A stretch of 64,000 bases of DNA from contig NZ_CP163424.1 in the NCBI RefSeq assembly GCF_041429795.1, positions 1-64,000 of the forward strand, given 5' to 3'. Made by a program: the position numbers and the translations under genes. Of this stretch, positions 1-64,000 are shown in pieces; position 1 is the first letter of the stretch, and each line of letters starts with the position of its first letter. Source of the stretch: Algimonas porphyrae. GTDB lineage: Bacteria > Pseudomonadota > Alphaproteobacteria > Caulobacterales > Maricaulaceae. The notes below the pieces were generated by a model. It was given only the letters and a program-made list of their open reading frames with translations. It was not told the DNA's origin and did no database searches.

Positions 1-1488
1 ATGGGAAGAGTGAGTGATCCGGTCAATGGCTCAGGCGAGACGGTGCCGGATCTCTATACAGGGGAACCGCCCATTCAGAGCGCGCACAATACGTGGAAAG
101 CCGTCGATGAGGACTTGGCACGGGCGCTCGGCAGAAACGTGCACCGCGCTTGGACAGGCCAGCTTTTCATCCAGACTGCCGACGCCCACCAGGTCACCTT
201 GTCCGCTCCGTCGGCTTTCGTCGCCAACAAGATCAACAAGCATTATATCGACACGATCGCCCGTCTCTGGGCCAAGCATGATCAGGTCGATCCGCCGCGC
301 ACCGTCAGCATCGTATCCGGACCGCGCCAGGCCGCACGCCGTGCGCCGCGCCTGGACGGGGAACGGCCCAGCCTGGTCGGTGTGCCCGGCAGTCGTCAGA
401 CCGGTTCAGGCCGCACCGCCCCGTCCCTGCTGCCGCCCGTTTCCGATGTGGCGCGCAAACGCTTTACCCTCGACAATTTCGTTGTCGGCCCGTCCAACGA
501 ACTGGCCTTCGCGGTCGCGCGTCAGGTCATTAACAATCCGGTGCCGCAATATAATCCGATCATGCTGCACGGCGTGAACGGCATGGGCAAGACGCATATT
601 CTGCACGCCATCGAAGCCGGGGTGAAGGACCGCGATCCGGATCGCCGCGTGCGCTTCGTCTCTGCCGAGGATTTCGTCGCACAATTCGTCGCCAGCGTGC
701 GCGGATCGGGCCGCGAGGGGATGAGCGCCTTCAAGGCCAGCTTGCGCGATGTCGACCTGCTGATCATCGACGATGTCCATTTCATCGCCGACAAATCCGC
801 CAGCCAGGAAGAGCTGCTGCACACCATTATCAGCCTGGTCGGCGCAGGCCGTCAGATCCTGATTGCGTCGGACCGCCATCCCGACACGATCGAGAAGGCG
901 TCCGACCGGCTCAAAAGCTATCTGTCCTCCGGTCTGGTCTGCAAGATCGGGCCCGCCGATTATGATCTGCGCCTGCGCATTCTCGACCGTCTGATCGCGC
1001 GCCGCCGCGAACAGGGGCATGAAACGCTCGCCATTCCCCAGCCCGCCCGCGATCACCTCGCCGCGCGCATGAACGTCACGCCGCGCGATCTGGAAGGCGC
1101 CTTCAACCAGATCGTCGCCCAGAGCCAGTTTCTCGGCACGCCGATCACACTGGAAACCGTGCAGGAAACCCTGTCCGATTCCCGCTATATGACGGGACAG
1201 CGCCTGACGGTGGACCGCATTCAGCGCACCGTCTGCGAAGCCTTTTCGATCAGCCTGACGGATATGAGTTCCAAACGTCGCGCCCGCGCCGTGGCCCGGC
1301 CCCGGCAGGTCGCCATGTACCTGTCCAAGAAACTGACCAAACGCTCCCTGCCCGATATTGGCCGCCGCTTCGGCGGACGCGACCACACGACCGTCATGCA
1401 CGCCGTCAAACGCATCACGCAACTGCGCGGCGACGACGTCACCTTTGACGCCCAGATCCGCGCGATCGAGGAAACGCTGAAGGGGTAG
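1..1488 (+). CDS. dnaA: Chromosomal replication initiator DnaA
   Basis: DnaA binds the origin and, as an ATP-bound oligomer, melts it to start replication. The 495-residue protein has the usual layout. The N-terminal interaction domain covers about residues 30-95. The AAA+ core has a Walker A motif GVNGMGKT near residue 191 and Walker B acidic residues D257-D258. The DNA-binding domain IV ends with the signature FGGRDHTTVMHA from residue 457. The length is normal for alphaproteobacteria. The ATG is the first base of the window, so its promoter and any upstream origin are not visible. The last 40 codons (from residue 456) are duplicated about 3 kb downstream, and the gene is still intact. That suggests something inserted at its 3' end and rebuilt the terminus. 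Confidence 0.98.
   Translation: MGRVSDPVNGSGETVPDLYTGEPPIQSAHNTWKAVDEDLARALGRNVHRAWTGQLFIQTADAHQVTLSAPSAFVANKINKHYIDTIARLWAKHDQVDPPRTVSIVSGPRQAARRAPRLDGERPSLVGVPGSRQTGSGRTAPSLLPPVSDVARKRFTLDNFVVGPSNELAFAVARQVINNPVPQYNPIMLHGVNGMGKTHILHAIEAGVKDRDPDRRVRFVSAEDFVAQFVASVRGSGREGMSAFKASLRDVDLLIIDDVHFIADKSASQEELLHTIISLVGAGRQILIASDRHPDTIEKASDRLKSYLSSGLVCKIGPADYDLRLRILDRLIARRREQGHETLAIPQPARDHLAARMNVTPRDLEGAFNQIVAQSQFLGTPITLETVQETLSDSRYMTGQRLTVDRIQRTVCEAFSISLTDMSSKRRARAVARPRQVAMYLSKKLTKRSLPDIGRRFGGRDHTTVMHAVKRITQLRGDDVTFDAQIRAIEETLKG
1366..1484 (+). repeat. Left copy of the dnaA 3'-end direct repeat
   Basis: These 119 bases inside dnaA recur at 4351-4469 in the same orientation without gaps. Only three bases differ (1377 a/g, 1401 c/t, 1446 t/c), and all three are silent in the DnaA frame. 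The last glycine codon just beyond also differs silently (ggg here, ggc there), and the stop codons differ (tag here, tga there). This is the candidate left attachment or crossover boundary of the inserted cassette. Confidence 0.95.
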
Positions 1489-1700
1489 CGACGAAAACGG
1501 GAAAATTATTCTGAGTTACTTGACGTGTTTCTCAAAGGCATAAGATAAATGCGGGTGGCGGTACATACGTGCCAATGGCACCCCCAATTACATTCAAAGC
1601 ATCACACTCGGTTTTACTCGCAGCCGTAGCTGTGCTGGGTTAGCCTGATGTACCGAACAGGAGCTTGCCGACGACCTCAGAGATAGCGTCGAAAGTCTGA
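1489..1700. other. Intergenic stretch downstream of dnaA, island left flank
   Basis: There is no convincing gene in these 212 bases. It is less GC-rich than dnaA. Near 1658-1743, one plus-strand frame reads a short charged stretch (EQELADDLRDSVESLIRAA) that begins after a stop codon. It could be the broken tail of a lost coding sequence, but it is too short to identify. I see no terminator hairpin right after dnaA. Confidence 0.4.
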
Positions 1701-2087
1701 TTAGAGCAGCAAATCGGCTGCAAAAAAGGCGAAGAAGCCGCCAATCAGGTAAATAGCCACAGACACCCACAAAATAATGCCACTCACTCGTCGCATGCGG
1801 TTGCAGGCCCGCGCGGCATCAGGGTCGATGGGACAGGGTGCATAGCGCGATCGCCACCGGAAAAAGACAGCCAGCGACAGCAATATTCCCGAGATAATGA
1901 AGAGCGGAACCTTCTGTTCCGTCAACCAGATATATCCGGGCACGTTGGACGCGATCCCGGCCATCACCGCCCCAGCGCCGATCGTGACAAGCAAAGCCGG
2001 CAAGGCGCAGCATAGCAGCGTCGATGTGCTGGCAAAGAGAGACAGGGTCGGCGCAAATAGACTGCGCCGAGTCAATGGTTTGGTCAT
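1701..2087 (-). CDS. MerT-like small membrane protein of a metal cassette
   Basis: This 128-residue protein has about three hydrophobic segments. Near residues 25-45 there is a vicinal-cysteine motif in a membrane helix (LLCCALPALLVTIGAG), which resembles the CC-containing first helix of MerT/MerC-type metal transport proteins. Cysteines also occur in the loop around residues 84-95 (APCPIDPDAARAC). It is the last gene of the minus-strand arm, 8 bases after the HMA-like gene, so the two are probably co-transcribed. A role in moving a soft metal across the inner membrane is inferred from the cysteines and the CsoR-linked context; the substrate is not proven. Confidence 0.7.
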   Translation of the reverse strand: MTKPLTRRSLFAPTLSLFASTSTLLCCALPALLVTIGAGAVMAGIASNVPGYIWLTEQKVPLFIISGILLSLAVFFRWRSRYAPCPIDPDAARACNRMRRVSGIILWVSVAIYLIGGFFAFFAADLLL

Positions 2088-2095
2088 GATGGGCG

Positions 2096-2542
2096 TCAGG
2101 TGCCGGACAGAATTGGCGCGCGATCGATCCGGTCAACCTTATATCCAGCACGCTTAACGAGCTCCGTCAGCGTCGCGTCATCCATGGTGGCATCTGCTTT
2201 CAAAACGAGGTTTAGCGTCTTCTCATCCAGATCGACGTAAACGGCCGACACTTCGTCACGTTTACCAAATGTCTTGTTCATTGCCATCGCACAGAAGTCG
2301 CAGACCGCACCCAATACAGTCGCGACGACGGGCTGCCCGCCTGCGGCGAGGGCCTCCATCAGTTCCGGTTGAACCGCGAGTGACAGATGGGCACCCATTG
2401 TCGTTGAAACCGCCTCACCATCCATGGTGTGGTCATGATCGGCATGTTCCATACCTGCATGGTCCATTTTCGAGTGGTCGACTTGAGCCAAGACAGGTGC
2501 GGCAAGAGCAGCGCTCAGAGCAAGTGAAAGAATAAGTTTCAT
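2096..2542 (-). CDS. Periplasmic HMA-like, His/Met-rich metal-binding protein
   Basis: The 148-residue protein has a signal peptide (about residues 1-20, ending VLA-Q). A His/Met-rich stretch follows at residues 22-40 (DHSKMDHAGMEHADHDH), of the kind that binds copper or silver in the periplasm. The C-terminal domain resembles a heavy-metal-associated fold, with CDFC at residues 81-84 followed by AMAMNKTFG and a betaalpha-type tail ending VKRAGYKVDRI. Metal capture and hand-over to the MerT-like membrane protein encoded next is a reasonable inference. The gene lies 11 bases after the stop of the outer-membrane-like protein, so it sits in the same minus-strand operon. Confidence 0.8.
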   Translation of the reverse strand: MKLILSLALSAALAAPVLAQVDHSKMDHAGMEHADHDHTMDGEAVSTTMGAHLSLAVQPELMEALAAGGQPVVATVLGAVCDFCAMAMNKTFGKRDEVSAVYVDLDEKTLNLVLKADATMDDATLTELVKRAGYKVDRIDRAPILSGT

Positions 2543-2553
2543 GAGAGTCTCCG

Positions 2554-3180
2554 TCAGAAACGATATTGAAGATTGATTTGCGCATCCTGGTCTTCGAGAC
2601 TGTAACCAATCTCAAATAAGGCCGGGCCCTTAAACAGACGCAGCAACGGCGTCACATCCACAGGGTTATCGGCATCGGGACGATGATCCACCTCTATCAT
2701 GAACCAAGTATGAAGTTGTCCCGTATCGCCCGCATAGGGAGCCCATCCGACTTTGACGGCCTGCATAGCGGACGCATCCAGCCCGTCATAATCGTGCGCA
2801 TGCGCGCGATAACCCAAAAAGACCCGTCGGGTTTCCCAGTCAGCCATCACGCCTAATTGCGACCCCAAGCCTGCACTGCCAGTATTTGACTCAACGCCCT
2901 CGGCAATGCCGACCGCGCCAAAGACATAGAGATTACCCTGAAAGTCCGGGTCGAACCAGCGCTTGGTCAGCCACGTGCCTTGGACGCCCGTAAACTGTAT
3001 ATCCAGATCACGATCCCAGGCGGTTTTTACACCCACACTGAATTTTGGGTCCGGCGTATAGTGGATTAGCGCGGAACTGGTCTGACGGTCGTTTTCCGTT
3101 ATCAGCGTCCATCCGCCTTGATACGATACAGGACGAGCCGTCGCAGACCCGGCGACGACACAGAATAATCCCGCAGTAAT
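2554..3180 (-). CDS. Outer-membrane-like protein of the copper cassette (start codon unclear)
   Basis: Unrecognised family, but it looks like an exported beta-rich protein. It has alternating aromatic strands and a C-terminal phenylalanine (INLQYRF), typical of outer-membrane barrels. The reading frame contains a clear secretion-signal core (AGLFCVVAGSATA) encoded around 3136-3177, yet no ATG, GTG or TTG lies between it and the in-frame stop at 3220-3222. The first standard start (GTG, 3036) would remove the signal and about 48 residues. I place the start at an ATT at 3178-3180 because AGGGA lies just upstream at normal spacing. A leaderless start, a mutated start codon or a sequence error are alternatives. 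It is first in the minus-strand arm, directly beside the CsoR-type operator. Confidence 0.6.
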   Translation of the reverse strand: MTAGLFCVVAGSATARPVSYQGGWTLITENDRQTSSALIHYTPDPKFSVGVKTAWDRDLDIQFTGVQGTWLTKRWFDPDFQGNLYVFGAVGIAEGVESNTGSAGLGSQLGVMADWETRRVFLGYRAHAHDYDGLDASAMQAVKVGWAPYAGDTGQLHTWFMIEVDHRPDADNPVDVTPLLRLFKGPALFEIGYSLEDQDAQINLQYRF

Positions 3181-3191
3181 GATCTTCCCTA

Positions 3192-3212
3192 ATATACCCC
3201 CATAGGGTATAT
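3192..3212. promoter_or_regulatory. CsoR/RcnR-type operator between divergent arms
   Basis: A perfect inverted repeat ATATACCC-N5-GGGTATAT has a C/G tract at its centre. That is the architecture of operators for the CsoR/RcnR/FrmR repressor family. It lies 36 bases upstream of the csoR-like gene and just upstream of the minus-strand signal peptide, so one site could repress both arms until metal binds the repressor. Confidence 0.85.
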
Positions 3213-3247
3213 GGGTTTTTCAGGATATCAACCCCGGAGTTTATGAC

Positions 3248-3535
3248 ATGTTCGACAGTTGTGACCGCAAGACGCGGCGCGCAGGCGTTGCGCGCCGCTT
3301 GGCCCGAATAGAAGGACAAGTGCGCGGCCTCTCCAAAATGATCGATGAGGACCGCTACTGCATTGATGTGCTGACGCAGGTGAAGGCCGCACAGGCCGCC
3401 CTCAAAAAGGTCGAAGGCGAATTGCTGAAAGACCATGCTGACCACTGTCTTGCGGAAGCCATCGCCAGCGATGACAAGGCCGAACGGGAACAGAAAGTCT
3501 CCGAGCTGGTTGCTCTGCTTCTGAAGAAAAGCTGA
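3248..3535 (+). CDS. csoR: CsoR-family copper-sensing repressor
   Basis: This 95-residue all-helical repressor of the CsoR/RcnR/FrmR family has the hallmark RLARIEGQVRGLSKMI segment at residues 17-32. Metal-site residues C38, H63 and C67 have exactly the spacing (25 then 4) of the Cu(I) site of Mycobacterium CsoR (C36, H61, C65). The RcnR-type and FrmR-type signatures differ, so Cu(I) is the most likely inducer. The protein should sit on the inverted repeat at 3192-3212 and release it on copper binding. The start ATG at 3248 gives the normal family length. The next gene starts 12 bases downstream. Confidence 0.88.
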   Translation: MFDSCDRKTRRAGVARRLARIEGQVRGLSKMIDEDRYCIDVLTQVKAAQAALKKVEGELLKDHADHCLAEAIASDDKAEREQKVSELVALLLKKS

Positions 3536-3547
3536 GCCGAACCGCCC

Positions 3548-4348
3548 ATGAGCATTGTCGAAGAACTGAGTGTCGAAGACACGGCACAGGGCCGAAAAGC
3601 CATTATCTACCGCATGGTAACGGATGATCACATCTGTCCCTATGGCCTGAGATCTGTCGATCTGTTGAAACGCAAAGGCTTCACGGTTGAAGACCACTAT
3701 CTCACCGACCGCCCGCAAACAGACGCATTCAAGGACAAGTGGGATGTTAAGACCACGCCGCAAACCTTTATCGGCTCCGAAACAGAGGATAACCGCATTG
3801 GCGGGTTGGACGCATTGCGCGATTATTTCGGGTACACAATAAAAGACGCAGACGCCAAGACCTACACGCCCGTTCTGGTCATCTTTGCCTTTGCTGCATT
3901 GATGTCCCTAGCGGCCGTCTGGTCGATGGACAGAAACGTATTCGCCGTCAGCACGGTCGAATGGTTCGTCGCATTTTCCATGGCCATGCTCGCCATGTTG
4001 AAACTGCGCGACTTGGAGAGCTTCGCCAACATGTTCCTGAACTATGACGTGCTCGCCCGGCGCGTCGTGCGCTACGCCTATGTCTATCCTTTTGCAGAAG
4101 GGGCTGCTGCCATCCTGATGATCGCAGGGGGTCTGTTCGGCCTGATCGCCGCGCCGATTGCTCTGTTCATCGGCAGTATCGGCGCCTGGAGCGTTTTCAA
4201 GGCCGTCTACATCGACAGGCGCGATCTGAAATGCGCCTGTGCCGGTGGCGGCACAAACGTACCGCTGGGCTTCGTCTCGCTGTCGGAAAACCTCGCCATG
4301 ATCGGCATGGGCGTCTGGATGATTGTGAAGGCTATTTCATACACCTGA
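3548..4348 (+). CDS. Glutaredoxin-MauE/DoxX fusion membrane protein
   Basis: The 266-residue protein has two domains. Residues 15-95 are a glutaredoxin-like thioredoxin fold with active-site C30-P-Y-G, which lacks the second cysteine of dithiol glutaredoxins. The later TTPQTFIG matches the cis-proline loop. Residues 105-266 are a MauE/DoxX-type membrane domain of about four helices with a conserved cysteine pair (LKCACAGGG). Such fusions probably pass electrons or thiol equivalents across the membrane to periplasmic metal or cysteine proteins. It is co-oriented with csoR and likely in one operon. Its stop codon ends two bases before the right dnaA repeat begins, so it abuts the island boundary. 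Confidence 0.85.
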   Translation: MSIVEELSVEDTAQGRKAIIYRMVTDDHICPYGLRSVDLLKRKGFTVEDHYLTDRPQTDAFKDKWDVKTTPQTFIGSETEDNRIGGLDALRDYFGYTIKDADAKTYTPVLVIFAFAALMSLAAVWSMDRNVFAVSTVEWFVAFSMAMLAMLKLRDLESFANMFLNYDVLARRVVRYAYVYPFAEGAAAILMIAGGLFGLIAAPIALFIGSIGAWSVFKAVYIDRRDLKCACAGGGTNVPLGFVSLSENLAMIGMGVWMIVKAISYT

Positions 4349-4350
4349 AG

Positions 4351-4473
4351 CGCTTCGGCGGGCGCGACCACACGACCGTCATGCATGCCGTCAAACGCAT
4401 CACGCAACTGCGCGGCGACGACGTCACCTTCGACGCCCAGATCCGCGCGATCGAGGAAACGCTGAAGGGCTGA
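4351..4473 (+). pseudogene. Displaced dnaA 3'-end fragment (right repeat)
   Basis: This second copy of the last 40 dnaA codons plus stop codon encodes the same residues from FGGRDHTTVMHA to the terminal LKG. The rest of dnaA is absent. All differences from the full-length copy are synonymous, which means both copies were maintained as functional dnaA termini until recently. The fragment cannot replicate or bind DNA on its own as DnaA. It is best read as the old native terminus left behind when the cassette arrived with its own dnaA end. Confidence 0.92.
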
Positions 4474-4625
4474 GTCGTCCCGCTGGGCTCTGTCTGACGG
4501 CGCGCAAGGCACCCGTAATGAGCGGGGAAAGATTGCCTTTCTTCATCGGGGTGCCATGCTGTAAGGCATGGAAGACGCGATTGCTTTTTTCCGCATGTCG
4601 TGAGGGAAGCCGTCGAGATTGAATA

Positions 4626-6032
4626 ATGAGTAGCCGGGCCGTAGAGTTGATAGACGCTGAGGAAATTGTCGCAACCTTGCGGGAAAGTCTTCTCGTGCTC
4701 GATGTCGATCTTGTCGTTGAATATGCGAGCGACAGGTTTTTCGAAACCTTCCAGGTGTCTCGCGAGGCGACGATCGGACGACCTCTGCAGGATCTCGGCA
4801 ATGGTCAGTGGAACATTCCGGCCCTGCTGGAGCCTCTGAACACCATCATCGAAAAGAATGTCTCGGTCGAGCAGTATAAGGTCGACCATGTGTTCGAGGA
4901 TATTGGTCGCCGGATCATGTGTCTGAATGCGCGGAAGACCGTCCGGCCCGGCAATGGATCGAAACGCATTCTCGTCGCGATCGAGGATATTACGGAAGCC
5001 GCACTCGCCGCGCAGGAACTCGAGCGTCAGCAGCGGATCATGACCGGCATGGTTCAGACCCTGCGCGAACCTCTGCTGGTGCTCGACGGAGAGTTGCGGG
5101 TCGTGGAGGCGAGCCGCGCTTTCTACCGGACGTTCAACGTCGAGCCGGGGGACACGATCGGCGAAAAGCTCTGGGATCTCGGAAACGGCCAGTGGGCCAT
5201 CCCCGAGCTTATTCATCTGCTGACCAGCGTGATACCGACGCAATCCGAAGTCGTTGACTATGAGGTCACGCACGCCTTTCCGGAGATCGGGGAGATGACC
5301 ATTCTGCTCAATGCCCGCAAAATCTACCGCAAGGGGAACGGCACGAAAACCCTGCTTCTGGCCATGCAGAACATTACCGAACGCAAGGCCGCCCAAGCGG
5401 CGCGCGAGCAGGCTCTCGCCCTTTCCAACACGCTGCTGACGGAACTGAACCACCGGGTGATGAACAACCTGTCCATGGTCAGCGCCATCGTCGGCGCGGA
5501 GCGCACCCGGATGACGGACACGGAATGCCGCGCGGCCTTCGAACGCATGCGTGACCGGATCACATCGCTGAGCCTGCTATACAGAGCCCTGTCACGAACC
5601 GGAGCCGTCGCCGAAGTCAATTCGGAAAACTATCTGGAAGGCGTGCTGCGCAATCTGCTGGAATCCTCGTCCGAGGCGCGCGCGATTGACCTCACCCTGA
5701 CGACGGATATTGCATCCATACCCATGTCGACCAGTCTCGCTCTGCCGCTCGGCCTGGTCGTCAATGAACTGGCGACGAATAGCCTGAAATATGCTTTCAA
5801 AGGTCGCCGGACGGGGGAACTGGGCGTGTCGTTGCAGCGAGACACGGATGATCTGGTCCTGAAGATATGGGATGATGGTGTCGGTATCGATCCGTCGGCA
5901 AGAACGGACTCCGGCGTCGGGCAGAAGCTGATCGACTCCCTGTCCGGCCAGCTCAAAGCCGAAACGCATCTGGAAAGCGGCGATCAGGGAACGATTACGA
6001 CGCTGATTTTTGCTGCAAAGAGCGATCAGTAA
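4626..6032 (+). CDS. PAS-PAS sensor histidine kinase, HisKA_2/HWE type
   Basis: This 468-residue soluble kinase has two similar N-terminal PAS domains (about residues 10-125 and 140-260, each containing the phrase DLGNGQW). A HisKA_2-like dimerisation domain carries the phospho-acceptor His276 in ELNHRVMNNL. The HATPase domain has an N-box VNELATNSLKYAF near residue 378 and a G-rich WDDGVGIDP near residue 417. There is no transmembrane segment, so it senses an intracellular signal. No response regulator is adjacent, making it an orphan; in alphaproteobacteria such kinases often feed the PhyR general stress response. The internal PAS duplication looks real, since the two units share several phrases. 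It lies just beyond the displaced dnaA fragment and may be the ancestral downstream neighbour of dnaA. Confidence 0.9.
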   Translation: MSSRAVELIDAEEIVATLRESLLVLDVDLVVEYASDRFFETFQVSREATIGRPLQDLGNGQWNIPALLEPLNTIIEKNVSVEQYKVDHVFEDIGRRIMCLNARKTVRPGNGSKRILVAIEDITEAALAAQELERQQRIMTGMVQTLREPLLVLDGELRVVEASRAFYRTFNVEPGDTIGEKLWDLGNGQWAIPELIHLLTSVIPTQSEVVDYEVTHAFPEIGEMTILLNARKIYRKGNGTKTLLLAMQNITERKAAQAAREQALALSNTLLTELNHRVMNNLSMVSAIVGAERTRMTDTECRAAFERMRDRITSLSLLYRALSRTGAVAEVNSENYLEGVLRNLLESSSEARAIDLTLTTDIASIPMSTSLALPLGLVVNELATNSLKYAFKGRRTGELGVSLQRDTDDLVLKIWDDGVGIDPSARTDSGVGQKLIDSLSGQLKAETHLESGDQGTITTLIFAAKSDQ

Positions 6033-6084
6033 CATTACGTCAGCCCGTCCGGCAAACTGGAACAGGTGACGCATACTATGCTAA

Positions 6085-6429
6085 GTGCGGCGCGTGACGG
6101 ACCTTTCCATAATCCTGAAACGTCTATCAGCTCTGTCCCAAGAGACACGGCTCATCGCGTTTCGTGTCCTGATGGAAGCCGGCGCGGACGGGTTGAACGC
6201 AGGAACCATTGCCAGACGGCTGACCCTTCCCCCCAACAGACTGTCCGGCCATCTGACAATCCTGGTCAATTCGGGGCTGGTCAGCGTGGAAAAGGATGGA
6301 CGGCACCTGATCTATCGGGCGCAGATCGGTGCCGTCAACGAGCTGCTGTCCTCACTCGTTGAGACCTGCTGCCACGGGCACCCGGATGTATGCGCCCCTC
6401 TATCAGATCTGGCCGCACCTCGACATTAG
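6085..6429 (+). CDS. ArsR-family winged-helix regulator
   Basis: This 114-residue protein has an ArsR-type winged helix-turn-helix: LSQETRLIAFRVLMEAG, then AGTIARRLTLPPNRLSGHLTIL as the recognition region, then a beta-wing KDGRHLIYRA. A cysteine-rich tail (ETCCHGHPDVC, about residues 92-102) could bind arsenite or another soft metal. The start is GTG at 6085; a second GTG at 6094 would shorten it by three residues. Its target is not evident. The porin gene 75 bases downstream on the same strand is the closest candidate. No ars resistance genes are nearby. Confidence 0.85.
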   Translation: MRRVTDLSIILKRLSALSQETRLIAFRVLMEAGADGLNAGTIARRLTLPPNRLSGHLTILVNSGLVSVEKDGRHLIYRAQIGAVNELLSSLVETCCHGHPDVCAPLSDLAAPRH

Positions 6430-6503
6430 ATCATTATTCGACCGAATGTTGAAATATCATTGATTCATAGCTATGTTCCCGTCCGAACGCGGGGGACGAA
6501 AGT

Positions 6504-7997
6504 ATGGGTGATATGTCTGCATCGGCGGGCTTACCCGGATTGTTTGCATGGGTTTCAAAAGCCGTTCGTGTCGGATGTCTCATCGGCGTATTGGGAATGC
6601 AATCATCGGCATGGGCTCAAGCCCCGGATCGGTCCCAGGATCAGACCCAGAATCAGACCCACAATCAGGCCCCATTCCGTCTGGAAACCGCAGTGAACGC
6701 CCCGGACTGGCTCACCCTGCGTGGCGAGACCCGCATGCGTTACGAAACGCTGGACGGCCAGTTCCGGGCAGGCGGCAGCGGTGGCGACCAGCTGCTCCTG
6801 TTTCGCTCCCTGCTTCTTGTCGAAGCCGACACAGGCCCGGTCTCGTTCGGGATCGAGCTGCAGGACAGTCGCACCTATCTCGGCGATGCGGACACGCCCC
6901 TATCGAGCAGTTTTACCAACCCGCTGGATGTGTTGCAGCTTTATGCGCGTATGGACGCCCTACCCGGCCTGCTGGGACAGGGGTCGGACAGCCAACTCGT
7001 CCTCGGGCGTCAAACCGTTTCCATCGGCTCCAAGCGGCAGATCGAACGGGTCAGCTACGCCAATGTCATCAAGAGCTTTACGGGCGCGCACTGGACGCAT
7101 GAGGCCACACGCGGCGACCAGCTGCATCTGGTCTATGTCGTGCCGACCGGGCGCTTCCCGGACATCCGGGCCGATCTGGACGCCAATCGTCTCTCTGGCG
7201 ACGAAGAACAATGGGGTCGGCGTATCTGGGGCGTGCATTACCGCAGACCGGACATACTGCCCGGTATGGTGTCCGACCTGTGGGGTGAGCTGTTTGCCTA
7301 TGGTCTGAATGAGCGGGACACATCCGACGTACCGACGCCAAATCGTTCCTATGTCGCACCCGGCGCCAGGCTCTACCGCAAGCCAATAGCCGGACGCTGG
7401 GACCTGGATGTGGAAGGCGCGCTGCGTCAGGGTCGCCGCAGGGCCACGAGCGATCCGGGTGATACGCAGCCGCTTGATGTGAACGCTGCCATGCTCATCG
7501 CCGTGCTCGGTTACGTATTCGATGCCCCCTGGCAGCCGCGCCTGTCGCTCGAGTATTACTTTGCAAGCGGCGATGACGATCCGAACGACCTCGACTTTGA
7601 TCAGCATGAACGCCTGTTCGGCGGACGGCGGACCGATCTGAACAACACCTCAATCTATGGCCCGCTCACGCCTGCCAATCTCAGCGCGCTGGGCTTTCGC
7701 GTACAGGTCACGCCGAATGCCCGCTGGGATGGCTGGTTCCAGTATCATGCGGCGTCACTGGCATCGGACACAGATCAGTGGGTCATCGCCCGTTTGCGGG
7801 ACCCATCGGGTCAGTCCGGTGATTTTATCGGCCACACGCTCGATGCGCGCGCCCGCTACTGGCTGGTTCCGGACAATCTGCGTCTGGAGCTGGGTGCATC
7901 TGCGTTGATCTATGGAGGTTTCACGAAAGATGTTCCCGATGGGCCGGACGGTGACGTGACCCTGTTCGGCTACGCGCAGGCAACGATCAGCTTTTAG
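6504..7997 (+). CDS. Alginate-export-type outer-membrane porin
   Basis: The 497-residue protein matches the alginate_exp family of 18-strand outer-membrane channels. It has the phrases LTLRGETRMRYETLDGQF, LQDSRTYLGD and LGRQTVSIGSKRQIERVSYANVI, and a C-terminal strand ending TISF. The signal peptide ends near SSAWA. A low-complexity Gln/Asn-rich linker (about residues 43-56) precedes the barrel. AlgE exports alginate in pseudomonads, but many members of this family are general porins. No alginate biosynthesis genes occur in the window apart from a distant AlgX/AlgJ-like gene at 60118, so the substrate is unknown. It may be controlled by the ArsR-type regulator just upstream. Confidence 0.85.
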   Translation: MGDMSASAGLPGLFAWVSKAVRVGCLIGVLGMQSSAWAQAPDRSQDQTQNQTHNQAPFRLETAVNAPDWLTLRGETRMRYETLDGQFRAGGSGGDQLLLFRSLLLVEADTGPVSFGIELQDSRTYLGDADTPLSSSFTNPLDVLQLYARMDALPGLLGQGSDSQLVLGRQTVSIGSKRQIERVSYANVIKSFTGAHWTHEATRGDQLHLVYVVPTGRFPDIRADLDANRLSGDEEQWGRRIWGVHYRRPDILPGMVSDLWGELFAYGLNERDTSDVPTPNRSYVAPGARLYRKPIAGRWDLDVEGALRQGRRRATSDPGDTQPLDVNAAMLIAVLGYVFDAPWQPRLSLEYYFASGDDDPNDLDFDQHERLFGGRRTDLNNTSIYGPLTPANLSALGFRVQVTPNARWDGWFQYHAASLASDTDQWVIARLRDPSGQSGDFIGHTLDARARYWLVPDNLRLELGASALIYGGFTKDVPDGPDGDVTLFGYAQATISF

Positions 7998-8056
7998 GCT
8001 GGATGGCATACGCCCCGGTCTTGGATAAAGCTGTCTCGCCCGCTATGCCGCCTCCC

Positions 8057-8647
8057 ATGATCCGCACCGCCCTCCTCGCCCTTGCCGCCCTGGCCCTCAC
8101 CGCCTGTTCCATGCAGGCCATGAGCGAGGCGCGCGTACCCGCAGACGTTCGCGCCGAAGTCAATGCCCAGATCGACCGGCTGATTGCGGGCGAAACGGAT
8201 TTCATCATCGATGCGTTTCCGGACGATGCCGTCAATCCGGCCTTTCGCGAACAGATCGCCCGCATGGTGGCCAATGTTCCGGAGGGACCGGCGCTGTCAC
8301 GCCGCGTAGTTGGCGTCATGGGCGCGACGGAGCAGGCTTATTCCGACACGCAAGGGGCCGTCCGAAGCGGGACCTACAACCTCGCCTATGAGCTGGAATT
8401 TGCGGATGGGTTCCTGCTGGTGCAGACGGCGCATACGCTGACCGAGGACGGTGATTGCTGCCTGCTTCGCGCCATCAATGCGACCCGCTCTGACACGTCT
8501 CCGCTCTATGCCGATCAGAAGCGACGGGCCAGCATCTTCAAATTCCTCGCCGTCTTCATCGTGGTCAGCACCCTCGCGACTCTCATTATCCTGATCATCC
8601 GGATCGGCGGTCGGAAGGCGCGGGAGACGCAGATGGGGGAACGGTGA
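8057..8647 (+). CDS. Lipoprotein with C-terminal membrane anchor, unknown function
   Basis: No family recognised. I chose ATG 8057 because the protein then begins with a lipoprotein signal (MIRTALLALAALALTACS, lipobox LTAC). The upstream in-frame ATG at 8003 gives a non-signal extension. The roughly 196-residue product has a soluble alpha/beta-looking middle, a CC pair in EDGDCCLLRA, and a single C-terminal transmembrane helix (FLAVFIVVSTLATLIILII) before a short charged tail RKARETQMGER. It therefore appears doubly anchored, by lipid and by helix. The last 30 codons are duplicated at 11216-11307, which brackets the next two genes. Confidence 0.75.
   Translation: MIRTALLALAALALTACSMQAMSEARVPADVRAEVNAQIDRLIAGETDFIIDAFPDDAVNPAFREQIARMVANVPEGPALSRRVVGVMGATEQAYSDTQGAVRSGTYNLAYELEFADGFLLVQTAHTLTEDGDCCLLRAINATRSDTSPLYADQKRRASIFKFLAVFIVVSTLATLIILIIRIGGRKARETQMGER
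8550..8641 (+). repeat. 3'-end segment of the lipoprotein gene, duplicated downstream
   Basis: These 92 bases align without gaps to 11216-11307 with 14 mismatches (about 85 percent identity). Both copies encode the transmembrane helix and the tail RK-RETQMGE. Each copy is soon followed by the octamer ttagcgcg or a near copy of it. Confidence 0.85.
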
Positions 8648-8652
8648 GAGGC

Positions 8653-9204
8653 TTAGCGCGGGGCGCGGCTTTCCATGTCGACGACCGATATGCCATGAAT
8701 GCGCCACGCGCCCGTACTGTAATCGAACAGAATATCGAACCGGATCTGTCGCGGTCGGTCGTCGAAACCGCCGCGCAACCGCATGATCCCGTTTTCATCC
8801 ACGCCGGGTGACAGATAGAATTCAGGTGTCTGATGGATGACGCGTCCGACATCCACACGCGCGTCCCGCAGAGGCTGAAACAGTGCCGACAGGCTTTGCA
8901 GGTTCTGCGATTGCTGAAAACCTGGCGAGCCCAGCCTGTACAAGATCGAATAGTCGCCCGTGCGATTGGCATTGTCGAGTGTGATCATGGATGTCCAGAC
9001 GAGCCTGGATAAGACCCGCTCGGACGGCAGCGGCGGAACGACGAGGCGAGCGCGACCGCTCCGCATATCGATTTTCACGCCTGTGCCGGTTTGCGGCGAC
9101 GCTTTCGATTGCGCGGCAACCGGCATCACATTCAAACAAAGGCTAAAGCACGCAACAAGGCACAGAGCCTTGAGGATGAAGCGGCTGCGAGAAGCTATGG
9201 TCAT
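8653..9204 (-). CDS. Exported protein of unknown function
   Basis: The 183-residue protein has a signal peptide (about residues 1-31, ending PVAAQ). The mature part has the phrases VLSRLVWTSMITLDNANRTGDYSILYRLGSP and a C-terminal half rich in beta strands with GGFDDRPRQIRFDILFDY and GAWRIHGISV. This pattern suggests an NTF2-like or cystatin-like small-ligand fold. Similar proteins are common in alphaproteobacteria without a known role. It is downstream of the adhesin on the same strand (56-base gap containing a strong hairpin GGCTCCCTCC/GGAGGGAGCC). It lies inside the segment bracketed by the duplicated lipoprotein 3' end. Confidence 0.75.
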   Translation of the reverse strand: MTIASRSRFILKALCLVACFSLCLNVMPVAAQSKASPQTGTGVKIDMRSGRARLVVPPLPSERVLSRLVWTSMITLDNANRTGDYSILYRLGSPGFQQSQNLQSLSALFQPLRDARVDVGRVIHQTPEFYLSPGVDENGIMRLRGGFDDRPRQIRFDILFDYSTGAWRIHGISVVDMESRAPR

Positions 9205-9260
9205 GTGATCCCCTTGCAGGCTCCCTCCTGACTGGAGGGAGCCCGTTATCGTCTGAAGGC

Positions 9261-10961
9261 CTACCAGCTCGCCTGGAAGCCGGCACGGCCACCCGTCTGA
9301 CCATTATCGATACCGGTCGTCAGACCGCCATTGATCTGGAACGTGTCATTGATGCGATACGACAAGGAGCCCGCAAACGCGTTTTCACCGTCATAGAAGC
9401 CGTAACCACCGGACACGGCCCAGGTCTGACCGAGTGGGACATAGGCTGTATCCAGTGCGATCGCCGCGGCGATACCGCCCCGGTTCTCGGCAATGGCATC
9501 GGCATTGAAGCCAATCGCTTCGACATTGGCCAGGATCGCGGCATTATTGCCGGCGATCGAGCCCGCATTGCTCTGGATCGCCAGCGCATTCGCCGCCTGA
9601 CCCCGCTGCAGCGAGAAGTCCGCGGCAATATTGCCGTTGCGGTCGGTGGTCAGCAGGCCGATCTCGCCGGCCTGGGCTGCGGTGCTGGCCGCCGATGTGA
9701 CACCGGCGATGCGGGTCGTCGCCGTAGCGCTCCCGATTGCGACCTGACCGTTCTGGGTCGCGGTCGCGCCATTGCCGATGGCGATCGAATCCGTGCCTGA
9801 TGCCGATGACTGATTGCCGATGGCGATCGAACCGGCACCGGACGCCGATGCGGCTTCGCCCACAGCTGTCGACCGGACACCGGTCGCGCTGGCAAGGTGA
9901 CCGAAGGCCTGCGCCCGTTCAGCCATGGCCATGGCACGCCAGCCAATGGCCGTGGCGCCGGGGCCCATGGCTTGGGCTTCGCCGCCCAGAACCGTTGTCG
10001 ACGGACCGTTTGCCGACGCCATCGTGCCGATCGCGACGGCATCCGCCCCGATTGCTGTGGCCATATTACCCATGGCAATGGATTCCAGCCCTTGGGCGTC
10101 GGCGGCTTCACCAACGGACAGGGAACGCACACCTGATGCGCTTGCCAGATGACCGATGGCGTGGGCGCGTTCGGCCGTCGCGGATGACTGCCAGCCAAAG
10201 GCGGTCGCCGCCAGACCGTTGGCCGTCGCTTCGCCGCCGATCGCCGTCGTCGAATTGCCGTTGGCATTGGCCATGGTGCCGAAGGATGTCGCATCGACAC
10301 CCGTCGCCATGGCCATATTGCCGATCGCGCTGGCCTGTTCGCCATTCGCCGTGGCCGCTTCGCCGACGGCGAGGCTACGCGTTCCGGTCGCGGATGCGAG
10401 ATGTCCGAGCGCGTGCGCCCGCTCGCCCGTTGCGCTGGAGCGCCAGCCAAAGGCCGTTGCCGCCAGACCGTCGGCGACGGCTTCGCCACCAACCGCCGTT
10501 GTCGAATTACCGTTGGCGCGGCTTTCCGTCCCGATTGCGACGGCATCGACGCCGACTGCATTGGCCAGATTACCCATGGCGATGCTTTGCTCGCCGGCGG
10601 CAGAGGCCGCTTCGCCAACCGCGAGCGACCGCACGCCTGTTGCGCTGGCCAGATGACCGAAGGCCTGCGCCCGCTCCGCCGTTGCGGATGCGCGCCAGCC
10701 GACAGCCGTCGCGCCCGGACCGGTCGCCGTGCTCTCTCCGCCAATGGCCGTTGTGGACGGTCCGGTCGCACTCGATGCTTCACCGACGGCAACGGCGTCC
10801 TCACCCGTGGCCGTGCTGTTCTGGCCGCACTCCAGCGCCGTGCCCGTCGGCTCCGTCGCCGATGAATTACACGGGGCCGTCCCATCCGCATAGGCAGCGG
10901 GCGCGAAGGCTAATGCGCCCAGCAGCGCAGATGTCACAAAGAGGCGTGATTTGATCGTCAT
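9261..10961 (-). CDS. Trimeric autotransporter adhesin (YadA-like)
   Basis: This 566-residue surface adhesin of the type Vc secretion family begins at ATG 10961, which gives a good signal peptide (MTIKSRLFVTSALLGALAFAPAAYA). The passenger head is a run of 14-residue left-handed beta-roll repeats with the core SxAxGxxxxAxG. A short stalk follows (about residues 430-500, with IQSNAGSIAGNNAAILAN). The C-terminal YadA anchor (about residues 495-566, ending GGRAGFQASW) would form the trimeric barrel. Such proteins bind host, surface or sister-cell ligands. The repeats are organised in four 84-residue super-units. The gene is transcribed toward the exported protein at 8653. Confidence 0.93.
   Translation of the reverse strand: MTIKSRLFVTSALLGALAFAPAAYADGTAPCNSSATEPTGTALECGQNSTATGEDAVAVGEASSATGPSTTAIGGESTATGPGATAVGWRASATAERAQAFGHLASATGVRSLAVGEAASAAGEQSIAMGNLANAVGVDAVAIGTESRANGNSTTAVGGEAVADGLAATAFGWRSSATGERAHALGHLASATGTRSLAVGEAATANGEQASAIGNMAMATGVDATSFGTMANANGNSTTAIGGEATANGLAATAFGWQSSATAERAHAIGHLASASGVRSLSVGEAADAQGLESIAMGNMATAIGADAVAIGTMASANGPSTTVLGGEAQAMGPGATAIGWRAMAMAERAQAFGHLASATGVRSTAVGEAASASGAGSIAIGNQSSASGTDSIAIGNGATATQNGQVAIGSATATTRIAGVTSAASTAAQAGEIGLLTTDRNGNIAADFSLQRGQAANALAIQSNAGSIAGNNAAILANVEAIGFNADAIAENRGGIAAAIALDTAYVPLGQTWAVSGGYGFYDGENAFAGSLSYRINDTFQINGGLTTGIDNGQTGGRAGFQASW
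9768..10775 (-). repeat. Four 252-bp super-repeats in the adhesin head
   Basis: Each 84-residue unit consists of six distinct 14-residue repeats that recur in the same order. Their ends are typically GGE, GWR, GHL, GEA, GN(L/M/Q) and GT(E/M). Four full super-units run from 10775 down to 9768, followed by one more 14-residue repeat. The higher-order periodicity implies that whole 252-bp blocks were duplicated, so copy number may vary between strains. Confidence 0.9.
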
Positions 10962-11357
10962 TAGATGTCCATTTCCTAGAAGAGTTCCCAAGTTGCTGCC
11001 CGCCCGTTATCCATCGAGCTTTCAGAGATAAGGACTGTCCAATTGTTCGATGCTCAAACGGCACCGACCTTTCTTAAGTCATTTTATCTTTCGGGCATTG
11101 CTGTTACGTTTCTCCGGTCGCGTTTGGTGCAAGACTATCGAAATTTTTATGCCGATCCTGCAAAGTCCACTGTCATCCGGACGGAGACGCCGGGTCAGCA
11201 TCGTCTAAGGCCTCACCGTCTTCATCGCGGCGAGAACACTGGCCACCCTCATCATTCTGATCATCCGGATTGGCGGCCGGAAAACGCGGGAGACGCAGAT
11301 GGGGGAAGGTTAGCGCGTTTGCCTTGAACGCAGCCGTCCACCCGCTAAAGTCGGGCC
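10962..11357. other. Intergenic region between the adhesin and the SIR2-like gene
   Basis: No complete gene is supported. Bases 10962-11215 are less GC-rich and probably hold the adhesin promoter on the minus strand. Bases 11216-11313 are a broken copy of the lipoprotein gene's 3' end. The SIR2-like gene starts 44 bases later. Confidence 0.6.
11216..11313 (+). pseudogene. Fragment of the lipoprotein gene 3' end
   Basis: In the plus-strand frame starting just after a stop (taa near 11208), this reads VFIAARTLATLIILIIRI then GGRKTRETQMGEG and a tag stop. It matches the last residues of the lipoprotein at 8057-8647. The differences include several silent ones, so the copy seems to derive from a diverged but functional gene rather than a very recent duplication. 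It has no start codon or signal of its own. Confidence 0.8.
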
Positions 11358-13199
11358 ATGGGGAAATACACGAACGCCGACATTAAACGCATTGCCAATG
11401 CGATGCGGCGACAAGCGGCGGACAATCCTGAGCGCCCCTATGCGCTGATGATTGGCGCAGGCTGTTCCAAATCTGCGGGCATTCCGCTGGCGGGGGCGCT
11501 CGTCGAGGAAATCAAAGTGACCTACCGGCACGAAATCGAACGCGTCCTCGGCACGGATTGCGACGATGATTATGGCGCCTGCATGGCGGCGCTATCCGCC
11601 AGCGAAGTGCGCGCCGTTCTGAAACCCTATCTCGACGACGCGGGCGTCAACTGGGCGCATCTGGGGATCGCCTGCATGATCCGCGCCGGATATATCGGCC
11701 GTGTCCTGACCTTCAATTTCGACTCCGTTCTGGCGCGTGCCTGCGGGCTTCTGGGTCTCTACCCGGCGACCTATGATTTCGTCACAGGCGTTTCGACCCG
11801 CACCAATTTCATCGTGACCCCCGCTATTCTTCACCTCCACGGCCAAGGCCACGGTTTGGCGCTTCTGAATAGTGCGGAGGAAACGCAGGAGCATGCCGAA
11901 AATCTGCGCCCACTCCTGACCGATACATTAAGCCGACATCCTATGCTCGTGGCCGGGTATAGCGGGGAGTCGGATGCCGTCTTCAATGTCCTCGCGGACG
12001 TCTTCGATGGGGAGCAGAGATTTTGCTGGGCGGGGCATGACACAGACTGCCCCGAACATGTGAGCACGCTTCTGTCCAAACGCGTCGGGTCATCAGAATA
12101 TATTGGAGAGGCTGACGCCGATCAGTTCTTCGTTGACCTCGCGACCGAACTGGGATGCTGGCCGCCCAAGCTGTTCACCAACCCCTACGCCCATATGCTG
12201 AGAGAATTAGACCCCGTCATCGACTATCCGGGCCCGGACACGGACCTGTTGTCAGAGACCCGAACCGAATTGGAAGCCCGGGCAAAAGAGGCCGACGCGG
12301 AACAGGACACGGCGCGCGACCTTCTGATGAAAGGGGACTATCAGGGGGTGATCGATAAGCTGGGAGAGGATCCAGAAACAGAGGAAGATCGCCATATTCT
12401 CGGCTACGCCTTGATGCGGATGGCCAATGCGCTCAACGAGCGGATCGGACCGGACTTTACGTCGAATGATCGCAAGACAATGCTCGCCCTGTATGATCAG
12501 GCGTCGCATTATCTCACTAACGATCATACCACTTTCTATAATTGGGGGCTGGCGCTTCAAACCCTGGCCGAGCAGACGCAGGACGAAGCTCTGTTCCGCG
12601 AATGCTTCGAGAAATATGCCAAAGCCACGGATATCAAGCCAGACGATCACATGGCCTTCAACAATTGGGGGCTCGCACTACAGGCCTTAGCCGAGCAGAC
12701 GCAGGATGAAGCCCTGTTCCGTGAGAGCTTCGACAAATATGCCAAAGCCGTAAGGATCAAGCCGGACAAACAGGAAACGTACTACAATTGGGGGAATGCC
12801 ATTAAGGCTCTGGCCATGCAGACCCAGGATGAGGCCCTGTTCCGAGAGAGCTTCGACAAATATGCGAAAGCCACTGAGATCAAACCGGACGATCACATGG
12901 CTTACTACAATTGGGGAGGCGTACTATTAACAGCCCATGAGTTGTTTAAAAATTCTGATTATCTGGACTTGGCTGGACCAGTGTTAGAAAAGGCGAAATC
13001 TCTCAATCCTGACGACCTCTATAATTTCGCCTGCCTTCGCACGCTGCAAGGCCGCGAAGACGACGCCATGGCGGCGCTTTTGCACTGTCAGGCGGCGGGC
13101 AAACTCCCCAGCCTCGCTCACCTGCAAACCGATACCGACCTCGACCCTCTCCGCGAGCGGGACGATTTCAAGGCGCTGCTGGCGCGCCTTGAAAAATGA
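11358..13199 (+). CDS. SIR2-like domain protein with TPR repeats
   Basis: The 613-residue protein has an N-terminal SIR2-like domain (about residues 15-270): a nucleotide-binding motif LMIGAGCSKSAGIPLAG near residue 31, TFNFDSVLARA near residue 117 (family consensus TxNYD) and HLHGQGH near residue 158. The C-terminal half is a TPR array (about residues 330-560), including three nearly identical 41-residue units. SIR2-like domains in anti-phage proteins such as ThsA and DSR1/2 hydrolyse NAD, and repeats often serve as sensors. A single-gene abortive-infection role is therefore plausible, but it is inference. It has no clear operon partner; the next genes are on the other strand. Confidence 0.82.
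   Translation: MGKYTNADIKRIANAMRRQAADNPERPYALMIGAGCSKSAGIPLAGALVEEIKVTYRHEIERVLGTDCDDDYGACMAALSASEVRAVLKPYLDDAGVNWAHLGIACMIRAGYIGRVLTFNFDSVLARACGLLGLYPATYDFVTGVSTRTNFIVTPAILHLHGQGHGLALLNSAEETQEHAENLRPLLTDTLSRHPMLVAGYSGESDAVFNVLADVFDGEQRFCWAGHDTDCPEHVSTLLSKRVGSSEYIGEADADQFFVDLATELGCWPPKLFTNPYAHMLRELDPVIDYPGPDTDLLSETRTELEARAKEADAEQDTARDLLMKGDYQGVIDKLGEDPETEEDRHILGYALMRMANALNERIGPDFTSNDRKTMLALYDQASHYLTNDHTTFYNWGLALQTLAEQTQDEALFRECFEKYAKATDIKPDDHMAFNNWGLALQALAEQTQDEALFRESFDKYAKAVRIKPDKQETYYNWGNAIKALAMQTQDEALFRESFDKYAKATEIKPDDHMAYYNWGGVLLTAHELFKNSDYLDLAGPVLEKAKSLNPDDLYNFACLRTLQGREDDAMAALLHCQAAGKLPSLAHLQTDTDLDPLRERDDFKALLARLEK
12540..12908 (+). repeat. Three near-identical 41-residue TPR units
   Basis: Units at 12540-12662, 12663-12785 and 12786-12908 each encode NWG-x-A-(I/L)-(Q/K)-x-LA-(E/M)-QTQDEALFRE-(C/S)-F-(E/D)-KYAKA followed by an IKPD turn. 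They are far more alike than TPR units normally are, which points to recent tandem duplication of 123 bp within the gene. Confidence 0.9.
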
Positions 13200-13215
13200 C
13201 TGAGCGTATCCGCCC

Positions 13216-14631
13216 TTAATCCGTCGTCAGATCCCACACGGTCATCGGGTCCACGCGCACGTCGGCCTTGAACGTTTCGATATGGACGTGCGGGCCGGTG
13301 CTTTTGCCGCTGCTGCCGACGGTGGCGATCTGCTGACCCTTGGTGACGCGCTGTCCGGCGCGGACGGTGTAGGCGTCGAGATGTGAGAAGAGGGTGCTGA
13401 CCCCGCCGTCCGTTTCGAGGACCACGACCGTGCCGTAGCCGGGCTTGCCGTCATACAGATCGGTCGCAGCCTGGATGATCCCGGCGGCCGGGGCGTAGAT
13501 GGGCGTCCCGGTCGGAGCGGCGATATCAACGCCTTTGTGGAGGCGGGCTTCGCCGTTCCTGAATGGATCGAAGGATTTGCCGAACCGGGCCGTCAGCCGC
13601 CCGCTGACAATGGCGCTATTGACCTGATTGACCGCTGCGCCCTCCGCCGCATCGGCTGTCGCCGTTGCCGCGATGCCGAGCGTGCCGGCCAGCGTCAGGC
13701 AGGCTGCCGTGAGGGTCAGCATGATCCGGTCACGTCCGCGCTTGAATGACGGGCGCGTTCCGTTCACAATATGGGCAATTCTCATCTTTTCGTTCCTTAA
13801 GCGGGGGGTTGAGAAGGCGGCGGCCGGGTATTGCCGTACCCGGCCCGCCATTATGTGAAGGGCCTGCAGCAGGGTTTCTGCATAGGCCTTTCGCATCTGG
13901 GGCGCGCGACCGTCCGTGACGGCCATGTCGCACTGAATTTCGGCGGCCTGGCTCCAACGCGCAAACAGGGCGCGCGCAAAGGGCGAAACCCAGCACAGGC
14001 AGAGCAGACTGCGCAGGATCAGGCCGCATTCATCGTCGCGCCGGGAGATATGTTCGCGTTCATGCGTGATGATGTCTGCGATCTGCCGCTCGCTCATCTG
14101 ACGGGCATAGAGGGCCGGGATTACGATCCGGGACCGGTGCGGGCGACCGATCGGCGTCCAGGCAAAGGCGGACGACGTCAGTGGAGACAGGACGACATCG
14201 ATCCCGTCCACCTGCCCGAAAGGTCTGGCGCGACGCACAATGTGGCGAAGATCCCGACGCCCGATAATGAGGATGGCGGCGCGCACGGCGACGCCGAGCC
14301 AGTAGATGATCAGCGCGCCCAGCAGCAGCCCCTCCCACGGCAAGGCCGCAAGGGACAGCGGATCGGCTGTGCCGCCTGTACGGGGCGGCGACAGGGTCTG
14401 CAGCGGGCCATGCCCGGCCAGCGCATCGACCGTCGGCAGCGCCGCCCAGTCCGGCAGAAAGCGGCTGGCCACACCCAGGAGCGGGATCAGGACCGACAGG
14501 ACCAGCCCCAGCGCCCAGAGCGAGGACCATTGTTCCAGGCGCGCATCCACACGCTGACATAAAGCGGCGACGATCCAGATGACGCCGCTCGTCAGACCCA
14601 TGGCGATGAGGAAATCGATAAGGAACGCCAT
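13216..14631 (-). CDS. M56-M23 fusion metallopeptidase (BlaR1-like)
   Basis: The 471-residue protein starts at ATG 14631, overlapping the blaI-like stop as TGATG. The N-terminal part has several membrane segments and an M56 zinc-peptidase motif H190-E-R-E-H in a cytoplasmic loop, as in BlaR1/MecR1 sensor-proteases that cleave the BlaI repressor. After a further membrane segment (about residues 310-330) comes an M23/LytM peptidoglycan-endopeptidase domain with H365-xxx-D369 and H448-V-H450. All four zinc-site residues are present, so it looks catalytic. BlaR1 itself has a penicillin-binding sensor at this place. Replacing it with M23 suggests direct sensing or processing of cell-wall peptides. 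Annotation pipelines call such proteins M23/M56 family. Confidence 0.88.
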   Translation of the reverse strand: MAFLIDFLIAMGLTSGVIWIVAALCQRVDARLEQWSSLWALGLVLSVLIPLLGVASRFLPDWAALPTVDALAGHGPLQTLSPPRTGGTADPLSLAALPWEGLLLGALIIYWLGVAVRAAILIIGRRDLRHIVRRARPFGQVDGIDVVLSPLTSSAFAWTPIGRPHRSRIVIPALYARQMSERQIADIITHEREHISRRDDECGLILRSLLCLCWVSPFARALFARWSQAAEIQCDMAVTDGRAPQMRKAYAETLLQALHIMAGRVRQYPAAAFSTPRLRNEKMRIAHIVNGTRPSFKRGRDRIMLTLTAACLTLAGTLGIAATATADAAEGAAVNQVNSAIVSGRLTARFGKSFDPFRNGEARLHKGVDIAAPTGTPIYAPAAGIIQAATDLYDGKPGYGTVVVLETDGGVSTLFSHLDAYTVRAGQRVTKGQQIATVGSSGKSTGPHVHIETFKADVRVDPMTVWDLTTD

Positions 14632-15008
14632 CAGGCCGGGTCCTGATTGGCGCTCGCCTCGGACAGGAACTCTTCCAGCTCGTCCAGCTCGTCGCCCGTC
14701 AGGAGCTGCGTCTCGACCAGATTGGAGACAGGCAGCGGTCCGTCCAGATCCAGCACCTCGCTGGCAAAGCTCTGGATCAGCGCGGCCAGAGTAGGGATTT
14801 TCTTCGCCCGCGCGCGGTAGATGTTCAGCCCGTGCTGATCGCGCATGTCGAGCAGACCCTTCTCCACCATCCGTTCGATCGTCTTGCGCGAGGAGGAGCG
14901 CGACCAGCCGAGCCTGTCCTGCACGGCCGCGTGGATTTCGCCGACACTCTGCGCGCCTGTGCGCCAGAGATGTTTCAGGATGACAAGCTCGGTCGGAGAC
15001 GGTTTCAT
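14631..15008 (-). CDS. BlaI/MecI-family repressor
   Basis: The 125-residue protein has a winged helix-turn-helix ([16 protein letters not shown], then [33 protein letters not shown]) and a C-terminal dimerisation helix bundle (about residues 80-120). BlaI-type repressors are inactivated by cleavage from a partner M56 protease. Here the partner is encoded directly downstream and overlaps by one base. I chose ATG 15008 over the upstream GTG at 15026, because the GTG lies inside a perfect 20-bp palindrome that is likely the operator. Autoregulation of the pair is expected. Confidence 0.9.
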
Positions 15009-15016
15009 GTCGCCTA

Positions 15017-15036
15017 ATGGTGACACGTGTCACCAT
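15017..15036. promoter_or_regulatory. Palindromic operator for the BlaI-like repressor
   Basis: A perfect 20-bp palindrome, ATGGTGACACGTGTCACCAT, sits 8 bases upstream of the repressor start codon and 105 bases upstream of lepA. A TGACA/TGTCA core suits a dimeric winged-helix repressor. Binding here would block the blaI-like operon and might also affect the divergent lepA gene. Confidence 0.75.
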
Positions 15037-15141
15037 ATGTCAAGCGAAGACTTCATTTCGCCTGCGCTCGACCCGCCCAGCGCCATCCGCCGCAGCCCAA
15101 AGCGCTTGCGTGTGCAGCCCTTCGCGCTTACCTGCCTGCCA

Positions 15142-16968
15142 ATGAGTACGCCGCCAAAACCTGTCACGGACCAGTCCCGGATCCGCAACTTCTCCATTGT
15201 TGCGCATATCGATCATGGCAAGTCGACCTTGGCCGACCGGATGATCGCCCATTGCGGCGGCCTGACGGACCGGGAGATGTCCGAACAGGTCCTCGACAAT
15301 ATGGATATCGAGAAGGAACGCGGCATCACCATCAAGGCGCAGACCGTGCGCCTCGACTATACGGCGAAGGACGGTCAGGACTATGTGCTGAACCTGATGG
15401 ACACGCCGGGCCATGTCGATTTCGCCTATGAAGTCTCGCGCTCGCTCTCGGCCTGCGAAGGCTCGATCCTGGTCGTGGACGCGTCCCAAGGCGTCGAAGC
15501 CCAGACGCTCGCAAATGTCTACCAGGCCATCGAGCATGACCACGAGATCGTACCGGTCCTGAACAAGATCGACCTGCCCGCAGCCGAGCCCGACCGGGTC
15601 AAACAGCAGATCGAGGACGTGATCGGCCTCGACGCGTCCGACGCAATCGAATGTTCTGCCAAGAGCGGCCTCGGCATCGAGGATGTGCTCGAAGCCATCG
15701 CGACCCGCCTGCCCGCCCCTGCCGAAGGCGATCCGGATGCGCCGCTCAAGGCGATGCTCGTCGATGCCTGGTATGACACCTATATGGGCGTGATCGTGCT
15801 CTTCCGGGTGCTGGAAGGCCGGGTCGAAAAGGGCATGCGCATCCGCACCATGAATACGGGCGCGAGCTATACGGTCGACAAGGTCGGCGTGTTCAAGCCC
15901 AAGCCGACCGACATGAAATCCATCGGCCCCGGCGAAGTCGGCTTCCTGACCGCCAGCATCAAGGAAGTGGCCGACGCCGCCGTCGGCGATACCATCACCG
16001 AGGATAAGCGCCCCACTGATACGCCGCTGGACGGATTCAAACCCGCACAGCCGGTCGTGTTCTGCGGCATCTTCCCCGTCGACGCCGCCGACTTCGAAGA
16101 TTTGCGCGCGGCCATGGGCCGTCTGCGCCTGAACGATGCGTCTTTCAGCTACGAGATGGAAACGTCCGCGGCGCTCGGTTTCGGCTTTCGCTGCGGCTTT
16201 CTCGGCCTGCTGCATCTGGAAATCATTCAGGAGCGACTGGAACGCGAATTCGATCTCGACCTGATCACGACCGCGCCGTCCGTCGTCTATACGCTGAACA
16301 TGCGCGACGGCACGGATATGCAGCTACACAATCCCGCCGACATGCCGGATGTGATGAAGATCGAGACCATCTCTGAGCCGTGGATCAAGGCGACGATCAT
16401 GACGCCGGACGATTATCTCGGCAATATTCTCAAACTTTGTCAGGACCGTCGCGGCGTGCAGACCGCCCTCACCTATATTAATGGTCGGGCCATGGTGGAA
16501 TATGAATTGCCGCTCAACGAAGTCGTGTTCGATTTCTACGACCGGCTGAAATCCGTATCCAAAGGCTATGCCAGCTTCGACTATCAGGCCATCGGTCTGC
16601 GCGAAGGCGATCTGGTGAAAATGTCGATCCTGGTCAATGGCGACCCAGTCGATGCCCTCTCCATGCTGGTCCACCGCAACAATGCTGAGTCTCGTGGGCG
16701 GCAAATGTGCGAACGGCTGAAAGATCTCATCCCGCGTCACCTGTTCAAGATCCCTGTCCAGGCCGCGATCGGCGGCAAGGTCATCGCCCGCGAAACCATC
16801 GCCGCCATGCGCAAGGACGTGACAGCCAAATGCTATGGCGGTGACGCCAGCCGGAAACGCAAGCTGCTCGACAAGCAGAAAAAGGGCAAGAAGCGGATGC
16901 GCCAGTTTGGCCGCGTGGAGATTCCGCAGGAAGCGTTTATTGCGGCGTTGAAGATGGACGATGCGTGA
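15142..16968 (+). CDS. lepA: Translation elongation factor 4 (LepA)
   Basis: LepA/EF4 is a ribosome-associated GTPase that helps initiation and back-translocation under stress. The 608-residue protein starts with [21 protein letters not shown] (G1), has DTPGHVDF (G3) and NKIDL (G4), and ends with the LepA-specific C-terminal domain rich in lysine ([25 protein letters not shown]). I chose ATG 15142 because it gives the standard length of about 600 residues. The open frame extends 297 bases further upstream over the blaI-like gene, but that extension has no family match. Confidence 0.97.
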
Positions 16969-16991
16969 TTGGGGCTTCGCCCCAAAAATTT
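16969..16991 (+). terminator. Rho-independent-type terminator after lepA
   Basis: A hairpin TTGGGGC-ttc-GCCCCAA immediately follows the lepA stop codon and leads into aaattta. The stem is seven pairs; the downstream tract is only moderately T-rich. Confidence 0.6.
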
Positions 16992-16992
16992 A

Positions 16993-17115
16993 GTCCGGGG
17001 GACGAAATTTAACGCATCGCCGCGACCGACAGGGAGCGGACTGGCCCGAAGGGGCAGTCGCCTGGTCCCGCTTCGCGGGTCAATCGGTCCGGGGGACCGA
17101 TTGAAGGCATCGCCG
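16993..17115. repeat. Hairpin-rich imperfect tandem repeat (about 93 bp period)
   Basis: GTCCGGGGGAC occurs at 16993 and 17087, and GCATCGCCG at 17014 and 17107, so a roughly 93-bp unit is partly repeated. The second unit carries a perfect 10-bp stem CAATCGGTCC-ggg-GGACCGATTG at 17081-17103. Smaller hairpins lie between (CCCGC-ttc-GCGGG near 17067). No coding capacity is apparent. It flanks the AT-rich gene at 17207 on one side. Confidence 0.65.
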
Positions 17116-17206
17116 TGACCTACCGGATCGCGGACGGGCGCGGAGCGACCATTGCGTGGTTTAGGCTAGGACTAAAAATAGCGAAGCGGTGAAGGGGATG
17201 AAATCA

Positions 17207-18184
17207 CTAAACCATTATTGCTTCATCTGGAAGAGTATTCCTTATGCTCGCTTTCAATTCTTCCGCACACTGCATAGGATCATCTCTATCCCACGAGATA
17301 ATATCATGATGTTCAATATCGAAGTGGATTGATTTTTTTCCACCATCTCTTTTGTGATGGGCATCGAATACGTCTTTGTCACATATGTAGAATACGGGTT
17401 TACCAAGACCCTCAGCAAACCCTGCCTCGAAGTAGGCACCAGCATTCTGATCCGATAAGTCAACAACTAAGAATCTACTATTTCTAATATCGACCCTGAT
17501 TTTATCATCAATTGAACCTGCTTTTCTATTCTCATCGACTGTAAGCAGATCATAGCCTGCTTCTATACATGCACTTTTGATGACCGGAAGAATTATTTCT
17601 CTTAAACTTTCGTTGTTAAACTGAAGGGCCATAAAAGCTTGCCTGGAGTCGGCTTTGTTCCTTTGAAGTTCATAGAACCTTTGCCAGCCTCTTGCTGAAA
17701 CACTGAACTGAAATGCCGCTCCATCCTGTGTTGTCAGGTTATGCCAATTAGACAGCCAACCCGATTCGTAAGCTTGATTTTGAGACCATAGAGCAGCGGA
17801 ATAGGTCCGCGCTTTAGCAAGATAAGCTAACTCTGCTTTATCGACCGTCCACTCGGATCCGACATTTTCCTTAGTGCAAAGTGATACAAGGAATTGTTCA
17901 AGCAACTCGATAGCCGTATAGTCAGGATACCCATTAATTAGCTCATCTAATATATTTTTAGTGATGAATGGCGTATTTTTGAGGTCACCAAAAACCACAG
18001 GGTTATCTCGCCTGTATGAGAATGCGACGATCCTTTGAAGTTCTGAAAAGCTTTGATGCTTATGGTAACCAATTGGGCCGCATCTTTCACAGTTCGCGTA
18101 CTCTCTATGTCCATAATCACGGTCTGTCGGCGGCTCGGAAAACCGGATGCCGCATAATGGACAGAACGTACGAGCTTCAGACAT
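17207..18184 (-). CDS. Zinc-ribbon protein with deoxyribosyltransferase/TIR-like domain
   Basis: The 325-residue protein starts at ATG 18184. Residues 8-35 form a zinc ribbon (C8-x2-C11, C32-x2-C35). The middle is helical without a recognised family. The C-terminal 130 residues match the nucleoside 2-deoxyribosyltransferase/TIR-like fold: FMALQFNNESLREIILPVIKSACIEAGYD, then IRNSRFLVVDLSDQNAGAYFEAGFAEGLGKPV, where the Glu of YFEAG occupies the catalytic position. Related domains act on NAD or nucleotides in several phage-defence systems, so a defence effector is plausible. The real substrate is unknown. The gene is clearly more AT-rich than its neighbours and is flanked by hairpin clusters, signs of horizontal acquisition. 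Confidence 0.8.
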   Translation of the reverse strand: MSEARTFCPLCGIRFSEPPTDRDYGHREYANCERCGPIGYHKHQSFSELQRIVAFSYRRDNPVVFGDLKNTPFITKNILDELINGYPDYTAIELLEQFLVSLCTKENVGSEWTVDKAELAYLAKARTYSAALWSQNQAYESGWLSNWHNLTTQDGAAFQFSVSARGWQRFYELQRNKADSRQAFMALQFNNESLREIILPVIKSACIEAGYDLLTVDENRKAGSIDDKIRVDIRNSRFLVVDLSDQNAGAYFEAGFAEGLGKPVFYICDKDVFDAHHKRDGGKKSIHFDIEHHDIISWDRDDPMQCAEELKASIRNTLPDEAIMV

Positions 18185-18908
18185 AGCTATATCTAACCAG
18201 ATATTAGAATTCTTCAACTTGCAAGCAGGTGCTTTATACCAACTCCGGGAGATGGGCTCGCCGATCAAGTCGGCGAGAGCGGGTAAATGGGTTTCAGTCC
18301 TCGGGCTGACGGCTTCGTAACAAAGTCAATCCCCGCACTCACAGCCCGAACGGCCCGAGCCGTTCGGAACAACGCTATTTTCAATCCCCCGGATTGAAAA
18401 TTGAATCGCTTTTGTGTCCCCGCAAACGAAAGAGGTGGCAGAGTCGCTATTCCCACCCCTGACACGAGAGAGTCCGTTGCTCTCGGTTTGGTGGGCCTGG
18501 ACTGTGTGCGATCCATGCATGGGCGGCTTGCGACTTTACGGGGCGCGGGCGGCCCGGAGTGGCGGCGGCACCGCATCAGGCGGAGGAGCGTGATACGAGT
18601 TCGCGAAAGCCTTCAGGCGGTTGCGGATGCGCCCTTCTCCGACCCGGACGTCATGCGCATGGGGCCGAAAGCCTGATGCGCCTCTGACGGACACGGCGGG
18701 TGAGGCCATGGCGGCCCCTGCCGGATGCGGCGCTGATCCCACTTGTCAGTTCAGGGCGCGGATGTCGTCCGCTGTAAAATGGTATTCTTCTGTGTTCCCA
18801 TCAGGGGACACGTCCGCGCTCGTGTCACCTTATCTGACGCCGACGCTTTCGCCGCCTCCTTGATGAGCGGTCGCAGAAACGCGGCTGCCTTCATCACAGG
18901 AACCTGCC
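18185..18908. other. Long region without a recognisable gene
   Basis: None of the open frames in these 724 bases (for example 18401-18676 plus strand or 18265-18576 minus strand) resembles a protein I know, and they overlap one another. Bases 18185-18270 probably hold the promoter of the minus-strand AT-rich gene. Bases 18301-18485 are packed with inverted repeats. The rest is high-GC sequence with no tRNA, tmRNA, SRP RNA or RNase P signature that I can identify. Confidence 0.5.
18301..18400. repeat. Cluster of perfect inverted repeats
   Basis: Two adjacent perfect hairpins are visible: CCGAACGGC-ccga-GCCGTTCGG (18346-18367) and TTTTCAATCC-ccc-GGATTGAAAA (18378-18400). A longer-range pair TCGGGCTG (18301-18308) with CAGCCCGA (18342-18349) overlaps the first. 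Another, CGAGAG/CTCTCG, follows at 18465-18485. This density of stems suggests a structured RNA or a palindromic repeat element rather than coding sequence. Confidence 0.7.
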
Positions 18909-19262
18909 ATGTCCCGACCCCAATCCCATACCTCCCGCCGGCCAGGCCCGACCGAAAACGAAATCGCCCTGCAATGGGAGATCGACCGCCTGCGCAAAGC
19001 GTTGGCGACGACCCGCAAGGCGTTGGGCGAAGATGAATTTGGTCATGTCCCCGGCGACCGACTGACGGGCGAAGCGCAGGCACGCTTTTATGAAAAGCTC
19101 GGACGGTTCACGAACTACAATCTCGAACAGTGGGTGCCTCCGGATCAACGCTGCACGCAGTGCGGCGGGCTGGGACTGGCGGAAATCGACGCGGCGTTTG
19201 CGGCTGCAGCAAGTCGCGTTCGTGAGGGGCAGTCTTCTAAAATCGGTGACAGCCGCGCCTGA
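18909..19262 (+). CDS. Small hypothetical protein
   Basis: No family recognised. The 117-residue product is charged and soluble, with a predicted helical stretch NEIALQWEIDRLRKALATTRKALG (about residues 17-40) and a single CTQCGG motif near residue 82 that could be half of a zinc site. AGGAA lies seven bases upstream of the ATG, a good ribosome-binding site. The frame is closed by a tga 21 bases before the DUF3667 gene, so the two may be co-transcribed. Confidence 0.55.
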   Translation: MSRPQSHTSRRPGPTENEIALQWEIDRLRKALATTRKALGEDEFGHVPGDRLTGEAQARFYEKLGRFTNYNLEQWVPPDQRCTQCGGLGLAEIDAAFAAAASRVREGQSSKIGDSRA

Positions 19263-19283
19263 CACGCCTTATACGGATTGGAC

Positions 19284-20114
19284 ATGACGACCGAGCCCCA
19301 GCCAGACCGATCGGACGCGCCGGACCCTCCGGCCTGCGTCGATTGCGGCGCGCCCCTGTCCGGGCCCTATTGCGCTGCCTGCGGGCAGCGCGTGGTGGTG
19401 GAGGCCGATTTCAGTCTGATCCGCCTGAGCCGGGACTGGCTGAGCGCGGCCTTTTCGCTGGATTCGCGCGGGCTGACGACGCTGCGCCGCCTGATTTTTC
19501 AACCGGGACGCCTGAGCGCGGATTATATCGCCGGGCGGCGACAAGCGACATTCGGACCCTTCCAGATTTTCGTGTTCGTCACGCTGCTCTTCTTTCTGCT
19601 GCCGGATAATTTCGATATTCTCAAAGCGCCGTCGCGTTGGTTCTTCAACGATGTCGAGCCGCTCGTCGCCGCCAAGATGGCGGCGCTCGATCTGTCGCGC
19701 GCGGAACTGGCCATTCTCTATGATGGGCGGGTCAGCACGCTCAGCAAGCTGGGCCTGTTCAGCATTGTCAGCGCGCTGACCGTGACCAGCTGGGCCCTCG
19801 GCTTTGGGCGACTGCCGCAACTGGGCAAACATCTGGTCATGGCGGTGCACGCCTTTGTCATGGCCCTCGGACTGATCATGCTCATCCTGCCGCTCATGAT
19901 GCTGTTGTTTCTGGTCGTCGAGCCGGAGATGTGGATGGGCAATACGCTTCATCTGTCGCTACTAGGCGCATGGATCACGCTGCAACAGCGCCGTGTGCTG
20001 GCGATCGGCTGGCCGCGCGCCCTGCTGCACATGGTTGTGTTGATCGGCGTCCTGGGCGTGAGTGTATTTTCCTACCGCTATGGCATTAGCTGGCTGACGC
20101 TCTGGTCGCTCTAG
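19284..20114 (+). CDS. DUF3667 membrane protein with zinc ribbon
   Basis: The 276-residue protein starts with a double CxxC zinc ribbon (CVDCGAPLSGPYCAACGQR, about residues 17-35). A short amphipathic region with LDSRGLTTLRRLIFQPGRLSADYIAGRR follows, which is the DUF3667 signature. About four to five hydrophobic segments come after it (FVFVTLLFFLLPD, LGLFSIVSALTVTSWALGFG, AVHAFVMALGLIMLILPLMMLLFLVV, LLHMVVLIGVLGVSVFSY). DUF3667 proteins are widespread inner-membrane proteins of unknown role. A TTG six bases upstream is an alternative start. The 3' end overlaps the convergent DoxX gene by 29 bases. Confidence 0.85.
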   Translation: MTTEPQPDRSDAPDPPACVDCGAPLSGPYCAACGQRVVVEADFSLIRLSRDWLSAAFSLDSRGLTTLRRLIFQPGRLSADYIAGRRQATFGPFQIFVFVTLLFFLLPDNFDILKAPSRWFFNDVEPLVAAKMAALDLSRAELAILYDGRVSTLSKLGLFSIVSALTVTSWALGFGRLPQLGKHLVMAVHAFVMALGLIMLILPLMMLLFLVVEPEMWMGNTLHLSLLGAWITLQQRRVLAIGWPRALLHMVVLIGVLGVSVFSYRYGISWLTLWSL

Positions 20115-20526
20115 TGGCCCAGAGGATGAGAATGATCAACGGGAATTGCAGGACGACACGGCCCCACAAGGCGGCAGGACTGTCCAGGGACCCAAGTGGC
20201 ATAGTCTCCATTGCCATGTAGATATTGGCGGGCAGCACGGCGAGCAGAAAGGCGGCGAGCCCCCAGCCTGTTGCGCGGCGCAGGCGCGGGATGATGAGAC
20301 CGAGCGCGAAGGCGAGCTCCATCGCGCCGGTCAGACGCACGATCTCCCGCTTGAACGGCAGGGGCGGCGGCACGATGGCGGCAAAGGCGTCGGTCTGGGT
20401 GAAGTGGGCGAGCCCTGCAGCGAGAAAGAACAGAGCGAGGAGGACACAAACAAGATGATGCCACAGCCCCGCGGGCTGTGGCGGATCGAACAATGTACGG
20501 GGCAGTGCTAGAAAGGATCGGACCAT
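20086..20526 (-). CDS. DoxX-family membrane protein
   Basis: The 146-residue protein has four transmembrane helices in the DoxX-like arrangement (VCVLLALFFLAAGLAHFT, TGAMELAFALGLIIPRL, GWGLAAFLLAVLPANIYMA, VVLQFPLIILILWA). The AGLAHF and LPANIYMA phrases are typical of the family, whose members have been tied to respiratory or redox functions but are mostly uncharacterised. It overlaps the 3' end of the upstream di-heme peroxidase gene by 19 bases, so the two are translationally coupled. A redox partnership is plausible. Confidence 0.85.
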   Translation of the reverse strand: MVRSFLALPRTLFDPPQPAGLWHHLVCVLLALFFLAAGLAHFTQTDAFAAIVPPPLPFKREIVRLTGAMELAFALGLIIPRLRRATGWGLAAFLLAVLPANIYMAMETMPLGSLDSPAALWGRVVLQFPLIILILWATRATRASAS

Positions 20527-22013
20527 TTCGGATCGGTATAGACATTCGATCCGGATAATGTGCGCAAAAACGCTTCGATTGCATCTTTCTCGGCATCGGT
20601 CAGATTGAACTGCTCGGCCTGATTGCCGTCGCGCAGGCGCGGATCGAGCGTGTTGAGGAACTGCGTGCGGGCCGGTTCGCCGCCCGGGGTCGGAATATTG
20701 CTGTAATGATCCAGCATGGCGCGGATGGTCGGGAGCGACCCATCATGCATCAGCGGGCCGTTCAGCTGGCCATTGGCATCGACCAGATCGCGCAAGCTGG
20801 GCGAGCGCGTATTGGTGAAGTCGAAGCCGAGCGGATCCTGCGCATCGCCGACCACGCCATTATGGCCGCGATTGGGGCCGGTCTGGATGGTGAATTCCGG
20901 TGGCTGATGACAGGCGGAACAGTTCAGCCCGGTACCCTGGCCGCGGAAATTATTCTTGCCCTGATTTTCCTGGGCCGTGAAGTTGGGGAAATTGGCGTTG
21001 ATATTGCCCGTCTGCGCCAGGCCGTCGTCAAAGCGGCTATCGAAAGACTGGATCGATTTGGTGAACTGCGCCAGTGCCTGACCGATCCGGGCTTCAGTGA
21101 TATCGGGGTCAAGGAAGGTGAAGCGGAACAGCTCCTCATAATAGTCGATACCTTCCAGCTTGGTGATCAGATCGTCGAAATCCGGCGCGCCATTCTGGCC
21201 GGAAAAGCCGTGTTCGTTCGCGTCCTGGATCGGCATGGTTTCCTGCTCGGCATGGGTCGCCGCGCGCTGGTCCCAGAACTGCGTACTGGCACCGCCTCCG
21301 GGTCCGTCATGACCGAAGCCGCCATTGATCAGGCGCATGGAATGGCGTCCGGTCTCGCCGCTGCCGACGCCGTTACTGACGGTCGCAAGATCGGAAAAGC
21401 CGTTGGCCTGCACATGGCAGGAGGCACAGGCAATGGAATTGTCGATCGACAGGTTGCGGTCATAGAACAGAACCCGCCCGAGCGTCGCGCCCTTGTCGGT
21501 CACGGGATTGCCGTTGACCAGGGCAGGGCCGATATAATCCGGCACGGGCTGGTTGGCATAATCGGCCAGCGCGGCCAGATCGATGTTGGCTCCGAAGGTC
21601 GACAGGATTGCATCCTGATTGATGCCGACGGAGAGGGTGAAGCTGTCCGTGACGGACGCACCGGACGGATCGGACGCCCGGACGGTGACGATGACATCGC
21701 CCGCCGCATTGGGCGTGCCGCTGATCGTGCCATTACCAGCGCTCAGCCCGACATCCCGGTCGAAACTGATGTTCAGGGTCAGCGTATCGCCGTCAGCGTC
21801 GCTGAAGGTCGCGCCGTTCTGCGTCACGTCGATGGAGAGGTCATAGCCGACATCGCCGCTCTGATCCGGCATGGCGCTGGCGACAGTCGGCGCATTATTG
21901 GTATTGGCCACAGGCGTGGTCGGCGTCGTCGTCCCGCTATCACCGCCGCCCCCACACGCGACAAGTGCCGAAGAAAGGAAAAGCGTTGCGATAAAGCGCG
22001 ACCGGTCAGTCAT
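20508..22013 (-). CDS. Di-heme cytochrome c peroxidase/MauG-like lipoprotein with Ig-like domain
   Basis: The 501-residue protein begins with a lipoprotein signal (lipobox LVAC, then a Gly/Thr/Ser linker). A cadherin/He_PIG-type beta domain covers about residues 42-130 (NGTISGTPNAAGDVIVTVRASDPSG). The di-heme peroxidase part has two CxxCH heme sites, CASCH near residue 195 and CSACH near residue 365. These periplasmic enzymes reduce hydrogen peroxide or oxidise protein side chains using c-type electron donors. The N-terminal Ig-like domain is an addition to the core enzyme and may place it on a surface or partner. The gene is first in an operon with doxX. Confidence 0.9.
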   Translation of the reverse strand: MTDRSRFIATLFLSSALVACGGGGDSGTTTPTTPVANTNNAPTVASAMPDQSGDVGYDLSIDVTQNGATFSDADGDTLTLNISFDRDVGLSAGNGTISGTPNAAGDVIVTVRASDPSGASVTDSFTLSVGINQDAILSTFGANIDLAALADYANQPVPDYIGPALVNGNPVTDKGATLGRVLFYDRNLSIDNSIACASCHVQANGFSDLATVSNGVGSGETGRHSMRLINGGFGHDGPGGGASTQFWDQRAATHAEQETMPIQDANEHGFSGQNGAPDFDDLITKLEGIDYYEELFRFTFLDPDITEARIGQALAQFTKSIQSFDSRFDDGLAQTGNINANFPNFTAQENQGKNNFRGQGTGLNCSACHQPPEFTIQTGPNRGHNGVVGDAQDPLGFDFTNTRSPSLRDLVDANGQLNGPLMHDGSLPTIRAMLDHYSNIPTPGGEPARTQFLNTLDPRLRDGNQAEQFNLTDAEKDAIEAFLRTLSGSNVYTDPKWSDPF

Positions 22014-22230
22014 AAGCGTGTCCCCTGCTTGGGTTCACGCTAAGCCGTAGATCGTTCCGCGCACAAGACAGACAAATTTTAAATCATGAACAGCCTGCTG
22101 TAATATTGCGGTAATGTAGCGGACAGGTCCTTTAGCCGACCTCCGAACAGCATGTAGCGGCCATGCAGGAAACGTCGCTATTTGCCAAACATGGACGATC
22201 GCGCCAATCTGCAGGAAAAGGACATGTCAC

Positions 22231-22557
22231 ATGTATGCAGACAGGCTGGCCATTTTCGATACCGTCGTCGCGCAATGTCCCGAGATCGAACGCAAAGGAA
22301 AGACCATGCCCTACTGTTCGGCCAACGGACATATGTTCGCTCTGCTGACCAAGGACGGCGAGTTGGGCTTCCGGTTAGGCAAGAATGGTATGGCTACGTT
22401 CTTCAGAGACCATGACGATAGCGGACCGCTCAAATCGCACGGCGCGACGATGCGCGGCTATGTTCGCATCCCGGATGGAATGATGACCGATGTCGACCAG
22501 TTGGTGACCCATCTGCAACAGGCCAAAGCCTATGTGGAGAGCCTACCCCCGAAATAG
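22231..22557 (+). CDS. TfoX N-terminal-like small protein
   Basis: The 108-residue protein has the layout of the TfoX/Sxy N-terminal family: MFALLTKDGELGFRLGKNGMATFF in the middle and the phrase KSHGATMRGYVRIPDGMM toward the end. Only the N-terminal domain is present, with no TfoX C-terminal helix pairs. Full TfoX regulates competence in gammaproteobacteria; single-domain members in alphaproteobacteria have no assigned job. It converges with the DUF1330-like gene, whose stop lies 6 bases away. Confidence 0.65.
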   Translation: MYADRLAIFDTVVAQCPEIERKGKTMPYCSANGHMFALLTKDGELGFRLGKNGMATFFRDHDDSGPLKSHGATMRGYVRIPDGMMTDVDQLVTHLQQAKAYVESLPPK

Positions 22558-22563
22558 ACGGTA

Positions 22564-22986
22564 CTAGAACATACCTGATCCATCGCAGGCGATCAGGAGC
22601 TGACCCGCCAGTCCGGCCTTGCGGTGGAAATGAAAGGATCGATAGGTCTCGTTCGAGACCGCCTCGAACATGCGCTTTTTATCTGCATAGCGCACGATCG
22701 CGACGGCGTCCCATTCATCCGCACCAGCGCCGATCAGGAAGCGATCGACCCGTCCGCCGAACACGGTTTCGATGCCGTCTATGTCGAGTTCGCGCAGCAT
22801 CTCGCCGAACGCTTTCGCATAGCGGCGATAGGCGGTCTCGCCACTCACCTGTTCGCCGTCCCGATAGGTTGATGTCTCTTTGAACTTCAGCAGATTGAGC
22901 ATGTAGACGGGTTCGCCGTCTTCATGACTGTCCAGAAACGCCTGTATCTGCTCCGGGGTCGGCTCGACCGCATTGACCGTGGCCAT
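22564..22986 (-). CDS. DUF1330-type small protein
   Basis: This 140-residue cytosolic protein has a ferredoxin-like (dimeric alpha-beta barrel) pattern: EPVYMLNLLKFKE, YRRYAKAFGEML, then RVDRFLIGAGADEWDAVAIVRYADKKRMFEAVSN. This is characteristic of DUF1330. The biochemical role is unknown; relatives are often small-molecule-binding or antibiotic-biosynthesis-monooxygenase-like folds. It lies 3 bases after the SDR gene on the same strand, so it is almost certainly co-transcribed and may act on the same substrate. Confidence 0.8.
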   Translation of the reverse strand: MATVNAVEPTPEQIQAFLDSHEDGEPVYMLNLLKFKETSTYRDGEQVSGETAYRRYAKAFGEMLRELDIDGIETVFGGRVDRFLIGAGADEWDAVAIVRYADKKRMFEAVSNETYRSFHFHRKAGLAGQLLIACDGSGMF

Positions 22987-22989
22987 GAC

Positions 22990-23871
22990 CTATTCCGTAT
23001 AGCCGGGATGTTCGCGAATGTCGGACGCGCTATTCTTCACCATGTCGGTCGAGACGAAGAAGTCAGCCGCCAGCGGGCCGGAATATCCGGGCTGATTATA
23101 CTGATCGAAATCGGTCACGCCGGACTCGGCCAGTACATATTCGTCAATGTAGAAATTGCCTGTCGCTTCGGCAGAGGGGCGCGACAGAACTTCATAAGCT
23201 GCGTCCGCCATGATGTCGGGAATGCGGCTCATCTTGGCCATGCTGTCCCCGCCCAGAACATTGCGGACGGCGGCGGTATCGATCGATGTCAGCGGCCAGA
23301 GCGAATTAACGGCAACGCCCGCGCTACGAAATTCCTCGGCCATACCGAGCGTGCACAAGCTCATGCCATATTTCGCCATCGTGTAGGCCACATGGTTCTT
23401 GAACCAGCGTGGTTCCATCAGCAGCGGCGGAGCGATATTCATAATATGCGCATTGGTCCCGGACTTCAGATGCGGGTAGCAGGCCTGGCTCATCAGGAAG
23501 GTTCCGCGTGCATTGACGCCGTTCATGAGGTCGTACCGCTTCATCGATGTGCCAGTCGTTGGCGTCAGGGATATGGCGGAGGCATTGTTGACTAGAATGT
23601 CGATTCCGCCAAACCGTTCGGCCGTCTGTGCGACAGCGGATTGAACCATGGCTTCATCGCGGATGTCGCAAACGATCGGCAGGCACTGGCCGCCGACGGC
23701 TTCGATCTCTTCGGCTGCCGTATAGATCGTTCCGGCGAGCTTGGGGTGCGGTTCTGCGGTCTTGGCGCAAATGGCGATATTGGCACCATCGGCGGCGATC
23801 TTCTTGGCAATGGCCAGCCCGATCCCGCGCGAGCCCCCCGACATGATGAGCGTGCGATCCTTGAACGACAT
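22990..23871 (-). CDS. HSDL2-like short-chain dehydrogenase
   Basis: The 293-residue SDR enzyme starts at ATG 23871. Its Rossmann fold has the cofactor motif SGGSRGIG near residue 12, NNAS near residue 94 and the catalytic Y-TMA-K pair. The phrases SRGIGLAIAKKIAADGANIAICAKTAEPHPKL and FYIDEYVL place it close to hydroxysteroid-dehydrogenase-like protein 2, an NADP-dependent oxidoreductase linked to lipid metabolism. It lacks the C-terminal SCP2 sterol-carrier domain of animal HSDL2. The upstream in-frame extension to 23952 has no family match. Confidence 0.88.
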   Translation of the reverse strand: MSFKDRTLIMSGGSRGIGLAIAKKIAADGANIAICAKTAEPHPKLAGTIYTAAEEIEAVGGQCLPIVCDIRDEAMVQSAVAQTAERFGGIDILVNNASAISLTPTTGTSMKRYDLMNGVNARGTFLMSQACYPHLKSGTNAHIMNIAPPLLMEPRWFKNHVAYTMAKYGMSLCTLGMAEEFRSAGVAVNSLWPLTSIDTAAVRNVLGGDSMAKMSRIPDIMADAAYEVLSRPSAEATGNFYIDEYVLAESGVTDFDQYNQPGYSGPLAADFFVSTDMVKNSASDIREHPGYTE

Positions 23872-24074
23872 GAAACCTCCAGTTTGGTGGGCCGTCTTAT
23901 CAAACCCGATACTATCTCTGCGTAAGACAGCCGACCGCACGACGCAACGCAACAGGCCGTCGCAATCCTGCCCGACGGGCCTGCAGATATGAACGCCGAT
24001 TAACCATACCTCTGAACGCGGCTTTAAGCGTCCTGCCGCTAGGGAGGCTCAACTTGATACGAAAAGGTAGGACC

Positions 24075-25010
24075 ATGCGTCTTCTATTTGTGGGAATTTC
24101 CAGTCTCGCCCTGACAGCCTGTTCGATGGGCGGCTATAATTACGGTGCGGGTCATAATGGCCATAGCTATGTCAATCCGGGCTATGCAGGGGCCGGCTAT
24201 TCGGGCTGCAGCCTCGATCCCTGTGCTGCATCCGGGCAATTCGCCGGCTATACGCAGCATTATCAGCCTGCGCCTCAGCCCGTCACCTGGACACTCCCTC
24301 CGACGTTGCCGCCTGCGCCCATGCCGCCAGCACCCTGTGCCCCGAACCCCTGTGCCGCCGGAGCCTATTCTGTCGCGCCGCAAATGAACGCGGGCTACGG
24401 CGCGACTGGTTATGGCGCAGCCGGATATGGCGGCGCGGCCTACGGACAGACCCACACACCCGCCGCCCACGCCTATGGCACTCACGCGCCGCATTACGGC
24501 CCGGCCCAAGGTCATGGCCTGCGCGGTGCCTATAAATATGCGACACTCGGCGCGACCTGGTATGATGTCGACACGGCCTATGCCGGTCTGCAGGGCCGCC
24601 TCGGCTATCAGAGCGCATCCATCCTCGGCGCAGAAATCGAAGGGTCGATCGGCGTGATCAGCGAGACCAGCCCATTCAATCAGCCCAACCCGCCCGGACC
24701 CGATCTGGTCGGCCAGTTCAAGGACGGGGTCGACTATCAGATTGCCGGCTTCGGCGTGGCTCGCCTGCCGGTTTCACCCAATATCTCGCTGCATGGCCGC
24801 GTCGGTTACCATCAGACGAAAAGCTATGCCGATGCAACAGTCAATGGCGTCGAACGCAATGTCGATACGACCGATGACGGTGTCGCATACGGCGCAGGTG
24901 CCGAATTCAATCTGACTCCTGTCGATGCGTTCCGCGCGGACTATACGCGCTACAGTCGCACGGGTGATGATATGGACTCCGTCTCCTTATCCTATCTGCG
25001 TCGCTTCTAG
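24075..25010 (+). CDS. Outer-membrane beta-barrel lipoprotein with Gly/Tyr-rich head
   Basis: The roughly 311-residue protein begins with a lipoprotein signal (lipobox LTAC). Residues 20-150 are low complexity and rich in Gly, Tyr, Ala and Pro (GYGATGYGAAGYGGAAYG). The C-terminal 150 residues are an OmpA-like porin-superfamily barrel (AYKYATLGATWYDVDTAYAGLQGRLGYQ... SLSYLRRF) with alternating strands and a terminal Phe. It resembles surface-exposed opacity-type proteins. Cysteines in the head region (GCSLDPCAA, PCAPNPCAAG) could form disulfides. ATG 24075 is chosen because it starts the signal sequence. Confidence 0.8.
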   Translation: MRLLFVGISSLALTACSMGGYNYGAGHNGHSYVNPGYAGAGYSGCSLDPCAASGQFAGYTQHYQPAPQPVTWTLPPTLPPAPMPPAPCAPNPCAAGAYSVAPQMNAGYGATGYGAAGYGGAAYGQTHTPAAHAYGTHAPHYGPAQGHGLRGAYKYATLGATWYDVDTAYAGLQGRLGYQSASILGAEIEGSIGVISETSPFNQPNPPGPDLVGQFKDGVDYQIAGFGVARLPVSPNISLHGRVGYHQTKSYADATVNGVERNVDTTDDGVAYGAGAEFNLTPVDAFRADYTRYSRTGDDMDSVSLSYLRRF

Positions 25011-25097
25011 CCGCAGGCTCTTGCATTGATGACGTGGCTGGGCGAATAACGCCGGGTGCCGATTGCGGCACCCCGACAGATTGCCAGGATTGCACCC

Positions 25098-25541
25098 ATG
25101 CCGACCGAAGACCCCTCCCCCAGCGGACATTGGGACGAAGTTGAGGCCGTTCAGCGCTATGAGCGGGAATTGCGTGAACAGGAAGATCAGCAGACCCTGA
25201 AGCCGCAACGCGGTCAGGATAATGCCAATCTGATCTATATTCTCTATCTGGTGAATATGGCCGTGCCCTTCCTGGGCATTGTCGGCGTGATCATGGCCTA
25301 TTCGGCGCGGGATCATGCCGAACCCGATCTGCAGTCACATTATGACAATCAGATCCGCATCTTCTGGATTACCGTTATCGGCTATATCATTTCCGTCGTG
25401 CTGATGCTGGTCTTCATCGGCGTTCTGCTCGCCTTGCTGGTCTTCATCTGGAAGATCGTTCGCGTTGCAACGGCCATGAGCCTGCTATCGCGCGGTCTGC
25501 CTGTCCGGAATGTCGAAAGCTTCAGCTTCACCTCAGATTAG
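25098..25541 (+). CDS. DUF4870-like membrane protein
   Basis: The 147-residue protein has a charged N-terminus (residues 1-45) and three membrane helices: LIYILYLVNMAVPFLGIVGVIMAY, IFWITVIGYIISVVLMLVFIGVLLALLVFIW and a short last segment. The phrase QSHYDNQIRIFWI between helices resembles DUF4870/Tic20-like proteins of unknown function. ATG 25098 follows GGATTGCACCC and gives a compact N-terminus. It is co-oriented with its neighbours but 87 bases from the preceding gene, so an operon is uncertain. Confidence 0.75.
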   Translation: MPTEDPSPSGHWDEVEAVQRYERELREQEDQQTLKPQRGQDNANLIYILYLVNMAVPFLGIVGVIMAYSARDHAEPDLQSHYDNQIRIFWITVIGYIISVVLMLVFIGVLLALLVFIWKIVRVATAMSLLSRGLPVRNVESFSFTSD

Positions 25542-25608
25542 GCCGGACTCGCCAGTACCAGCCCATCCGTGTAAGCTACTCCGGTCGATCACTGTCCGGA
25601 GCGCTGAC

Positions 25609-26121
25609 ATGTTGCGATTTCTCTTACTGGGGCTGAGCCTTTCTAGCCTAGCCGGTACGGCCCTTGCGCAGGACGTCGACTGGCGGAACATCACACCGAG
25701 ACTGGAAGGCTGCTGGCACGGAACCGGCATGGGCGGGGTCGTGTCCGAATGCTGGCTGGTGGCCGATAATGGCCGCGCCGATGGCATGTTTCTGATGCGC
25801 CAGAAAGACGCGCCGACCTTTGCCGAAATCATCACCATCGATGCCTTTGATGACGGTGTCGAAATGCGCCTGAAACACGTCAATGCCGATATGACAGGCT
25901 GGGAAGAGAAAGACAAATATACGCGTTTCCGTTTCCTGTCCGCCGAAGCAGACCGGCTCAACTTCAAGGGATTGAGCCTGATCTTCGTCGGCGATGACCG
26001 GCTGGAAACGGAATTGATGATGACCTTCGGCGATGGCGAGCCACGTATGGTCCCGTTCAGCTTCACCCGCACGGCCACAGTGAACCCACCCGCAGCGCCG
26101 CCCGAGAAAGAGGCGGACTAA
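25609..26121 (+). CDS. DUF6265-like exported protein
   Basis: The 170-residue protein has a signal peptide (MLRFLLLGLSLSSLAGTALAQ). The mature domain has PRLEGCWHGTGMGGVVSECWLVADNGRADGMFLMRQKD and EMRLKHVNADMTGWEEKD, the calycin-like pattern of DUF6265, a family of periplasmic proteins of unknown function. Cysteines at the G-C-W and E-C-W positions may pair. Its stop codon overlaps the convergent ABC exporter gene by four bases. Confidence 0.78.
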   Translation: MLRFLLLGLSLSSLAGTALAQDVDWRNITPRLEGCWHGTGMGGVVSECWLVADNGRADGMFLMRQKDAPTFAEIITIDAFDDGVEMRLKHVNADMTGWEEKDKYTRFRFLSAEADRLNFKGLSLIFVGDDRLETELMMTFGDGEPRMVPFSFTRTATVNPPAAPPEKEAD

Positions 26122-27995
26122 TCAGCCACCACAGTGCCTGGCGTCTCCATATCCAGATCATTCGTGTCCTGGCGCAACCAGAGATCGGCGTAGAGCCCGC
26201 CGCGCTCCAGCAGGTCTGCATGGGTTCCGCGTTCAACGATGCGTCCAGCCTCCATGACGAGGATCAGGTCGGCATCCTGAATGGTCGACAGCCGGTGCGC
26301 GACGACGAGCGTCGTCCGGCCCCGACTGGCCACGCCCAGCGCCGACTGAATATCCAGCTCGGTCGCACTGTCGAGCGCGCTGGTCGCTTCGTCCAGAATC
26401 AGGATGGCCGGGTCCTTGAGCAGGGTCCGCGCAATGGCGACCCGCTGTTTCTCCCCGCCCGAGAGCTTTAGCCCGCGTTCGCCGACCAGCGTGTCATAGC
26501 CTTTGGGCAGGTCCGCAATGAAGTCGTGAATTTGCGCGTCCCGGGCGGCCTGTTCGATCTGCATCTGTGACGCATCCGGGTGAGCATATGCGATATTGTA
26601 GCCAATCGTATCGTTGAACAGGACCGTATCCTGCGGGACCATGCCGATGGCCGCGCGCAGAGAAGCCTGCGTCATGTCGCGGATGTCGGTTCCGTCGATG
26701 CGCACCGCTCCGGCGGCAATATCGTAAAAGCGGTAGAGGATCCGGGAAAGGGTGGACTTGCCCGCCCCCGTCGGCCCGACCACGGCAACCGTCTGTCCCG
26801 GTTCCGCCGTAAAGCTAATGGCGCGCAGGATTTCGCGGTCCGGATCATAATGGAAATCGACCTGATCGAACTCGATCCGGCCCGTCACATTTGCGGCCAT
26901 TTCGGCGTGGGGTGCATCGACGACTTCGGGCTGCTCTTCGAGCAGCTGGAACATGCGCTCCAGATCTGTCAGCGCCTGTTTGATCTCCCGGTAGGCAAAG
27001 CCGAGGATGTTGAGCGGGCGGTAGAGCTGGCTCATCACCAGCGTAATCGTCAGCATGTCGCCGGTGCTCATCTCCCCGCCCAGAATATAGGCTGCGGCGA
27101 GCATCATCATGGCGACGATCCCGACATTCATCAGCAGGCTCTGCCCGATATTGACGGTCGCGAGCGATGTGCGCGAGCGGATCGCGGCCTGCGCATAGGC
27201 CGCCATGGCGCTGTCATAGCGCGCCACTTCGCGGCCTTCCGCGTCGAAATATTTGACGGTCTCATAATTGAGCAGACTGTCGACAGCGCGAGCCCAGCTT
27301 TCGGTGTCGCGCCGGTTCATCTCCCGCCGGAATTTCAGTCGCCATTCGGTCGTCACCACGGTGAAGACGACATAGGTGATGACCACGGCCACCGCGATCA
27401 GCGCAAACCAGACATTATAGGCAACGGCGAAAGCAGTCCCGGCGATCACCAGCTGCAACAGGGTCGGCCCGATATTGAACAGCAGGAAGCGGAACAGGAA
27501 ATCGATCGCGCGCACGCCGCGTTCGATGATCCGCGACAGGCCGCCTGTGCGCTTGGCCAGATGGAAGCGCAGCGACAGCCGGTGCAGATGAGCGAAGGTT
27601 TCCAACGCGATTCGCCGCTGCGCCTGCTGCGCGACCGGGGCGAAGACATATTCGCGCGCTTCGGAGAACAGGGTGGAGAGCAGGCGCAGAGCCCCATAGC
27701 CTAGTACGAAGGCCGCGATAAACAGACCGACCTGCGCGAATGTATCGCCGCGCCCGACGGCGTCGCCGACCACGTCCTGCGCGCGGCCCAGAAAGAAGGG
27801 CGCGCCAACCAGAATGAACTGACTGATCACAACGAGTGTCAGCGCAATTACAGTCCGGACCTTCGCGCCCATGTCGCCCGGCGGCAAAATATAAGGGATC
27901 AGGCCCTTCAAAGCCGAGAGCTGCTCCAGAATGCCGCGTTCTTCGATTTCAGTCGCGTCAGGATGCCTTGCGACGGAATTTCTGGGGGGAGACAT
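26118..27995 (-). CDS. Atm1-type ABC exporter (HMT1/ABCB7 family)
   Basis: The 625-residue half-transporter has a permease domain (about residues 40-340, six helices) fused to an ATPase. Walker A is GPTGAGKST, the signature is LSGGEKQR, and Walker B is ILILDEATSALD. The phrases EAREYVFAPVAQQAQRRIALETFAHLHRLSLRFHLAKRTGGLSRIIERG and NYETVKYFDAEGREVARYD are typical of Atm1/HMT1 proteins. The bacterial homologue exports glutathione-linked metals and persulfides and supports iron-sulfur and heavy-metal homeostasis. It is monocistronic here and is not adjacent to isc/suf genes. Confidence 0.93.
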   Translation of the reverse strand: MSPPRNSVARHPDATEIEERGILEQLSALKGLIPYILPPGDMGAKVRTVIALTLVVISQFILVGAPFFLGRAQDVVGDAVGRGDTFAQVGLFIAAFVLGYGALRLLSTLFSEAREYVFAPVAQQAQRRIALETFAHLHRLSLRFHLAKRTGGLSRIIERGVRAIDFLFRFLLFNIGPTLLQLVIAGTAFAVAYNVWFALIAVAVVITYVVFTVVTTEWRLKFRREMNRRDTESWARAVDSLLNYETVKYFDAEGREVARYDSAMAAYAQAAIRSRTSLATVNIGQSLLMNVGIVAMMMLAAAYILGGEMSTGDMLTITLVMSQLYRPLNILGFAYREIKQALTDLERMFQLLEEQPEVVDAPHAEMAANVTGRIEFDQVDFHYDPDREILRAISFTAEPGQTVAVVGPTGAGKSTLSRILYRFYDIAAGAVRIDGTDIRDMTQASLRAAIGMVPQDTVLFNDTIGYNIAYAHPDASQMQIEQAARDAQIHDFIADLPKGYDTLVGERGLKLSGGEKQRVAIARTLLKDPAILILDEATSALDSATELDIQSALGVASRGRTTLVVAHRLSTIQDADLILVMEAGRIVERGTHADLLERGGLYADLWLRQDTNDLDMETPGTVVAD

Positions 27996-28136
27996 GGAGG
28001 ATGATGTGGTGGCAAGAACCGAAAATGGAAGGGGTGCTCGAAGGGTTTCGGCTTTTCATTTCAAAAAGGTTGGGCCCGAAATTCAGTTGACAGTTTTCTG
28101 ATATCGCAGACAACGTCCATCAAACTATCTCGAGAC

Positions 28137-28364
28137 ATGAATATGAGCGGTTGCTGGCACCCGATTAGCTGGGAAGAATTCAAACAAGCTTATCGAAATG
28201 ATCTCTGCTGGATAAACTGGTGGGATAAAAACGCTTTCAAAATCGCAAAAAAATACGGCATGCCTTGGTTCTGCGGAAAAGGCTGGATGACCAAGAGAAT
28301 GTTGACGGATGAGGCGTTCTTCAAAGAAATTTATGAGGCTGGAACCGATATAATGCGCAACTAA
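28137..28364 (+). CDS. Small Trp-rich orphan protein
   Basis: Unrecognised. The 75-residue product is unusually rich in tryptophan and lysine (CWHPISWEEF, CWINWWDKNAF, MPWFCGKGWMTKRML) and the DNA is clearly more AT-rich than its flanks. No signal peptide or membrane segment is evident. It stands alone between two minus-strand genes. The composition points to horizontally acquired DNA; phage or plasmid origin is possible but unproven. Confidence 0.55.
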   Translation: MNMSGCWHPISWEEFKQAYRNDLCWINWWDKNAFKIAKKYGMPWFCGKGWMTKRMLTDEAFFKEIYEAGTDIMRN

Positions 28365-28406
28365 CGCACTATATTCAGTTATTATAATCAGCGCATTTCG
28401 CGAAGC

Positions 28407-30440
28407 TCAGACCGCCTCGAACTCCATGATGACCGCATCGACGGCGAGATTGTCGCCGGCTTGCGCCTTGATCGCGCTGACCTTGGCGCGCTTTTCCGCG
28501 CGGAGTGTGTTTTCCATCTTCATGGCTTCGACTACGGCGAGGGCCTGTCCGTCTTCGACGACGTCCCCTTCTTCGACCATCAGTTTCACGACCACGCCCG
28601 GCATCGGACAGAGCAGCAGGTTGGACGTGTCCGGCGCGACCTTGACCGGCATATGCGCAGCCAGGGCGGCGGCTTCCGGCGTGCGCACCTTGACGCAGAA
28701 GGAACAGCCGCGGTGACGGATCGTATAGCCTTCGGGCCGTTTGGCGACGAGGAAGTTGAGCGGGGTGTTGTCGACCAGCGCACGGACCAGCGGATCGCCC
28801 GGCTTCCAGTTCATCAGCACTTCCATCTCGATCGCGGCCTTATCCTCCTCCGGATCATCCATGACGATGGTGCGCAGACCCTTGGAGCCGCGAATGTCGG
28901 CGCGATAATGTTTATCGCCGATTTCGACGCACCACATATCCGGCACGTGCCGCGTATGATTGGGCAGGCTGCCGCTGATACGCGCAGCGCGGTGCTCGGA
29001 CACGTCATGCATCAGTGCAGCCACGGCGGCGAGCTTGCGCATGCGGCCTGCATTCTCTGGCGCGCCGGTAAACCCGTCCGGATATTCCTCCGCGATGAAG
29101 CCGGTTGTGATGTCTCCGCGAATGAACCGGTCATGGTCATAGACGGCCTGCAGGAAGGGAATGTTGTGGCCGATGCCTTCCAGTTCGAACACGTCGAGCG
29201 CTTCGCGCATGGCTTCGAGCGCCACGCCCCGATCCGGCCCCCATGTACAGAGCTTGGCGATCATCGGATCGTAGAACATGGAAATTTCGCCGCCTTCGAA
29301 TACGCCCGTATCGTTGCGCACGATGGCCCCGTTTTCGCGCGGACCCTCGACAGGCGGGCGGTAGCGGGTCAGGCGTCCGATGGACGGCAGGAAGTTGCGA
29401 AACGGATCTTCAGCATAGATGCGGCTCTCGATCGCCCAGCCATCGAGCGTGACATCATCCTGCGCCATGGCCAGTTTTTCACCTTGGGCGACGCGGATCA
29501 TCTGTTCAACCAGATCGACGCCGGTGATCAACTCCGTGACCGGATGCTCCACCTGCAGGCGGGTGTTCATTTCCAGGAAGTAGAAGTTCCGGTCGCCATC
29601 GACGATGAATTCGACCGTCCCGGCGGAATCATAATCGACCGCCTTGGCGAGCGCGACGGATTCCGCGCCCATGGCGGCGCGGGTTTCCTCATCGAGAAAC
29701 GGTGACGGGGCCTCTTCGATAACCTTCTGGTTCCGGCGCTGGATCGAACATTCGCGCTCGCCCAGATAGATGCAGTTGCCATGTTTGTCGCCCAGCACCT
29801 GAATTTCGATGTGGCGCGGCTGAGTGACGAATTTCTCGATGAAAATACGGTCGTCGCCGAAGCTGTTGGCGGCTTCATTCTTGGACGACTGGAAGCCCTC
29901 GCGCGCCTCCTCGTCGTTCCACGCAATGCGCATCCCTTTGCCGCCGCCGCCGGCTGACGCCTTGATCATGACGGGATAGCCGATCTGTTTCGAAATTTTG
30001 ACCGCTTCGTCCGCGTCCGCGATCAGGCCCATATGACCGGGGACCGTGGAGACCCCCGCTTCCTGCGCGAGTTTCTTCGACGTGATCTTGTCGCCCATCG
30101 CCGTGACCGCATGCGGGTTCGGCCCGACGAAGATGATGCCTTCCTCTTTCAGCCGTTCAGCGAAGCCCGGATTTTCCGACAGAAAACCATAGCCCGGATG
30201 CACCGCATCCGCCCCCGTCTCCCGGCACGCCGCAATGATCTTGTCCTGCACGAGGTAGGAGTCAGCCGCCGCAGGCGGACCGATATGAACGGCTTCATCC
30301 GCCATCTCGACATGGAGCGCATTTTTGTCGGCATCGGAATAAACCGCGACGGTCGCGATATTCATCTTGCGAGCGGTCTTGATGACCCGACACGCAATCT
30401 CGCCGCGATTGGCGATGAGGATTTTGGAGATTTTAGACAT
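28407..30440 (-). CDS. pccA: Propionyl-/acyl-CoA carboxylase alpha subunit
   Basis: The 677-residue subunit carries the biotin carboxylase and biotin-carrier functions. It has an N-terminal ATP-grasp carboxylase (SKILIANRGEIACRVIKTARKM, later KASAGGGGKGMRIAW and EMNTRLQVEHPVTE), a BT linker domain (about residues 470-600) and a biotinyl domain with the acceptor lysine K641 in EAMKMENT. With the beta subunit it converts propionyl-CoA to methylmalonyl-CoA using bicarbonate and ATP. The BT domain and the pccB neighbour favour the propionyl enzyme over acetyl- or methylcrotonyl-CoA carboxylase. An unfamiliar gene separates it from pccB. Confidence 0.95.
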   Translation of the reverse strand: MSKISKILIANRGEIACRVIKTARKMNIATVAVYSDADKNALHVEMADEAVHIGPPAAADSYLVQDKIIAACRETGADAVHPGYGFLSENPGFAERLKEEGIIFVGPNPHAVTAMGDKITSKKLAQEAGVSTVPGHMGLIADADEAVKISKQIGYPVMIKASAGGGGKGMRIAWNDEEAREGFQSSKNEAANSFGDDRIFIEKFVTQPRHIEIQVLGDKHGNCIYLGERECSIQRRNQKVIEEAPSPFLDEETRAAMGAESVALAKAVDYDSAGTVEFIVDGDRNFYFLEMNTRLQVEHPVTELITGVDLVEQMIRVAQGEKLAMAQDDVTLDGWAIESRIYAEDPFRNFLPSIGRLTRYRPPVEGPRENGAIVRNDTGVFEGGEISMFYDPMIAKLCTWGPDRGVALEAMREALDVFELEGIGHNIPFLQAVYDHDRFIRGDITTGFIAEEYPDGFTGAPENAGRMRKLAAVAALMHDVSEHRAARISGSLPNHTRHVPDMWCVEIGDKHYRADIRGSKGLRTIVMDDPEEDKAAIEMEVLMNWKPGDPLVRALVDNTPLNFLVAKRPEGYTIRHRGCSFCVKVRTPEAAALAAHMPVKVAPDTSNLLLCPMPGVVVKLMVEEGDVVEDGQALAVVEAMKMENTLRAEKRAKVSAIKAQAGDNLAVDAVIMEFEAV

Positions 30441-30456
30441 CTATTGCCTTTAACAT

Positions 30457-31185
30457 TCAGAGCAAAATCAAGATAATTGTTATCATAACGAGCACGTATC
30501 CAAACGGCATTATGGCAAGAAGGAATGTGTTACTAACCCAGCGCCAAATCTTTGTCGGGAAAATGCGGAACCTGTAGGACGACAGCAGACCCAGCTTGTA
30601 ACCTTCTATGTAGTTCCGTTTTGCAGTTAACATTGCACGACATATGCCGAAAAATATTCCGGTCATCGAAAGAAGCACGATAGCTGCGAGCCCGACCAAG
30701 TCATGAAGCTGGACCCCATCATCTGAGAAGCTCTGAAGGAGGCCGAACACTAACACGACAGGAGCAAATGAGGCAGCAACGTAATGACCAGTGCTAGCCT
30801 CTCCTCTCGAAAACGCACCGATAGCTGCGTCCGAATATTGGAGCTCGGTATCGCTGAGTTTGTGATTATTTGGTTGAGATATTTCGAAGTCTAGAACCTC
30901 TCTATGAGATAGTGCGTGTGGCTTGAGTTTCTCAATGTCTTGCTCAAACGAAAAAGCTGCTTCTGCTTTTATTAGGACATCAAGCTCTGACCAATAAACG
31001 CCTTCGCCTAGAGGTAAAACCAACCCCTTAGTGAATTCTTCGTCCGATATCTCCTTGAGCCTTGGAAAGTTAACAATCGGCAAGCCCAAAACTCGTCCAT
31101 CATTGACAGCTAACTCTATGAAGTCAGGTGAACGGTTGCATCCTACAATTAGAGGAACTCCCGTTGAGACTTCCTCGCCACTCAC
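30457..31185 (-). CDS. Unknown membrane protein embedded between pccB and pccA
   Basis: The 242-residue product starts at GTG 31185, overlapping the pccB stop as GTGA, which implies translational coupling; an earlier GTG at 31212 is also possible. Residues 1-75 resemble DUF2442-type small domains ([25 protein letters not shown], then [11 protein letters not shown]). The C-terminal half has three or four membrane helices ([60 protein letters not shown]). The gene is visibly more AT-rich than pccA and pccB, so it looks like a foreign insertion that kept the operon intact. Confidence 0.7.
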
Positions 31186-32714
31186 AACGGCAAGTTCCCA
31201 TGCTTCTTCCACGGGTTCTGGAGCTGCTTGTCTTTCGCCAGCGCGAAGGCGCGCGCCACGCGCTTGCGGGTCGAGCGGGGCTGAATGACTTCGTCGATAT
31301 AGCCGCGCTCCGCTGCGCGGAACGGGCTTAGGAACTTCTCCTCATAATCCGCGACGTGTTCCGCCGTCTTCTCCGCGTCACCCAGATCCTTGCGGTGCAG
31401 GATCTCCACCGCGCCCTTGGCGCCCATCACGGCGATCTGGGCGGTGGGCCAGGCGTAGTTGATGTCGCCGCGCAGGTGTTTGGGGGCCATGACGCAATAA
31501 GCGCCGCCATAAGCCTTGCGGGTGATGACGGTGACCTTGGGCACGGTCGCTTCGCCGAAAGCGTAGAGCAGTTTCGCGCCGTGCTTGATGACGCCGCCAT
31601 ATTCCTGGTCGGTCCCGGGCAGGAAGCCGGGCACGTCCACCAGCGTCAGGATCGGGATGTCGAAACAGTCGCAGAAACGCACGAACCGCGCGGCCTTGCG
31701 CGAGGCATCGCTGTCGAGGCAGCCCGCCAGCACCATCGGCTGATTGGCGACGACGCCGACCGTCTGCCCTTCCAGCCGGATGAAGCCACAGAGAATGTTC
31801 TTGGCGAAGTCGCGCTGGATTTCGAAGAAGTCGCCCTCATCCGCGACTTTGCGCACCAGTTCGTGCATGTCGTAGGGCAGGTTCGGATTGTCAGGCACCA
31901 GCGTGTCGAGGCTCTCGTCGATCCGGTCATGCCGATCGAAGAAGGGCCGGACCGGGACTTCAGCACGGTTATTGAGCGGTAGGAAATCGAACAGCCGGCG
32001 GATTTCCGCCAGCGCTTCCATATCATTGTCGAACGCCCCGTCGGCGACCGATGATTTGGTCGTGTGCGTCTTCGCCCCGCCCAGTTCTTCAGCGGTGACG
32101 ACTTCGTTGGTCACGGTCTTCAGCACGTCCGGTCCTGTCAGGAACATGTAGGAGCTGTCGCGCACCATGAAGATGAAATCGGTCAGAGCCGGGGAATAGA
32201 CCGCCCCGCCTGCGCTCGGCCCCATGACGACGCTGATCTGCGGGATCACACCGGAAGCGAGAATATTGTTCTGAAACACTGATGTGTAGCCCGCCAGCGC
32301 CGCGACGCCCTCCTGAATGCGCGCGCCGCCGCTATCCTGCAGGCCGATGATCGGCGCGCCGTGGCGCATCGCCATGTCCTGAACTTTGGTGATCTTCTGC
32401 GCGTGGGTTTCTGACAGCGAGCCGCCAAACACGGTGAAGTCCTGCGCGAAGACGAAGGTCTTACGGCCATTGATCGTGCCCCAGCCCGTGACCACCCCGT
32501 CGCCGGGCATCTTAGTCTTGTCCATGCCGAAATCGGTCGAGCGATGGGTGACGAACATGTCGAATTCTTCGAAACTGCCCGGGTCGAGCAGCAGTGAGAG
32601 CCGTTCGCGCGCGGTCAGCTTCCCCTTGGCGTGCTGCGCAGCGATGCGTTTTTCGCCCCCACCCTGTCGGGCCGTCTCGCGGCGGTCCTGCAATTCATCG
32701 AGAATGGAGCTCAT
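31182..32714 (-). CDS. pccB: Propionyl-CoA carboxylase beta subunit
   Basis: This 510-residue carboxyltransferase moves CO2 from carboxybiotin to propionyl-CoA. It has the crotonase-like double fold with [25 protein letters not shown] at the N-terminus, two oxyanion-type glycine turns ([10 protein letters not shown] and a later [12 protein letters not shown]), and a normal length. It is first in the operon pccB-X-pccA, reading away from the RND adaptor gene. The 293-base gap upstream holds both promoters. Confidence 0.96.
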
Positions 32715-33007
32715 GCGTGTATCCCAGCCCTGATCATCAGGTCATCACCCTGTTTACGCCCGTCTTTTCTGCGGGCGTTTGCGCCGTCGCAACCTGACGA
32801 GACGCGCGCAGAGACGCAAGCCCGATTTGACCAAAAAGAAAGGGTTTAGACGCGCTTCCGTTCCCATTCTATGCGATAATGAGCGTCAACCTTGCAGGAA
32901 TAGTCGTTGCGCCGTCATTTCCATGCAATAGTGAACAATCTGGGAGGAGCGGAGAACCGTTTTTTCAAAGCGTCCGGACAGACCGTGCCGAACGTAAGCA
33001 GGTCATT

Positions 33008-34138
33008 ATGAAGATCAACACGTCCTATCTGATTGCCGCCGGTGTCGCCGTCGCGTTTCTCGCCTGGTTCGCCGTCAATTCGGCGGGCGAGGACACAAAC
33101 CTCTATGCCGACATCGAGGCCCGCGATCAGGCGACCGAAGCCGTCCTGCCGACGGTCGTCGTGCGCAACGTCACGGCAGAGGTCCACCCGATCCGTCTGG
33201 TCGCCTATGGCCGGACGCAGGCGGGCCGCATGGTCGAGGTCAAGGCCAAGACGGCGGCGTCACTGATCGCGACACCGATCGCAGAAGGCACGCGCGTCAG
33301 ACGCGGCGATGTAATCTGCCGTCAGGATGTGGATGCGCGGCAGGCCCTCGTCGATCAGGCGCAGGCGCGGCTTGATCAGGTCGAAGCCGATTTCCGCGCG
33401 ACCACCACGCTGGTCGAAAAGGGATTTCGCTCCGCCACGTCGCTGAAAGCCGACAGGGCCGCCGTCGACGGAGCACGGGCACAGCTGAAACAGGCGCAGA
33501 TCGAACGCGGCAATATCGTGCTGCGCGCACCGTTTGACGGCATCTATGAACGACGCATGGCCGAAGTGGGCGATTATCTGTCCCCCGGACAGCCCTGCGC
33601 CCTGATCGTGGAACTTGATCCGCTGAAACTGGATGTCGAGATGACGGAAACGCAGGTCGGCAAGATCGCGATCGGACAGCCGGTCACTGTCCGCCTTGCA
33701 ACAGGCGAAACGGTCGAGGGTCGCGTCGCCTTCATCGAATCGGTCGCCAATCCGGCCACTCGGACGTTCGGCATGGAAGTCAGCCTGCCCAATGGCGACG
33801 GCGCGCTGAAAGCGGGCGTCTCGGCCACGATCGCCATGACCATCGGACAGACGACGGCCAGCCTTGTGCCGTCAGGCATTCTGACGCTCGATAATGACGG
33901 GATTATGGGCGTACGCTATCTCGACCCGTCCGACCGCGTCCAGTTCGCCACGATCACGCAGGTCGACGAAACGCGCGATGGGATCTGGGTCACGGGCCTG
34001 CCGACATCGACGCGGATCATCATTGAAGGGCAGGACTATGTGTCCGTCGGCACGCACGTCACACCGGTCCGCGAAGCTGACCATGCGCAAGCGCGCCCGG
34101 CCTCCGTCAATGCCCGCAACAGCGCCGATCTGAACTAG
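33008..34138 (+). CDS. RND efflux periplasmic adaptor (membrane fusion protein)
   Basis: The 376-residue adaptor has an N-terminal membrane anchor (YLIAAGVAVAFLAWFAV), a lipoyl-like barrel, an alpha-helical hairpin (about residues 115-160: QALVDQAQARLDQVEADFRATTTLVEKGFRSATSLKADRAAVDGARAQL) and beta-barrel/MP domains. It links the inner-membrane pump to an outer-membrane channel. ATG 33008 is chosen because it opens the anchor helix. The permease gene starts 8 bases downstream. No outer-membrane factor or regulator gene is present in the operon. Confidence 0.92.
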   Translation: MKINTSYLIAAGVAVAFLAWFAVNSAGEDTNLYADIEARDQATEAVLPTVVVRNVTAEVHPIRLVAYGRTQAGRMVEVKAKTAASLIATPIAEGTRVRRGDVICRQDVDARQALVDQAQARLDQVEADFRATTTLVEKGFRSATSLKADRAAVDGARAQLKQAQIERGNIVLRAPFDGIYERRMAEVGDYLSPGQPCALIVELDPLKLDVEMTETQVGKIAIGQPVTVRLATGETVEGRVAFIESVANPATRTFGMEVSLPNGDGALKAGVSATIAMTIGQTTASLVPSGILTLDNDGIMGVRYLDPSDRVQFATITQVDETRDGIWVTGLPTSTRIIIEGQDYVSVGTHVTPVREADHAQARPASVNARNSADLN

Positions 34139-34146
34139 GCCACCCG

Positions 34147-37100
34147 ATGGAAAAGATCGTCAGCTTCGCGGTCAATGCCTGGCGGGTGACGCTGGGCATT
34201 CTGCTCTTCATCATCGTCGGCGGTTTCATCGCCATCCAGAACCTGCCGCTGGACGCGGAGCCGGATATTCCCGTGCCCTTCGTCAATGTGCGTGTCGTGC
34301 TGCCGGGCGTTTCGCCCGCCGACGCGGAACGCCTGCTGGTCCGACCGTTGGAGACGGAGCTGAAGTCGATCGACGGGCTGAAACGAATGGACGCGGTCGC
34401 GGCTAATAATGTCGCCTATATCATTCTGGAATTCACCCCGTCCTTTGATCAGGACCAGGCCGTATTGGACGTTCAGGAAGCGGTCGACCGCGCCCGCGCC
34501 GAATTTCCCGAAGAAGCCAAGGAACCGATCGTCGAGGAAATCGACACCTCGACCGTCCCGATCTTCGTCGTCAACCTGTTCGGCGACGTGCCCGAACGCA
34601 CGCTGCAGAATACCGCCAAGGAGCTGCAGCAGCGGATCGAAGGCATTCCGGCCATTCTGGGCGCGGATATTAGCGGCGAACGCACCGACGTTCTCGAAGC
34701 CGTGGTCGATCCGACCCTGCTGGAAAGTGCCGGCATCACTTTTGACGAGCTGGCAGCCGCCGTGGCACGCAACAATCAGCTGATCACCGCCGGATCGCTG
34801 GAAACCAATAATGGGCAGTTCAATGTCAAACTGCCCGGCCTGATCGAAAATGCGGACGATCTAGCCGAACTGGTGGTCCGGACGGACGCGTCTGGCGCGG
34901 TCGTGCGCATGTCCGACATCGCCGTGGTGCGCCGGACCTATAAAGATCCGCAATCCTACGCCCGCTATAACAGCAATAATTCCGTCAGCCTGGAAATCAC
35001 CAAGCGCAAAGGCGAGAACATTCTCGACACGATCGGAGCTGTGCGCGAGGTGGTTGAAGATTATCAGACCAGCGACACGTTTCCGCAGACCATCCAGATC
35101 GAATATAGCCAGGACAAGTCGCGCTACATTCTGGAGATGGTGCGTTCGCTTTCCTCCTCCATCATCAATGCGATCCTGCTGGTTTTCATCGTCTGCCTGA
35201 TCGCGCTGGGCCTGCGGTCCGCCCTGTTCGTGGGTTTTGCCATTCCGGGATCGTTTCTGATCTCGCTTTTCATCATGTGGACGCAAGGCGAGACCATCAA
35301 CATGATGATCCTGTTCGGCCTGATCCTGTCGGTCGGCGTTCTGGTCGACAGCGCCATCGTTATCATCGAATATGCCGACCGGAAACTGGCCGAAGGCATG
35401 GCCGCGAAAGAGGCCTATATCATGGCCGGCGAGCGCATGTTCTGGCCGATCATCAGCTCCACTGCGACGACGCTGGCCGCCTTCCTGCCCTTGCTGTTCT
35501 GGGAGACGATCACGGGCAAATTCATGGCCTATTTCCCGCTGACCATGATCTATGTGCTGAGCGCCTCCGTGCTGATGGCGCTGATCTTCCTGCCGACGGT
35601 TGGAGCGCTGGGCGGCAGCCTGCGCGAACGGTTGCGGCGCGGGCCGAAGCCTGAGATCTCGGATCAGGCGCTGGCGCTGGCCGGTGAAGGCGGCGACCCG
35701 ACGAAACTGACGGGGCTGACCGGCATCTATGTGCGCACGGTCGAACGCCTGATCCGCTTTCCGTTGATCGTGCTGGGCGGGGTTATGCTGCTTTGCGCGA
35801 TCATCGTCGTCGCCTTCAGCCAGTCCATGGCCGGACCGCCACCCAAACCGGTTGAGTTCTTTACCCAGACGCCGTCCGATCAAGTCTATGTCTTCATCCG
35901 AGCGCGCGGCAACTCCACCCCCGCAGCCAAGCGGGAGCTGGCGCTGGATGTCGAAAGGCGTATTGCCGATGCGCGCATCGAAGGGATCGAGGGCGTCTAT
36001 GCCGTGGCTGGCAATGCCGGCGGAGGCGGGGCGCAAATCGACGGTCTGGCGGATGAGCCCGGCGACGCGGTCGTGAAGATTTTCTTCCAGCTGGAAGATT
36101 TCGCGGACCGTCGCAGCGTGCTGGATATTCTCGACGATATACGGGTCGCCGTCGCCGACATGCCGGGCGTTATCCCCGAAGTCACAGCGGCGAGTAACGG
36201 ACCGCCCATCGGCAAGGATATCGGTATCGAATTTACAGGCCGCGACCGCATGGCCGTCGCCGAAGCGACCCGCATCGCCGAAGCCTACCTGCTGCAGATG
36301 GAGGGCGTGATCGATGTTGAAACCACCCTGCCCCTGCCCGGCGTGGAATGGGAACTGAGCGTCGATCAGGTCGAAGCCGGTCGGCTAGGGCTGGATGTGA
36401 ACCGCATCGGACAGACTGTCCAGTTCGTCACCGAGGGTGCTTTGGTCGGCTATTTCCGTCCGCTCGACAATGACGAGGAAGTCGATATCCGCATCCGTCT
36501 GCCCGAGGATTCCCGCGATATTCGCGCTCTGGATGATCTGCGTATCCAGACGCCGCAAGGCGCGGTCCCGCTAGCCGCCGTCGTGGAGCGTCGGGCACGC
36601 CCGCGCGAGGACAGTATTACACGCCGCAACCAGTTCGCCGTCTTCGAGGTCAAGGCCAATACTGCGGATGGCTATGCGCCCAATGTTCAGGTCGAGGAGC
36701 TGCGCGACTGGCTGACCGATCAGGCCGGATTGCCTCGCGACGTCAATTGGCGCTTTCTGGGACAACAGGAAGAAAACGCCGAAGCGGCGGCGTTCGGTGT
36801 GGCTGCTCTGGCCGCAATTCTGTTCATGATGAGCGTCATTCTGCTCTTGCAGTTCAACAGCTTTTATCACGTGCTGCTGACCCTTTCTGCCGTGGTGCTC
36901 TCCGTTTTCGGCGTGCTGCTCGGCCTGATCTTCTACCCCTATGTGTCGATGGTCCTGACCATGACGGGTGTGATCGCCCTTATGGGTATCGTCGTGAACA
37001 ATAATATCGTCTTGATCGACACTTATCAGCGCCTGCTAGAACGCGGGTCCGATCCGGTCGAGGCAGCTGTACGCACGGCCGCGCAGCGGCTTCGCCCGGT

Positions 37101-37386
37101 CGTGCTGACGACCGTCACGACCGTCGTCGGCCTGATGCCGCTTGTGATCGGTTTCGATGCCGATGTGACCAGCGGTCATTTCGATCCGCGCGGATCCGGA
37201 ACATCCGATATCTGGAAGCCGCTATCCTACGCTCTGGTCTGCGGTCTGTCCTATGCGACCGTGCTGACCCTGTTCCTGACGCCGGTTCTGCTGGCGGCCC
37301 CGCATGTGTGGAAATTGCGCATCGCGCGCTGGCGCGGACGCTCCGATGACCGGCCCAGACAGATCACCATCCAGGCGGCGGAATAG
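34147..37386 (+). CDS. RND superfamily efflux permease
   Basis: This 1,079-residue inner-membrane proton-driven pump has twelve transmembrane helices in two repeats with large periplasmic loops. The start has FAVNAWRVTLGILLFIIVGGFIAIQNLPLDAEPDIPVPFVNV; the relay region in helix 4 is GVLVDSAIVIIE, with one aspartate where AcrB has two, and helix 10 has NNNIVLIDTY, without the AcrB lysine. It therefore belongs to the broader HAE/AcrB-like group but not to the classical AcrB clade; its substrate cannot be named. It probably needs a genomically distant TolC-like channel. Confidence 0.93.
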   Translation: MEKIVSFAVNAWRVTLGILLFIIVGGFIAIQNLPLDAEPDIPVPFVNVRVVLPGVSPADAERLLVRPLETELKSIDGLKRMDAVAANNVAYIILEFTPSFDQDQAVLDVQEAVDRARAEFPEEAKEPIVEEIDTSTVPIFVVNLFGDVPERTLQNTAKELQQRIEGIPAILGADISGERTDVLEAVVDPTLLESAGITFDELAAAVARNNQLITAGSLETNNGQFNVKLPGLIENADDLAELVVRTDASGAVVRMSDIAVVRRTYKDPQSYARYNSNNSVSLEITKRKGENILDTIGAVREVVEDYQTSDTFPQTIQIEYSQDKSRYILEMVRSLSSSIINAILLVFIVCLIALGLRSALFVGFAIPGSFLISLFIMWTQGETINMMILFGLILSVGVLVDSAIVIIEYADRKLAEGMAAKEAYIMAGERMFWPIISSTATTLAAFLPLLFWETITGKFMAYFPLTMIYVLSASVLMALIFLPTVGALGGSLRERLRRGPKPEISDQALALAGEGGDPTKLTGLTGIYVRTVERLIRFPLIVLGGVMLLCAIIVVAFSQSMAGPPPKPVEFFTQTPSDQVYVFIRARGNSTPAAKRELALDVERRIADARIEGIEGVYAVAGNAGGGGAQIDGLADEPGDAVVKIFFQLEDFADRRSVLDILDDIRVAVADMPGVIPEVTAASNGPPIGKDIGIEFTGRDRMAVAEATRIAEAYLLQMEGVIDVETTLPLPGVEWELSVDQVEAGRLGLDVNRIGQTVQFVTEGALVGYFRPLDNDEEVDIRIRLPEDSRDIRALDDLRIQTPQGAVPLAAVVERRARPREDSITRRNQFAVFEVKANTADGYAPNVQVEELRDWLTDQAGLPRDVNWRFLGQQEENAEAAAFGVAALAAILFMMSVILLLQFNSFYHVLLTLSAVVLSVFGVLLGLIFYPYVSMVLTMTGVIALMGIVVNNNIVLIDTYQRLLERGSDPVEAAVRTAAQRLRPVVLTTVTTVVGLMPLVIGFDADVTSGHFDPRGSGTSDIWKPLSYALVCGLSYATVLTLFLTPVLLAAPHVWKLRIARWRGRSDDRPRQITIQAAE

Positions 37387-37388
37387 GC

Positions 37389-38312
37389 TTATTCAGGCGC
37401 GAAAATGGCGGTACTCTGCATGCCGCCACCGATCAGCGAGCGTCTGATCTGCCAGCGAAACGGCTCGAAGCTGACGGATAATGTGCCGTCATCGCTCTCC
37501 GTTGCCGGCAAGGGGGGCAGGCGCTCGAACGGAACCGACACATTCGCCCCCGCGCCCGGCCCATCGATCAGCTCCGCCCGAACCGCATATTCGCCCAAGG
37601 GCATGACGGAACTGGCAATATAGGCCCAGCGGCCATCCGGCCCAACCCGCGTATCGCCAATGACGGCATTGGCAACGCTCAACCTGACGCTGCCTTGGAC
37701 TTCCGACAGACCGGAAAAGATCACACCGCCCGCATCATCATAGTCGACCGCGCCGATCGCGAGCGGCCCGGAGGCCGGAATACCGCCGAACGGGCTCTGG
37801 ATCAGGCGGGTCGGCGCCCCCGGTGCGCTGATCATGATCAGAGCCGGCGCATCCGGCTGTTCTTCCGTTGGACGGTGAATGCGGAAAATGGTTTCGACAC
37901 CGCGGATCGACGTCGCGCTGGTAATTTCCACGGCACCACCCGTCTGAACACTGGTATCATAGAGAATGGCTTCGATCGCCATGCCCTGCCCCGACACATC
38001 GACCATCGCCGACCATACGCCCTGCGCAGATGCGCGGACCTGCAGGATGCGTTCTCCCCGGTCCAGCAAGGCAATGACGGATGCCGGTTCGGCCAGACCC
38101 GAAAGGCGCAGAACGGCGCCCTCTGCGGTTTGAGTTTCCGACACACGTGTGAAGCTCACCGGTGTGAGCGAGGCGGCAACGGGGCTGACAGGGCCGGATG
38201 CAGTGTCGCGGTCATCGCCGTCCTTGCGATCACTGAGACTGATCCCGGCAAACAGAGCCAGAGCGAGCGCCAATCCACCGCCAATCATGCCTGCAATGCG
38301 TCGGGTTTTCAT
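37389..38312 (-). CDS. Ig-like repeat envelope protein with LysM remnant
   Basis: The 307-residue protein has an N-terminal membrane anchor (MKTRRIAGMIGGGLALALALFAGISL) and Ig-like beta domains (LSGLAEPASVIALLDRGERILQVRASAQGVWSAMVDVSGQGM and VQGSVRLSVANAVIGDTRVGPDGRWAYIAS). Alphaproteobacterial relatives end with a peptidoglycan-binding LysM (NLWRIAR..YG.G..Y..IF.AN). Here the end reads FRWQIRRSLIGGGMQSTAIFAPE and stops, so the LysM is degenerate and truncated. Its usual neighbour, a LOG-family gene, lies divergently upstream. ATG 38312 starts the membrane anchor. Confidence 0.7.
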   Translation of the reverse strand: MKTRRIAGMIGGGLALALALFAGISLSDRKDGDDRDTASGPVSPVAASLTPVSFTRVSETQTAEGAVLRLSGLAEPASVIALLDRGERILQVRASAQGVWSAMVDVSGQGMAIEAILYDTSVQTGGAVEITSATSIRGVETIFRIHRPTEEQPDAPALIMISAPGAPTRLIQSPFGGIPASGPLAIGAVDYDDAGGVIFSGLSEVQGSVRLSVANAVIGDTRVGPDGRWAYIASSVMPLGEYAVRAELIDGPGAGANVSVPFERLPPLPATESDDGTLSVSFEPFRWQIRRSLIGGGMQSTAIFAPE

Positions 38313-38446
38313 GGACCGCCCATGCCAGCTTTGCTCCCCTTCATCTAGCGACGCATTCACATGAGGGTGATGAGAATTACCGTGCGAAGTCGATCCCAGA
38401 GCGCTAGAGCGGTCAGCCGGTTTGAAAACAAGGATGTGATGACGCT

Positions 38447-39073
38447 ATGGATATGATGAACTCAACAACTGAATTGCGGTCCGTTGCCGTCTTTTGCGGA
38501 TCATCGCCGGGCAATATTCCTGACCACGTCCTGCTGGCGCGTCAGCTGGGCGCGGAAATCGCCCGGCGTCAGCTACGCCTGATCTATGGCGGGGGCGGTC
38601 TGGGTCTGATGGGCGCTGTCGCGCGCGCAGCCCATCAGGGCGGCGCGACAGTCATCGGCGTGATTCCAGATATGTTGCGTAAGGCGGAAGGCATCGTCCC
38701 GGATATCGAGCATGTCTTCGTGCCCGACATGCATACGCGCAAGATTCGCATGTATAAGGAATCGGACGCGTTCATCATTCTGCCCGGCGGCATTGGAACG
38801 CTGGAAGAGGCTGTTGAAGTCCTGTCCTGGCAGCAGTTGAACCTGCATGAAAAGCCGATCCTGTTTCTCTCGGACACGGGCTATTGGGATCATCTGCTGG
38901 CTGAATTTGCGCGCATCATCGATACGGGCTTTGCCCGCCCCTCAATGCGCGACGACATACTAAGCGCGCAATCGATCGACGAGGCCTTCTCCCTGATTCA
39001 GGACCGACTCGACAATCCGGTAGAAAGGCCGCCGCTGGTGCTGCGCGACGCATCCGTAGAAAGCCTGATCTAG
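38447..39073 (+). CDS. LOG-family nucleotide 5'-monophosphate phosphoribohydrolase
   Basis: The 208-residue enzyme has the Rossmann-like LOG fold: VAVFCGSSPG at the start, GGGGLGLMGAVARAAHQGGATVIGVIP, and the hallmark PGGIGTLEE near residue 115. Such enzymes release free bases from cytokinin riboside monophosphates or AMP. In bacteria the role is mostly housekeeping or plant-hormone related. It is divergent from the Ig-like protein, with an 86-base or longer promoter region between them. Confidence 0.93.
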   Translation: MDMMNSTTELRSVAVFCGSSPGNIPDHVLLARQLGAEIARRQLRLIYGGGGLGLMGAVARAAHQGGATVIGVIPDMLRKAEGIVPDIEHVFVPDMHTRKIRMYKESDAFIILPGGIGTLEEAVEVLSWQQLNLHEKPILFLSDTGYWDHLLAEFARIIDTGFARPSMRDDILSAQSIDEAFSLIQDRLDNPVERPPLVLRDASVESLI

Positions 39074-39220
39074 CGGCCCGTGCATAGCGCGTCGAAACGC
39101 TTTTTTACGCCCGGCAGGCGATTATTCGTCCCGATTTTACATCCTATAATGGAATCAATCCTAGACCCGCATAAGCCCGTTCGCTAGGGCGCGCGGAACG
39201 GATCATCTGGTCACACAAAG

Positions 39221-41344
39221 ATGACCGCGATTTTGGGGATTTTCGTGTCAGTCAGGCTTTGCGCAATCACCGCGATCGGACTTGTCGGCCTCGCTATTCC
39301 CGCCATGGCCCAGCCATTAATCGATGCACCCGCCGTGACGACATCGACAGCGGACACATCCAACAGCAGCGCAGAGCGCGACACCTATCTGCCCGACTAT
39401 TTCGCGCAGTTCCAGCCGGACACGGCGCTCGACATGGTCAACCGTATTCCCGGCTTTACCCTGCGCGGCGGCGGCAATGCGCGCGGCTTTGGTGAGGCCA
39501 ATACGAACTTCCTCGTCAATGGGCGGCGTCCATCGACCAAGTCGCAGGGCGCAGGCGATATTCTGTCGCGTATCCCCGCAACGATCGTGACCCGGCTCGA
39601 AATACTGGACGGTGCGTCGCTCGATATTCCGGGTCTATCGGGGCAGGTCGTGAATATCGTTGCAACCTCCGTCGCCCTGTCAGGGCGCTGGCGCTATTCT
39701 GCCCGATTTGAGGAAGGAACGGAGCCGCAATTGCTGGAAGGCGAAGTCTCTCTGACGGGCAAACGCGGCTATCTCGACTTTTCGCTCGGGATCGAATCTG
39801 GTCAGTTCCTGTTGACCGAAGATTCGGTCGAGCAGTTCTTTGACGGAACCGGGACGCTTATCGAGGACCGTACTGAAGATATTTTTCTGCGAAACCTGCA
39901 ACCCTCGGCCAATCTCAATCTCAGCTGGGTTCCGCTGACCGGGCGCATGGCCGGCCATGTGGCAAACCTCAACGGATCGATCGAATTCGACAATGACAAT
40001 AGCGGCGTGCGCGAAAGCTTCGTCGCGGTCGGACCGGGCGGCACCAATGGGGAGAGTTTCGTCAATAGCGGCGATGATGAAGTCGAATATGAAATCAGTG
40101 GCGATTATGCGTTCGACCTACCCCTGTTCGGGCGGGACGGAACGTTGAAACTGATCGGCTTGCTGAGCCGCGAAGACAATCAGCGCGATACGGTGTTCGT
40201 GGTCGCGCCGCAGGGCGGCGATGCCATCCGGTCTATCTTCCTGCGCGATCAGCAGGAAGGCGAGACCATCGGACGGGTCGAATATGGCTTCAAGGCCAAT
40301 GCCACGCATGATGTCCAGCTCTCGGTCGAATATGCGCTCAACACGCTCGATAGCACGACGACTTTCGAGAACAATTTCACGCCTCCGGTCCTCGACACGG
40401 TCCGCGTCGAGGAAGACCGCTATAATGCCCGTATCACCGATAGCTGGCAGATCAGCCCGACATGGTCGCTGCAAAGCTCGCTCGGAGCGGAATATTCCCG
40501 CCTGCAGGTCACAGAACCGCGCAGCGATGCGCGGACCTTCTTCCGACCCAAGGGCTTTATGTCTGTCAGCCATCAGCTGTCCGAACGCTACAGCATCCGC
40601 GCGCAGGTGGAACGGGGTGTCGGGCAGCTTAATTTCGGGACGTTCGTATCGACCCGCAATCTGGTCGATAATCAACAGACGACAGGCAATGCCGAGATCA
40701 AGCCCGATCAATTCTGGAACGTCTCGATGGAGTTCGAACGAACCGATGACAAGCTGATTTCCGGTCGGATTCGCCCCTATTATCGCGTCATCGAAGATCC
40801 GATCGACCGCATCCTCTTCCCCGATGGGACGGAAGGACCGGGCAATCTGGATCGCGCGACACGTTACGGCGTTCAGACCAATGCGACCTTGTTGTTCGAT
40901 ACGCTCGGCGTTCCCGGACTGCGGCTCGAAGCCACGGGCGATCTGGGTGACAGCCGGATCGACGACCCGCTGACCGGACAGAGCCGACAAATCAATGGCA
41001 ATGAGGAATGGGACTATAGCGTCTTCGCGCGCTACGACATGCCGGGAACGGACTTCGCCTTTACCGCGCGTGCATCCAATGATCAGGGAAGCCCGTCCTT
41101 CCGCCTCGATGATATCCGCGAAGTCGTGGTCGACAAGCCGTTCGCGTCACTGTCGGTCATTCACAAGAACTTTTTCGGCATGCAGCTGACCGTGTCCGGC
41201 ACGAACCTGCTCGACAATCGCATCGAGCAGGAACGTCAGCGTTTCGACGGGCCCGACCTGCGGCTGGGCGACCGGACCCGGATCGAACGCTTTGCCCGCC
41301 AGCGCGGACGTCGCCTGTCGATCACGCTGACGGACGTGTTTTAG
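39221..41344 (+). CDS. TonB-dependent outer-membrane receptor
   Basis: The 707-residue receptor has a signal peptide (ending IPAMAQ), a plug domain (about residues 70-150: ALDMVNRIPGFTLRGGGNARGFGEANTNFLVNGRRPSTKSQGAGDILSRIPATIVTRLEILDG) and a large beta barrel ending LSITLTDVF with the required terminal aromatic. TonB receptors import iron-siderophores, cobalamin or glycans; nothing here narrows the substrate. The plug begins directly after a short linker, without an obvious TonB box. No Fur-like site is visible just upstream. Confidence 0.9.
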   Translation: MTAILGIFVSVRLCAITAIGLVGLAIPAMAQPLIDAPAVTTSTADTSNSSAERDTYLPDYFAQFQPDTALDMVNRIPGFTLRGGGNARGFGEANTNFLVNGRRPSTKSQGAGDILSRIPATIVTRLEILDGASLDIPGLSGQVVNIVATSVALSGRWRYSARFEEGTEPQLLEGEVSLTGKRGYLDFSLGIESGQFLLTEDSVEQFFDGTGTLIEDRTEDIFLRNLQPSANLNLSWVPLTGRMAGHVANLNGSIEFDNDNSGVRESFVAVGPGGTNGESFVNSGDDEVEYEISGDYAFDLPLFGRDGTLKLIGLLSREDNQRDTVFVVAPQGGDAIRSIFLRDQQEGETIGRVEYGFKANATHDVQLSVEYALNTLDSTTTFENNFTPPVLDTVRVEEDRYNARITDSWQISPTWSLQSSLGAEYSRLQVTEPRSDARTFFRPKGFMSVSHQLSERYSIRAQVERGVGQLNFGTFVSTRNLVDNQQTTGNAEIKPDQFWNVSMEFERTDDKLISGRIRPYYRVIEDPIDRILFPDGTEGPGNLDRATRYGVQTNATLLFDTLGVPGLRLEATGDLGDSRIDDPLTGQSRQINGNEEWDYSVFARYDMPGTDFAFTARASNDQGSPSFRLDDIREVVVDKPFASLSVIHKNFFGMQLTVSGTNLLDNRIEQERQRFDGPDLRLGDRTRIERFARQRGRRLSITLTDVF

Positions 41345-41461
41345 GGGCTTGATCGCGCTCTGCGTCAACCATCTGAGCAAGGCCTAGCCGACGTCAACCT
41401 CTACTTAGACAAACGTCGTATTTGATGTATGATTGGCCCGTCATCACAGTTCGAGGCCCCC

Positions 41462-42094
41462 ATGCAAGACGAAGTTCCTCATGTCGCCCTGGACGCGGTT
41501 GAGACCTCCGCATCAGGCCCATCCATGGGATGGACAAGCTGGATCGGCACGGCAATCGGCGTCGCTGCATTGATAACATCGGTCGTTTCCATCTGGCTGG
41601 CGCTGAAAAATGCCGGGTCTATGAACCAGCTGGTCCAGGCCAATAGCTGGCCACATCTGCAAATTCTGACAAGCAACTCCTCAGACGATAATGGGCGCGA
41701 AATCCGCTTCACGATCGAAAATACGGGGGCCGGTCCCGCCAAGCTGCATTCCGTCATCGCCTATCTCGACAATGAACCGATGCCGAACGCATCCATGTTC
41801 GTGAAGCAGGCCTGCGATTGCGATCCCTCCCCGACACTGCGGCGGAGCATCGGCTCCTTCACGCCGTCCAACAAGGTGCTGGACTCCGGCTATTCGATCA
41901 TCTTTCTGAGGGTTTCCTACGACCCGGACACGGCAGAGGCCTGGAGTCGCATCGACCAAAGTCGGTTCACCCGCCTGCGCTTCCGCGGATGCTATTGTTC
42001 GGTCTTCGACGAATGCTGGGAAACGGATTTCGTATCCCTGTCGAAAACGTCCGTCGAGCTATGCGAACCGAGCGATGATAACTGGCGGGGCTGA
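41462..42094 (+). CDS. Membrane-anchored hypothetical protein
   Basis: Unrecognised. The roughly 210-residue protein has one N-terminal transmembrane helix (WIGTAIGVAALITSVVSIWLAL, about residues 25-47). A beta-rich domain follows (WPHLQILTSNSSDDNGREIRFTIENTGAGPAKLHSV) that resembles small periplasmic or cytosolic sensor-like domains. Cysteine pairs are present (QACDCDP, GCYCSVFDECW). The helix orientation is not obvious. It stands alone and converges with the GNAT gene. Confidence 0.65.
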   Translation: MQDEVPHVALDAVETSASGPSMGWTSWIGTAIGVAALITSVVSIWLALKNAGSMNQLVQANSWPHLQILTSNSSDDNGREIRFTIENTGAGPAKLHSVIAYLDNEPMPNASMFVKQACDCDPSPTLRRSIGSFTPSNKVLDSGYSIIFLRVSYDPDTAEAWSRIDQSRFTRLRFRGCYCSVFDECWETDFVSLSKTSVELCEPSDDNWRG

Positions 42095-42113
42095 AGCGCC
42101 CGTAGCGTGCGAT

Positions 42114-42695
42114 TCAGTCGCCGCGAAGCCGGGCGTAGATGAGGTGATCCGCCCAGTCGCCATTGATCTTCAATAGGCCCCGCGCCAGCCCTTCACGCTG
42201 ATATTGGCTAGCTTCCAATACCCGGACGGAGGCGGCATTGTCGGCCTGAACGGCGGCTTCGACCCGGTGCAGGGCCAGCGTTTCGAACGCAAAGCGGGTC
42301 AGGGCCCGGACTGCGCCGCGCGCATGTCCCCGGTTCGTGTGCGCCTGCGCGACCCAATAGCCCAGACGCGCCGATTGTGCCGCGCCGCGTTCAACATGGG
42401 TCAGATTGACCGCCCCGATCAGCGTGTCCGTATCGGCACGGACGATATGAAACGGGTAGGCCCGATCACTCCCCACCAGTTTCTTGAAACGGGACAGGCG
42501 AAGGCGGTAGCTGGAGCGCGACAGATGCCCGTCCAGCCAGTCCGGTTCCCATGGCCGCAGGTAATCGGCGTCGGAGCGGCGAATATTGGCCCATTGCTCA
42601 TAATCCGACCATTGTGGATGACGCAGGCGGATCAGCCCCGCCGTTCCTGGGACAGCGATCTGGGTCGCCGTCGTGATACGAAGCGCGTCGCGCAT
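42114..42695 (-). CDS. RimJ/RimL-type GNAT N-acetyltransferase
   Basis: The 193-residue protein has the acetyl-CoA-binding GNAT core (YWVAQAHTNRGHARGAVRALTRFAFETLALHRVEAAVQADNAASVRVLEASQYQREG). This arrangement is typical of ribosomal-protein alanine acetyltransferases, though the substrate of this one is unknown. Its ATG (42693-42695) overlaps the SURF1 stop as TGATG, so it is the last gene of the cytochrome oxidase operon; the association may be positional only. Confidence 0.87.
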   Translation of the reverse strand: MRDALRITTATQIAVPGTAGLIRLRHPQWSDYEQWANIRRSDADYLRPWEPDWLDGHLSRSSYRLRLSRFKKLVGSDRAYPFHIVRADTDTLIGAVNLTHVERGAAQSARLGYWVAQAHTNRGHARGAVRALTRFAFETLALHRVEAAVQADNAASVRVLEASQYQREGLARGLLKINGDWADHLIYARLRGD

Positions 42696-43390
42696 CAGCG
42701 AAAGGACAGCCGCCCCGCCCGGCGGTGCAGGATCGCGTAGATGATCAGCAGGATCAGCGCGAAGGACCACCAGGTCAGCATATAGCTGACATGGTTGTTG
42801 GCGATCTCGGGGCGCCGGATCGGTAGCTTCGCCGCGTCCGTCTCGACCGGATCCAGCGCGATATAATGGGTTGCCCCCGGCAGCCAGGCTCCGTCCGGAT
42901 TGACTTCGAACCAGCGATTTTCCGCCGTGTTGCTGCGCGTTCCAATCCAGCGTGACAGACCAGTGCGGGGCCGGATACGCCGGACATAGGCAGCACGCGG
43001 AGCTGTGAGTTCCGGCGCAGAAGCCGTCGTCTTCAGACGGTCATCGATGCTGGGAAAGCCGACGAGAACGCTCTGCGCGCCTTGAGTCACTTGCCGGAAG
43101 GGCTGCCACTGGATCGACCCCACCGGCTGATAAAGATACCAGACAGGACCATCCGCTGTTCCGCTGATCTGTATCCGGCGAAAATCGAGCGGAGCGCCTG
43201 CGGCCTGCGCGGCTGCCAGATCGGCGAGAGACGACAGGGGTGGCGCTGTGACAGCAGCATCGACCTCGGCCAGAACGCCCTGTTTCCACTGCCAGCGCTG
43301 ATATTGCCAGATGCCCAGACCGATCAGGATCGGCAGGCAGATCAGGACCGCGAGGGTCAGCCCCGGCATGGGTTTGAAGCGAAGTCTCAC
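42695..43390 (-). CDS. SURF1-family cytochrome oxidase assembly protein
   Basis: The 231-residue membrane protein has an N-terminal helix (GLTLAVLICLPILIGLGIWQYQRWQWKQ) and a C-terminal helix (HVSYMLTWWSFALILLIIYAI) around a periplasmic domain (LDFRRIQISGTADGPVWYLYQPVG). SURF1/Shy1 helps insert heme a into subunit I. The WQ-R-WQWK motif and the end-to-end two-helix layout are diagnostic. It lies downstream of ctaE after a terminator-like hairpin, so it may also be read from its own promoter. Confidence 0.92.
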   Translation of the reverse strand: MRLRFKPMPGLTLAVLICLPILIGLGIWQYQRWQWKQGVLAEVDAAVTAPPLSSLADLAAAQAAGAPLDFRRIQISGTADGPVWYLYQPVGSIQWQPFRQVTQGAQSVLVGFPSIDDRLKTTASAPELTAPRAAYVRRIRPRTGLSRWIGTRSNTAENRWFEVNPDGAWLPGATHYIALDPVETDAAKLPIRRPEIANNHVSYMLTWWSFALILLIIYAILHRRAGRLSFR

Positions 43391-43459
43391 AGAGAAAATC
43401 TATGACGCGGGACGGCAGAGGGGCAAAGCATGCATGTCACATGAAAGTCGGGATCGCAT

Positions 43460-43487
43460 AAAAAAGCCGGGGCGACAGGCCCCGGCT
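43460..43487 (-). terminator. Terminator downstream of ctaE
   Basis: On the minus strand the sequence AAGCCGGGGC-ctgt-CGCCCCGGCTT is followed by TTTTTATG, a strong hairpin with a T-run. It lies 24 bases past the ctaE stop codon. Some read-through to SURF1 is likely. Confidence 0.8.
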
Positions 43488-43511
43488 TGATATGCGTATC
43501 ATCGCCGCGCG

Positions 43512-44459
43512 TCAGACGAAGGCGACATAGACGAAGGCGAACAGGAACAGCCAGACGACATCGACAAAGTGCCAGTACCAGGCGGCGGCCTCGAGTCCGA
43601 AATGCTTCTCCGGAGTCATGCCGCCATGCATCAGTCGCAGCCAGATCGCGAACAGGAAGATCGTCCCGATCAGGACATGCAGACCGTGGAAGCCGGTCGC
43701 CATGAAGAAAGCGGAGCCATAGACATTGGTCGATAGCCAGAAGGTGCCCTTGATGCCGTCTTCGAGACGGTAATCGAACAAGTGAACATACTCATAGGCC
43801 TGAACCGATGTGAACAGAATGCCGAGTATAACCGTCAGGCCCAGACCCCATTTGGCGCTCTTGCGGTCGCCATGGATCAACGCATGGTGTGCCCAGGTCA
43901 CGGTCGTGCCAGACAGGAGCAGGATCAGCGTATTGATCAGCGGCAGATGCCAGGGATCGACGGTTTCGATCGAGGGTGGCGGCCAGGAGGCATAGGCCTC
44001 GTTATTTTCGAGAATGTCGGGGTTCCAGCCGGCGCGGAATTTGTGAAACAGACCCAGTTCGAAGAACATCCAGAACCATCCGACGAAGAACATGGCTTCC
44101 TGCATGATGAACATGATCATGCCGTAGCGCAGACCCAGATCGATCACGGGTGTATGCTCGCCGCGGGCGGATTCAGCGGCGACGTCCTTCCACCAGCCGA
44201 TCATGACATAGGCCGCCATCAGCGTGCCGATCAGCAGGATGATCCAGCCACCGCCTGCGCCTTCGCGGCCTTGGATCGTGTCCAGACCGCGGGCGAAGAA
44301 GAATTCCATCATTGGGCTATCGCCACTGCGCGACACCAGTCCGGTGAAGAAAACCACCATACCCAGACCCCAGGTCAGGCAGGCGACACCCGACCAAAAT
44401 GGCCAGCGGCTAGGGGGCAGAATGTGATAGTCGTGTTCGACGGCACCGGCCATGGACAT
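43512..44459 (-). CDS. ctaE: Cytochrome c oxidase subunit III
   Basis: The 315-residue membrane subunit has seven helices and the family phrases RSGDSPMMEFF, EAMFFVGWFWMFFELG, TGFHGLHVLIGTIFLF and WYWHFVDVVWLFLF. It carries the conserved acidic and histidine residues of the lipid-binding cavity. It stabilises proton pumping by subunit I. Position after ctaG is the usual order in alphaproteobacteria. An ATG two codons later (44453) is an equally good start. Confidence 0.96.
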   Translation of the reverse strand: MSMAGAVEHDYHILPPSRWPFWSGVACLTWGLGMVVFFTGLVSRSGDSPMMEFFFARGLDTIQGREGAGGGWIILLIGTLMAAYVMIGWWKDVAAESARGEHTPVIDLGLRYGMIMFIMQEAMFFVGWFWMFFELGLFHKFRAGWNPDILENNEAYASWPPPSIETVDPWHLPLINTLILLLSGTTVTWAHHALIHGDRKSAKWGLGLTVILGILFTSVQAYEYVHLFDYRLEDGIKGTFWLSTNVYGSAFFMATGFHGLHVLIGTIFLFAIWLRLMHGGMTPEKHFGLEAAAWYWHFVDVVWLFLFAFVYVAFV

Positions 44460-44614
44460 GTCCTCGGTTGGTCCGCACGCGTCACGGACGCGGTGGACCT
44501 GTTATTCGTTTTACCGCCTATACCGACGGGACTTTCGCTTCGCAACCATGCGGGCGGCTCGACAGCGTGCAAAATTCACAGGTCGGGCGATCCCGCCTGT
44601 GTTGATTTCCCGAT

Positions 44615-45184
44615 CTAGTTCAGGACGTTGTCGGATACTGCCGCCGTCTGTGTTGGCTGATCCTCGGCAACGAAAAACGTATAGCTCAGCGTGACTTCGC
44701 CGACATCGTCATGACGGGCGCTATTATCCATCTCCGGATCGACGAAGAAGAGAACCGGCATGGTGATTTCCTCGCCCGGTTGCAACGTCTGATCGGTAAA
44801 GCAGAAACACTCTGTCTTAACAAAATAGGGCGCCGCCTTGACCGGCGTGACGTTGAATGTGGCAACGCCGGTTACGGGCCTGTCCGAGACATTCCGCGCC
44901 GTATAATAGGCCAGCCCCGTCTGTCCCAGTTGAACATCCATGGCACGTTCGACCGGACGGAATTCCCATGGCAGGTCCGGGCTGATATTCGAGTCGAACT
45001 TCACCGTCACCGTGCGGTCGAGCACGACGGACAGATTATCCGCATTCATCGCGATCTGCGGCGTGCCGCCAAACCCCGTCACCCGGCAGAACGCATCGTA
45101 AAGCGCCTTGGAGGAGAAACCGAGGCCGAGCATGCCGATGGCCAGCGCCGTCAGCAAGAAAGTGGTTTTCGTGTTCCGGGTCAC
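44615..45184 (-). CDS. ctaG: Cytochrome oxidase copper-assembly protein CtaG/Cox11
   Basis: The roughly 189-residue protein is anchored by an N-terminal helix (FLLTALAIGMLGLGFSSKALYDAFC) with a periplasmic domain containing the copper-binding CFCF motif (KTECFCFTDQ). It delivers copper to the CuB site of subunit I. I chose GTG 45184 because AGGAGA lies seven bases upstream and the resulting start (VTRNTKT) fits the family; the open frame extends 12 codons further. Confidence 0.94.
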   Translation of the reverse strand: MTRNTKTTFLLTALAIGMLGLGFSSKALYDAFCRVTGFGGTPQIAMNADNLSVVLDRTVTVKFDSNISPDLPWEFRPVERAMDVQLGQTGLAYYTARNVSDRPVTGVATFNVTPVKAAPYFVKTECFCFTDQTLQPGEEITMPVLFFVDPEMDNSARHDDVGEVTLSYTFFVAEDQPTQTAAVSDNVLN

Positions 45185-45197
45185 GTGGGGCTCTCCT

Positions 45198-45350
45198 TTA
45201 ACCGGGGGAACGCATGACAATGGATGCGGCGACGAGAAGCATGAAGCCGATCAATGTCAAGGCAATGGCGATGTTGCGGCGCGTGCGCGCCCGCACTTCC
45301 GCCACGCTCGGCGTCGCGAAGTCCGTGGGTTCGTTTCGATATTCCGGCAT
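45198..45350 (-). CDS. Small single-helix protein of the cytochrome oxidase operon
   Basis: This 50-residue protein sits between ctaB and ctaG: a charged N-terminus (MPEYRNEPTDFATPSVAEVRA) followed by one transmembrane helix (IAIALTLIGFMLLVAASIVM). Its stop precedes the AGGAGA of ctaG, and its ATG lies 3 bases from the ctaB stop, so the spacing supports a real gene. Similar tiny membrane proteins are found at this place in other alphaproteobacterial cta operons, sometimes called CoxF-like; the role is likely in assembly or stability of the oxidase. Confidence 0.82.
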   Translation of the reverse strand: MPEYRNEPTDFATPSVAEVRARTRRNIAIALTLIGFMLLVAASIVMRSPG

Positions 45351-45353
45351 CTA

Positions 45354-46343
45354 TCAGGCCACTCCGAAAAGCAGATGATCCGCTGTCAGCACGCCAAACA
45401 GGGCGAACAGGTAAAGGATCGAATAGGCAAACAGGTTCCGCGCCGATCGATTGCCCGACCGGACGGCATAGAGGGTCGCTTCAGTCTGATCGATATCGGA
45501 CACTTTATCGCCGGCCCGGGAGCGGAACACCCGGATCGCCAAATAGAGAAACAGGCCCGACAGAAGCGTAGCGCCGATCAGATAAGCGCCGCCGCCAAGG
45601 CCGGTCCAGTATGGCAACAGGGTCAGGCCGAAGAGCAGCAGGCTATAGACGAGGATTTCGGTCCGGGTCCGTTTGGCCCCCTTCACATTGGGCATCATCG
45701 GAATGCCGACGCGGCCATAATCCGTCTGCTTGTATAGCGCGAGCGCCCAGAAATGCGGCGGGGTCCAGAAGAAGATGATGGCAAACAGGATCACGCTATC
45801 CAATGTGACCGTTCCTGTAACCGCCGCATAGGCGACCATGGGGGGGAATGCCCCCGCTGCACCGCCGATAACGATATTCTGCGGCGTGCTGCGCTTCAGC
45901 CACATGGTGTAGATCACCAGATAGAAGAAGATGGTGAAGGCCAGCAGCGCAGCGGCGATCCAGTTCGTCGCTACTAGGAGCAACCAGACCGAGCCGATCG
46001 ACATGACGGCCCCGAAGCCCAGTGCAGCCCGCGGAGACAAGACACCCTTGGGGATCGGGCGCTGCGAGGTGCGCGCCATCGCCCCGTCAATATCGGCGTC
46101 ATACCACATATTCAGCGCCCCAGACGCGCCCGCGCCGACGGCGATGCAAAGGATGGCGATCAAGGCCGAGCCCCAGCCGATTGACCCGGACAGCGACCCC
46201 GGCGCGAGCAATAGACCGCAAATCGCCGTGAAGATCACAAGGCTCATCACCCGCGGCTTCATCAACGCAAAATAATCCCCCGGCTCCGCGAGGGAGAGAC
46301 CCGCGCCAGCTTGCGGGGTTGATGCCTGGATATCCCCGGTCAT
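45354..46343 (-). CDS. ctaB: Protoheme IX farnesyltransferase
   Basis: The 329-residue UbiA-type prenyltransferase adds the farnesyl chain that turns heme b into heme o. It has the aspartate-rich motif NMWYDADIDGAMARTSQRPI (about residues 90-110) and a second conserved loop DYGRVGIPMMPNVKG, plus eight to nine membrane helices. It shares a four-base overlap (ATGA) with the upstream small membrane gene, indicating translational coupling. Confidence 0.96.
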   Translation of the reverse strand: MTGDIQASTPQAGAGLSLAEPGDYFALMKPRVMSLVIFTAICGLLLAPGSLSGSIGWGSALIAILCIAVGAGASGALNMWYDADIDGAMARTSQRPIPKGVLSPRAALGFGAVMSIGSVWLLLVATNWIAAALLAFTIFFYLVIYTMWLKRSTPQNIVIGGAAGAFPPMVAYAAVTGTVTLDSVILFAIIFFWTPPHFWALALYKQTDYGRVGIPMMPNVKGAKRTRTEILVYSLLLFGLTLLPYWTGLGGGAYLIGATLLSGLFLYLAIRVFRSRAGDKVSDIDQTEATLYAVRSGNRSARNLFAYSILYLFALFGVLTADHLLFGVA

Positions 46344-46801
46344 GACTGACGCTGCCTTCCCATCCAGACAATGATCGGCAACATTAAAAGGCTAAGCAGA
46401 ACCATCCAGCCGCCGACAGCCGCTATCATGTTCATGGTCGTGGCTGACGCCATAGCTCCGGTGTCGGCATCAAGAAGGGAGATGATAAGAAAGTACGGAA
46501 CGAGGGTGAATATGACGCCAATAAGATACAAACCCAATTGAATGTAAATGAGTTTCACTAGGTTCTGAAACTGGGCGAAACGTGTCGCAATGCGATAGAC
46601 GATCATGCAAATCGCAGCCGGTATTAAAAATGGCAGTAAGTGAAGCCCGTTGAAAACCACGTAATAGCTGTCGTAAAAATAGGCTTCTGCCGGGGATGGT
46701 GAACCACGGGAAAGCCAAAGACTCAGCACGCCCATAATCACACAGACGGCAACAGCTCCTAAAGCCCAAAGTCTCACAGGTGTTGTGGCGGATAGAGTCA
46801 C
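46340..46801 (-). CDS. Four-helix membrane protein inside the cta operon
   Basis: Not a recognised family. The 153-residue protein has about four transmembrane helices (WALGAVAVCVIMGVLSLWL, LHLLPFLIPAAICMIVY, IYIQLGLYLIGVIFTLVPYFLIISLL, MIAAVGGWMVLLSLLMLPIIVWM). The gene is less GC-rich than ctaD and ctaB. It starts 85 bases after ctaD with a terminator-like hairpin between, and its stop overlaps the ctaB start. It is either a lineage-specific oxidase-assembly factor or an inserted gene. Confidence 0.75.
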   Translation of the reverse strand: MTLSATTPVRLWALGAVAVCVIMGVLSLWLSRGSPSPAEAYFYDSYYVVFNGLHLLPFLIPAAICMIVYRIATRFAQFQNLVKLIYIQLGLYLIGVIFTLVPYFLIISLLDADTGAMASATTMNMIAAVGGWMVLLSLLMLPIIVWMGRQRQS

Positions 46802-46822
46802 GCTGCCCCACCCTCAGGTGAG

Positions 46823-46852
46823 GAAAAGGCCGCGGTCGTTTCCGACGCGGCC
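46823..46852 (-). terminator. Terminator-like hairpin after ctaD
   Basis: On the minus strand GGCCGCGTCGG-aaa-CGACCGCGGCC runs into TTTTCC. The stem is long but imperfect. It would reduce read-through from ctaD into the four-helix gene and ctaB. Confidence 0.65.
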
Positions 46853-46886
46853 CCTTCGTAGGTTTCAGATGGGCTGGCCACCGGAG

Positions 46887-48533
46887 CTAGTGAGCGTCTT
46901 CCTTGCCGTCATCGATGCGCGGCAGGACGCTGAACTGGTGATAGGGGGGCGGGCTGGAAATAGTCCATTCCAGCGTCGTCGCGCCCTCGCCCCAATAGCT
47001 ATTACCAACCCGGCGCTTACTGCGGTTCAGGAAGGCTTCGATCAGCACGACGAAGAAGACGGCGACGGAGGCCAGCGTGATCCACGCACCCCAGGAGCTG
47101 ACCATGTTCCAGAAGGCGTGCTCCTGAACATAATCGACGTAGCGGCGCGGCATCTGGTTGAGGCCCAGAAAATGCTGCGGGAAGAAGATCACGTTCACGC
47201 CGATGAAGAAGAGCCAGAAATGCAGGCGGGCCAGGAAACCGCTATAGTGGAAACCGAACATCTTGCCGAACCAGTAATACCAGCCCGCAAAGATACCGAA
47301 CACTGCGCCCATGGACAGGACATAGTGGAAGTGCGCAACGACGTAATAAGTGTCGTGCAGGACCGTATCGACGCCCGCATTCGCCAGAACCACGCCCGTC
47401 ACGCCGCCGACGACGAACAGGAAGATGAAGGCCAGCGCCCACATCATGGGCACAGAGAAGCGAATCGAACCGCCCCACATGGTGGCGAGCCAGGAGAAGA
47501 CTTTCACACCTGTCGGCACGGCGATCACGAGGGTAGCGAGCACGAAGTAGGCCTTCACATTCACATCCATGCCGACCGTGTACATGTGGTGCGCCCAGAC
47601 GACGAAGCCGACGACGCCGATTGCGACCATGGCGTAAGCCATGCCGAGATAGCCGAAGATCGGCTTCTTGGAGAAGGTCGAGATGATGTGCGACACGATG
47701 CCGAAGGCCGGCAGGATCATGATGTAGACTTCAGGGTGACCGAAGAACCAGAACAGATGCTGGAACATTTGCGGATCGCCGCCACGCGCCGGGTCGAAGA
47801 AGGCGGTGCCGCCTTCGATCCGGTCCGTCAGCAGCATGAACAGCGCCGCCGCCAGAACAGGCAACGCCAGCAGAAGCAGGAATGCCGTCACCAGAACCGA
47901 CCAGGCGAAGAGCGGCATCTTGTGCATGGTCATGCCAGGCGCGCGCATGTTCAGAATGGTCGTGATGAAGTTGATCGCACCGAAAATGGAAGAGAAACCC
48001 GCTGCCAGCAGCCCGATAATGATGAAATCGAAGGCCGGTCCGGGCGACCCGGTCGTACTGAGCGGCGGATACATCACCCAGGAGCCGCCAAAGCCGTTTC
48101 CTTCCGCCGCACCGGGCACGAAGAAACTGATCAGTAGACAGATCAGCGCCACGGGCAGGAGCCAGAAGGACAGATTGTTCATGCGCGGAAACGCCATATC
48201 CGGCGCGCCGATCATGATCGGAACGAACCAGTTACCGAACCCCCCGATCAAAGCGGGCATCACCATGAAAAAGATCATGATCAAACCGTGCATCGTCACG
48301 AAGACGAGGTAAGTGTGCTCATTGGTGAAATACTGAATGCCGGGCGCCGCCAGCTCCATTCGCATCATGAAGGACAGGAACCCACCGATCAGGCCGGAAA
48401 TAATCCCGAAGATCAGATAGAGCGTTCCGATATCCTTGTGGTTTGTGGAATAGAACCACCGCTCGAAAAAGCGGGGCTTTTCATCGTCCTGACCATATGC
48501 GGCCGGAACATCTTCGCCGGGAATAGCAACCAT
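46887..48533 (-). CDS. ctaD: Cytochrome c oxidase subunit I
   Basis: This 548-residue catalytic subunit of the aa3 oxidase has twelve helices. The CuB and heme a3 ligands are in [19 protein letters not shown] (which also holds the cross-linked Tyr-His pair) and in the later [14 protein letters not shown]; the K- and D-channel phrases [24 protein letters not shown] are intact. It reduces O2 to water and pumps protons. It follows ctaC by 30 bases. Confidence 0.97.
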
Positions 48534-48563
48534 TAGTCTGTCTCTTGTCCTTGTTCGCCGGGG

Positions 48564-49421
48564 CTAGTCGTTTGCCGCAGTCACGCCTGCGCCGCCATCG
48601 AGGCGCGCGAGCTTGTCTTCGGGAATACCGCCACTGGCGATGAATTGCGCGAATTCTTCCTTGCTGACGGCTTTGACCTCGATTGGCATTTTGTAATGGC
48701 GAATGCCGCAAATTTCGGAGCACTGTCCGAAATAGGTGCCTTCTTCATACACTTCGAACCAGGTCTCGTTGATGATGCCGGGCACGGCGTCCATCTTGAT
48801 GCCGAAGGCCGGCACGGTCCAGCTGTGCATATTATTGACTGACGTCACCAGCACTTTGACGCGCGTGTTGATCGGCACGATCAGCGGCGCATCGGTCGCC
48901 AGCAGATAGGGCTGCCCGACCTCGCGCGACTGCGTTTCGTCCAGCGGGTTGGAAATGAACTCTTCCACACCCTCATAGTCGGGATAGGAGTAGATCCAGT
49001 TCCACGTATTGCCGACGACCTTCACCGTCATCTCCGTTTCCGGCAGACGGTCCTGCTTGTAGAGCAGGTTCATCGACGGAATGGCGATGATGACCAGCAG
49101 GATCACGGGCACAACGGTCCAGATCACCTCGATCAGCGTATTATGCGACGTCTTGCTCGGGACCGGATTCTTGCTCTCGCGGAAGCGGATCAGAATATAG
49201 GCCATCAGCAGGAAGACGAAAATCACGATGGCGGTGATGATCACCATGACCAAATTATGGACGAAGTGAACTTCCTCCATCACCGGGGTCGCGGCATCCG
49301 GCAGCCACCAGCCCCCATCCGTCGGGCCGACCTGTTTGTCCTGGGCGAAAGCGGCGATCCCGGACATCAGGGCCAAGGCCCCCGCCCCGATCGTGCTCAG
49401 CGTAGCGTTCAACGCGCGCAT
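48564..49421 (-). CDS. ctaC: Cytochrome c oxidase subunit II
   Basis: The 285-residue subunit has a signal peptide (ending AAFAQ), two transmembrane helices (about residues 55-130) and a cupredoxin domain with the CuA ligands, including CSEICGIRHYKMP near residue 240. It takes electrons from cytochrome c. The extra helix in the signal peptide region is normal for the family. It is first in the operon; the 242-base gap to the divergent tldD gene holds the promoters. Confidence 0.96.
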   Translation of the reverse strand: MRALNATLSTIGAGALALMSGIAAFAQDKQVGPTDGGWWLPDAATPVMEEVHFVHNLVMVIITAIVIFVFLLMAYILIRFRESKNPVPSKTSHNTLIEVIWTVVPVILLVIIAIPSMNLLYKQDRLPETEMTVKVVGNTWNWIYSYPDYEGVEEFISNPLDETQSREVGQPYLLATDAPLIVPINTRVKVLVTSVNNMHSWTVPAFGIKMDAVPGIINETWFEVYEEGTYFGQCSEICGIRHYKMPIEVKAVSKEEFAQFIASGGIPEDKLARLDGGAGVTAAND

Positions 49422-49663
49422 GAAATCCTCTTAACGTGCTGCGGCAGGCCGTTTCCGCCCGCCCGATCCCTGATATAGCCATGAAAAGCCGACCTTCCGA
49501 GCCCCCTAACGGATACGGATTGTCGCAGGTGACATGACAATTACGGCAGCCTTTATCGTGGCTTGTTGCCGGATGGAAGCCCTGATACCCGCTTGAGACT
49601 GAAAAGCCGGGCAACTGCGACACGTTCGCACTGACCCGGGTTATTTTTGCCCCCGGAGCCCGC

Positions 49664-51076
49664 ATGGCCGATTTCATTTTCGATGATAGCGATCTGGACG
49701 CCGCTCAGGCCGAACGCATTCTCAACGATACGCTCAAGGGCGCCGATGACGGCGAACTGTTCATCGAACGCTCGACCTCCGAAGCGCTCTCCTTTGACGA
49801 TGGCCGGCTGAAAACAGCCAGCTTTGACAGTTCGCGCGGTTTCGGACTGCGTTGCGTCGCGGGCGAAGCGTCCGGTTTTGCGCAGTCATCCGAACTCTCG
49901 CCCGAATCGCTGCGTCGTGCCTCGGACGCGGTGCAACTGGTCAAGCTTGGCCATGACGGTGTCATGTCCGCCCTGCCGCGCCGCACCAACCAGGCCCTCT
50001 ATCCCGACATCGACCCGACCGAAGATCCCGGCTTTGCCGACAAGGTCGGACTGTTGCAGCAGATTGACGGCTTTGTCCGCGCCCTCGACCCGGAAGTTGT
50101 GCAGGTCACGGTCACGCTCGCCGGATCGCGCCGCGCCATCGCCATTCTGAAACAGGACGGCGCGCGCATCAACGATGTCCGCCCGCTGGTCCGTTTGAAC
50201 ATCATGGTCATCGCCGAACGGGGCGGTCGCCGCGAATCCGGCTATGTCGGCACGGGTGGCCGTTATCCCTATGACCAGATCACGGACCCGTCCGTCTGGC
50301 AGCCGATGGCGCGCGAGGCCCTGCGCCAGGCACAGGTCAATCTGACATCGGTCGATGCACCCGCCGGACAGTTCGATGTCGTGCTCGGCCCTGGCTGGCC
50401 CGGTGTGCTGCTGCACGAAGCGATGGGGCATGGTCTGGAAGGCGATTTCATCCGCAAGGGCACATCCGCCTTTGCAGGGCGGCTCGGCGATCAGGTGGCA
50501 AGCCGGGGCGTGACTATCGTCGATGACGGCACGCTGGAAGGTCGCCGCGGGTCGCTGAGCGTCGATGATGAGGGGACGCCGACAGAACGCACTGTTCTGA
50601 TTGAGGACGGCAAGCTGGTCGGCTTCATGCAGGACCGCCTCAATGCGCGCCTTATGAATGTCGAACCGACGGGCAATGGCCGCCGCGAAAGCTTCGCCCA
50701 CGCCCCCATGCCGCGCATGACCAATACGTTCATGCTGGGGGGCGACGTGCCACAGGCCCAGATGATCGGCGAACTGGAAGACGGCATTTACGCATCGAAT
50801 TTCGGCGGCGGGCAGGTCGACATCACATCCGGAAAATTCGTGTTCCAGTGCACAGAGGCCTACCGCGTCAGAGGGGGCAAGATCGAAGAACCCCTCAAGG
50901 GTGTAACTCTGATCGGGGACGGTCCGAAAGTGCTGGGACAGATCCGCCATGTTGGCGACGATATGGCCTTGGATCCCGGCATCGGTGTGTGCGGCAAAGC
51001 TGGACAGGGCGTGCCCGTCGGAGTCGGTCAACCCTCACTCTATGTCGAAGCGCTGACGGTCGGTGGTACGGCCTGA
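49664..51076 (+). CDS. tldD: Metalloprotease TldD
   Basis: The 470-residue protein has the zinc motif HEAMGHGLEGDF (HExxxH variant) near residue 252 and the C-terminal phrases SGKFVFQCTEAYRVRGGKIEEPLKG and GVCGKAGQGVPVGVGQPSLYV. With TldE it forms a protease that processes unfolded or modified peptides. No tldE gene is adjacent. It is co-transcribed with the thioesterase, whose ATG overlaps the stop as TGATG. Confidence 0.95.
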   Translation: MADFIFDDSDLDAAQAERILNDTLKGADDGELFIERSTSEALSFDDGRLKTASFDSSRGFGLRCVAGEASGFAQSSELSPESLRRASDAVQLVKLGHDGVMSALPRRTNQALYPDIDPTEDPGFADKVGLLQQIDGFVRALDPEVVQVTVTLAGSRRAIAILKQDGARINDVRPLVRLNIMVIAERGGRRESGYVGTGGRYPYDQITDPSVWQPMAREALRQAQVNLTSVDAPAGQFDVVLGPGWPGVLLHEAMGHGLEGDFIRKGTSAFAGRLGDQVASRGVTIVDDGTLEGRRGSLSVDDEGTPTERTVLIEDGKLVGFMQDRLNARLMNVEPTGNGRRESFAHAPMPRMTNTFMLGGDVPQAQMIGELEDGIYASNFGGGQVDITSGKFVFQCTEAYRVRGGKIEEPLKGVTLIGDGPKVLGQIRHVGDDMALDPGIGVCGKAGQGVPVGVGQPSLYVEALTVGGTA

Positions 51077-51504
51077 TGGGCGCAGCCACCGCCTGTCCGA
51101 GCGCGGACGCCATGACGGCCTTTCTCAAAGCCAATTTCGACGGACCCAACCACCCACTCATTACCGAGGCGGAGACAGGCCGGGTCGCGCTGACCCTGTC
51201 CTGCGGTCCGGCAGAGTTGCGCCCCGGCGGTTTCATTTCCGGCCCGACCATGATGGCGATCGCTGATACGGCCGGGTTAATGGGCGTCTTCAGCCACACC
51301 GGCATGACCGCTCCCGCCTTCACCACCGCCTTATCCATCGACTTTTTGCGCCCCGCCAAGGGACAACAGCTTCATGCCTGGGCCGACGTCGTGAAATTCG
51401 GCCGCACACTCAGCGTGATCAACGTCACCTTGCGTGGCTCCGACAATGACAAACCCAGCGCCCAAGCCGTCGTCACCTACGCTACCGGCGCAAAAGCCGG
51501 CTGA
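51076..51504 (+). CDS. PaaI-like hotdog thioesterase
   Basis: The 142-residue hotdog-fold enzyme starts at ATG 51076, which overlaps the tldD stop codon. The fold phrases LRPGGFISGPTMMAIADTAGLMGVFSH and FLRPAKGQQLHAWADVVKFGRTLSVINVTL match the PaaI/DUF4442 thioesterase group. It probably hydrolyses acyl-CoA esters. A longer open frame starts upstream at 50848 but that extension lies inside tldD. Confidence 0.85.
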   Translation: MGAATACPSADAMTAFLKANFDGPNHPLITEAETGRVALTLSCGPAELRPGGFISGPTMMAIADTAGLMGVFSHTGMTAPAFTTALSIDFLRPAKGQQLHAWADVVKFGRTLSVINVTLRGSDNDKPSAQAVVTYATGAKAG

Positions 51505-51693
51505 GTCCAGCCGACAAGTCCGGGAGTCGCATCACACTCCATTGCGTCGGGTCCCGGCTCTGCGGCACAAGCGCTTTGGCCGGGATGACGCAGGAGAGAG
51601 CGCGCGCGCTGGCTGTATTTTCGGGCAAGACTTTCCGGACGGGAACGCGTTAAGAGGCGAGAAAGCCAGCTTCTGACCGACCACGAGATATTC

Positions 51694-52866
51694 ATGCCGA
51701 CCACACCCTATCCGACCCTTCAATTTGGCCACTCGGAAACGACCGAAGCCATTCGCGAAGCCGTCTATCAGTTTGCGCAGGATAAGATTGCGCCGATCGC
51801 CGCCGAGGTGGATGCGTCGAACGTCTTTCCGCGCCACCTCTGGCCGGAAATGGGCGAGCTGGGTCTGCACGGCATTACTGTGTCCGAAGATCAGGGCGGC
51901 CTGGGCCTTGGCTATCTGGAACATACGATCGCCATCGAGGAAGTCAGCCGGGCATCCGCGTCGATCGGGCTGTCCTACGGAGCGCACAGCAATCTCTGCA
52001 TCAATCAGATCGAACGCTGGGGCAATGCGGAACAAAAGGCCAAATATCTGCCTAAACTCGTTTCCGGCGAGCATCTCGGATCGCTTGCCATGAGCGAAGC
52101 GGGAGCCGGATCGGACGTCATGTCGATGAAGCTGAAGGCGGAGAGCGCGCAAGGCGGCTATCTGCTGAACGGCACCAAGATGTGGATCACCAACTCACCG
52201 ACGGCCAATACGCTGCTTGTCTACGCCAAGACCGACCCGAGCGCCGGGTCCAAGTCGGTCAGCGCCTTTCTGATCGAAAAGGACTATGAAGGCTTCACGA
52301 CAGCGCAGAAGCTCGACAAACTCGGCATGCGCGGGTCCGACACGGCGGAGCTGGTGTTCGATAATTGCTTCGTGCCGGAAGAGAACCTGGTCGGCGAGAT
52401 CGGGCAAGGTGCGGCGATCCTGATGAGTGGGCTCGACTATGAACGGGTCGTACTGTCTGCCGTGTCGATCGGCATCATGCAGGCCTGCCTCGACGTCGTC
52501 CTGCCTTATATTCACGAGCGCAAACAGTTCGGAAAATCGATCGGCGAGTTTCAGCTGATCCAGGGCAAGATGGCGGACATGTATGTCAGCCTGTCCACTG
52601 CGCGGGCCTATTCCTACGCCGTCGCCGCGGCCTGCGACCGGGGCGAGACGACCCGAAAGGATTCCGCTGGCTGCATTCTCTATGCAGCGGAAAAAGCAAC
52701 GCAGATGGCGCTCGACGCCATCCAGATTCTGGGCGGCAATGGCTACATCAACGACTATCCGACCGGGCGGTTATTGCGCGACGCCAAGCTGATGGAGATC
52801 GGTGCGGGAACGTCCGAAATTCGCCGCTGGCTCATCGGTCGCGAGCTCTTTGGCGAGACTCGTTAG
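51694..52866 (+). CDS. ivd: Isovaleryl-CoA dehydrogenase
   Basis: This 390-residue FAD acyl-CoA dehydrogenase acts in leucine breakdown. It has the FAD/acyl motifs AMSEAGAGSDVMSMKLKAE and WITNSPTANTLLVYAKTD, the internal catalytic glutamate (SGLDYERVVLSAVSIGIMQ, matching E254 of human IVD rather than the C-terminal Glu of the short-chain enzymes) and the C-terminal ILGGNGYINDYPTGRLLRDAKLMEIGAGTSEIRR. The neighbouring mccB/liuB-type genes of the leucine pathway are not in the window. Confidence 0.95.
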   Translation: MPTTPYPTLQFGHSETTEAIREAVYQFAQDKIAPIAAEVDASNVFPRHLWPEMGELGLHGITVSEDQGGLGLGYLEHTIAIEEVSRASASIGLSYGAHSNLCINQIERWGNAEQKAKYLPKLVSGEHLGSLAMSEAGAGSDVMSMKLKAESAQGGYLLNGTKMWITNSPTANTLLVYAKTDPSAGSKSVSAFLIEKDYEGFTTAQKLDKLGMRGSDTAELVFDNCFVPEENLVGEIGQGAAILMSGLDYERVVLSAVSIGIMQACLDVVLPYIHERKQFGKSIGEFQLIQGKMADMYVSLSTARAYSYAVAAACDRGETTRKDSAGCILYAAEKATQMALDAIQILGGNGYINDYPTGRLLRDAKLMEIGAGTSEIRRWLIGRELFGETR

Positions 52867-52875
52867 GCAGGGCGT

Positions 52876-53550
52876 TTAGACGGGCTGGGGCGACGCGCCG
52901 CGACAGGCCAGATTGGCGAGGTCCAGCCGGAAGTCTCCATCCACGCCGTCGGCGAGAATGACGCCCATCTCGCGCACATCGGATGGATCGAACGGAGCCG
53001 CCCGGACGGTTCGTCCGAAAATGGAGGTTCGCATGTCTGTAAAGGAGAGGAAGACTTCGCTCCACTCACCCGGCATCGTGGCCGGAATATCGGCCTGATA
53101 GGAGACGGCGCGTCCGCGCCAGCGTTCCGATGTCCGGAAGGTCAGCGTGTATCCGCGACCGTCCGACCGCACCCGCATGGCCATTCCATTGGCACCGTTC
53201 AGATCGCCCGGCTGCATTCGCCGACGCAGCGAGGAGAAACCACCGCCATTCGTGTTGATCGTGCCGCGAAATACCATGAAATCATCCTCATGATAGCGCG
53301 TCCCTTGCGACAGGCCGCCCATCACACCGTCATTGACGATCTGCCAGGGCGCGACAGCGGCCGCGTCGGAGAAATCGATTTTCATGGTGCAGGCCTCCAT
53401 CTGGGCCATGGTCACGGTCGGTTCGGTCCCGGTAACTTTCGATCCGGGCGCGCACGCCGCCGTAAGCGGCAAACCCAGAAGGAGGATCAAACCCGAAATC
53501 TGGCCAAGCATCGGGGCGAAGCCGGAGCCTGAGAGAAACAAACGCGTCAT
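52876..53550 (-). CDS. CIA30-family lipoprotein-like protein
   Basis: The 224-residue product has a hydrophobic leader ending LLLGLPLTAACAPG, compatible with a lipoprotein. A CIA30-type jelly-roll domain follows (WQIVNDGVMGGLSQGTRYHEDDFMVFRGTINTNGGGFSSLRR, then GYTLTFRTSERWRGRAVSYQADIPAT). Mitochondrial CIA30 assists complex I assembly; bacterial members are carbohydrate-binding-like and mostly unstudied. ATG 53550 is used; the open frame continues to a TTG at 53568. Confidence 0.8.
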   Translation of the reverse strand: MTRLFLSGSGFAPMLGQISGLILLLGLPLTAACAPGSKVTGTEPTVTMAQMEACTMKIDFSDAAAVAPWQIVNDGVMGGLSQGTRYHEDDFMVFRGTINTNGGGFSSLRRRMQPGDLNGANGMAMRVRSDGRGYTLTFRTSERWRGRAVSYQADIPATMPGEWSEVFLSFTDMRTSIFGRTVRAAPFDPSDVREMGVILADGVDGDFRLDLANLACRGASPQPV

Positions 53551-53785
53551 GGCGAAACAGTCCGTCAAAGTCGTTCAAAGACCCACTTTACGGGCGGACG
53601 ACCGGAATGGTTCGAAAGCATAGCGGTCTAAGGGAGGGGAAGGAAAGATGCCCCCGGTCTCACGGGGCGCAATGGAGACCGAGGGCTGAGGATGAGCGCG
53701 AAGCTCACACCTCAGGCCGCGACCTATCAGAGCCGCCCGTCATGTCATCCGCTTTCCCCAGCAAATGCCGGAGAAATGCACATAA

Positions 53786-54403
53786 TTAACCTATGTCGGC
53801 AGCGTCGTTAACATGGGTAATGATCTCATCCGGATCCGGGCGAGCGCGCGGCGATGCGGCTTGGATCGGCGTGCCGATATAGACGAAACCGGCGACCTGT
53901 TCGCCGTCGCACATGCCCAGTTCGGCCTGAATGCGCGAATCATAGGCGTACCATTCGGTCAGCCATTGCGCCCCGAAGCCGTGCGCCTGTGCCGCCAGAC
54001 ACAACATCAGACAGACGCTCCCCGCCGAGAGTTGCTGTTCCCATATCGGCGTGCCGCGCACGCAATCCTTGGGAGCGCTGATCACGGCAATGACGGTCGG
54101 TGCGCGCAGAAAGCGATGCGCCTCAAATTGCCAGCGCTCTTCAGGGTGATCCGGATAATCGGCCCGGTAGGCTGCGGCCAGCGCATCCCCGAATCGGGCG
54201 CGGGCGTCACCCTGAAAAACCTGCAGCCTGAACGGGGCGAGCTTGCGATGGTCAGGAACACGTGTGCCGGTCGTCAGGATCGCCTTGAGCGTATCGGCGT
54301 CCGGTCCGGGCTCGGCCATGGACTTGGCCAGGTTGCTGCGCCGCGTCGCCAGAAAATCGATCACGGGCACATTACGACTTGGAAGAGGGAAACTGTCGGG
54401 CAT
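53786..54403 (-). CDS. Nitroreductase-family flavoprotein
   Basis: The 205-residue protein has the FMN-binding nitroreductase pattern: VIDFLATRRSNLAKSM at the start, LTTGTRVPDHRKLAPFRLQVFQGDARARF, and EQQLSAGSVCLMLCLAAQAHGFGAQWLTEWYAY. It matches the YdjA-like group of small nitroreductases. The physiological electron acceptor is unknown. The 217 bases between it and the CIA30 gene contain no supported gene. Confidence 0.9.
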   Translation of the reverse strand: MPDSFPLPSRNVPVIDFLATRRSNLAKSMAEPGPDADTLKAILTTGTRVPDHRKLAPFRLQVFQGDARARFGDALAAAYRADYPDHPEERWQFEAHRFLRAPTVIAVISAPKDCVRGTPIWEQQLSAGSVCLMLCLAAQAHGFGAQWLTEWYAYDSRIQAELGMCDGEQVAGFVYIGTPIQAASPRARPDPDEIITHVNDAADIG

Positions 54404-54471
54404 AGGAATCCGTCAGGTGAACGGGTTAAAGGAATGCACGTTCTATCTGGGACTACAGGAAGGCAATCGCA

Positions 54472-54951
54472 ATGCAGATCGAAACAAAACTGACACAACT
54501 GGGCCTCACCCTCCCCGATCCAATGGCACCGGTCGCGAATTATGTGCCTTATGTCGTCAGCGGGTCGCAGGTCTTCGTCTCCGGGCAGATCAGCAAGATC
54601 GGCGACGAGATCGTGCGCGGGCGGCTCGGAGATGGATTGAGCCTCGAGGACGGGCAGCGCGCCGCGCAGCTCTGCGGGCTCAATATCGTCGCGCAGCTCA
54701 AGGCAGCCTGTGACGGTGATCTGTCCCGGGTCACGCGTATCATCAAACTGGGCGGGTTCGTGCAGGCCACACCGGACGCGACCGGAGCGGCCATCCCGCA
54801 AATCATCAATGGCTGTTCGGATTTGATGGTGGCCCTGTTTGGCGACGCCGGACGACACGCACGGTTTGCAGTCTCCGCGCCGAGCCTGCCCCTCGACGTC
54901 GCCGTCGAGATTGACTGTATCGCGGAGATAGCGGTGCCATCAAGCCAATAG
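54472..54951 (+). CDS. RidA-family protein
   Basis: The 159-residue protein has the YjgF/RidA fold: NYVPYVVSGSQVFVSGQISKIGD, GDGLSLEDGQRAAQLCGLNIVAQLKAACDGDLSRVTRIIKLGGFVQ, then RFAVSAPSLPLDVAVEIDCIA. It lacks the final catalytic arginine setting of canonical RidA (V-R-V in the archetype reads here as F-A-V), so it may belong to a non-deaminase subgroup. It is divergent from the nitroreductase. Confidence 0.88.
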   Translation: MQIETKLTQLGLTLPDPMAPVANYVPYVVSGSQVFVSGQISKIGDEIVRGRLGDGLSLEDGQRAAQLCGLNIVAQLKAACDGDLSRVTRIIKLGGFVQATPDATGAAIPQIINGCSDLMVALFGDAGRHARFAVSAPSLPLDVAVEIDCIAEIAVPSSQ

Positions 54952-54983
54952 CGTGAAACCACGAGGGCGCGGCAATTTTCTAG

Positions 54984-55036
54984 TTGAGAATTATTCTCAA
55001 AATGGTAGCGCTCTCCATATTGCGAATGACTCGCAA
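54984..55036. promoter_or_regulatory. Two Fur-like palindromes, 36 bp centre to centre
   Basis: TTGAGAATTATTCTCAA (54984-55000) is a perfect 17-bp palindrome. TTGCGAATGACTCGCAA (55020-55036) is a second with one mismatch. Both are followed by the same AATGG, so a 22-bp unit is repeated. TGAGAAT-N-ATTCTCA is the classic half-site pattern of Fur-family boxes. They lie just upstream of the small ORF at 55049. Confidence 0.75.
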
Positions 55037-55048
55037 AATGGAGATGTC

Positions 55049-55240
55049 ATGATCGTTCAATTACCGGGATCGGATCTGGTGCGGCTGATGGCGCGATTGT
55101 CGGACGAGAATCACTGGACGGAGGCGCAAACGGGTCTGGGTCGCGAGAAGGATGACAGGCTGCCGACTGAGGGAGTTACGCTCGCCCCAGACCCGTCTTG
55201 TCGCTGCCGCTGTAAAAAGACGACAAATTCGCGAAATTGA
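55049..55240 (+). CDS. Small ORF under Fur-like boxes, Cys-rich tail
   Basis: This 63-residue product begins MIVQLPGSDLVRLMARLSDE, probably a short amphipathic helix, and ends with a C-x-C-x-C run (PSCRCRCKKTT) that could bind metal. GGAG lies five bases upstream of the ATG. No family is recognised. Iron or metal-regulated expression is predicted from the tandem palindromes. It could be a real tiny protein or a leader peptide. Confidence 0.5.
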   Translation: MIVQLPGSDLVRLMARLSDENHWTEAQTGLGREKDDRLPTEGVTLAPDPSCRCRCKKTTNSRN

Positions 55241-55343
55241 TCTCATTTAGAGGGCCGTTTCAGCCTGCGACGCCTTGATTTATCAGGCCGTCGCCGCGAT
55301 ATAGCGGTCTTCTCCCGAGACAAGACGAAAGACTATCCATCTT

Positions 55344-55688
55344 ATGAGCATACCCGGTCAAACATTTAACGACCGCCTCCAGGCGCAAAAAGAGGCCAAA
55401 ATGGCCATGCTGAAACGCGCCAAGGAGAAGCAACTCGATCCTGCCGAAAAAGAACGGCTGATGAAAGAACGTGCCGCACGCAATGCGGCCCGTGAGGAAC
55501 GCGAACAACAGCGTGCCGCCGAAAAATCCGCCAAGATCGAGCAGGAAAGAGCCGAAAAGGCCGAACGCGAGCGCAAGAAGAAACTGGCTGACGCGGCCCG
55601 CAAGAAGGCCAAAGAAGAGCTGGCCAAACAACAAAAAGCAGCCCGCGACGCCAAATATGCGGCGCGCAAAGCCCGCAAGAAGCGCTAA
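55344..55688 (+). CDS. DUF6481 coiled-coil protein
   Basis: The 114-residue protein consists almost entirely of charged helix (KEAKMAMLKRAKEKQLDPAEKERLMKERAARNAAREEREQQRAAEKSAKIEQERAEKAERERKKKL), a long coiled coil or single alpha-helix. The start MSIPGQTFNDRLQAQKEAK matches DUF6481. It is likely nucleic-acid-associated or structural; function is unknown. A strong terminator follows. Confidence 0.85.
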   Translation: MSIPGQTFNDRLQAQKEAKMAMLKRAKEKQLDPAEKERLMKERAARNAAREEREQQRAAEKSAKIEQERAEKAERERKKKLADAARKKAKEELAKQQKAARDAKYAARKARKKR

Positions 55689-55710
55689 ACGACAGCCCTA
55701 TCGATTAGAT

Positions 55711-55736
55711 AAGCCCGGCTCCGCGCCGGGCTTTTT
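55711..55736 (+). terminator. Rho-independent terminator after the DUF6481 gene
   Basis: AAGCCCGGC-tccgc-GCCGGGCTT is followed directly by TTT, a GC-rich nine-pair stem and T-run, 22 bases past the stop codon. Confidence 0.9.
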
Positions 55737-55877
55737 CGTAATCCAAGACCGCTGAATCCATTCCCTTGGATATCATCGCCTTTGTCTTGGACACGCTGAG
55801 GATTTCAGTTTGAATGACCCGAAGCCTCTCACGAATAAGGTTGAGAGGAAGAGGTGAAAAGGTTTTCGGCCCCGGAG

Positions 55878-56135
55878 CTAGTGCCGCGTGCGACCTTTCA
55901 GCTTTTTGAGACCCATCATGGCGAGTGCAATCAGCACGGCCAGAATAGCCCAAGCGATCGCAACTATTATACTCAAAGGTAAGATCGTCGTTAGTAAAGA
56001 GGGCCCAGCGCCCGTCACGAACTCCATATATAGCGTGTATATAATGAGGCTGAGTTCTAAGGCTCCAACCCCCCAAAAGAAAATTGGCTGAAACACTTCA
56101 CCGAACCGGAATTCGAAATCTTTCGGGTCTTTCAT
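55878..56135 (-). CDS. Small two-helix membrane protein
   Basis: Unrecognised. The 85-residue protein has two hydrophobic helices (FFWGVGALELSLIIYTLYMEFV and LPLSIIVAIAWAILAVLIALAMMGL) and ends with a basic tail KKLKGRTRH. It has no partner nearby. The gene is less GC-rich than its neighbours and stands alone, with 154 bases before the KAS III-like gene. Confidence 0.65.
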   Translation of the reverse strand: MKDPKDFEFRFGEVFQPIFFWGVGALELSLIIYTLYMEFVTGAGPSLLTTILPLSIIVAIAWAILAVLIALAMMGLKKLKGRTRH

Positions 56136-56289
56136 AGAAATTAAGTTACCCCAAGCCTTCTCGCTAAGGCAAGCGGACCGTGATCTGGCAATATTAGATG
56201 AGACGGCTCAAGCTAGAGGGCTTGAAAGCTGTTACTGGAGACTAAAGCCCAGACCTTGAGAGCCTTGGTTTGGGTATTGGAGCTGCCCC

Positions 56290-57435
56290 TCACCCAACCT
56301 TGCGCACAAACACAGCCCCCGCCGAATACCCCGCGCCAAACGAGCATATCAGGCCGGTATCGCCATCCGCGAAATCGTCAGAATGTTTATGAAAAGCGAT
56401 GATTGATCCGGCGGAAGATGTATTCGCATATTCATCCAGCACGACCGGAGCCTGTTCGATTTCGACATCCTTGCCGAGCACCTTCTTGGCGATCAGGACG
56501 TTCATATTGAGGTTCGCCTGGTGCAGCCACATGCGCTTCAGGCTGTTCGGATCGAGGCCGAGCGTTTCAGCCTCCGCGCTGATCAGCTTGGCAACCATGG
56601 GCACAACTTCCTTGAAGACGCTGCGTCCGTTCTGGACGAAGAGCTTGTCGGTCAGCCCCTTGCGGCCCCGGTCGCCATGGAAGCCGTCATCTTCCGGCGC
56701 TGTGTGATTGAGGAAGCCGAAATTGTTACGGATATTGTTGGAGAATTTGGTCACCAGCTTCGCGCCAATGATCTCCCAATGCTCCGTCGGGGCAACGTCT
56801 TCACGCTCGACGAGGATCGCCGTCGCCACGTCGCCAAAGATGAAGTGACTGTCGCGGTCTTTGAAGTTCAGGTGTGCGGTGCAGATTTCCGGATTCAGCA
56901 CCAGCACGCTTTTCGCCTGCCCGCCATAGATCAGCCCGCGCGCAGCCTCTAACCCGAAGGTCGCACTGGAACAGGCGACATTCATGTCAAAGCCGAAACC
57001 TTCAATACCGAGCAGGTCCTGCACCTCCACGGCAACCGCCGGATAGCCGCGCTGCAGGTTCGAACACGCTACAATCACCGCATCAATATCCGCTGCCGTT
57101 CTGCTGGCATTGGAGAGCGCATCTTGTGCAGCATGAACGGCCATTTCCGCTAGAACGGACGGTTCGTCATTTGCACGGGCTGGAATGCGCGGTGCCATGA
57201 TATCCGGATCGAGGATCGGGGCCTTGGACAGGACGTACCGGCTCTTAATGCCGGACGCCTTTTCGACGAACTCAGCAGAACTATGCGCCAGCGGGTCGCG
57301 TTCGCCTGTCGCGATCGCATCGGCATTGTCGCTGTTCCATTTGTCGACATAGGCGTTGAACGCCTCGACCAGCTCTTCGTTGGAAATGGAGTCTTCCGGC
57401 GTCCACAGTCCGGTTGAGGAAATGACGGCTTTCAC
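56290..57435 (-). CDS. KAS III-like 3-oxoacyl-ACP synthase
   Basis: The roughly 381-residue thiolase-fold enzyme has the catalytic triad of FabH: Cys in NVACSSATFG, His in WLHQANLNM and Asn in YANTSSAGS. It is longer than housekeeping FabH, with an insert around residues 40-65, and resembles the separate KAS III-like branch that takes longer acyl donors. I chose GTG 57435 (VKAVISSTG) with AAGGGA upstream; the frame extends 19 codons further. It is not near fab genes, so its starter unit is unclear. Confidence 0.88.
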   Translation of the reverse strand: MKAVISSTGLWTPEDSISNEELVEAFNAYVDKWNSDNADAIATGERDPLAHSSAEFVEKASGIKSRYVLSKAPILDPDIMAPRIPARANDEPSVLAEMAVHAAQDALSNASRTAADIDAVIVACSNLQRGYPAVAVEVQDLLGIEGFGFDMNVACSSATFGLEAARGLIYGGQAKSVLVLNPEICTAHLNFKDRDSHFIFGDVATAILVEREDVAPTEHWEIIGAKLVTKFSNNIRNNFGFLNHTAPEDDGFHGDRGRKGLTDKLFVQNGRSVFKEVVPMVAKLISAEAETLGLDPNSLKRMWLHQANLNMNVLIAKKVLGKDVEIEQAPVVLDEYANTSSAGSIIAFHKHSDDFADGDTGLICSFGAGYSAGAVFVRKVG

Positions 57436-57495
57436 GAACGAACGTCCCTTGCTGCTATCCGGCCCATGTAGCGAACCGGACGCGCGCGTCAAAGG

Positions 57496-57756
57496 TTACT
57501 CGCCATAGGGCGCAGAGATAGGCGTGGGCGGTTCGCGTTCTTCGGCATCGCGTCGATCGCGTTGCTGATAGAAGCAGTCAGGTTGTCCCGAGCGAGCATT
57601 ATCGCCGCTCAGGCAGTCCCGGACCGTTTGCGTATCAACGCTTTTGTCATAGCGCTCGAAAGGATCCGGCTCCGTCGGGCCGACTGGAAGCGTCAGCAGG
57701 CTCTGACATCCGCCAAGGCTCAACAGCGCCAGAGAGGAGATAATCAATCTTCTCAC
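57496..57756 (-). CDS. Small lipoprotein
   Basis: The 86-residue protein starts at GTG 57756, overlapping the tag stop as GTGA. It has a lipoprotein leader (LIISSLALLSLGGCQS) followed by a short soluble domain with one more pair of cysteines (RDCLSGDN, PDCFYQQRDRRD). It has no recognised family. It is co-transcribed with the upstream glycosylase gene. Confidence 0.7.
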   Translation of the reverse strand: MRRLIISSLALLSLGGCQSLLTLPVGPTEPDPFERYDKSVDTQTVRDCLSGDNARSGQPDCFYQQRDRRDAEEREPPTPISAPYGE

Positions 57757-58361
57757 AGGTAACGCATCTTCAGCGATGCCTCCCGGGCGCAACATCCGAG
57801 CTCATGGTCATTGATCATGCCGACCGCCTGCATGAAGGCATAGACGATCACCGGACCGACAAATTTGAAGCCGCGCGCCTTCAGGTCTTTGCTCAACGCC
57901 TCTGACTCCGGGCTTTTGACGGGGGCGTCGGAGAAACTCTCCCAGTGATTGACGATTGGCTTTCCGCCGACGAAATCCCAGAGATAGTCGGAAAAGTGGA
58001 TCCCGCCATCGCGCATCGCCAGATAGACTTTCGCATTCCCGATCGTCGCATCGATCTTGGATCTGGAGCGGATAATGCCCGGATCGTCGAGCAGGCGGGC
58101 CCGGTCCTGATCGGTGTAAAACGCCACGATATCCGGATCGAACCCGTCATAGACTTTCAGCATATGCGCGCGTTTGCGCAGGATCGTAATCCAGGCGAGA
58201 CCCGCCTGTTGTCCATCCTGTATCAGCTTGGAAAAAAGCGCCTTGGAATCACGGATCGGGCGTCCCCATTCCGTGTCGTGATAGTGACAGTAAAGCGCAT
58301 CATCCTTCGGCACCCAGCCGCAGCGGCGAAGGTCCGGATCGTGATCGGGAAATTCAGTCAT
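57753..58361 (-). CDS. tag: DNA-3-methyladenine glycosylase I
   Basis: The 202-residue base-excision enzyme has the Tag signature RCGWVPKDDALYCHYHDTEWGRPI at its start, the conserved LAWITILRKR loop, and zinc-site residues at the N- and C-termini (including H-x17-C-style spacing near CHYHD and the tail DHELGCCAREA). It removes 3-methyladenine from alkylated DNA. Overlaps of 8 and 4 bases with its neighbours place it in a compact operon. Confidence 0.94.
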   Translation of the reverse strand: MTEFPDHDPDLRRCGWVPKDDALYCHYHDTEWGRPIRDSKALFSKLIQDGQQAGLAWITILRKRAHMLKVYDGFDPDIVAFYTDQDRARLLDDPGIIRSRSKIDATIGNAKVYLAMRDGGIHFSDYLWDFVGGKPIVNHWESFSDAPVKSPESEALSKDLKARGFKFVGPVIVYAFMQAVGMINDHELGCCAREASLKMRYL

Positions 58362-58704
58362 TGAGAATCTCCCGGTAATGCGACGTTCCGCTCGCCTGCG
58401 TACCGTTCAGCCAACGCCACGCCATCGTGATAGTCATGGGCGCATCAGCTATCTGTTTAAACAGGGCCGTCGCTTCGCCGACCTCAAGCGCCCCATCGGG
58501 CGCGCGGCAGTGGTAGACAAGCTCAGCTATATCCGACCCGTTCATCCTCCCAATCAGATGCCCGTCGGTGAAACCTGCGCCCGCATAGTCCGCCCTGAAA
58601 TCATGGCCGTTCTGATGGAAGGTGAAAACAGCATCGCTGCTGACGCGACCGCCTTCGCTATTTGTCACCGGGCTGAAGCGCCGATTATCGACATCGACGA
58701 TCAA
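58354..58704 (-). CDS. Small protein of the mis-named N-acetylglutamate-synthase family
   Basis: The 116-residue product starts at TTG 58704 because GGAGAAGG lies five bases upstream and the TTG overlaps the GNAT stop as TTGA. The phrases DVDNRRFSPVTNSEGGRVSSDAVFTFHQNGHDFRADYAGAG and TITMAWRWLNGTQASGTSHYREI match a small family that databases often label N-acetylglutamate synthase without evidence. The function is unknown. It couples the GNAT gene to tag in one operon. Confidence 0.75.
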   Translation of the reverse strand: MIVDVDNRRFSPVTNSEGGRVSSDAVFTFHQNGHDFRADYAGAGFTDGHLIGRMNGSDIAELVYHCRAPDGALEVGEATALFKQIADAPMTITMAWRWLNGTQASGTSHYREILND

Positions 58705-59180
58705 AACACCTTCTCCATCCCGATATCGCACCGCGCATAGGTCGGGTGCGCGCCCCGATGGTTCACGACCCAGCCATTGCGTTCATAGAGGCGAAGCGCA
58801 GCCGCGTTCTTGGTGTTGGACAGCAGGAAGATGCGGTCAAGCTTCAGCCGGTTGCGTGCATAATCATGAACGGCATCCATCAGCGACTGACCAATGCCAC
58901 GACCCCGGAAGCGCGTATCGACGGCCATTTTGGTCAGTTCCCACTGACCCGCATGCGGCCCGTCATCATGCGGTTTGAGCGCGCACGCCCCGGCAACCAC
59001 ATCGTCAATATGCGCCGAGAAAACCTGTCCGCCGCGCTCGAGATAAATTTCCGGGCGAGCCACCATGACCTTGTCGGACTCTTCGAGAACGTGAAGCTGC
59101 TCGATCCATTCCGCATTAAGCGCGGCGAAGCGCGGCAGCGCCGTGCGGTCATTGCGTCGGATTTTGACTGAACTGGACAT
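58701..59180 (-). CDS. GNAT N-acetyltransferase
   Basis: The 159-residue enzyme starts at ATG 59180. It has the acetyl-CoA-binding motif TKMAVDTRFRGRGIGQSLMDAVHDYARNRLKLDRIFLLSNTKNAAALRLYERNGW in the C-terminal half. The substrate is unknown; it resembles the broad single-domain GNAT group. It is first in a compact four-gene run leading to tag. Confidence 0.88.
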   Translation of the reverse strand: MSSSVKIRRNDRTALPRFAALNAEWIEQLHVLEESDKVMVARPEIYLERGGQVFSAHIDDVVAGACALKPHDDGPHAGQWELTKMAVDTRFRGRGIGQSLMDAVHDYARNRLKLDRIFLLSNTKNAAALRLYERNGWVVNHRGAHPTYARCDIGMEKVF

Positions 59181-59256
59181 AGGACCCGATTGCCGCAATC
59201 CAGTGACGGACGCAATATCGGGAGGACCGCAGAAATCGTCTTGGCAAAGCCGCGAC

Positions 59257-60039
59257 CTAGCCATCCGTCCCCAGCACACTGTCCCTGATGGTCACGGGAT
59301 TTCCCCTGACCGTCGGCGAGACGCTCGCCTCGCGCAGGCGGTCGAGGCGGATCAGCGCCATGGCTTGCCCGTCATGTGTATGCAGAACATTCCCGACCGT
59401 CCGCTCGCCCGTCTTGATCGGGTCGCCCGTCTCCGCCGGACCGTTCAAGGTCACGCCGCGCATTCGCTTCCGCACGGTCGTCATCCGTCGCATGCGAGAG
59501 ACAACCTCCTGCCCGACGAAACAGCCGCCCTGATAATCCACTCCGTTCAGTTGATCCATACAGGCGTCAGCCGGAAAAGTCGTCTGTACGCCGAAATCCC
59601 ATTCGCTGTCAGGGACGCCAAGCGACAGCCGGTAGGCGTCCCAATTGCCCGTGCTCTTCTTGGCCGTATCGGCGAACAGACGTCGGCCCAGCGCAGGCAG
59701 GCGAGGGTCGACCTCACCCAGGTCATCATGTTCGTCGTTATTCCAGAGCACGTGAAGATGAAGGCCTTCGGACACATCCTCGATTTCAATCGGCGCCCGT
59801 AAACGATAGATTTTCAGACGCTTCAGGAGCGCCGCACCCATCGCGACCGGCGTATCGATCAGAAGATGATCGCCCCGGTCGGTCACAAAGAAATCGGCGA
59901 TGATTTTGCCTTGCGGCGTCAGCAAGGCCGCAAATGTCACGGGCTGCTTGATCGAATTGGTGATCAGCCCTCCGAACCAGTCTTTCACGCCCTCGCCGGA
60001 CAGGCGCAGAATGGTTCGAGGACGGCGGGCGATCAGCAT
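59257..60039 (-). CDS. ygfZ: Folate-dependent iron-sulfur maturation protein YgfZ
   Basis: The roughly 260-residue GcvT-like protein has the hallmark CFVGQEVVSRM near residue 190 (KGCxxGQE in the family; the first lysine is Gly here) and the N-terminal [29 protein letters not shown]. It uses tetrahydrofolate to help repair or assemble iron-sulfur enzymes. ATG 60039 is used; the frame extends nine codons upstream. It is monocistronic. Confidence 0.93.
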   Translation of the reverse strand: MLIARRPRTILRLSGEGVKDWFGGLITNSIKQPVTFAALLTPQGKIIADFFVTDRGDHLLIDTPVAMGAALLKRLKIYRLRAPIEIEDVSEGLHLHVLWNNDEHDDLGEVDPRLPALGRRLFADTAKKSTGNWDAYRLSLGVPDSEWDFGVQTTFPADACMDQLNGVDYQGGCFVGQEVVSRMRRMTTVRKRMRGVTLNGPAETGDPIKTGERTVGNVLHTHDGQAMALIRLDRLREASVSPTVRGNPVTIRDSVLGTDG

Positions 60040-60117
60040 GATGTGCAGATAGGCGTGCTGCCCCAACGCCGCAACTGCCCGCTGCGGTGCGTCATCGCTC
60101 GCGAATACCTCAATCGG

Positions 60118-61314
60118 TTAAGGCCTAATCGGCTGGAAAGGCTGATCTTTCTGGGCGGCCTGTCGCTCTGCCGTCGCAAAGAGAACCGCGTCCGGTTCAT
60201 AAGCCAGCACTTCATCCAGAGAAACATCAAACAAATGGGCACCGTGATGGATGCGGATGATGTCCGCATAGCTCGGCAGAAAATGACCCAGCATACTGTC
60301 AGCGAAGCTGTCGCCAACGATGACCAATCGTTTGTCGCCCACATCATGCGTTCCGTCTGAGCGCACCGTCGCAAACTGCCCGACATGAGGTGAGTCAGGA
60401 GCCGTCGGTTCCAGACGCGTCAGCCCATCGGGTCCACCTTGCGGGAAACCGATCATCAGGGCCGGAGGTTCGTTGGACCGTTCGAACCCGGCCATGGCGT
60501 CGAGATCCAGCAGCCGTTCCGATTCTCTGACTTGTGCGGGCGCAGGCATATATCTGGGCAGGCTGCCGTCTGGGTCGAAGCGGTCCATTATCGCCATCGC
60601 CAGATCGTAGGTCCCGTCAGCGGTCCAGTGCGTATCGCGCGAATAGAACGTCTTCTTACCTGCTGCCTTGGCCTGCATCACATAGCGTTCCGCATCGATC
60701 AGGCCGGTCTGCGCAGCGTCTGGATGCTGGTACACAAATGAGCGGAACCGGCGCGTGCCCTCCTGCCAGTCTTCGGGAAGAAACTCCGGATAGGCCCGGG
60801 CCTTGTCGATGGCGATGAAGGCGATGAAGGGAATATCGCGCGCGCTCAGGGCAGCATTCACGTTTGACAGGCTCTCCACCCAGCGTTCGACGCGCTCATT
60901 GCTCCAGCTTCCCTGCCCTTCAAACTCGTCACGATATTTCAGCGCTCCGAGATAGAGCCAGCCATCCTGTCCATAGATCACATTGGGTGGATTTTCACCG
61001 AGATTGTCGCGGACCTTCCGCGCCAGTCGGATCAGCAGCATGCGAAGCCCGAATCGGTCTTCCAGATAATCGTCCATTTGCGCCGTATAGGCCCTGGCAT
61101 CACCTTCGAATGAGGGCAGCCCCTGCAGCACGCGTCGTTCCGAGCGGCTGATCTGATCCGTATTTGTCTGCAGGCCCGTCAGAAACAGAAATGCCGGGAG
61201 GCAGAAAGCCAGAATGAGCAGACCGACAAACAGCGTCGTCACCCGACGGCTAAGTGTCGATCGTCGCTGCACTTCGGGGCGAGGAGAGCCTGGCATGTCG
61301 TCCGCATTGGTCAC
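60118..61314 (-). CDS. AlgX/AlgJ-like polysaccharide O-acetyltransferase
   Basis: The 398-residue protein has an N-terminal membrane anchor (TTLFVGLLILAFCLPAFLFLTGL) and a periplasmic SGNH domain with DTHWTADGTYDLAMAI (the AlgX/AlgJ Asp-His motif) and IVGDSFADSM (catalytic serine). Such proteins transfer acetyl groups to alginate or other exopolysaccharide in the periplasm. It is co-oriented with rfbA six bases upstream of its start region, so it belongs to a surface-polysaccharide cluster. No MBOAT acetyl-donor gene is in the window; it may lie beyond the right edge. Confidence 0.88.
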   Translation of the reverse strand: MTNADDMPGSPRPEVQRRSTLSRRVTTLFVGLLILAFCLPAFLFLTGLQTNTDQISRSERRVLQGLPSFEGDARAYTAQMDDYLEDRFGLRMLLIRLARKVRDNLGENPPNVIYGQDGWLYLGALKYRDEFEGQGSWSNERVERWVESLSNVNAALSARDIPFIAFIAIDKARAYPEFLPEDWQEGTRRFRSFVYQHPDAAQTGLIDAERYVMQAKAAGKKTFYSRDTHWTADGTYDLAMAIMDRFDPDGSLPRYMPAPAQVRESERLLDLDAMAGFERSNEPPALMIGFPQGGPDGLTRLEPTAPDSPHVGQFATVRSDGTHDVGDKRLVIVGDSFADSMLGHFLPSYADIIRIHHGAHLFDVSLDEVLAYEPDAVLFATAERQAAQKDQPFQPIRP

Positions 61315-61320
61315 GTCCGA

Positions 61321-62205
61321 CTAATCCTCGGCGCTTTCGCAAACCTGCCGCAAGTAAGAGCCGTACCCGCTCTTTTCCAACGGTCCGGCCAGACGTCGCA
61401 GCTGGTCTCTATCGATCCATCCATTCTGATAGGCGATCACTTCGGGGCAGCAAATCCGGTTGCCTTGCCGTTCCTGAATGACGGCGACGAATTGCGCGGC
61501 CTGCAGCAGGCTGCGATGGGTTCCCGTATCGAGCCAGGTCGATCCTTCATTCAGAAGCTCGACTGTCAACTTCCCGTCGTCCAGATACATTTCGTTCAGG
61601 GTCGTAATCTCGAGCTCGCCCCGGGCGGACGGCTTGACCTGTCGCGCGCGAGAGGGCGCATCGCCGTCATAGAAATAAAGTCCCGTCACAGCATAATTGG
61701 AGGCCGGATCCTTGGGCTTTTCGACCAGGCTGACAGCCTTTTTATTCTCATCAAATCCGACAACGCCGTAAGCTGAGGGGTCCTTGACGTGATAGCCGAA
61801 GATCGTCGCACCCTCACGGCGCTGCATGGCCGTGGCGAGCGTGCGATTAAACCCGGCCCCGAAGAACAGATTATCGCCCAGAATAAGCGCGCTCGGACCG
61901 CCTTCCAGAAAGTCTTCGGCGATTATCAGGGCCTGAGCCAGCCCGTCGGGACTGGGCTGCGACGCATAGGTGATGCTCATCCCCCAGCGCCGACCATCGC
62001 CCAGTAGATGCTCGAACGCCGCACGATCATGCGGCGTGGTGATCACCATGATTTCCGACAAGCCAGCCTGCATGAGGGTCGATAGCGGATAGTAGATCAT
62101 TGGCTTATCGAAGACGGGCATCAGCTGTTTCGACACGGATATGGTCGAAGGATGGAGGCGCGAGCCTGTCCCCCCTGCGAGAATGATGCCCTTACGTATC
62201 ATCAT
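61321..62205 (-). CDS. rfbA: Glucose-1-phosphate thymidylyltransferase
   Basis: The 294-residue enzyme makes dTDP-glucose, the first step of dTDP-rhamnose synthesis. It has the nucleotidyltransferase signature GIILAGGTGSRLHP followed by KQLMPVFDKPMIYYPLSTLMQAGL, and the conserved LGDNLFFGAGF and VEKPKDPASNYAVTGLYFYD. Its start overlaps the rfbD 3' end by 14 bases; a start at the second methionine (62202) is equally likely. Confidence 0.96.
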   Translation of the reverse strand: MMIRKGIILAGGTGSRLHPSTISVSKQLMPVFDKPMIYYPLSTLMQAGLSEIMVITTPHDRAAFEHLLGDGRRWGMSITYASQPSPDGLAQALIIAEDFLEGGPSALILGDNLFFGAGFNRTLATAMQRREGATIFGYHVKDPSAYGVVGFDENKKAVSLVEKPKDPASNYAVTGLYFYDGDAPSRARQVKPSARGELEITTLNEMYLDDGKLTVELLNEGSTWLDTGTHRSLLQAAQFVAVIQERQGNRICCPEVIAYQNGWIDRDQLRRLAGPLEKSGYGSYLRQVCESAED

Positions 62206-63115
62206 CGGCCCTTGTTTTTCCTGCGACGATCATCGGGTGATTCTGCAATGCCCGGTGCAGGCTCACCTGCCAGTCGGGCATGGCAAAATCAAACGTCGTT
62301 TCGAAGGGCTCAAGGTCCAGCACGGAATAGGCTGGTCGCCGGGCGGGGGTCGGGAAATCCGCCGTCGCAATATCCCGAACGCTGACCGCATGATCTCGCC
62401 ATGAAGATGTAGCGCTGAAGATCGCGCGGGCGAAGCCGGCCCAACTGGTCGGTTGGCCACTATTGCTGACGTGAAAAATAGCCGAGGCGGCAGGATCGTT
62501 CGCACATAAGGCTTTCGCGACGACCATGCAGGCCCGGGCCAGATCGCGCGCATGTGTCGGGCGTCCGGTCTGATCAGCAACGACGTCGAGCGTATCGCGC
62601 GATGCGCCAAGGCGCAGCATGGTGGTCAGGAAATTCCTGCCCGACACGTCATAGACCCATGATGTCCGCAATATCGCCGCGCTCGGTTGCGCGGTTCGGA
62701 CGGCCTCTTCCCCCGCCAGTTTCGTGCGACCATAGGCGTTGACGGGAGCCACCGGCGCATCGGTTGCATAGGGCTTTCGAGCCTGCCCATCGAACACATA
62801 ATCGGTCGAGATATGGATAACGGGAATGTCGGCGCGCGCTGCAAGCTCGGCAATGATCCCGGGCGCGACAGCATTGACCCGATAGGCCGTCTCGAAATCG
62901 GTCTCGGCCTGATCGACAGCCGTATAGGCCGCTGCGATAATGATGATGTCCCCCTTATCCAGATGGGGCTGCAGGCATTCTCGGAGGAGCGCTTCCGGTG
63001 CAGCGAGATCGCAATCGGATCGGTCCAGAAACGTTGCGGAAAAATGATCGGCCGCGATTTCCGCCTGAAGCGCGCGCGCCAGTTGACCCGTTTTTCCGAT
63101 GACCAGACAGTGCAT
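62192..63115 (-). CDS. rfbD: dTDP-4-dehydrorhamnose reductase
   Basis: The 307-residue SDR-type reductase has the Rossmann start CLVIGKTGQLARALQAEI, NAVAPG, STDYVFDGQARKPY and the catalytic Tyr-Lys pair in YGRTKLAGEEAVR. It reduces dTDP-4-keto-rhamnose to dTDP-rhamnose. No rfbC (epimerase) gene lies between rfbB and rfbA here; it must be elsewhere or beyond the window edge. rfbB ends 11 bases upstream. Confidence 0.95.
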   Translation of the reverse strand: MHCLVIGKTGQLARALQAEIAADHFSATFLDRSDCDLAAPEALLRECLQPHLDKGDIIIIAAAYTAVDQAETDFETAYRVNAVAPGIIAELAARADIPVIHISTDYVFDGQARKPYATDAPVAPVNAYGRTKLAGEEAVRTAQPSAAILRTSWVYDVSGRNFLTTMLRLGASRDTLDVVADQTGRPTHARDLARACMVVAKALCANDPAASAIFHVSNSGQPTSWAGFARAIFSATSSWRDHAVSVRDIATADFPTPARRPAYSVLDLEPFETTFDFAMPDWQVSLHRALQNHPMIVAGKTRADDDT

Positions 63116-63126
63116 GACGCGCCTGT

Positions 63127-64000
63127 CTAGCGCTTCAGGCCGAGACGGTCACCAAAAGCACCCTCTCTGATTAGAGGCCGCCACCACCAGTCATTGTCCA
63201 GGTACCAGCGAACCGTCCGGTCGAACCCCTCATCAGCGCTCATGGAAGGCGACCATCCCAGCGCGTCTTCGATTTTGGCGGCGTCGATCGCATAGCGATG
63301 ATCATGGCCGGGGCGGTCGGTGACAAAGCGGATCAAGCGTCTGAAATCTTTGCCACCAGGTGGCAGATGCTGCCCCATCAGGTCGCAGATCGTCTCGACA
63401 AGTGCGAGATTGGTCCGTTCATTATTGCCGCCGATATTGTAGGTTTCGCCGGGCGCTCCCTTGTCCAGAACCCGCAACAGCGCATCAGCATGATCATCGA
63501 CATAAAGCCAATCGCGAACATTCTCGCCCTTACCGTAGACAGGGATCGTATCGCCGTGCAGCGCCTTGAGAATAACCACCGGGATGAGCTTCTCTGGGAA
63601 CTGGTAGGGCCCGTAATTATTGGAACAATTGGTGAGCAATATGGGAAGGCCGTAAGTTCGCGCCCAAGCCCGCACAAGATGGTCCGAGGCCGCCTTGCTG
63701 GCTGAATAGGGAGAGCTGGGATCATAGGGTGTTGTTTCGGAAAAAGGCGGATCGTCCGCGCTCAGATCGCCATACACCTCATCCGTCGAAACGTGATGAA
63801 AACGAAACCTGTCCCGACGTGCCCCCCGCAGACCGGCCCAGAAATCCCGCGCCGCCTGCAGCAAGGTGAACGTCCCGACAATATTGGTCTGGATGAAGGC
63901 CCCGGGACCATCGATCGACCGATCGACATGCGACTCCGCCGCCAGATGGATGATGGCATCAGGCTGATGGGCGGCCAGAATGGCTTTCATCGCATCAAGG
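63127..64000 (-). CDS. rfbB: dTDP-glucose 4,6-dehydratase (N-terminus beyond window)
   Basis: The C-terminal 290 residues or so of RfbB are present. The protein catalyses the second step of dTDP-rhamnose synthesis. It has [33 protein letters not shown], the catalytic Y-SAS-K pair ([17 protein letters not shown]) and [20 protein letters not shown]. The visible N-terminal start at 63990 is only an internal methionine; the NAD-binding GGAGFIG motif lies past position 64000, so the gene is cut by the window edge. Confidence 0.95.

Follow-up and report, generated by a model that had tools for sequence, protein, structure and literature searches.

How did a second copy of the 3' end of dnaA come to lie three kilobases behind the complete gene in Algimonas porphyrae, with a group of putative metal-handling genes between the two copies? 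The window, by which we mean the whole 64,000-nucleotide stretch of DNA analysed, begins with dnaA at its first base, and a preliminary description of it had compared the arrangement with elements that integrate at the 3' end of a conserved gene and restore that gene with a copy of their own.

The repeated dnaA end

The direct repeat occupies positions 1366-1484 and 4351-4469 of the window, with 119 nucleotides in each copy, three mismatches (97% identity), and a start-to-start distance of 2,985 bases. Apart from two stretches inside this repeat, of 44 and 38 nucleotides, the 64-kb window has no exact direct repeat that reaches 25 nucleotides. When the mononucleotides of positions 1-10000 were shuffled 200 times, the longest exact direct repeat measured 11 to 16 nucleotides, compared with the 44 observed; repeats of at least 14 nucleotides appeared in 33 of these 200 shuffles and in none of the shuffles of a coarser control set of 20. 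The preliminary description had referred to the last 119 bases of dnaA at a spacing of 2,985 bases. The repeat and its spacing stand, but the repeat itself stops at position 1484, before the dnaA stop codon at 1486-1488. Read in the dnaA frame, the two copies run parallel codon by codon up to the stop, with GGG TAG at the end of the left copy and GGC TGA at the end of the right one, so that the duplication is better described as comprising the final 123 nucleotides of dnaA, stop included. The assignment of the left copy to a complete gene and of the right copy to an orphan was borne out by the 495-residue DnaA on one side and a copy without the dnaA 5' part on the other. The 5' edge of the orphan falls at an arbitrary point within dnaA, and RNA folding of both repeat flanks was unremarkable. 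The features of this part of the window are as follows.

1..1488, plus strand: dnaA, full length, 495 amino acids (open reading frame; 86% identity to the DnaA of Algimonas arctica, genome G006)
1366..1488, plus strand: left copy of the dnaA 3' end, made up of the 119-nucleotide repeat at 1366-1484 and the GGG TAG end (repeat comparison)
1489..1700, no strand: intergenic sequence after the left copy, 49% GC, where matches to family genomes begin no earlier than about 1691 (genome comparison)
1701..2087, minus strand: MerT-like small membrane protein (Pfam MerT, under the curated cut-off)
2096..2542, minus strand: protein with a heavy-metal-associated (HMA) domain (just under the Pfam cut-off; weak MerP and CopZ matches, also under cut-offs)
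2554..3195, minus strand: probable outer-membrane protein (assigned by visual inspection of its termini)
3192..3212, no strand: perfect palindrome ATATACCC-N5-GGGTATAT between divergent genes (terminator-like in the structure scan)
3248..3535, plus strand: CsoR-type metal-sensing repressor (Pfam Trns_repr_metal, E 9.8e-29; best NCBIfam match RicR, under its cut-off)
3548..4348, plus strand: weak glutaredoxin-like domain fused to a MauE-like membrane domain (family matches)
4349..4350, no strand: novel joint between the cassette end and the truncated dnaA tail, two bases past the mauE-like stop (sequence)
4351..4473, plus strand: right copy of the dnaA 3' end, an orphan that closes with a TGA stop (repeat comparison)

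Up to the stop, the two copies differ at six bases, and not one of these differences changes an amino acid. Positions 1377, 1401, 1446, and 1485 are third codon positions with synonymous changes, while 1487/1488 account for TAG versus TGA. Differences that are silent throughout, together with different stops at the same codon, would indirectly favour two alleles of one gene end, from donor and host. The chance that random coding changes would all be silent is 0.015-0.03 for the three changes inside the repeat and 0.004-0.01 when the fourth change at 1485 is added, as calculated with transition weights from 1 to 8 in a test devised post hoc. Because all differences are silent, as is expected when both copies have been under selection as dnaA ends, the comparison suggests that the tails probably separated in two different genomes, each as the end of a functional dnaA. 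Their 97% identity is far above the 81-87% found for the five best-scoring relatives, and a close but distinct donor would fit these values.

The same differences bear on the possibility that the tail was copied within this genome during an unrelated insertion, for example by break repair with template switching, and drifted thereafter. Such an internal duplication would make a donor dnaA unnecessary, and both the 97% identity of the copies and the failure to find a donor are in line with it. However, differences that are all silent and include a swap of stop codons are unlikely for a drifting orphan, at the probabilities given above, and we regard this origin as rather improbable. An artefact of assembly might be suspected near a contig start, with dnaA at base 1 and the repeat close behind it, yet it is very improbable here because the genome is a single contig of 3,169,281 bases and the copies differ at six positions; they also flank sequence of which the genome has a single full-length occurrence.

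The enclosed cassette and the junction downstream of dnaA

Within the cassette, only the CsoR-type and MauE matches exceed the Pfam curated cut-offs, whereas the MerT and HMA matches remain under them. A role in copper handling may be proposed from the type of the regulator, which is that of CsoR, and the palindrome at 3192-3212 is presumably the CsoR operator, as predicted from the consensus for this family. The earlier statement that only metal-handling genes lie between the copies agrees with these weak to strong family matches, except for one protein without any: the open reading frame called at 2554-3036 for the probable outer-membrane protein gave no Pfam or NCBIfam match. Homologues of this protein begin further upstream, where ATG, GTG, and TTG are absent in the window. 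The cassette has 55% GC, compared with 63% for dnaA and 59% for the window.

We found the csoR, outer-membrane, HMA, and MerT genes as a block in five relatives (G007, G008, G011, G013, and G014), the last four of which also have neighbouring genes in common; in G002, the metal block stands at the edge of a contig and lacks csoR. Such a combination belongs to the ordinary chromosomal genes of the genus. The MauE relative of A. arctica is located elsewhere in that genome, and among the best 80 of 197 loci with relatives of the glutaredoxin-MauE protein, a csoR relative directly adjoins the MauE relative in two (L047 and L055). A second and more distant pair of csoR and mauE genes is present in the genome of the window itself, at roughly 1.493 Mb. 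In none of 37 relatives (17 + 20, one genome per species) is the cassette encoded downstream of dnaA within the stretch examined, and no informative match pointed to a source for the sequence that follows either copy, which for the left one spans 1489 to about 1690.

Beyond the orphan tail, the window continues with two features that define the far side of the insertion site.

4474..8002, no strand: further accessory DNA, with a PAS/HisKA_2 histidine kinase at 4626-6032, an ArsR-type regulator at 6085-6429, and an alginate-export-type porin at 6504-7997
8003..8647, plus strand: w8003, a conserved gene without a Pfam match that marks the far side of the hotspot and directly follows dnaA in G007 and G012

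The first of these segments (4474-8002) was unmatched in 16 of the 17 other genomes of the genus and had one match of 113 bases in the remaining one (G015). The w8003 gene lies downstream of dnaA in four of the 17 relatives compared, while the other 13 have different genes there. In two of the four, the distance from the dnaA end to the called w8003 start is only 10 bases (G007) or 4 bases (G012), both of these genomes being drafts (85% and 70% complete, respectively). In the other two, the gap is filled: A. arctica has 3.2 kb with genes for an aldehyde dehydrogenase and an NAD(P)-binding protein, and G017 has 3.5 kb with metE and a thioesterase gene. The corresponding gap in the window is 6.5 kb and holds the cassette, the orphan tail, the histidine kinase, the ArsR-type regulator, and the porin. 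Altogether, the junction between dnaA and w8003 is empty in two of five genomes and differently filled in three. Neither A. arctica nor G017 has a repeat of dnaA at this place, and no integrase was present among the junction open reading frames inspected in them. The empty site that had been predicted was thus recovered in the form of dnaA running into w8003 in two relatives, but the exact junction of dnaA with position 4474 was not found, the sequence from 4474 to 8002 being accessory itself. Further downstream, the window sequence at 8648-13215, which encodes a YadA-type adhesin and a SIR2-TPR protein, is accessory as well, since A. arctica and G017 have the relative of the M56/M23 peptidase of the window after w8003, followed in A. 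arctica by lepA.

Search for other elements at the dnaA end

Genomic islands use the 3' ends of tRNA genes, guaA, prfC, yicC, and similar genes, and streptococcal prophages or satellites are found near dnaA/dnaN. The segment described here shares with gene-end islands a directly repeated 3' end of a conserved gene and the restoration of that gene by the insert. We weighed a site-specific integrative element that has the dnaA 3' end as its attachment site and whose integrase was lost or is supplied in trans. The length of the direct repeat, the imported 3' end that would keep dnaA whole, and the deviating GC content of the cassette all speak for such an element. No integrase was detected between the copies among the open reading frames and family matches, which upholds the preliminary description on this point; the genome has six Phage_integrase-family matches that might act from elsewhere, all of them outside the window and the nearest at 162 kb.

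Such an element would be expected to recur, and the preliminary description had proposed a search for other cargo between dnaA 3'-end repeats. We searched 137 genomes of the family (one genome per species) with the 42-residue C-terminus of DnaA, and 289 genomes sampled from the larger class with a profile of six sequences; in both scans, the contigs of draft genomes can stop near dnaA. Matches were obtained in 129 of the 137 family genomes, and a second copy beside dnaA occurred only in the genome of the window, with none in the 136 others (128 of them with any match). Nine other family genomes have a second match, always on another contig, which lies in a frame of 120-168 amino acids in eight of them and in a frame of dnaA length in G149. 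In the class sample, 281 of 289 genomes matched, and at least 28 genomes, including that of the window, had two or more matches. On the contig that carries dnaA, no second dnaA-end match came within 100 kb of the gene in the others of this 28-genome set or in two family genomes, and none of the 288 other class genomes (280 with any match) has a second dnaA end beside dnaA. No other cargo bounded by dnaA ends came to light in these 136 and 288 genomes.

Shorter repeats were sought by comparing the last 200 nucleotides of dnaA with the 6.4-15 kb downstream in the 37 relatives, counting only exact matches of 11 nucleotides or more. None of the relatives rose above background: the longest match was 15 nucleotides (G102) and the others did not exceed 13, compared with 44 in the window, while controls with other parts of dnaA reached 16 nucleotides (some control values of 59 were ignored as artefacts of slices extending past the locus start). 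Among mobile elements, relatives of the DnaA C-terminus are encoded by 360 viral contig stretches. In the best 80 of these 360, the DnaA-like end is preceded by at least 60 residues of open frame in 76 cases; of the other four, three are truncated where the locus stops and one (L158) has 33 residues. Of the same 80, 19 match earlier parts of DnaA as well, in three cases over no more than 42 residues. The plasmid collection yielded 12 matches, all in chromosome-sized records of 1.46-4.6 Mb, and the phage collection yielded a single one, a hypothetical protein of a Bradyrhizobium phage. An attachment site built from the dnaA tail was not evident in these viral, plasmid, and phage records, in a type of search that a short site would escape. 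In addition, no DnaA C-terminus (E of 0.01 or less) was encoded in the stretches examined, at most 10 kb on either side of the glutaredoxin-MauE relatives, in the best 80 of 197 loci.

The literature searched, which left most subscription journals outside, yielded no publication about elements located at the 3' end of dnaA. In the papers found, dnaA serves as a landmark (PMC8407400), a DnaA-like ATPase is all that is mentioned (PMC6563490), or oriC is located at dnaA (PMC4907049), and the main text of PMC9345347 is without a dnaA passage. In PMC10457174, an ISEcp1 unit lies downstream of a dnaA on a plasmid, which is a case of transposition and not a gene-end island.

A family of elements that targets dnaA found no support in these searches, with no second case in the family, the class sample, the 37 relatives, or the viral, plasmid, and phage records. 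Unlike gene-end islands, the segment is free of an integrase inside and has no other member in the genomes searched, its repeat shows silent differences along its length, and other cargo at the same junction bears no repeats. In view of these results, an integrative element at the dnaA end is an unlikely source of the segment. We are still more doubtful of a minimal, integrase-less cassette that would move into the dnaA 3' end with its own tail as attachment site and a recombinase acting in trans, in an otherwise unsampled lineage of marine alphaproteobacteria. What holds of the proposal that an element restored its target gene is the insertion, an apparent dnaA 3' end of its own, and a dnaA left whole; a class of dnaA-targeting elements is not supported by the genomes searched.

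Origin and meaning of the insertion

In the window, two direct copies of part of a gene flank DNA that is foreign at this junction, which is empty in G007 and G012 and otherwise filled in A. arctica and G017. This is what is expected of a single-crossover or one-sided insertion, and we consider it probable that the 3-kb segment was left by one-sided homologous recombination with the DNA of a close relative. The incoming fragment would have carried the relative's last ~120 bases of dnaA with the metal cassette behind them. If it was circularised, a single RecA crossover in dnaA would have been sufficient; if it was linear, homologous pairing at the dnaA end may have been combined with illegitimate joining at the other end. 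The product by either route would be a complete dnaA with a host 5' part and a donor or hybrid 3' end, followed by the cassette, the truncated tail, and the downstream DNA of the host. Of this recombination, we infer the donor genome, the crossover in dnaA, and the way in which the other end was joined. Uptake of free DNA is possible, given a ComEC homologue in the genome of the window, ComEC being the one family checked and a widespread one that also matches 10 of 14 control genomes.

Several points count against one-sided recombination. A homology of 119 bp is short for RecA; the donor arrangement was found in none of the 37 relatives, where with one genome per species the donor may lie outside the sample; the repeat and the gene come to an end together, which elements that target gene ends produce as well; and the probability of silent change was calculated from three or four differences.

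Experimental precedents exist for products of this form. Passages of PMC3240628 report that, when a non-replicative plasmid was used in E. coli, the product by which a duplication is diagnosed was seen in 56 of 60 recombinants, that 14 sequenced duplications measured 109-950 bp, and that they were ascribed to a single crossover of circular molecules lacking part of the homologous piece. The foreign DNA in those insertion-duplications is likewise bounded by a partial duplication of a gene end and involves no integrase, and the 119 bp found here fall within the range given. In contrast to them, the present case is natural, is located at dnaA of an alphaproteobacterium, has a slightly different second allele, and is the outcome of an event that was itself unobserved. 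The linear route corresponds to homology-facilitated illegitimate recombination, which has one homologous anchor and one illegitimate joint in the passages of PMC3240628 and PMC5361080 concerned; a linear variant is proposed in the latter for orphan immunity genes displaced downstream in T6SS clusters. However, homology-facilitated illegitimate recombination proper is predicted in the former to give deletions at lacZ and not duplications, whereas the window has a duplication. Larger tandem duplications by transformation are the subject of PMC3784515, on which the present reading does not draw.

The segment is likely an insertion that renewed the end of dnaA. If one-sided recombination is its true origin, the locus is a clean natural fossil of that process at an essential gene, and a gene-end repeat with cargo need not imply an integrase, which would matter for programs that call genomic islands from repeats. 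The comparison also marks the junction between dnaA and w8003 as an insertion hotspot in the relatives of Algimonas.

Start of the cassette's outer-membrane protein gene

The cassette of metal-handling genes lying between the two copies of the dnaA 3' end includes the following member:
Window 2554-3195: probable outer-membrane protein gene

None of the start codons ATG, GTG or TTG was found in this gene at the position where its homologues in two relatives' genomes (G007 and G013) start. Its translation may begin at an unusual codon, or its expression may be weak.

Second accessory block

Beyond w8003, the conserved gene that marks the far side of the insertion junction downstream of dnaA, we located a second accessory block:
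Window 8648-13215: accessory block, between w8003 and an M56/M23 peptidase
9261-10991: YadA-type adhesin, within the block
11358-13199: SIR2-TPR protein, within the block

In PADLOC, the SIR2-TPR protein partly matches the SIR2 parts of the candidate defence systems PDC-S65 and SIR2-pAgo.

DnaA C-termini at other sites

The draft family genome G149 carries the DnaA C-terminus on two open frames of dnaA length, one of 484 aa and one of 466 aa (contigs C126 and C171), possibly reflecting contamination or a true paralogue. Shorter frames of 110-174 aa with a DnaA domain-IV-like match are repeatedly present in many of the genomes whose matches were listed in full (28 from the class sample with at least two C-terminus matches, plus two family genomes). 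The host chromosome encodes a protein with such a region:
L257:6331-6702 (G000:C1, about 1,336,500): protein of 123 aa, part of which resembles DnaA domain IV

A domain-IV-like C-terminus is also encoded in 360 viral stretches (IMG/VR contigs), and frame statistics were calculated for the best 80 of these (L124-L203). Among these 80, it lies no more than 50 residues from the frame end in 77, the frame is 110-400 aa long in 65, and the remainder of DnaA has no match in 61. A DnaA-box-binding-like domain is often borne by other proteins on viral contigs.
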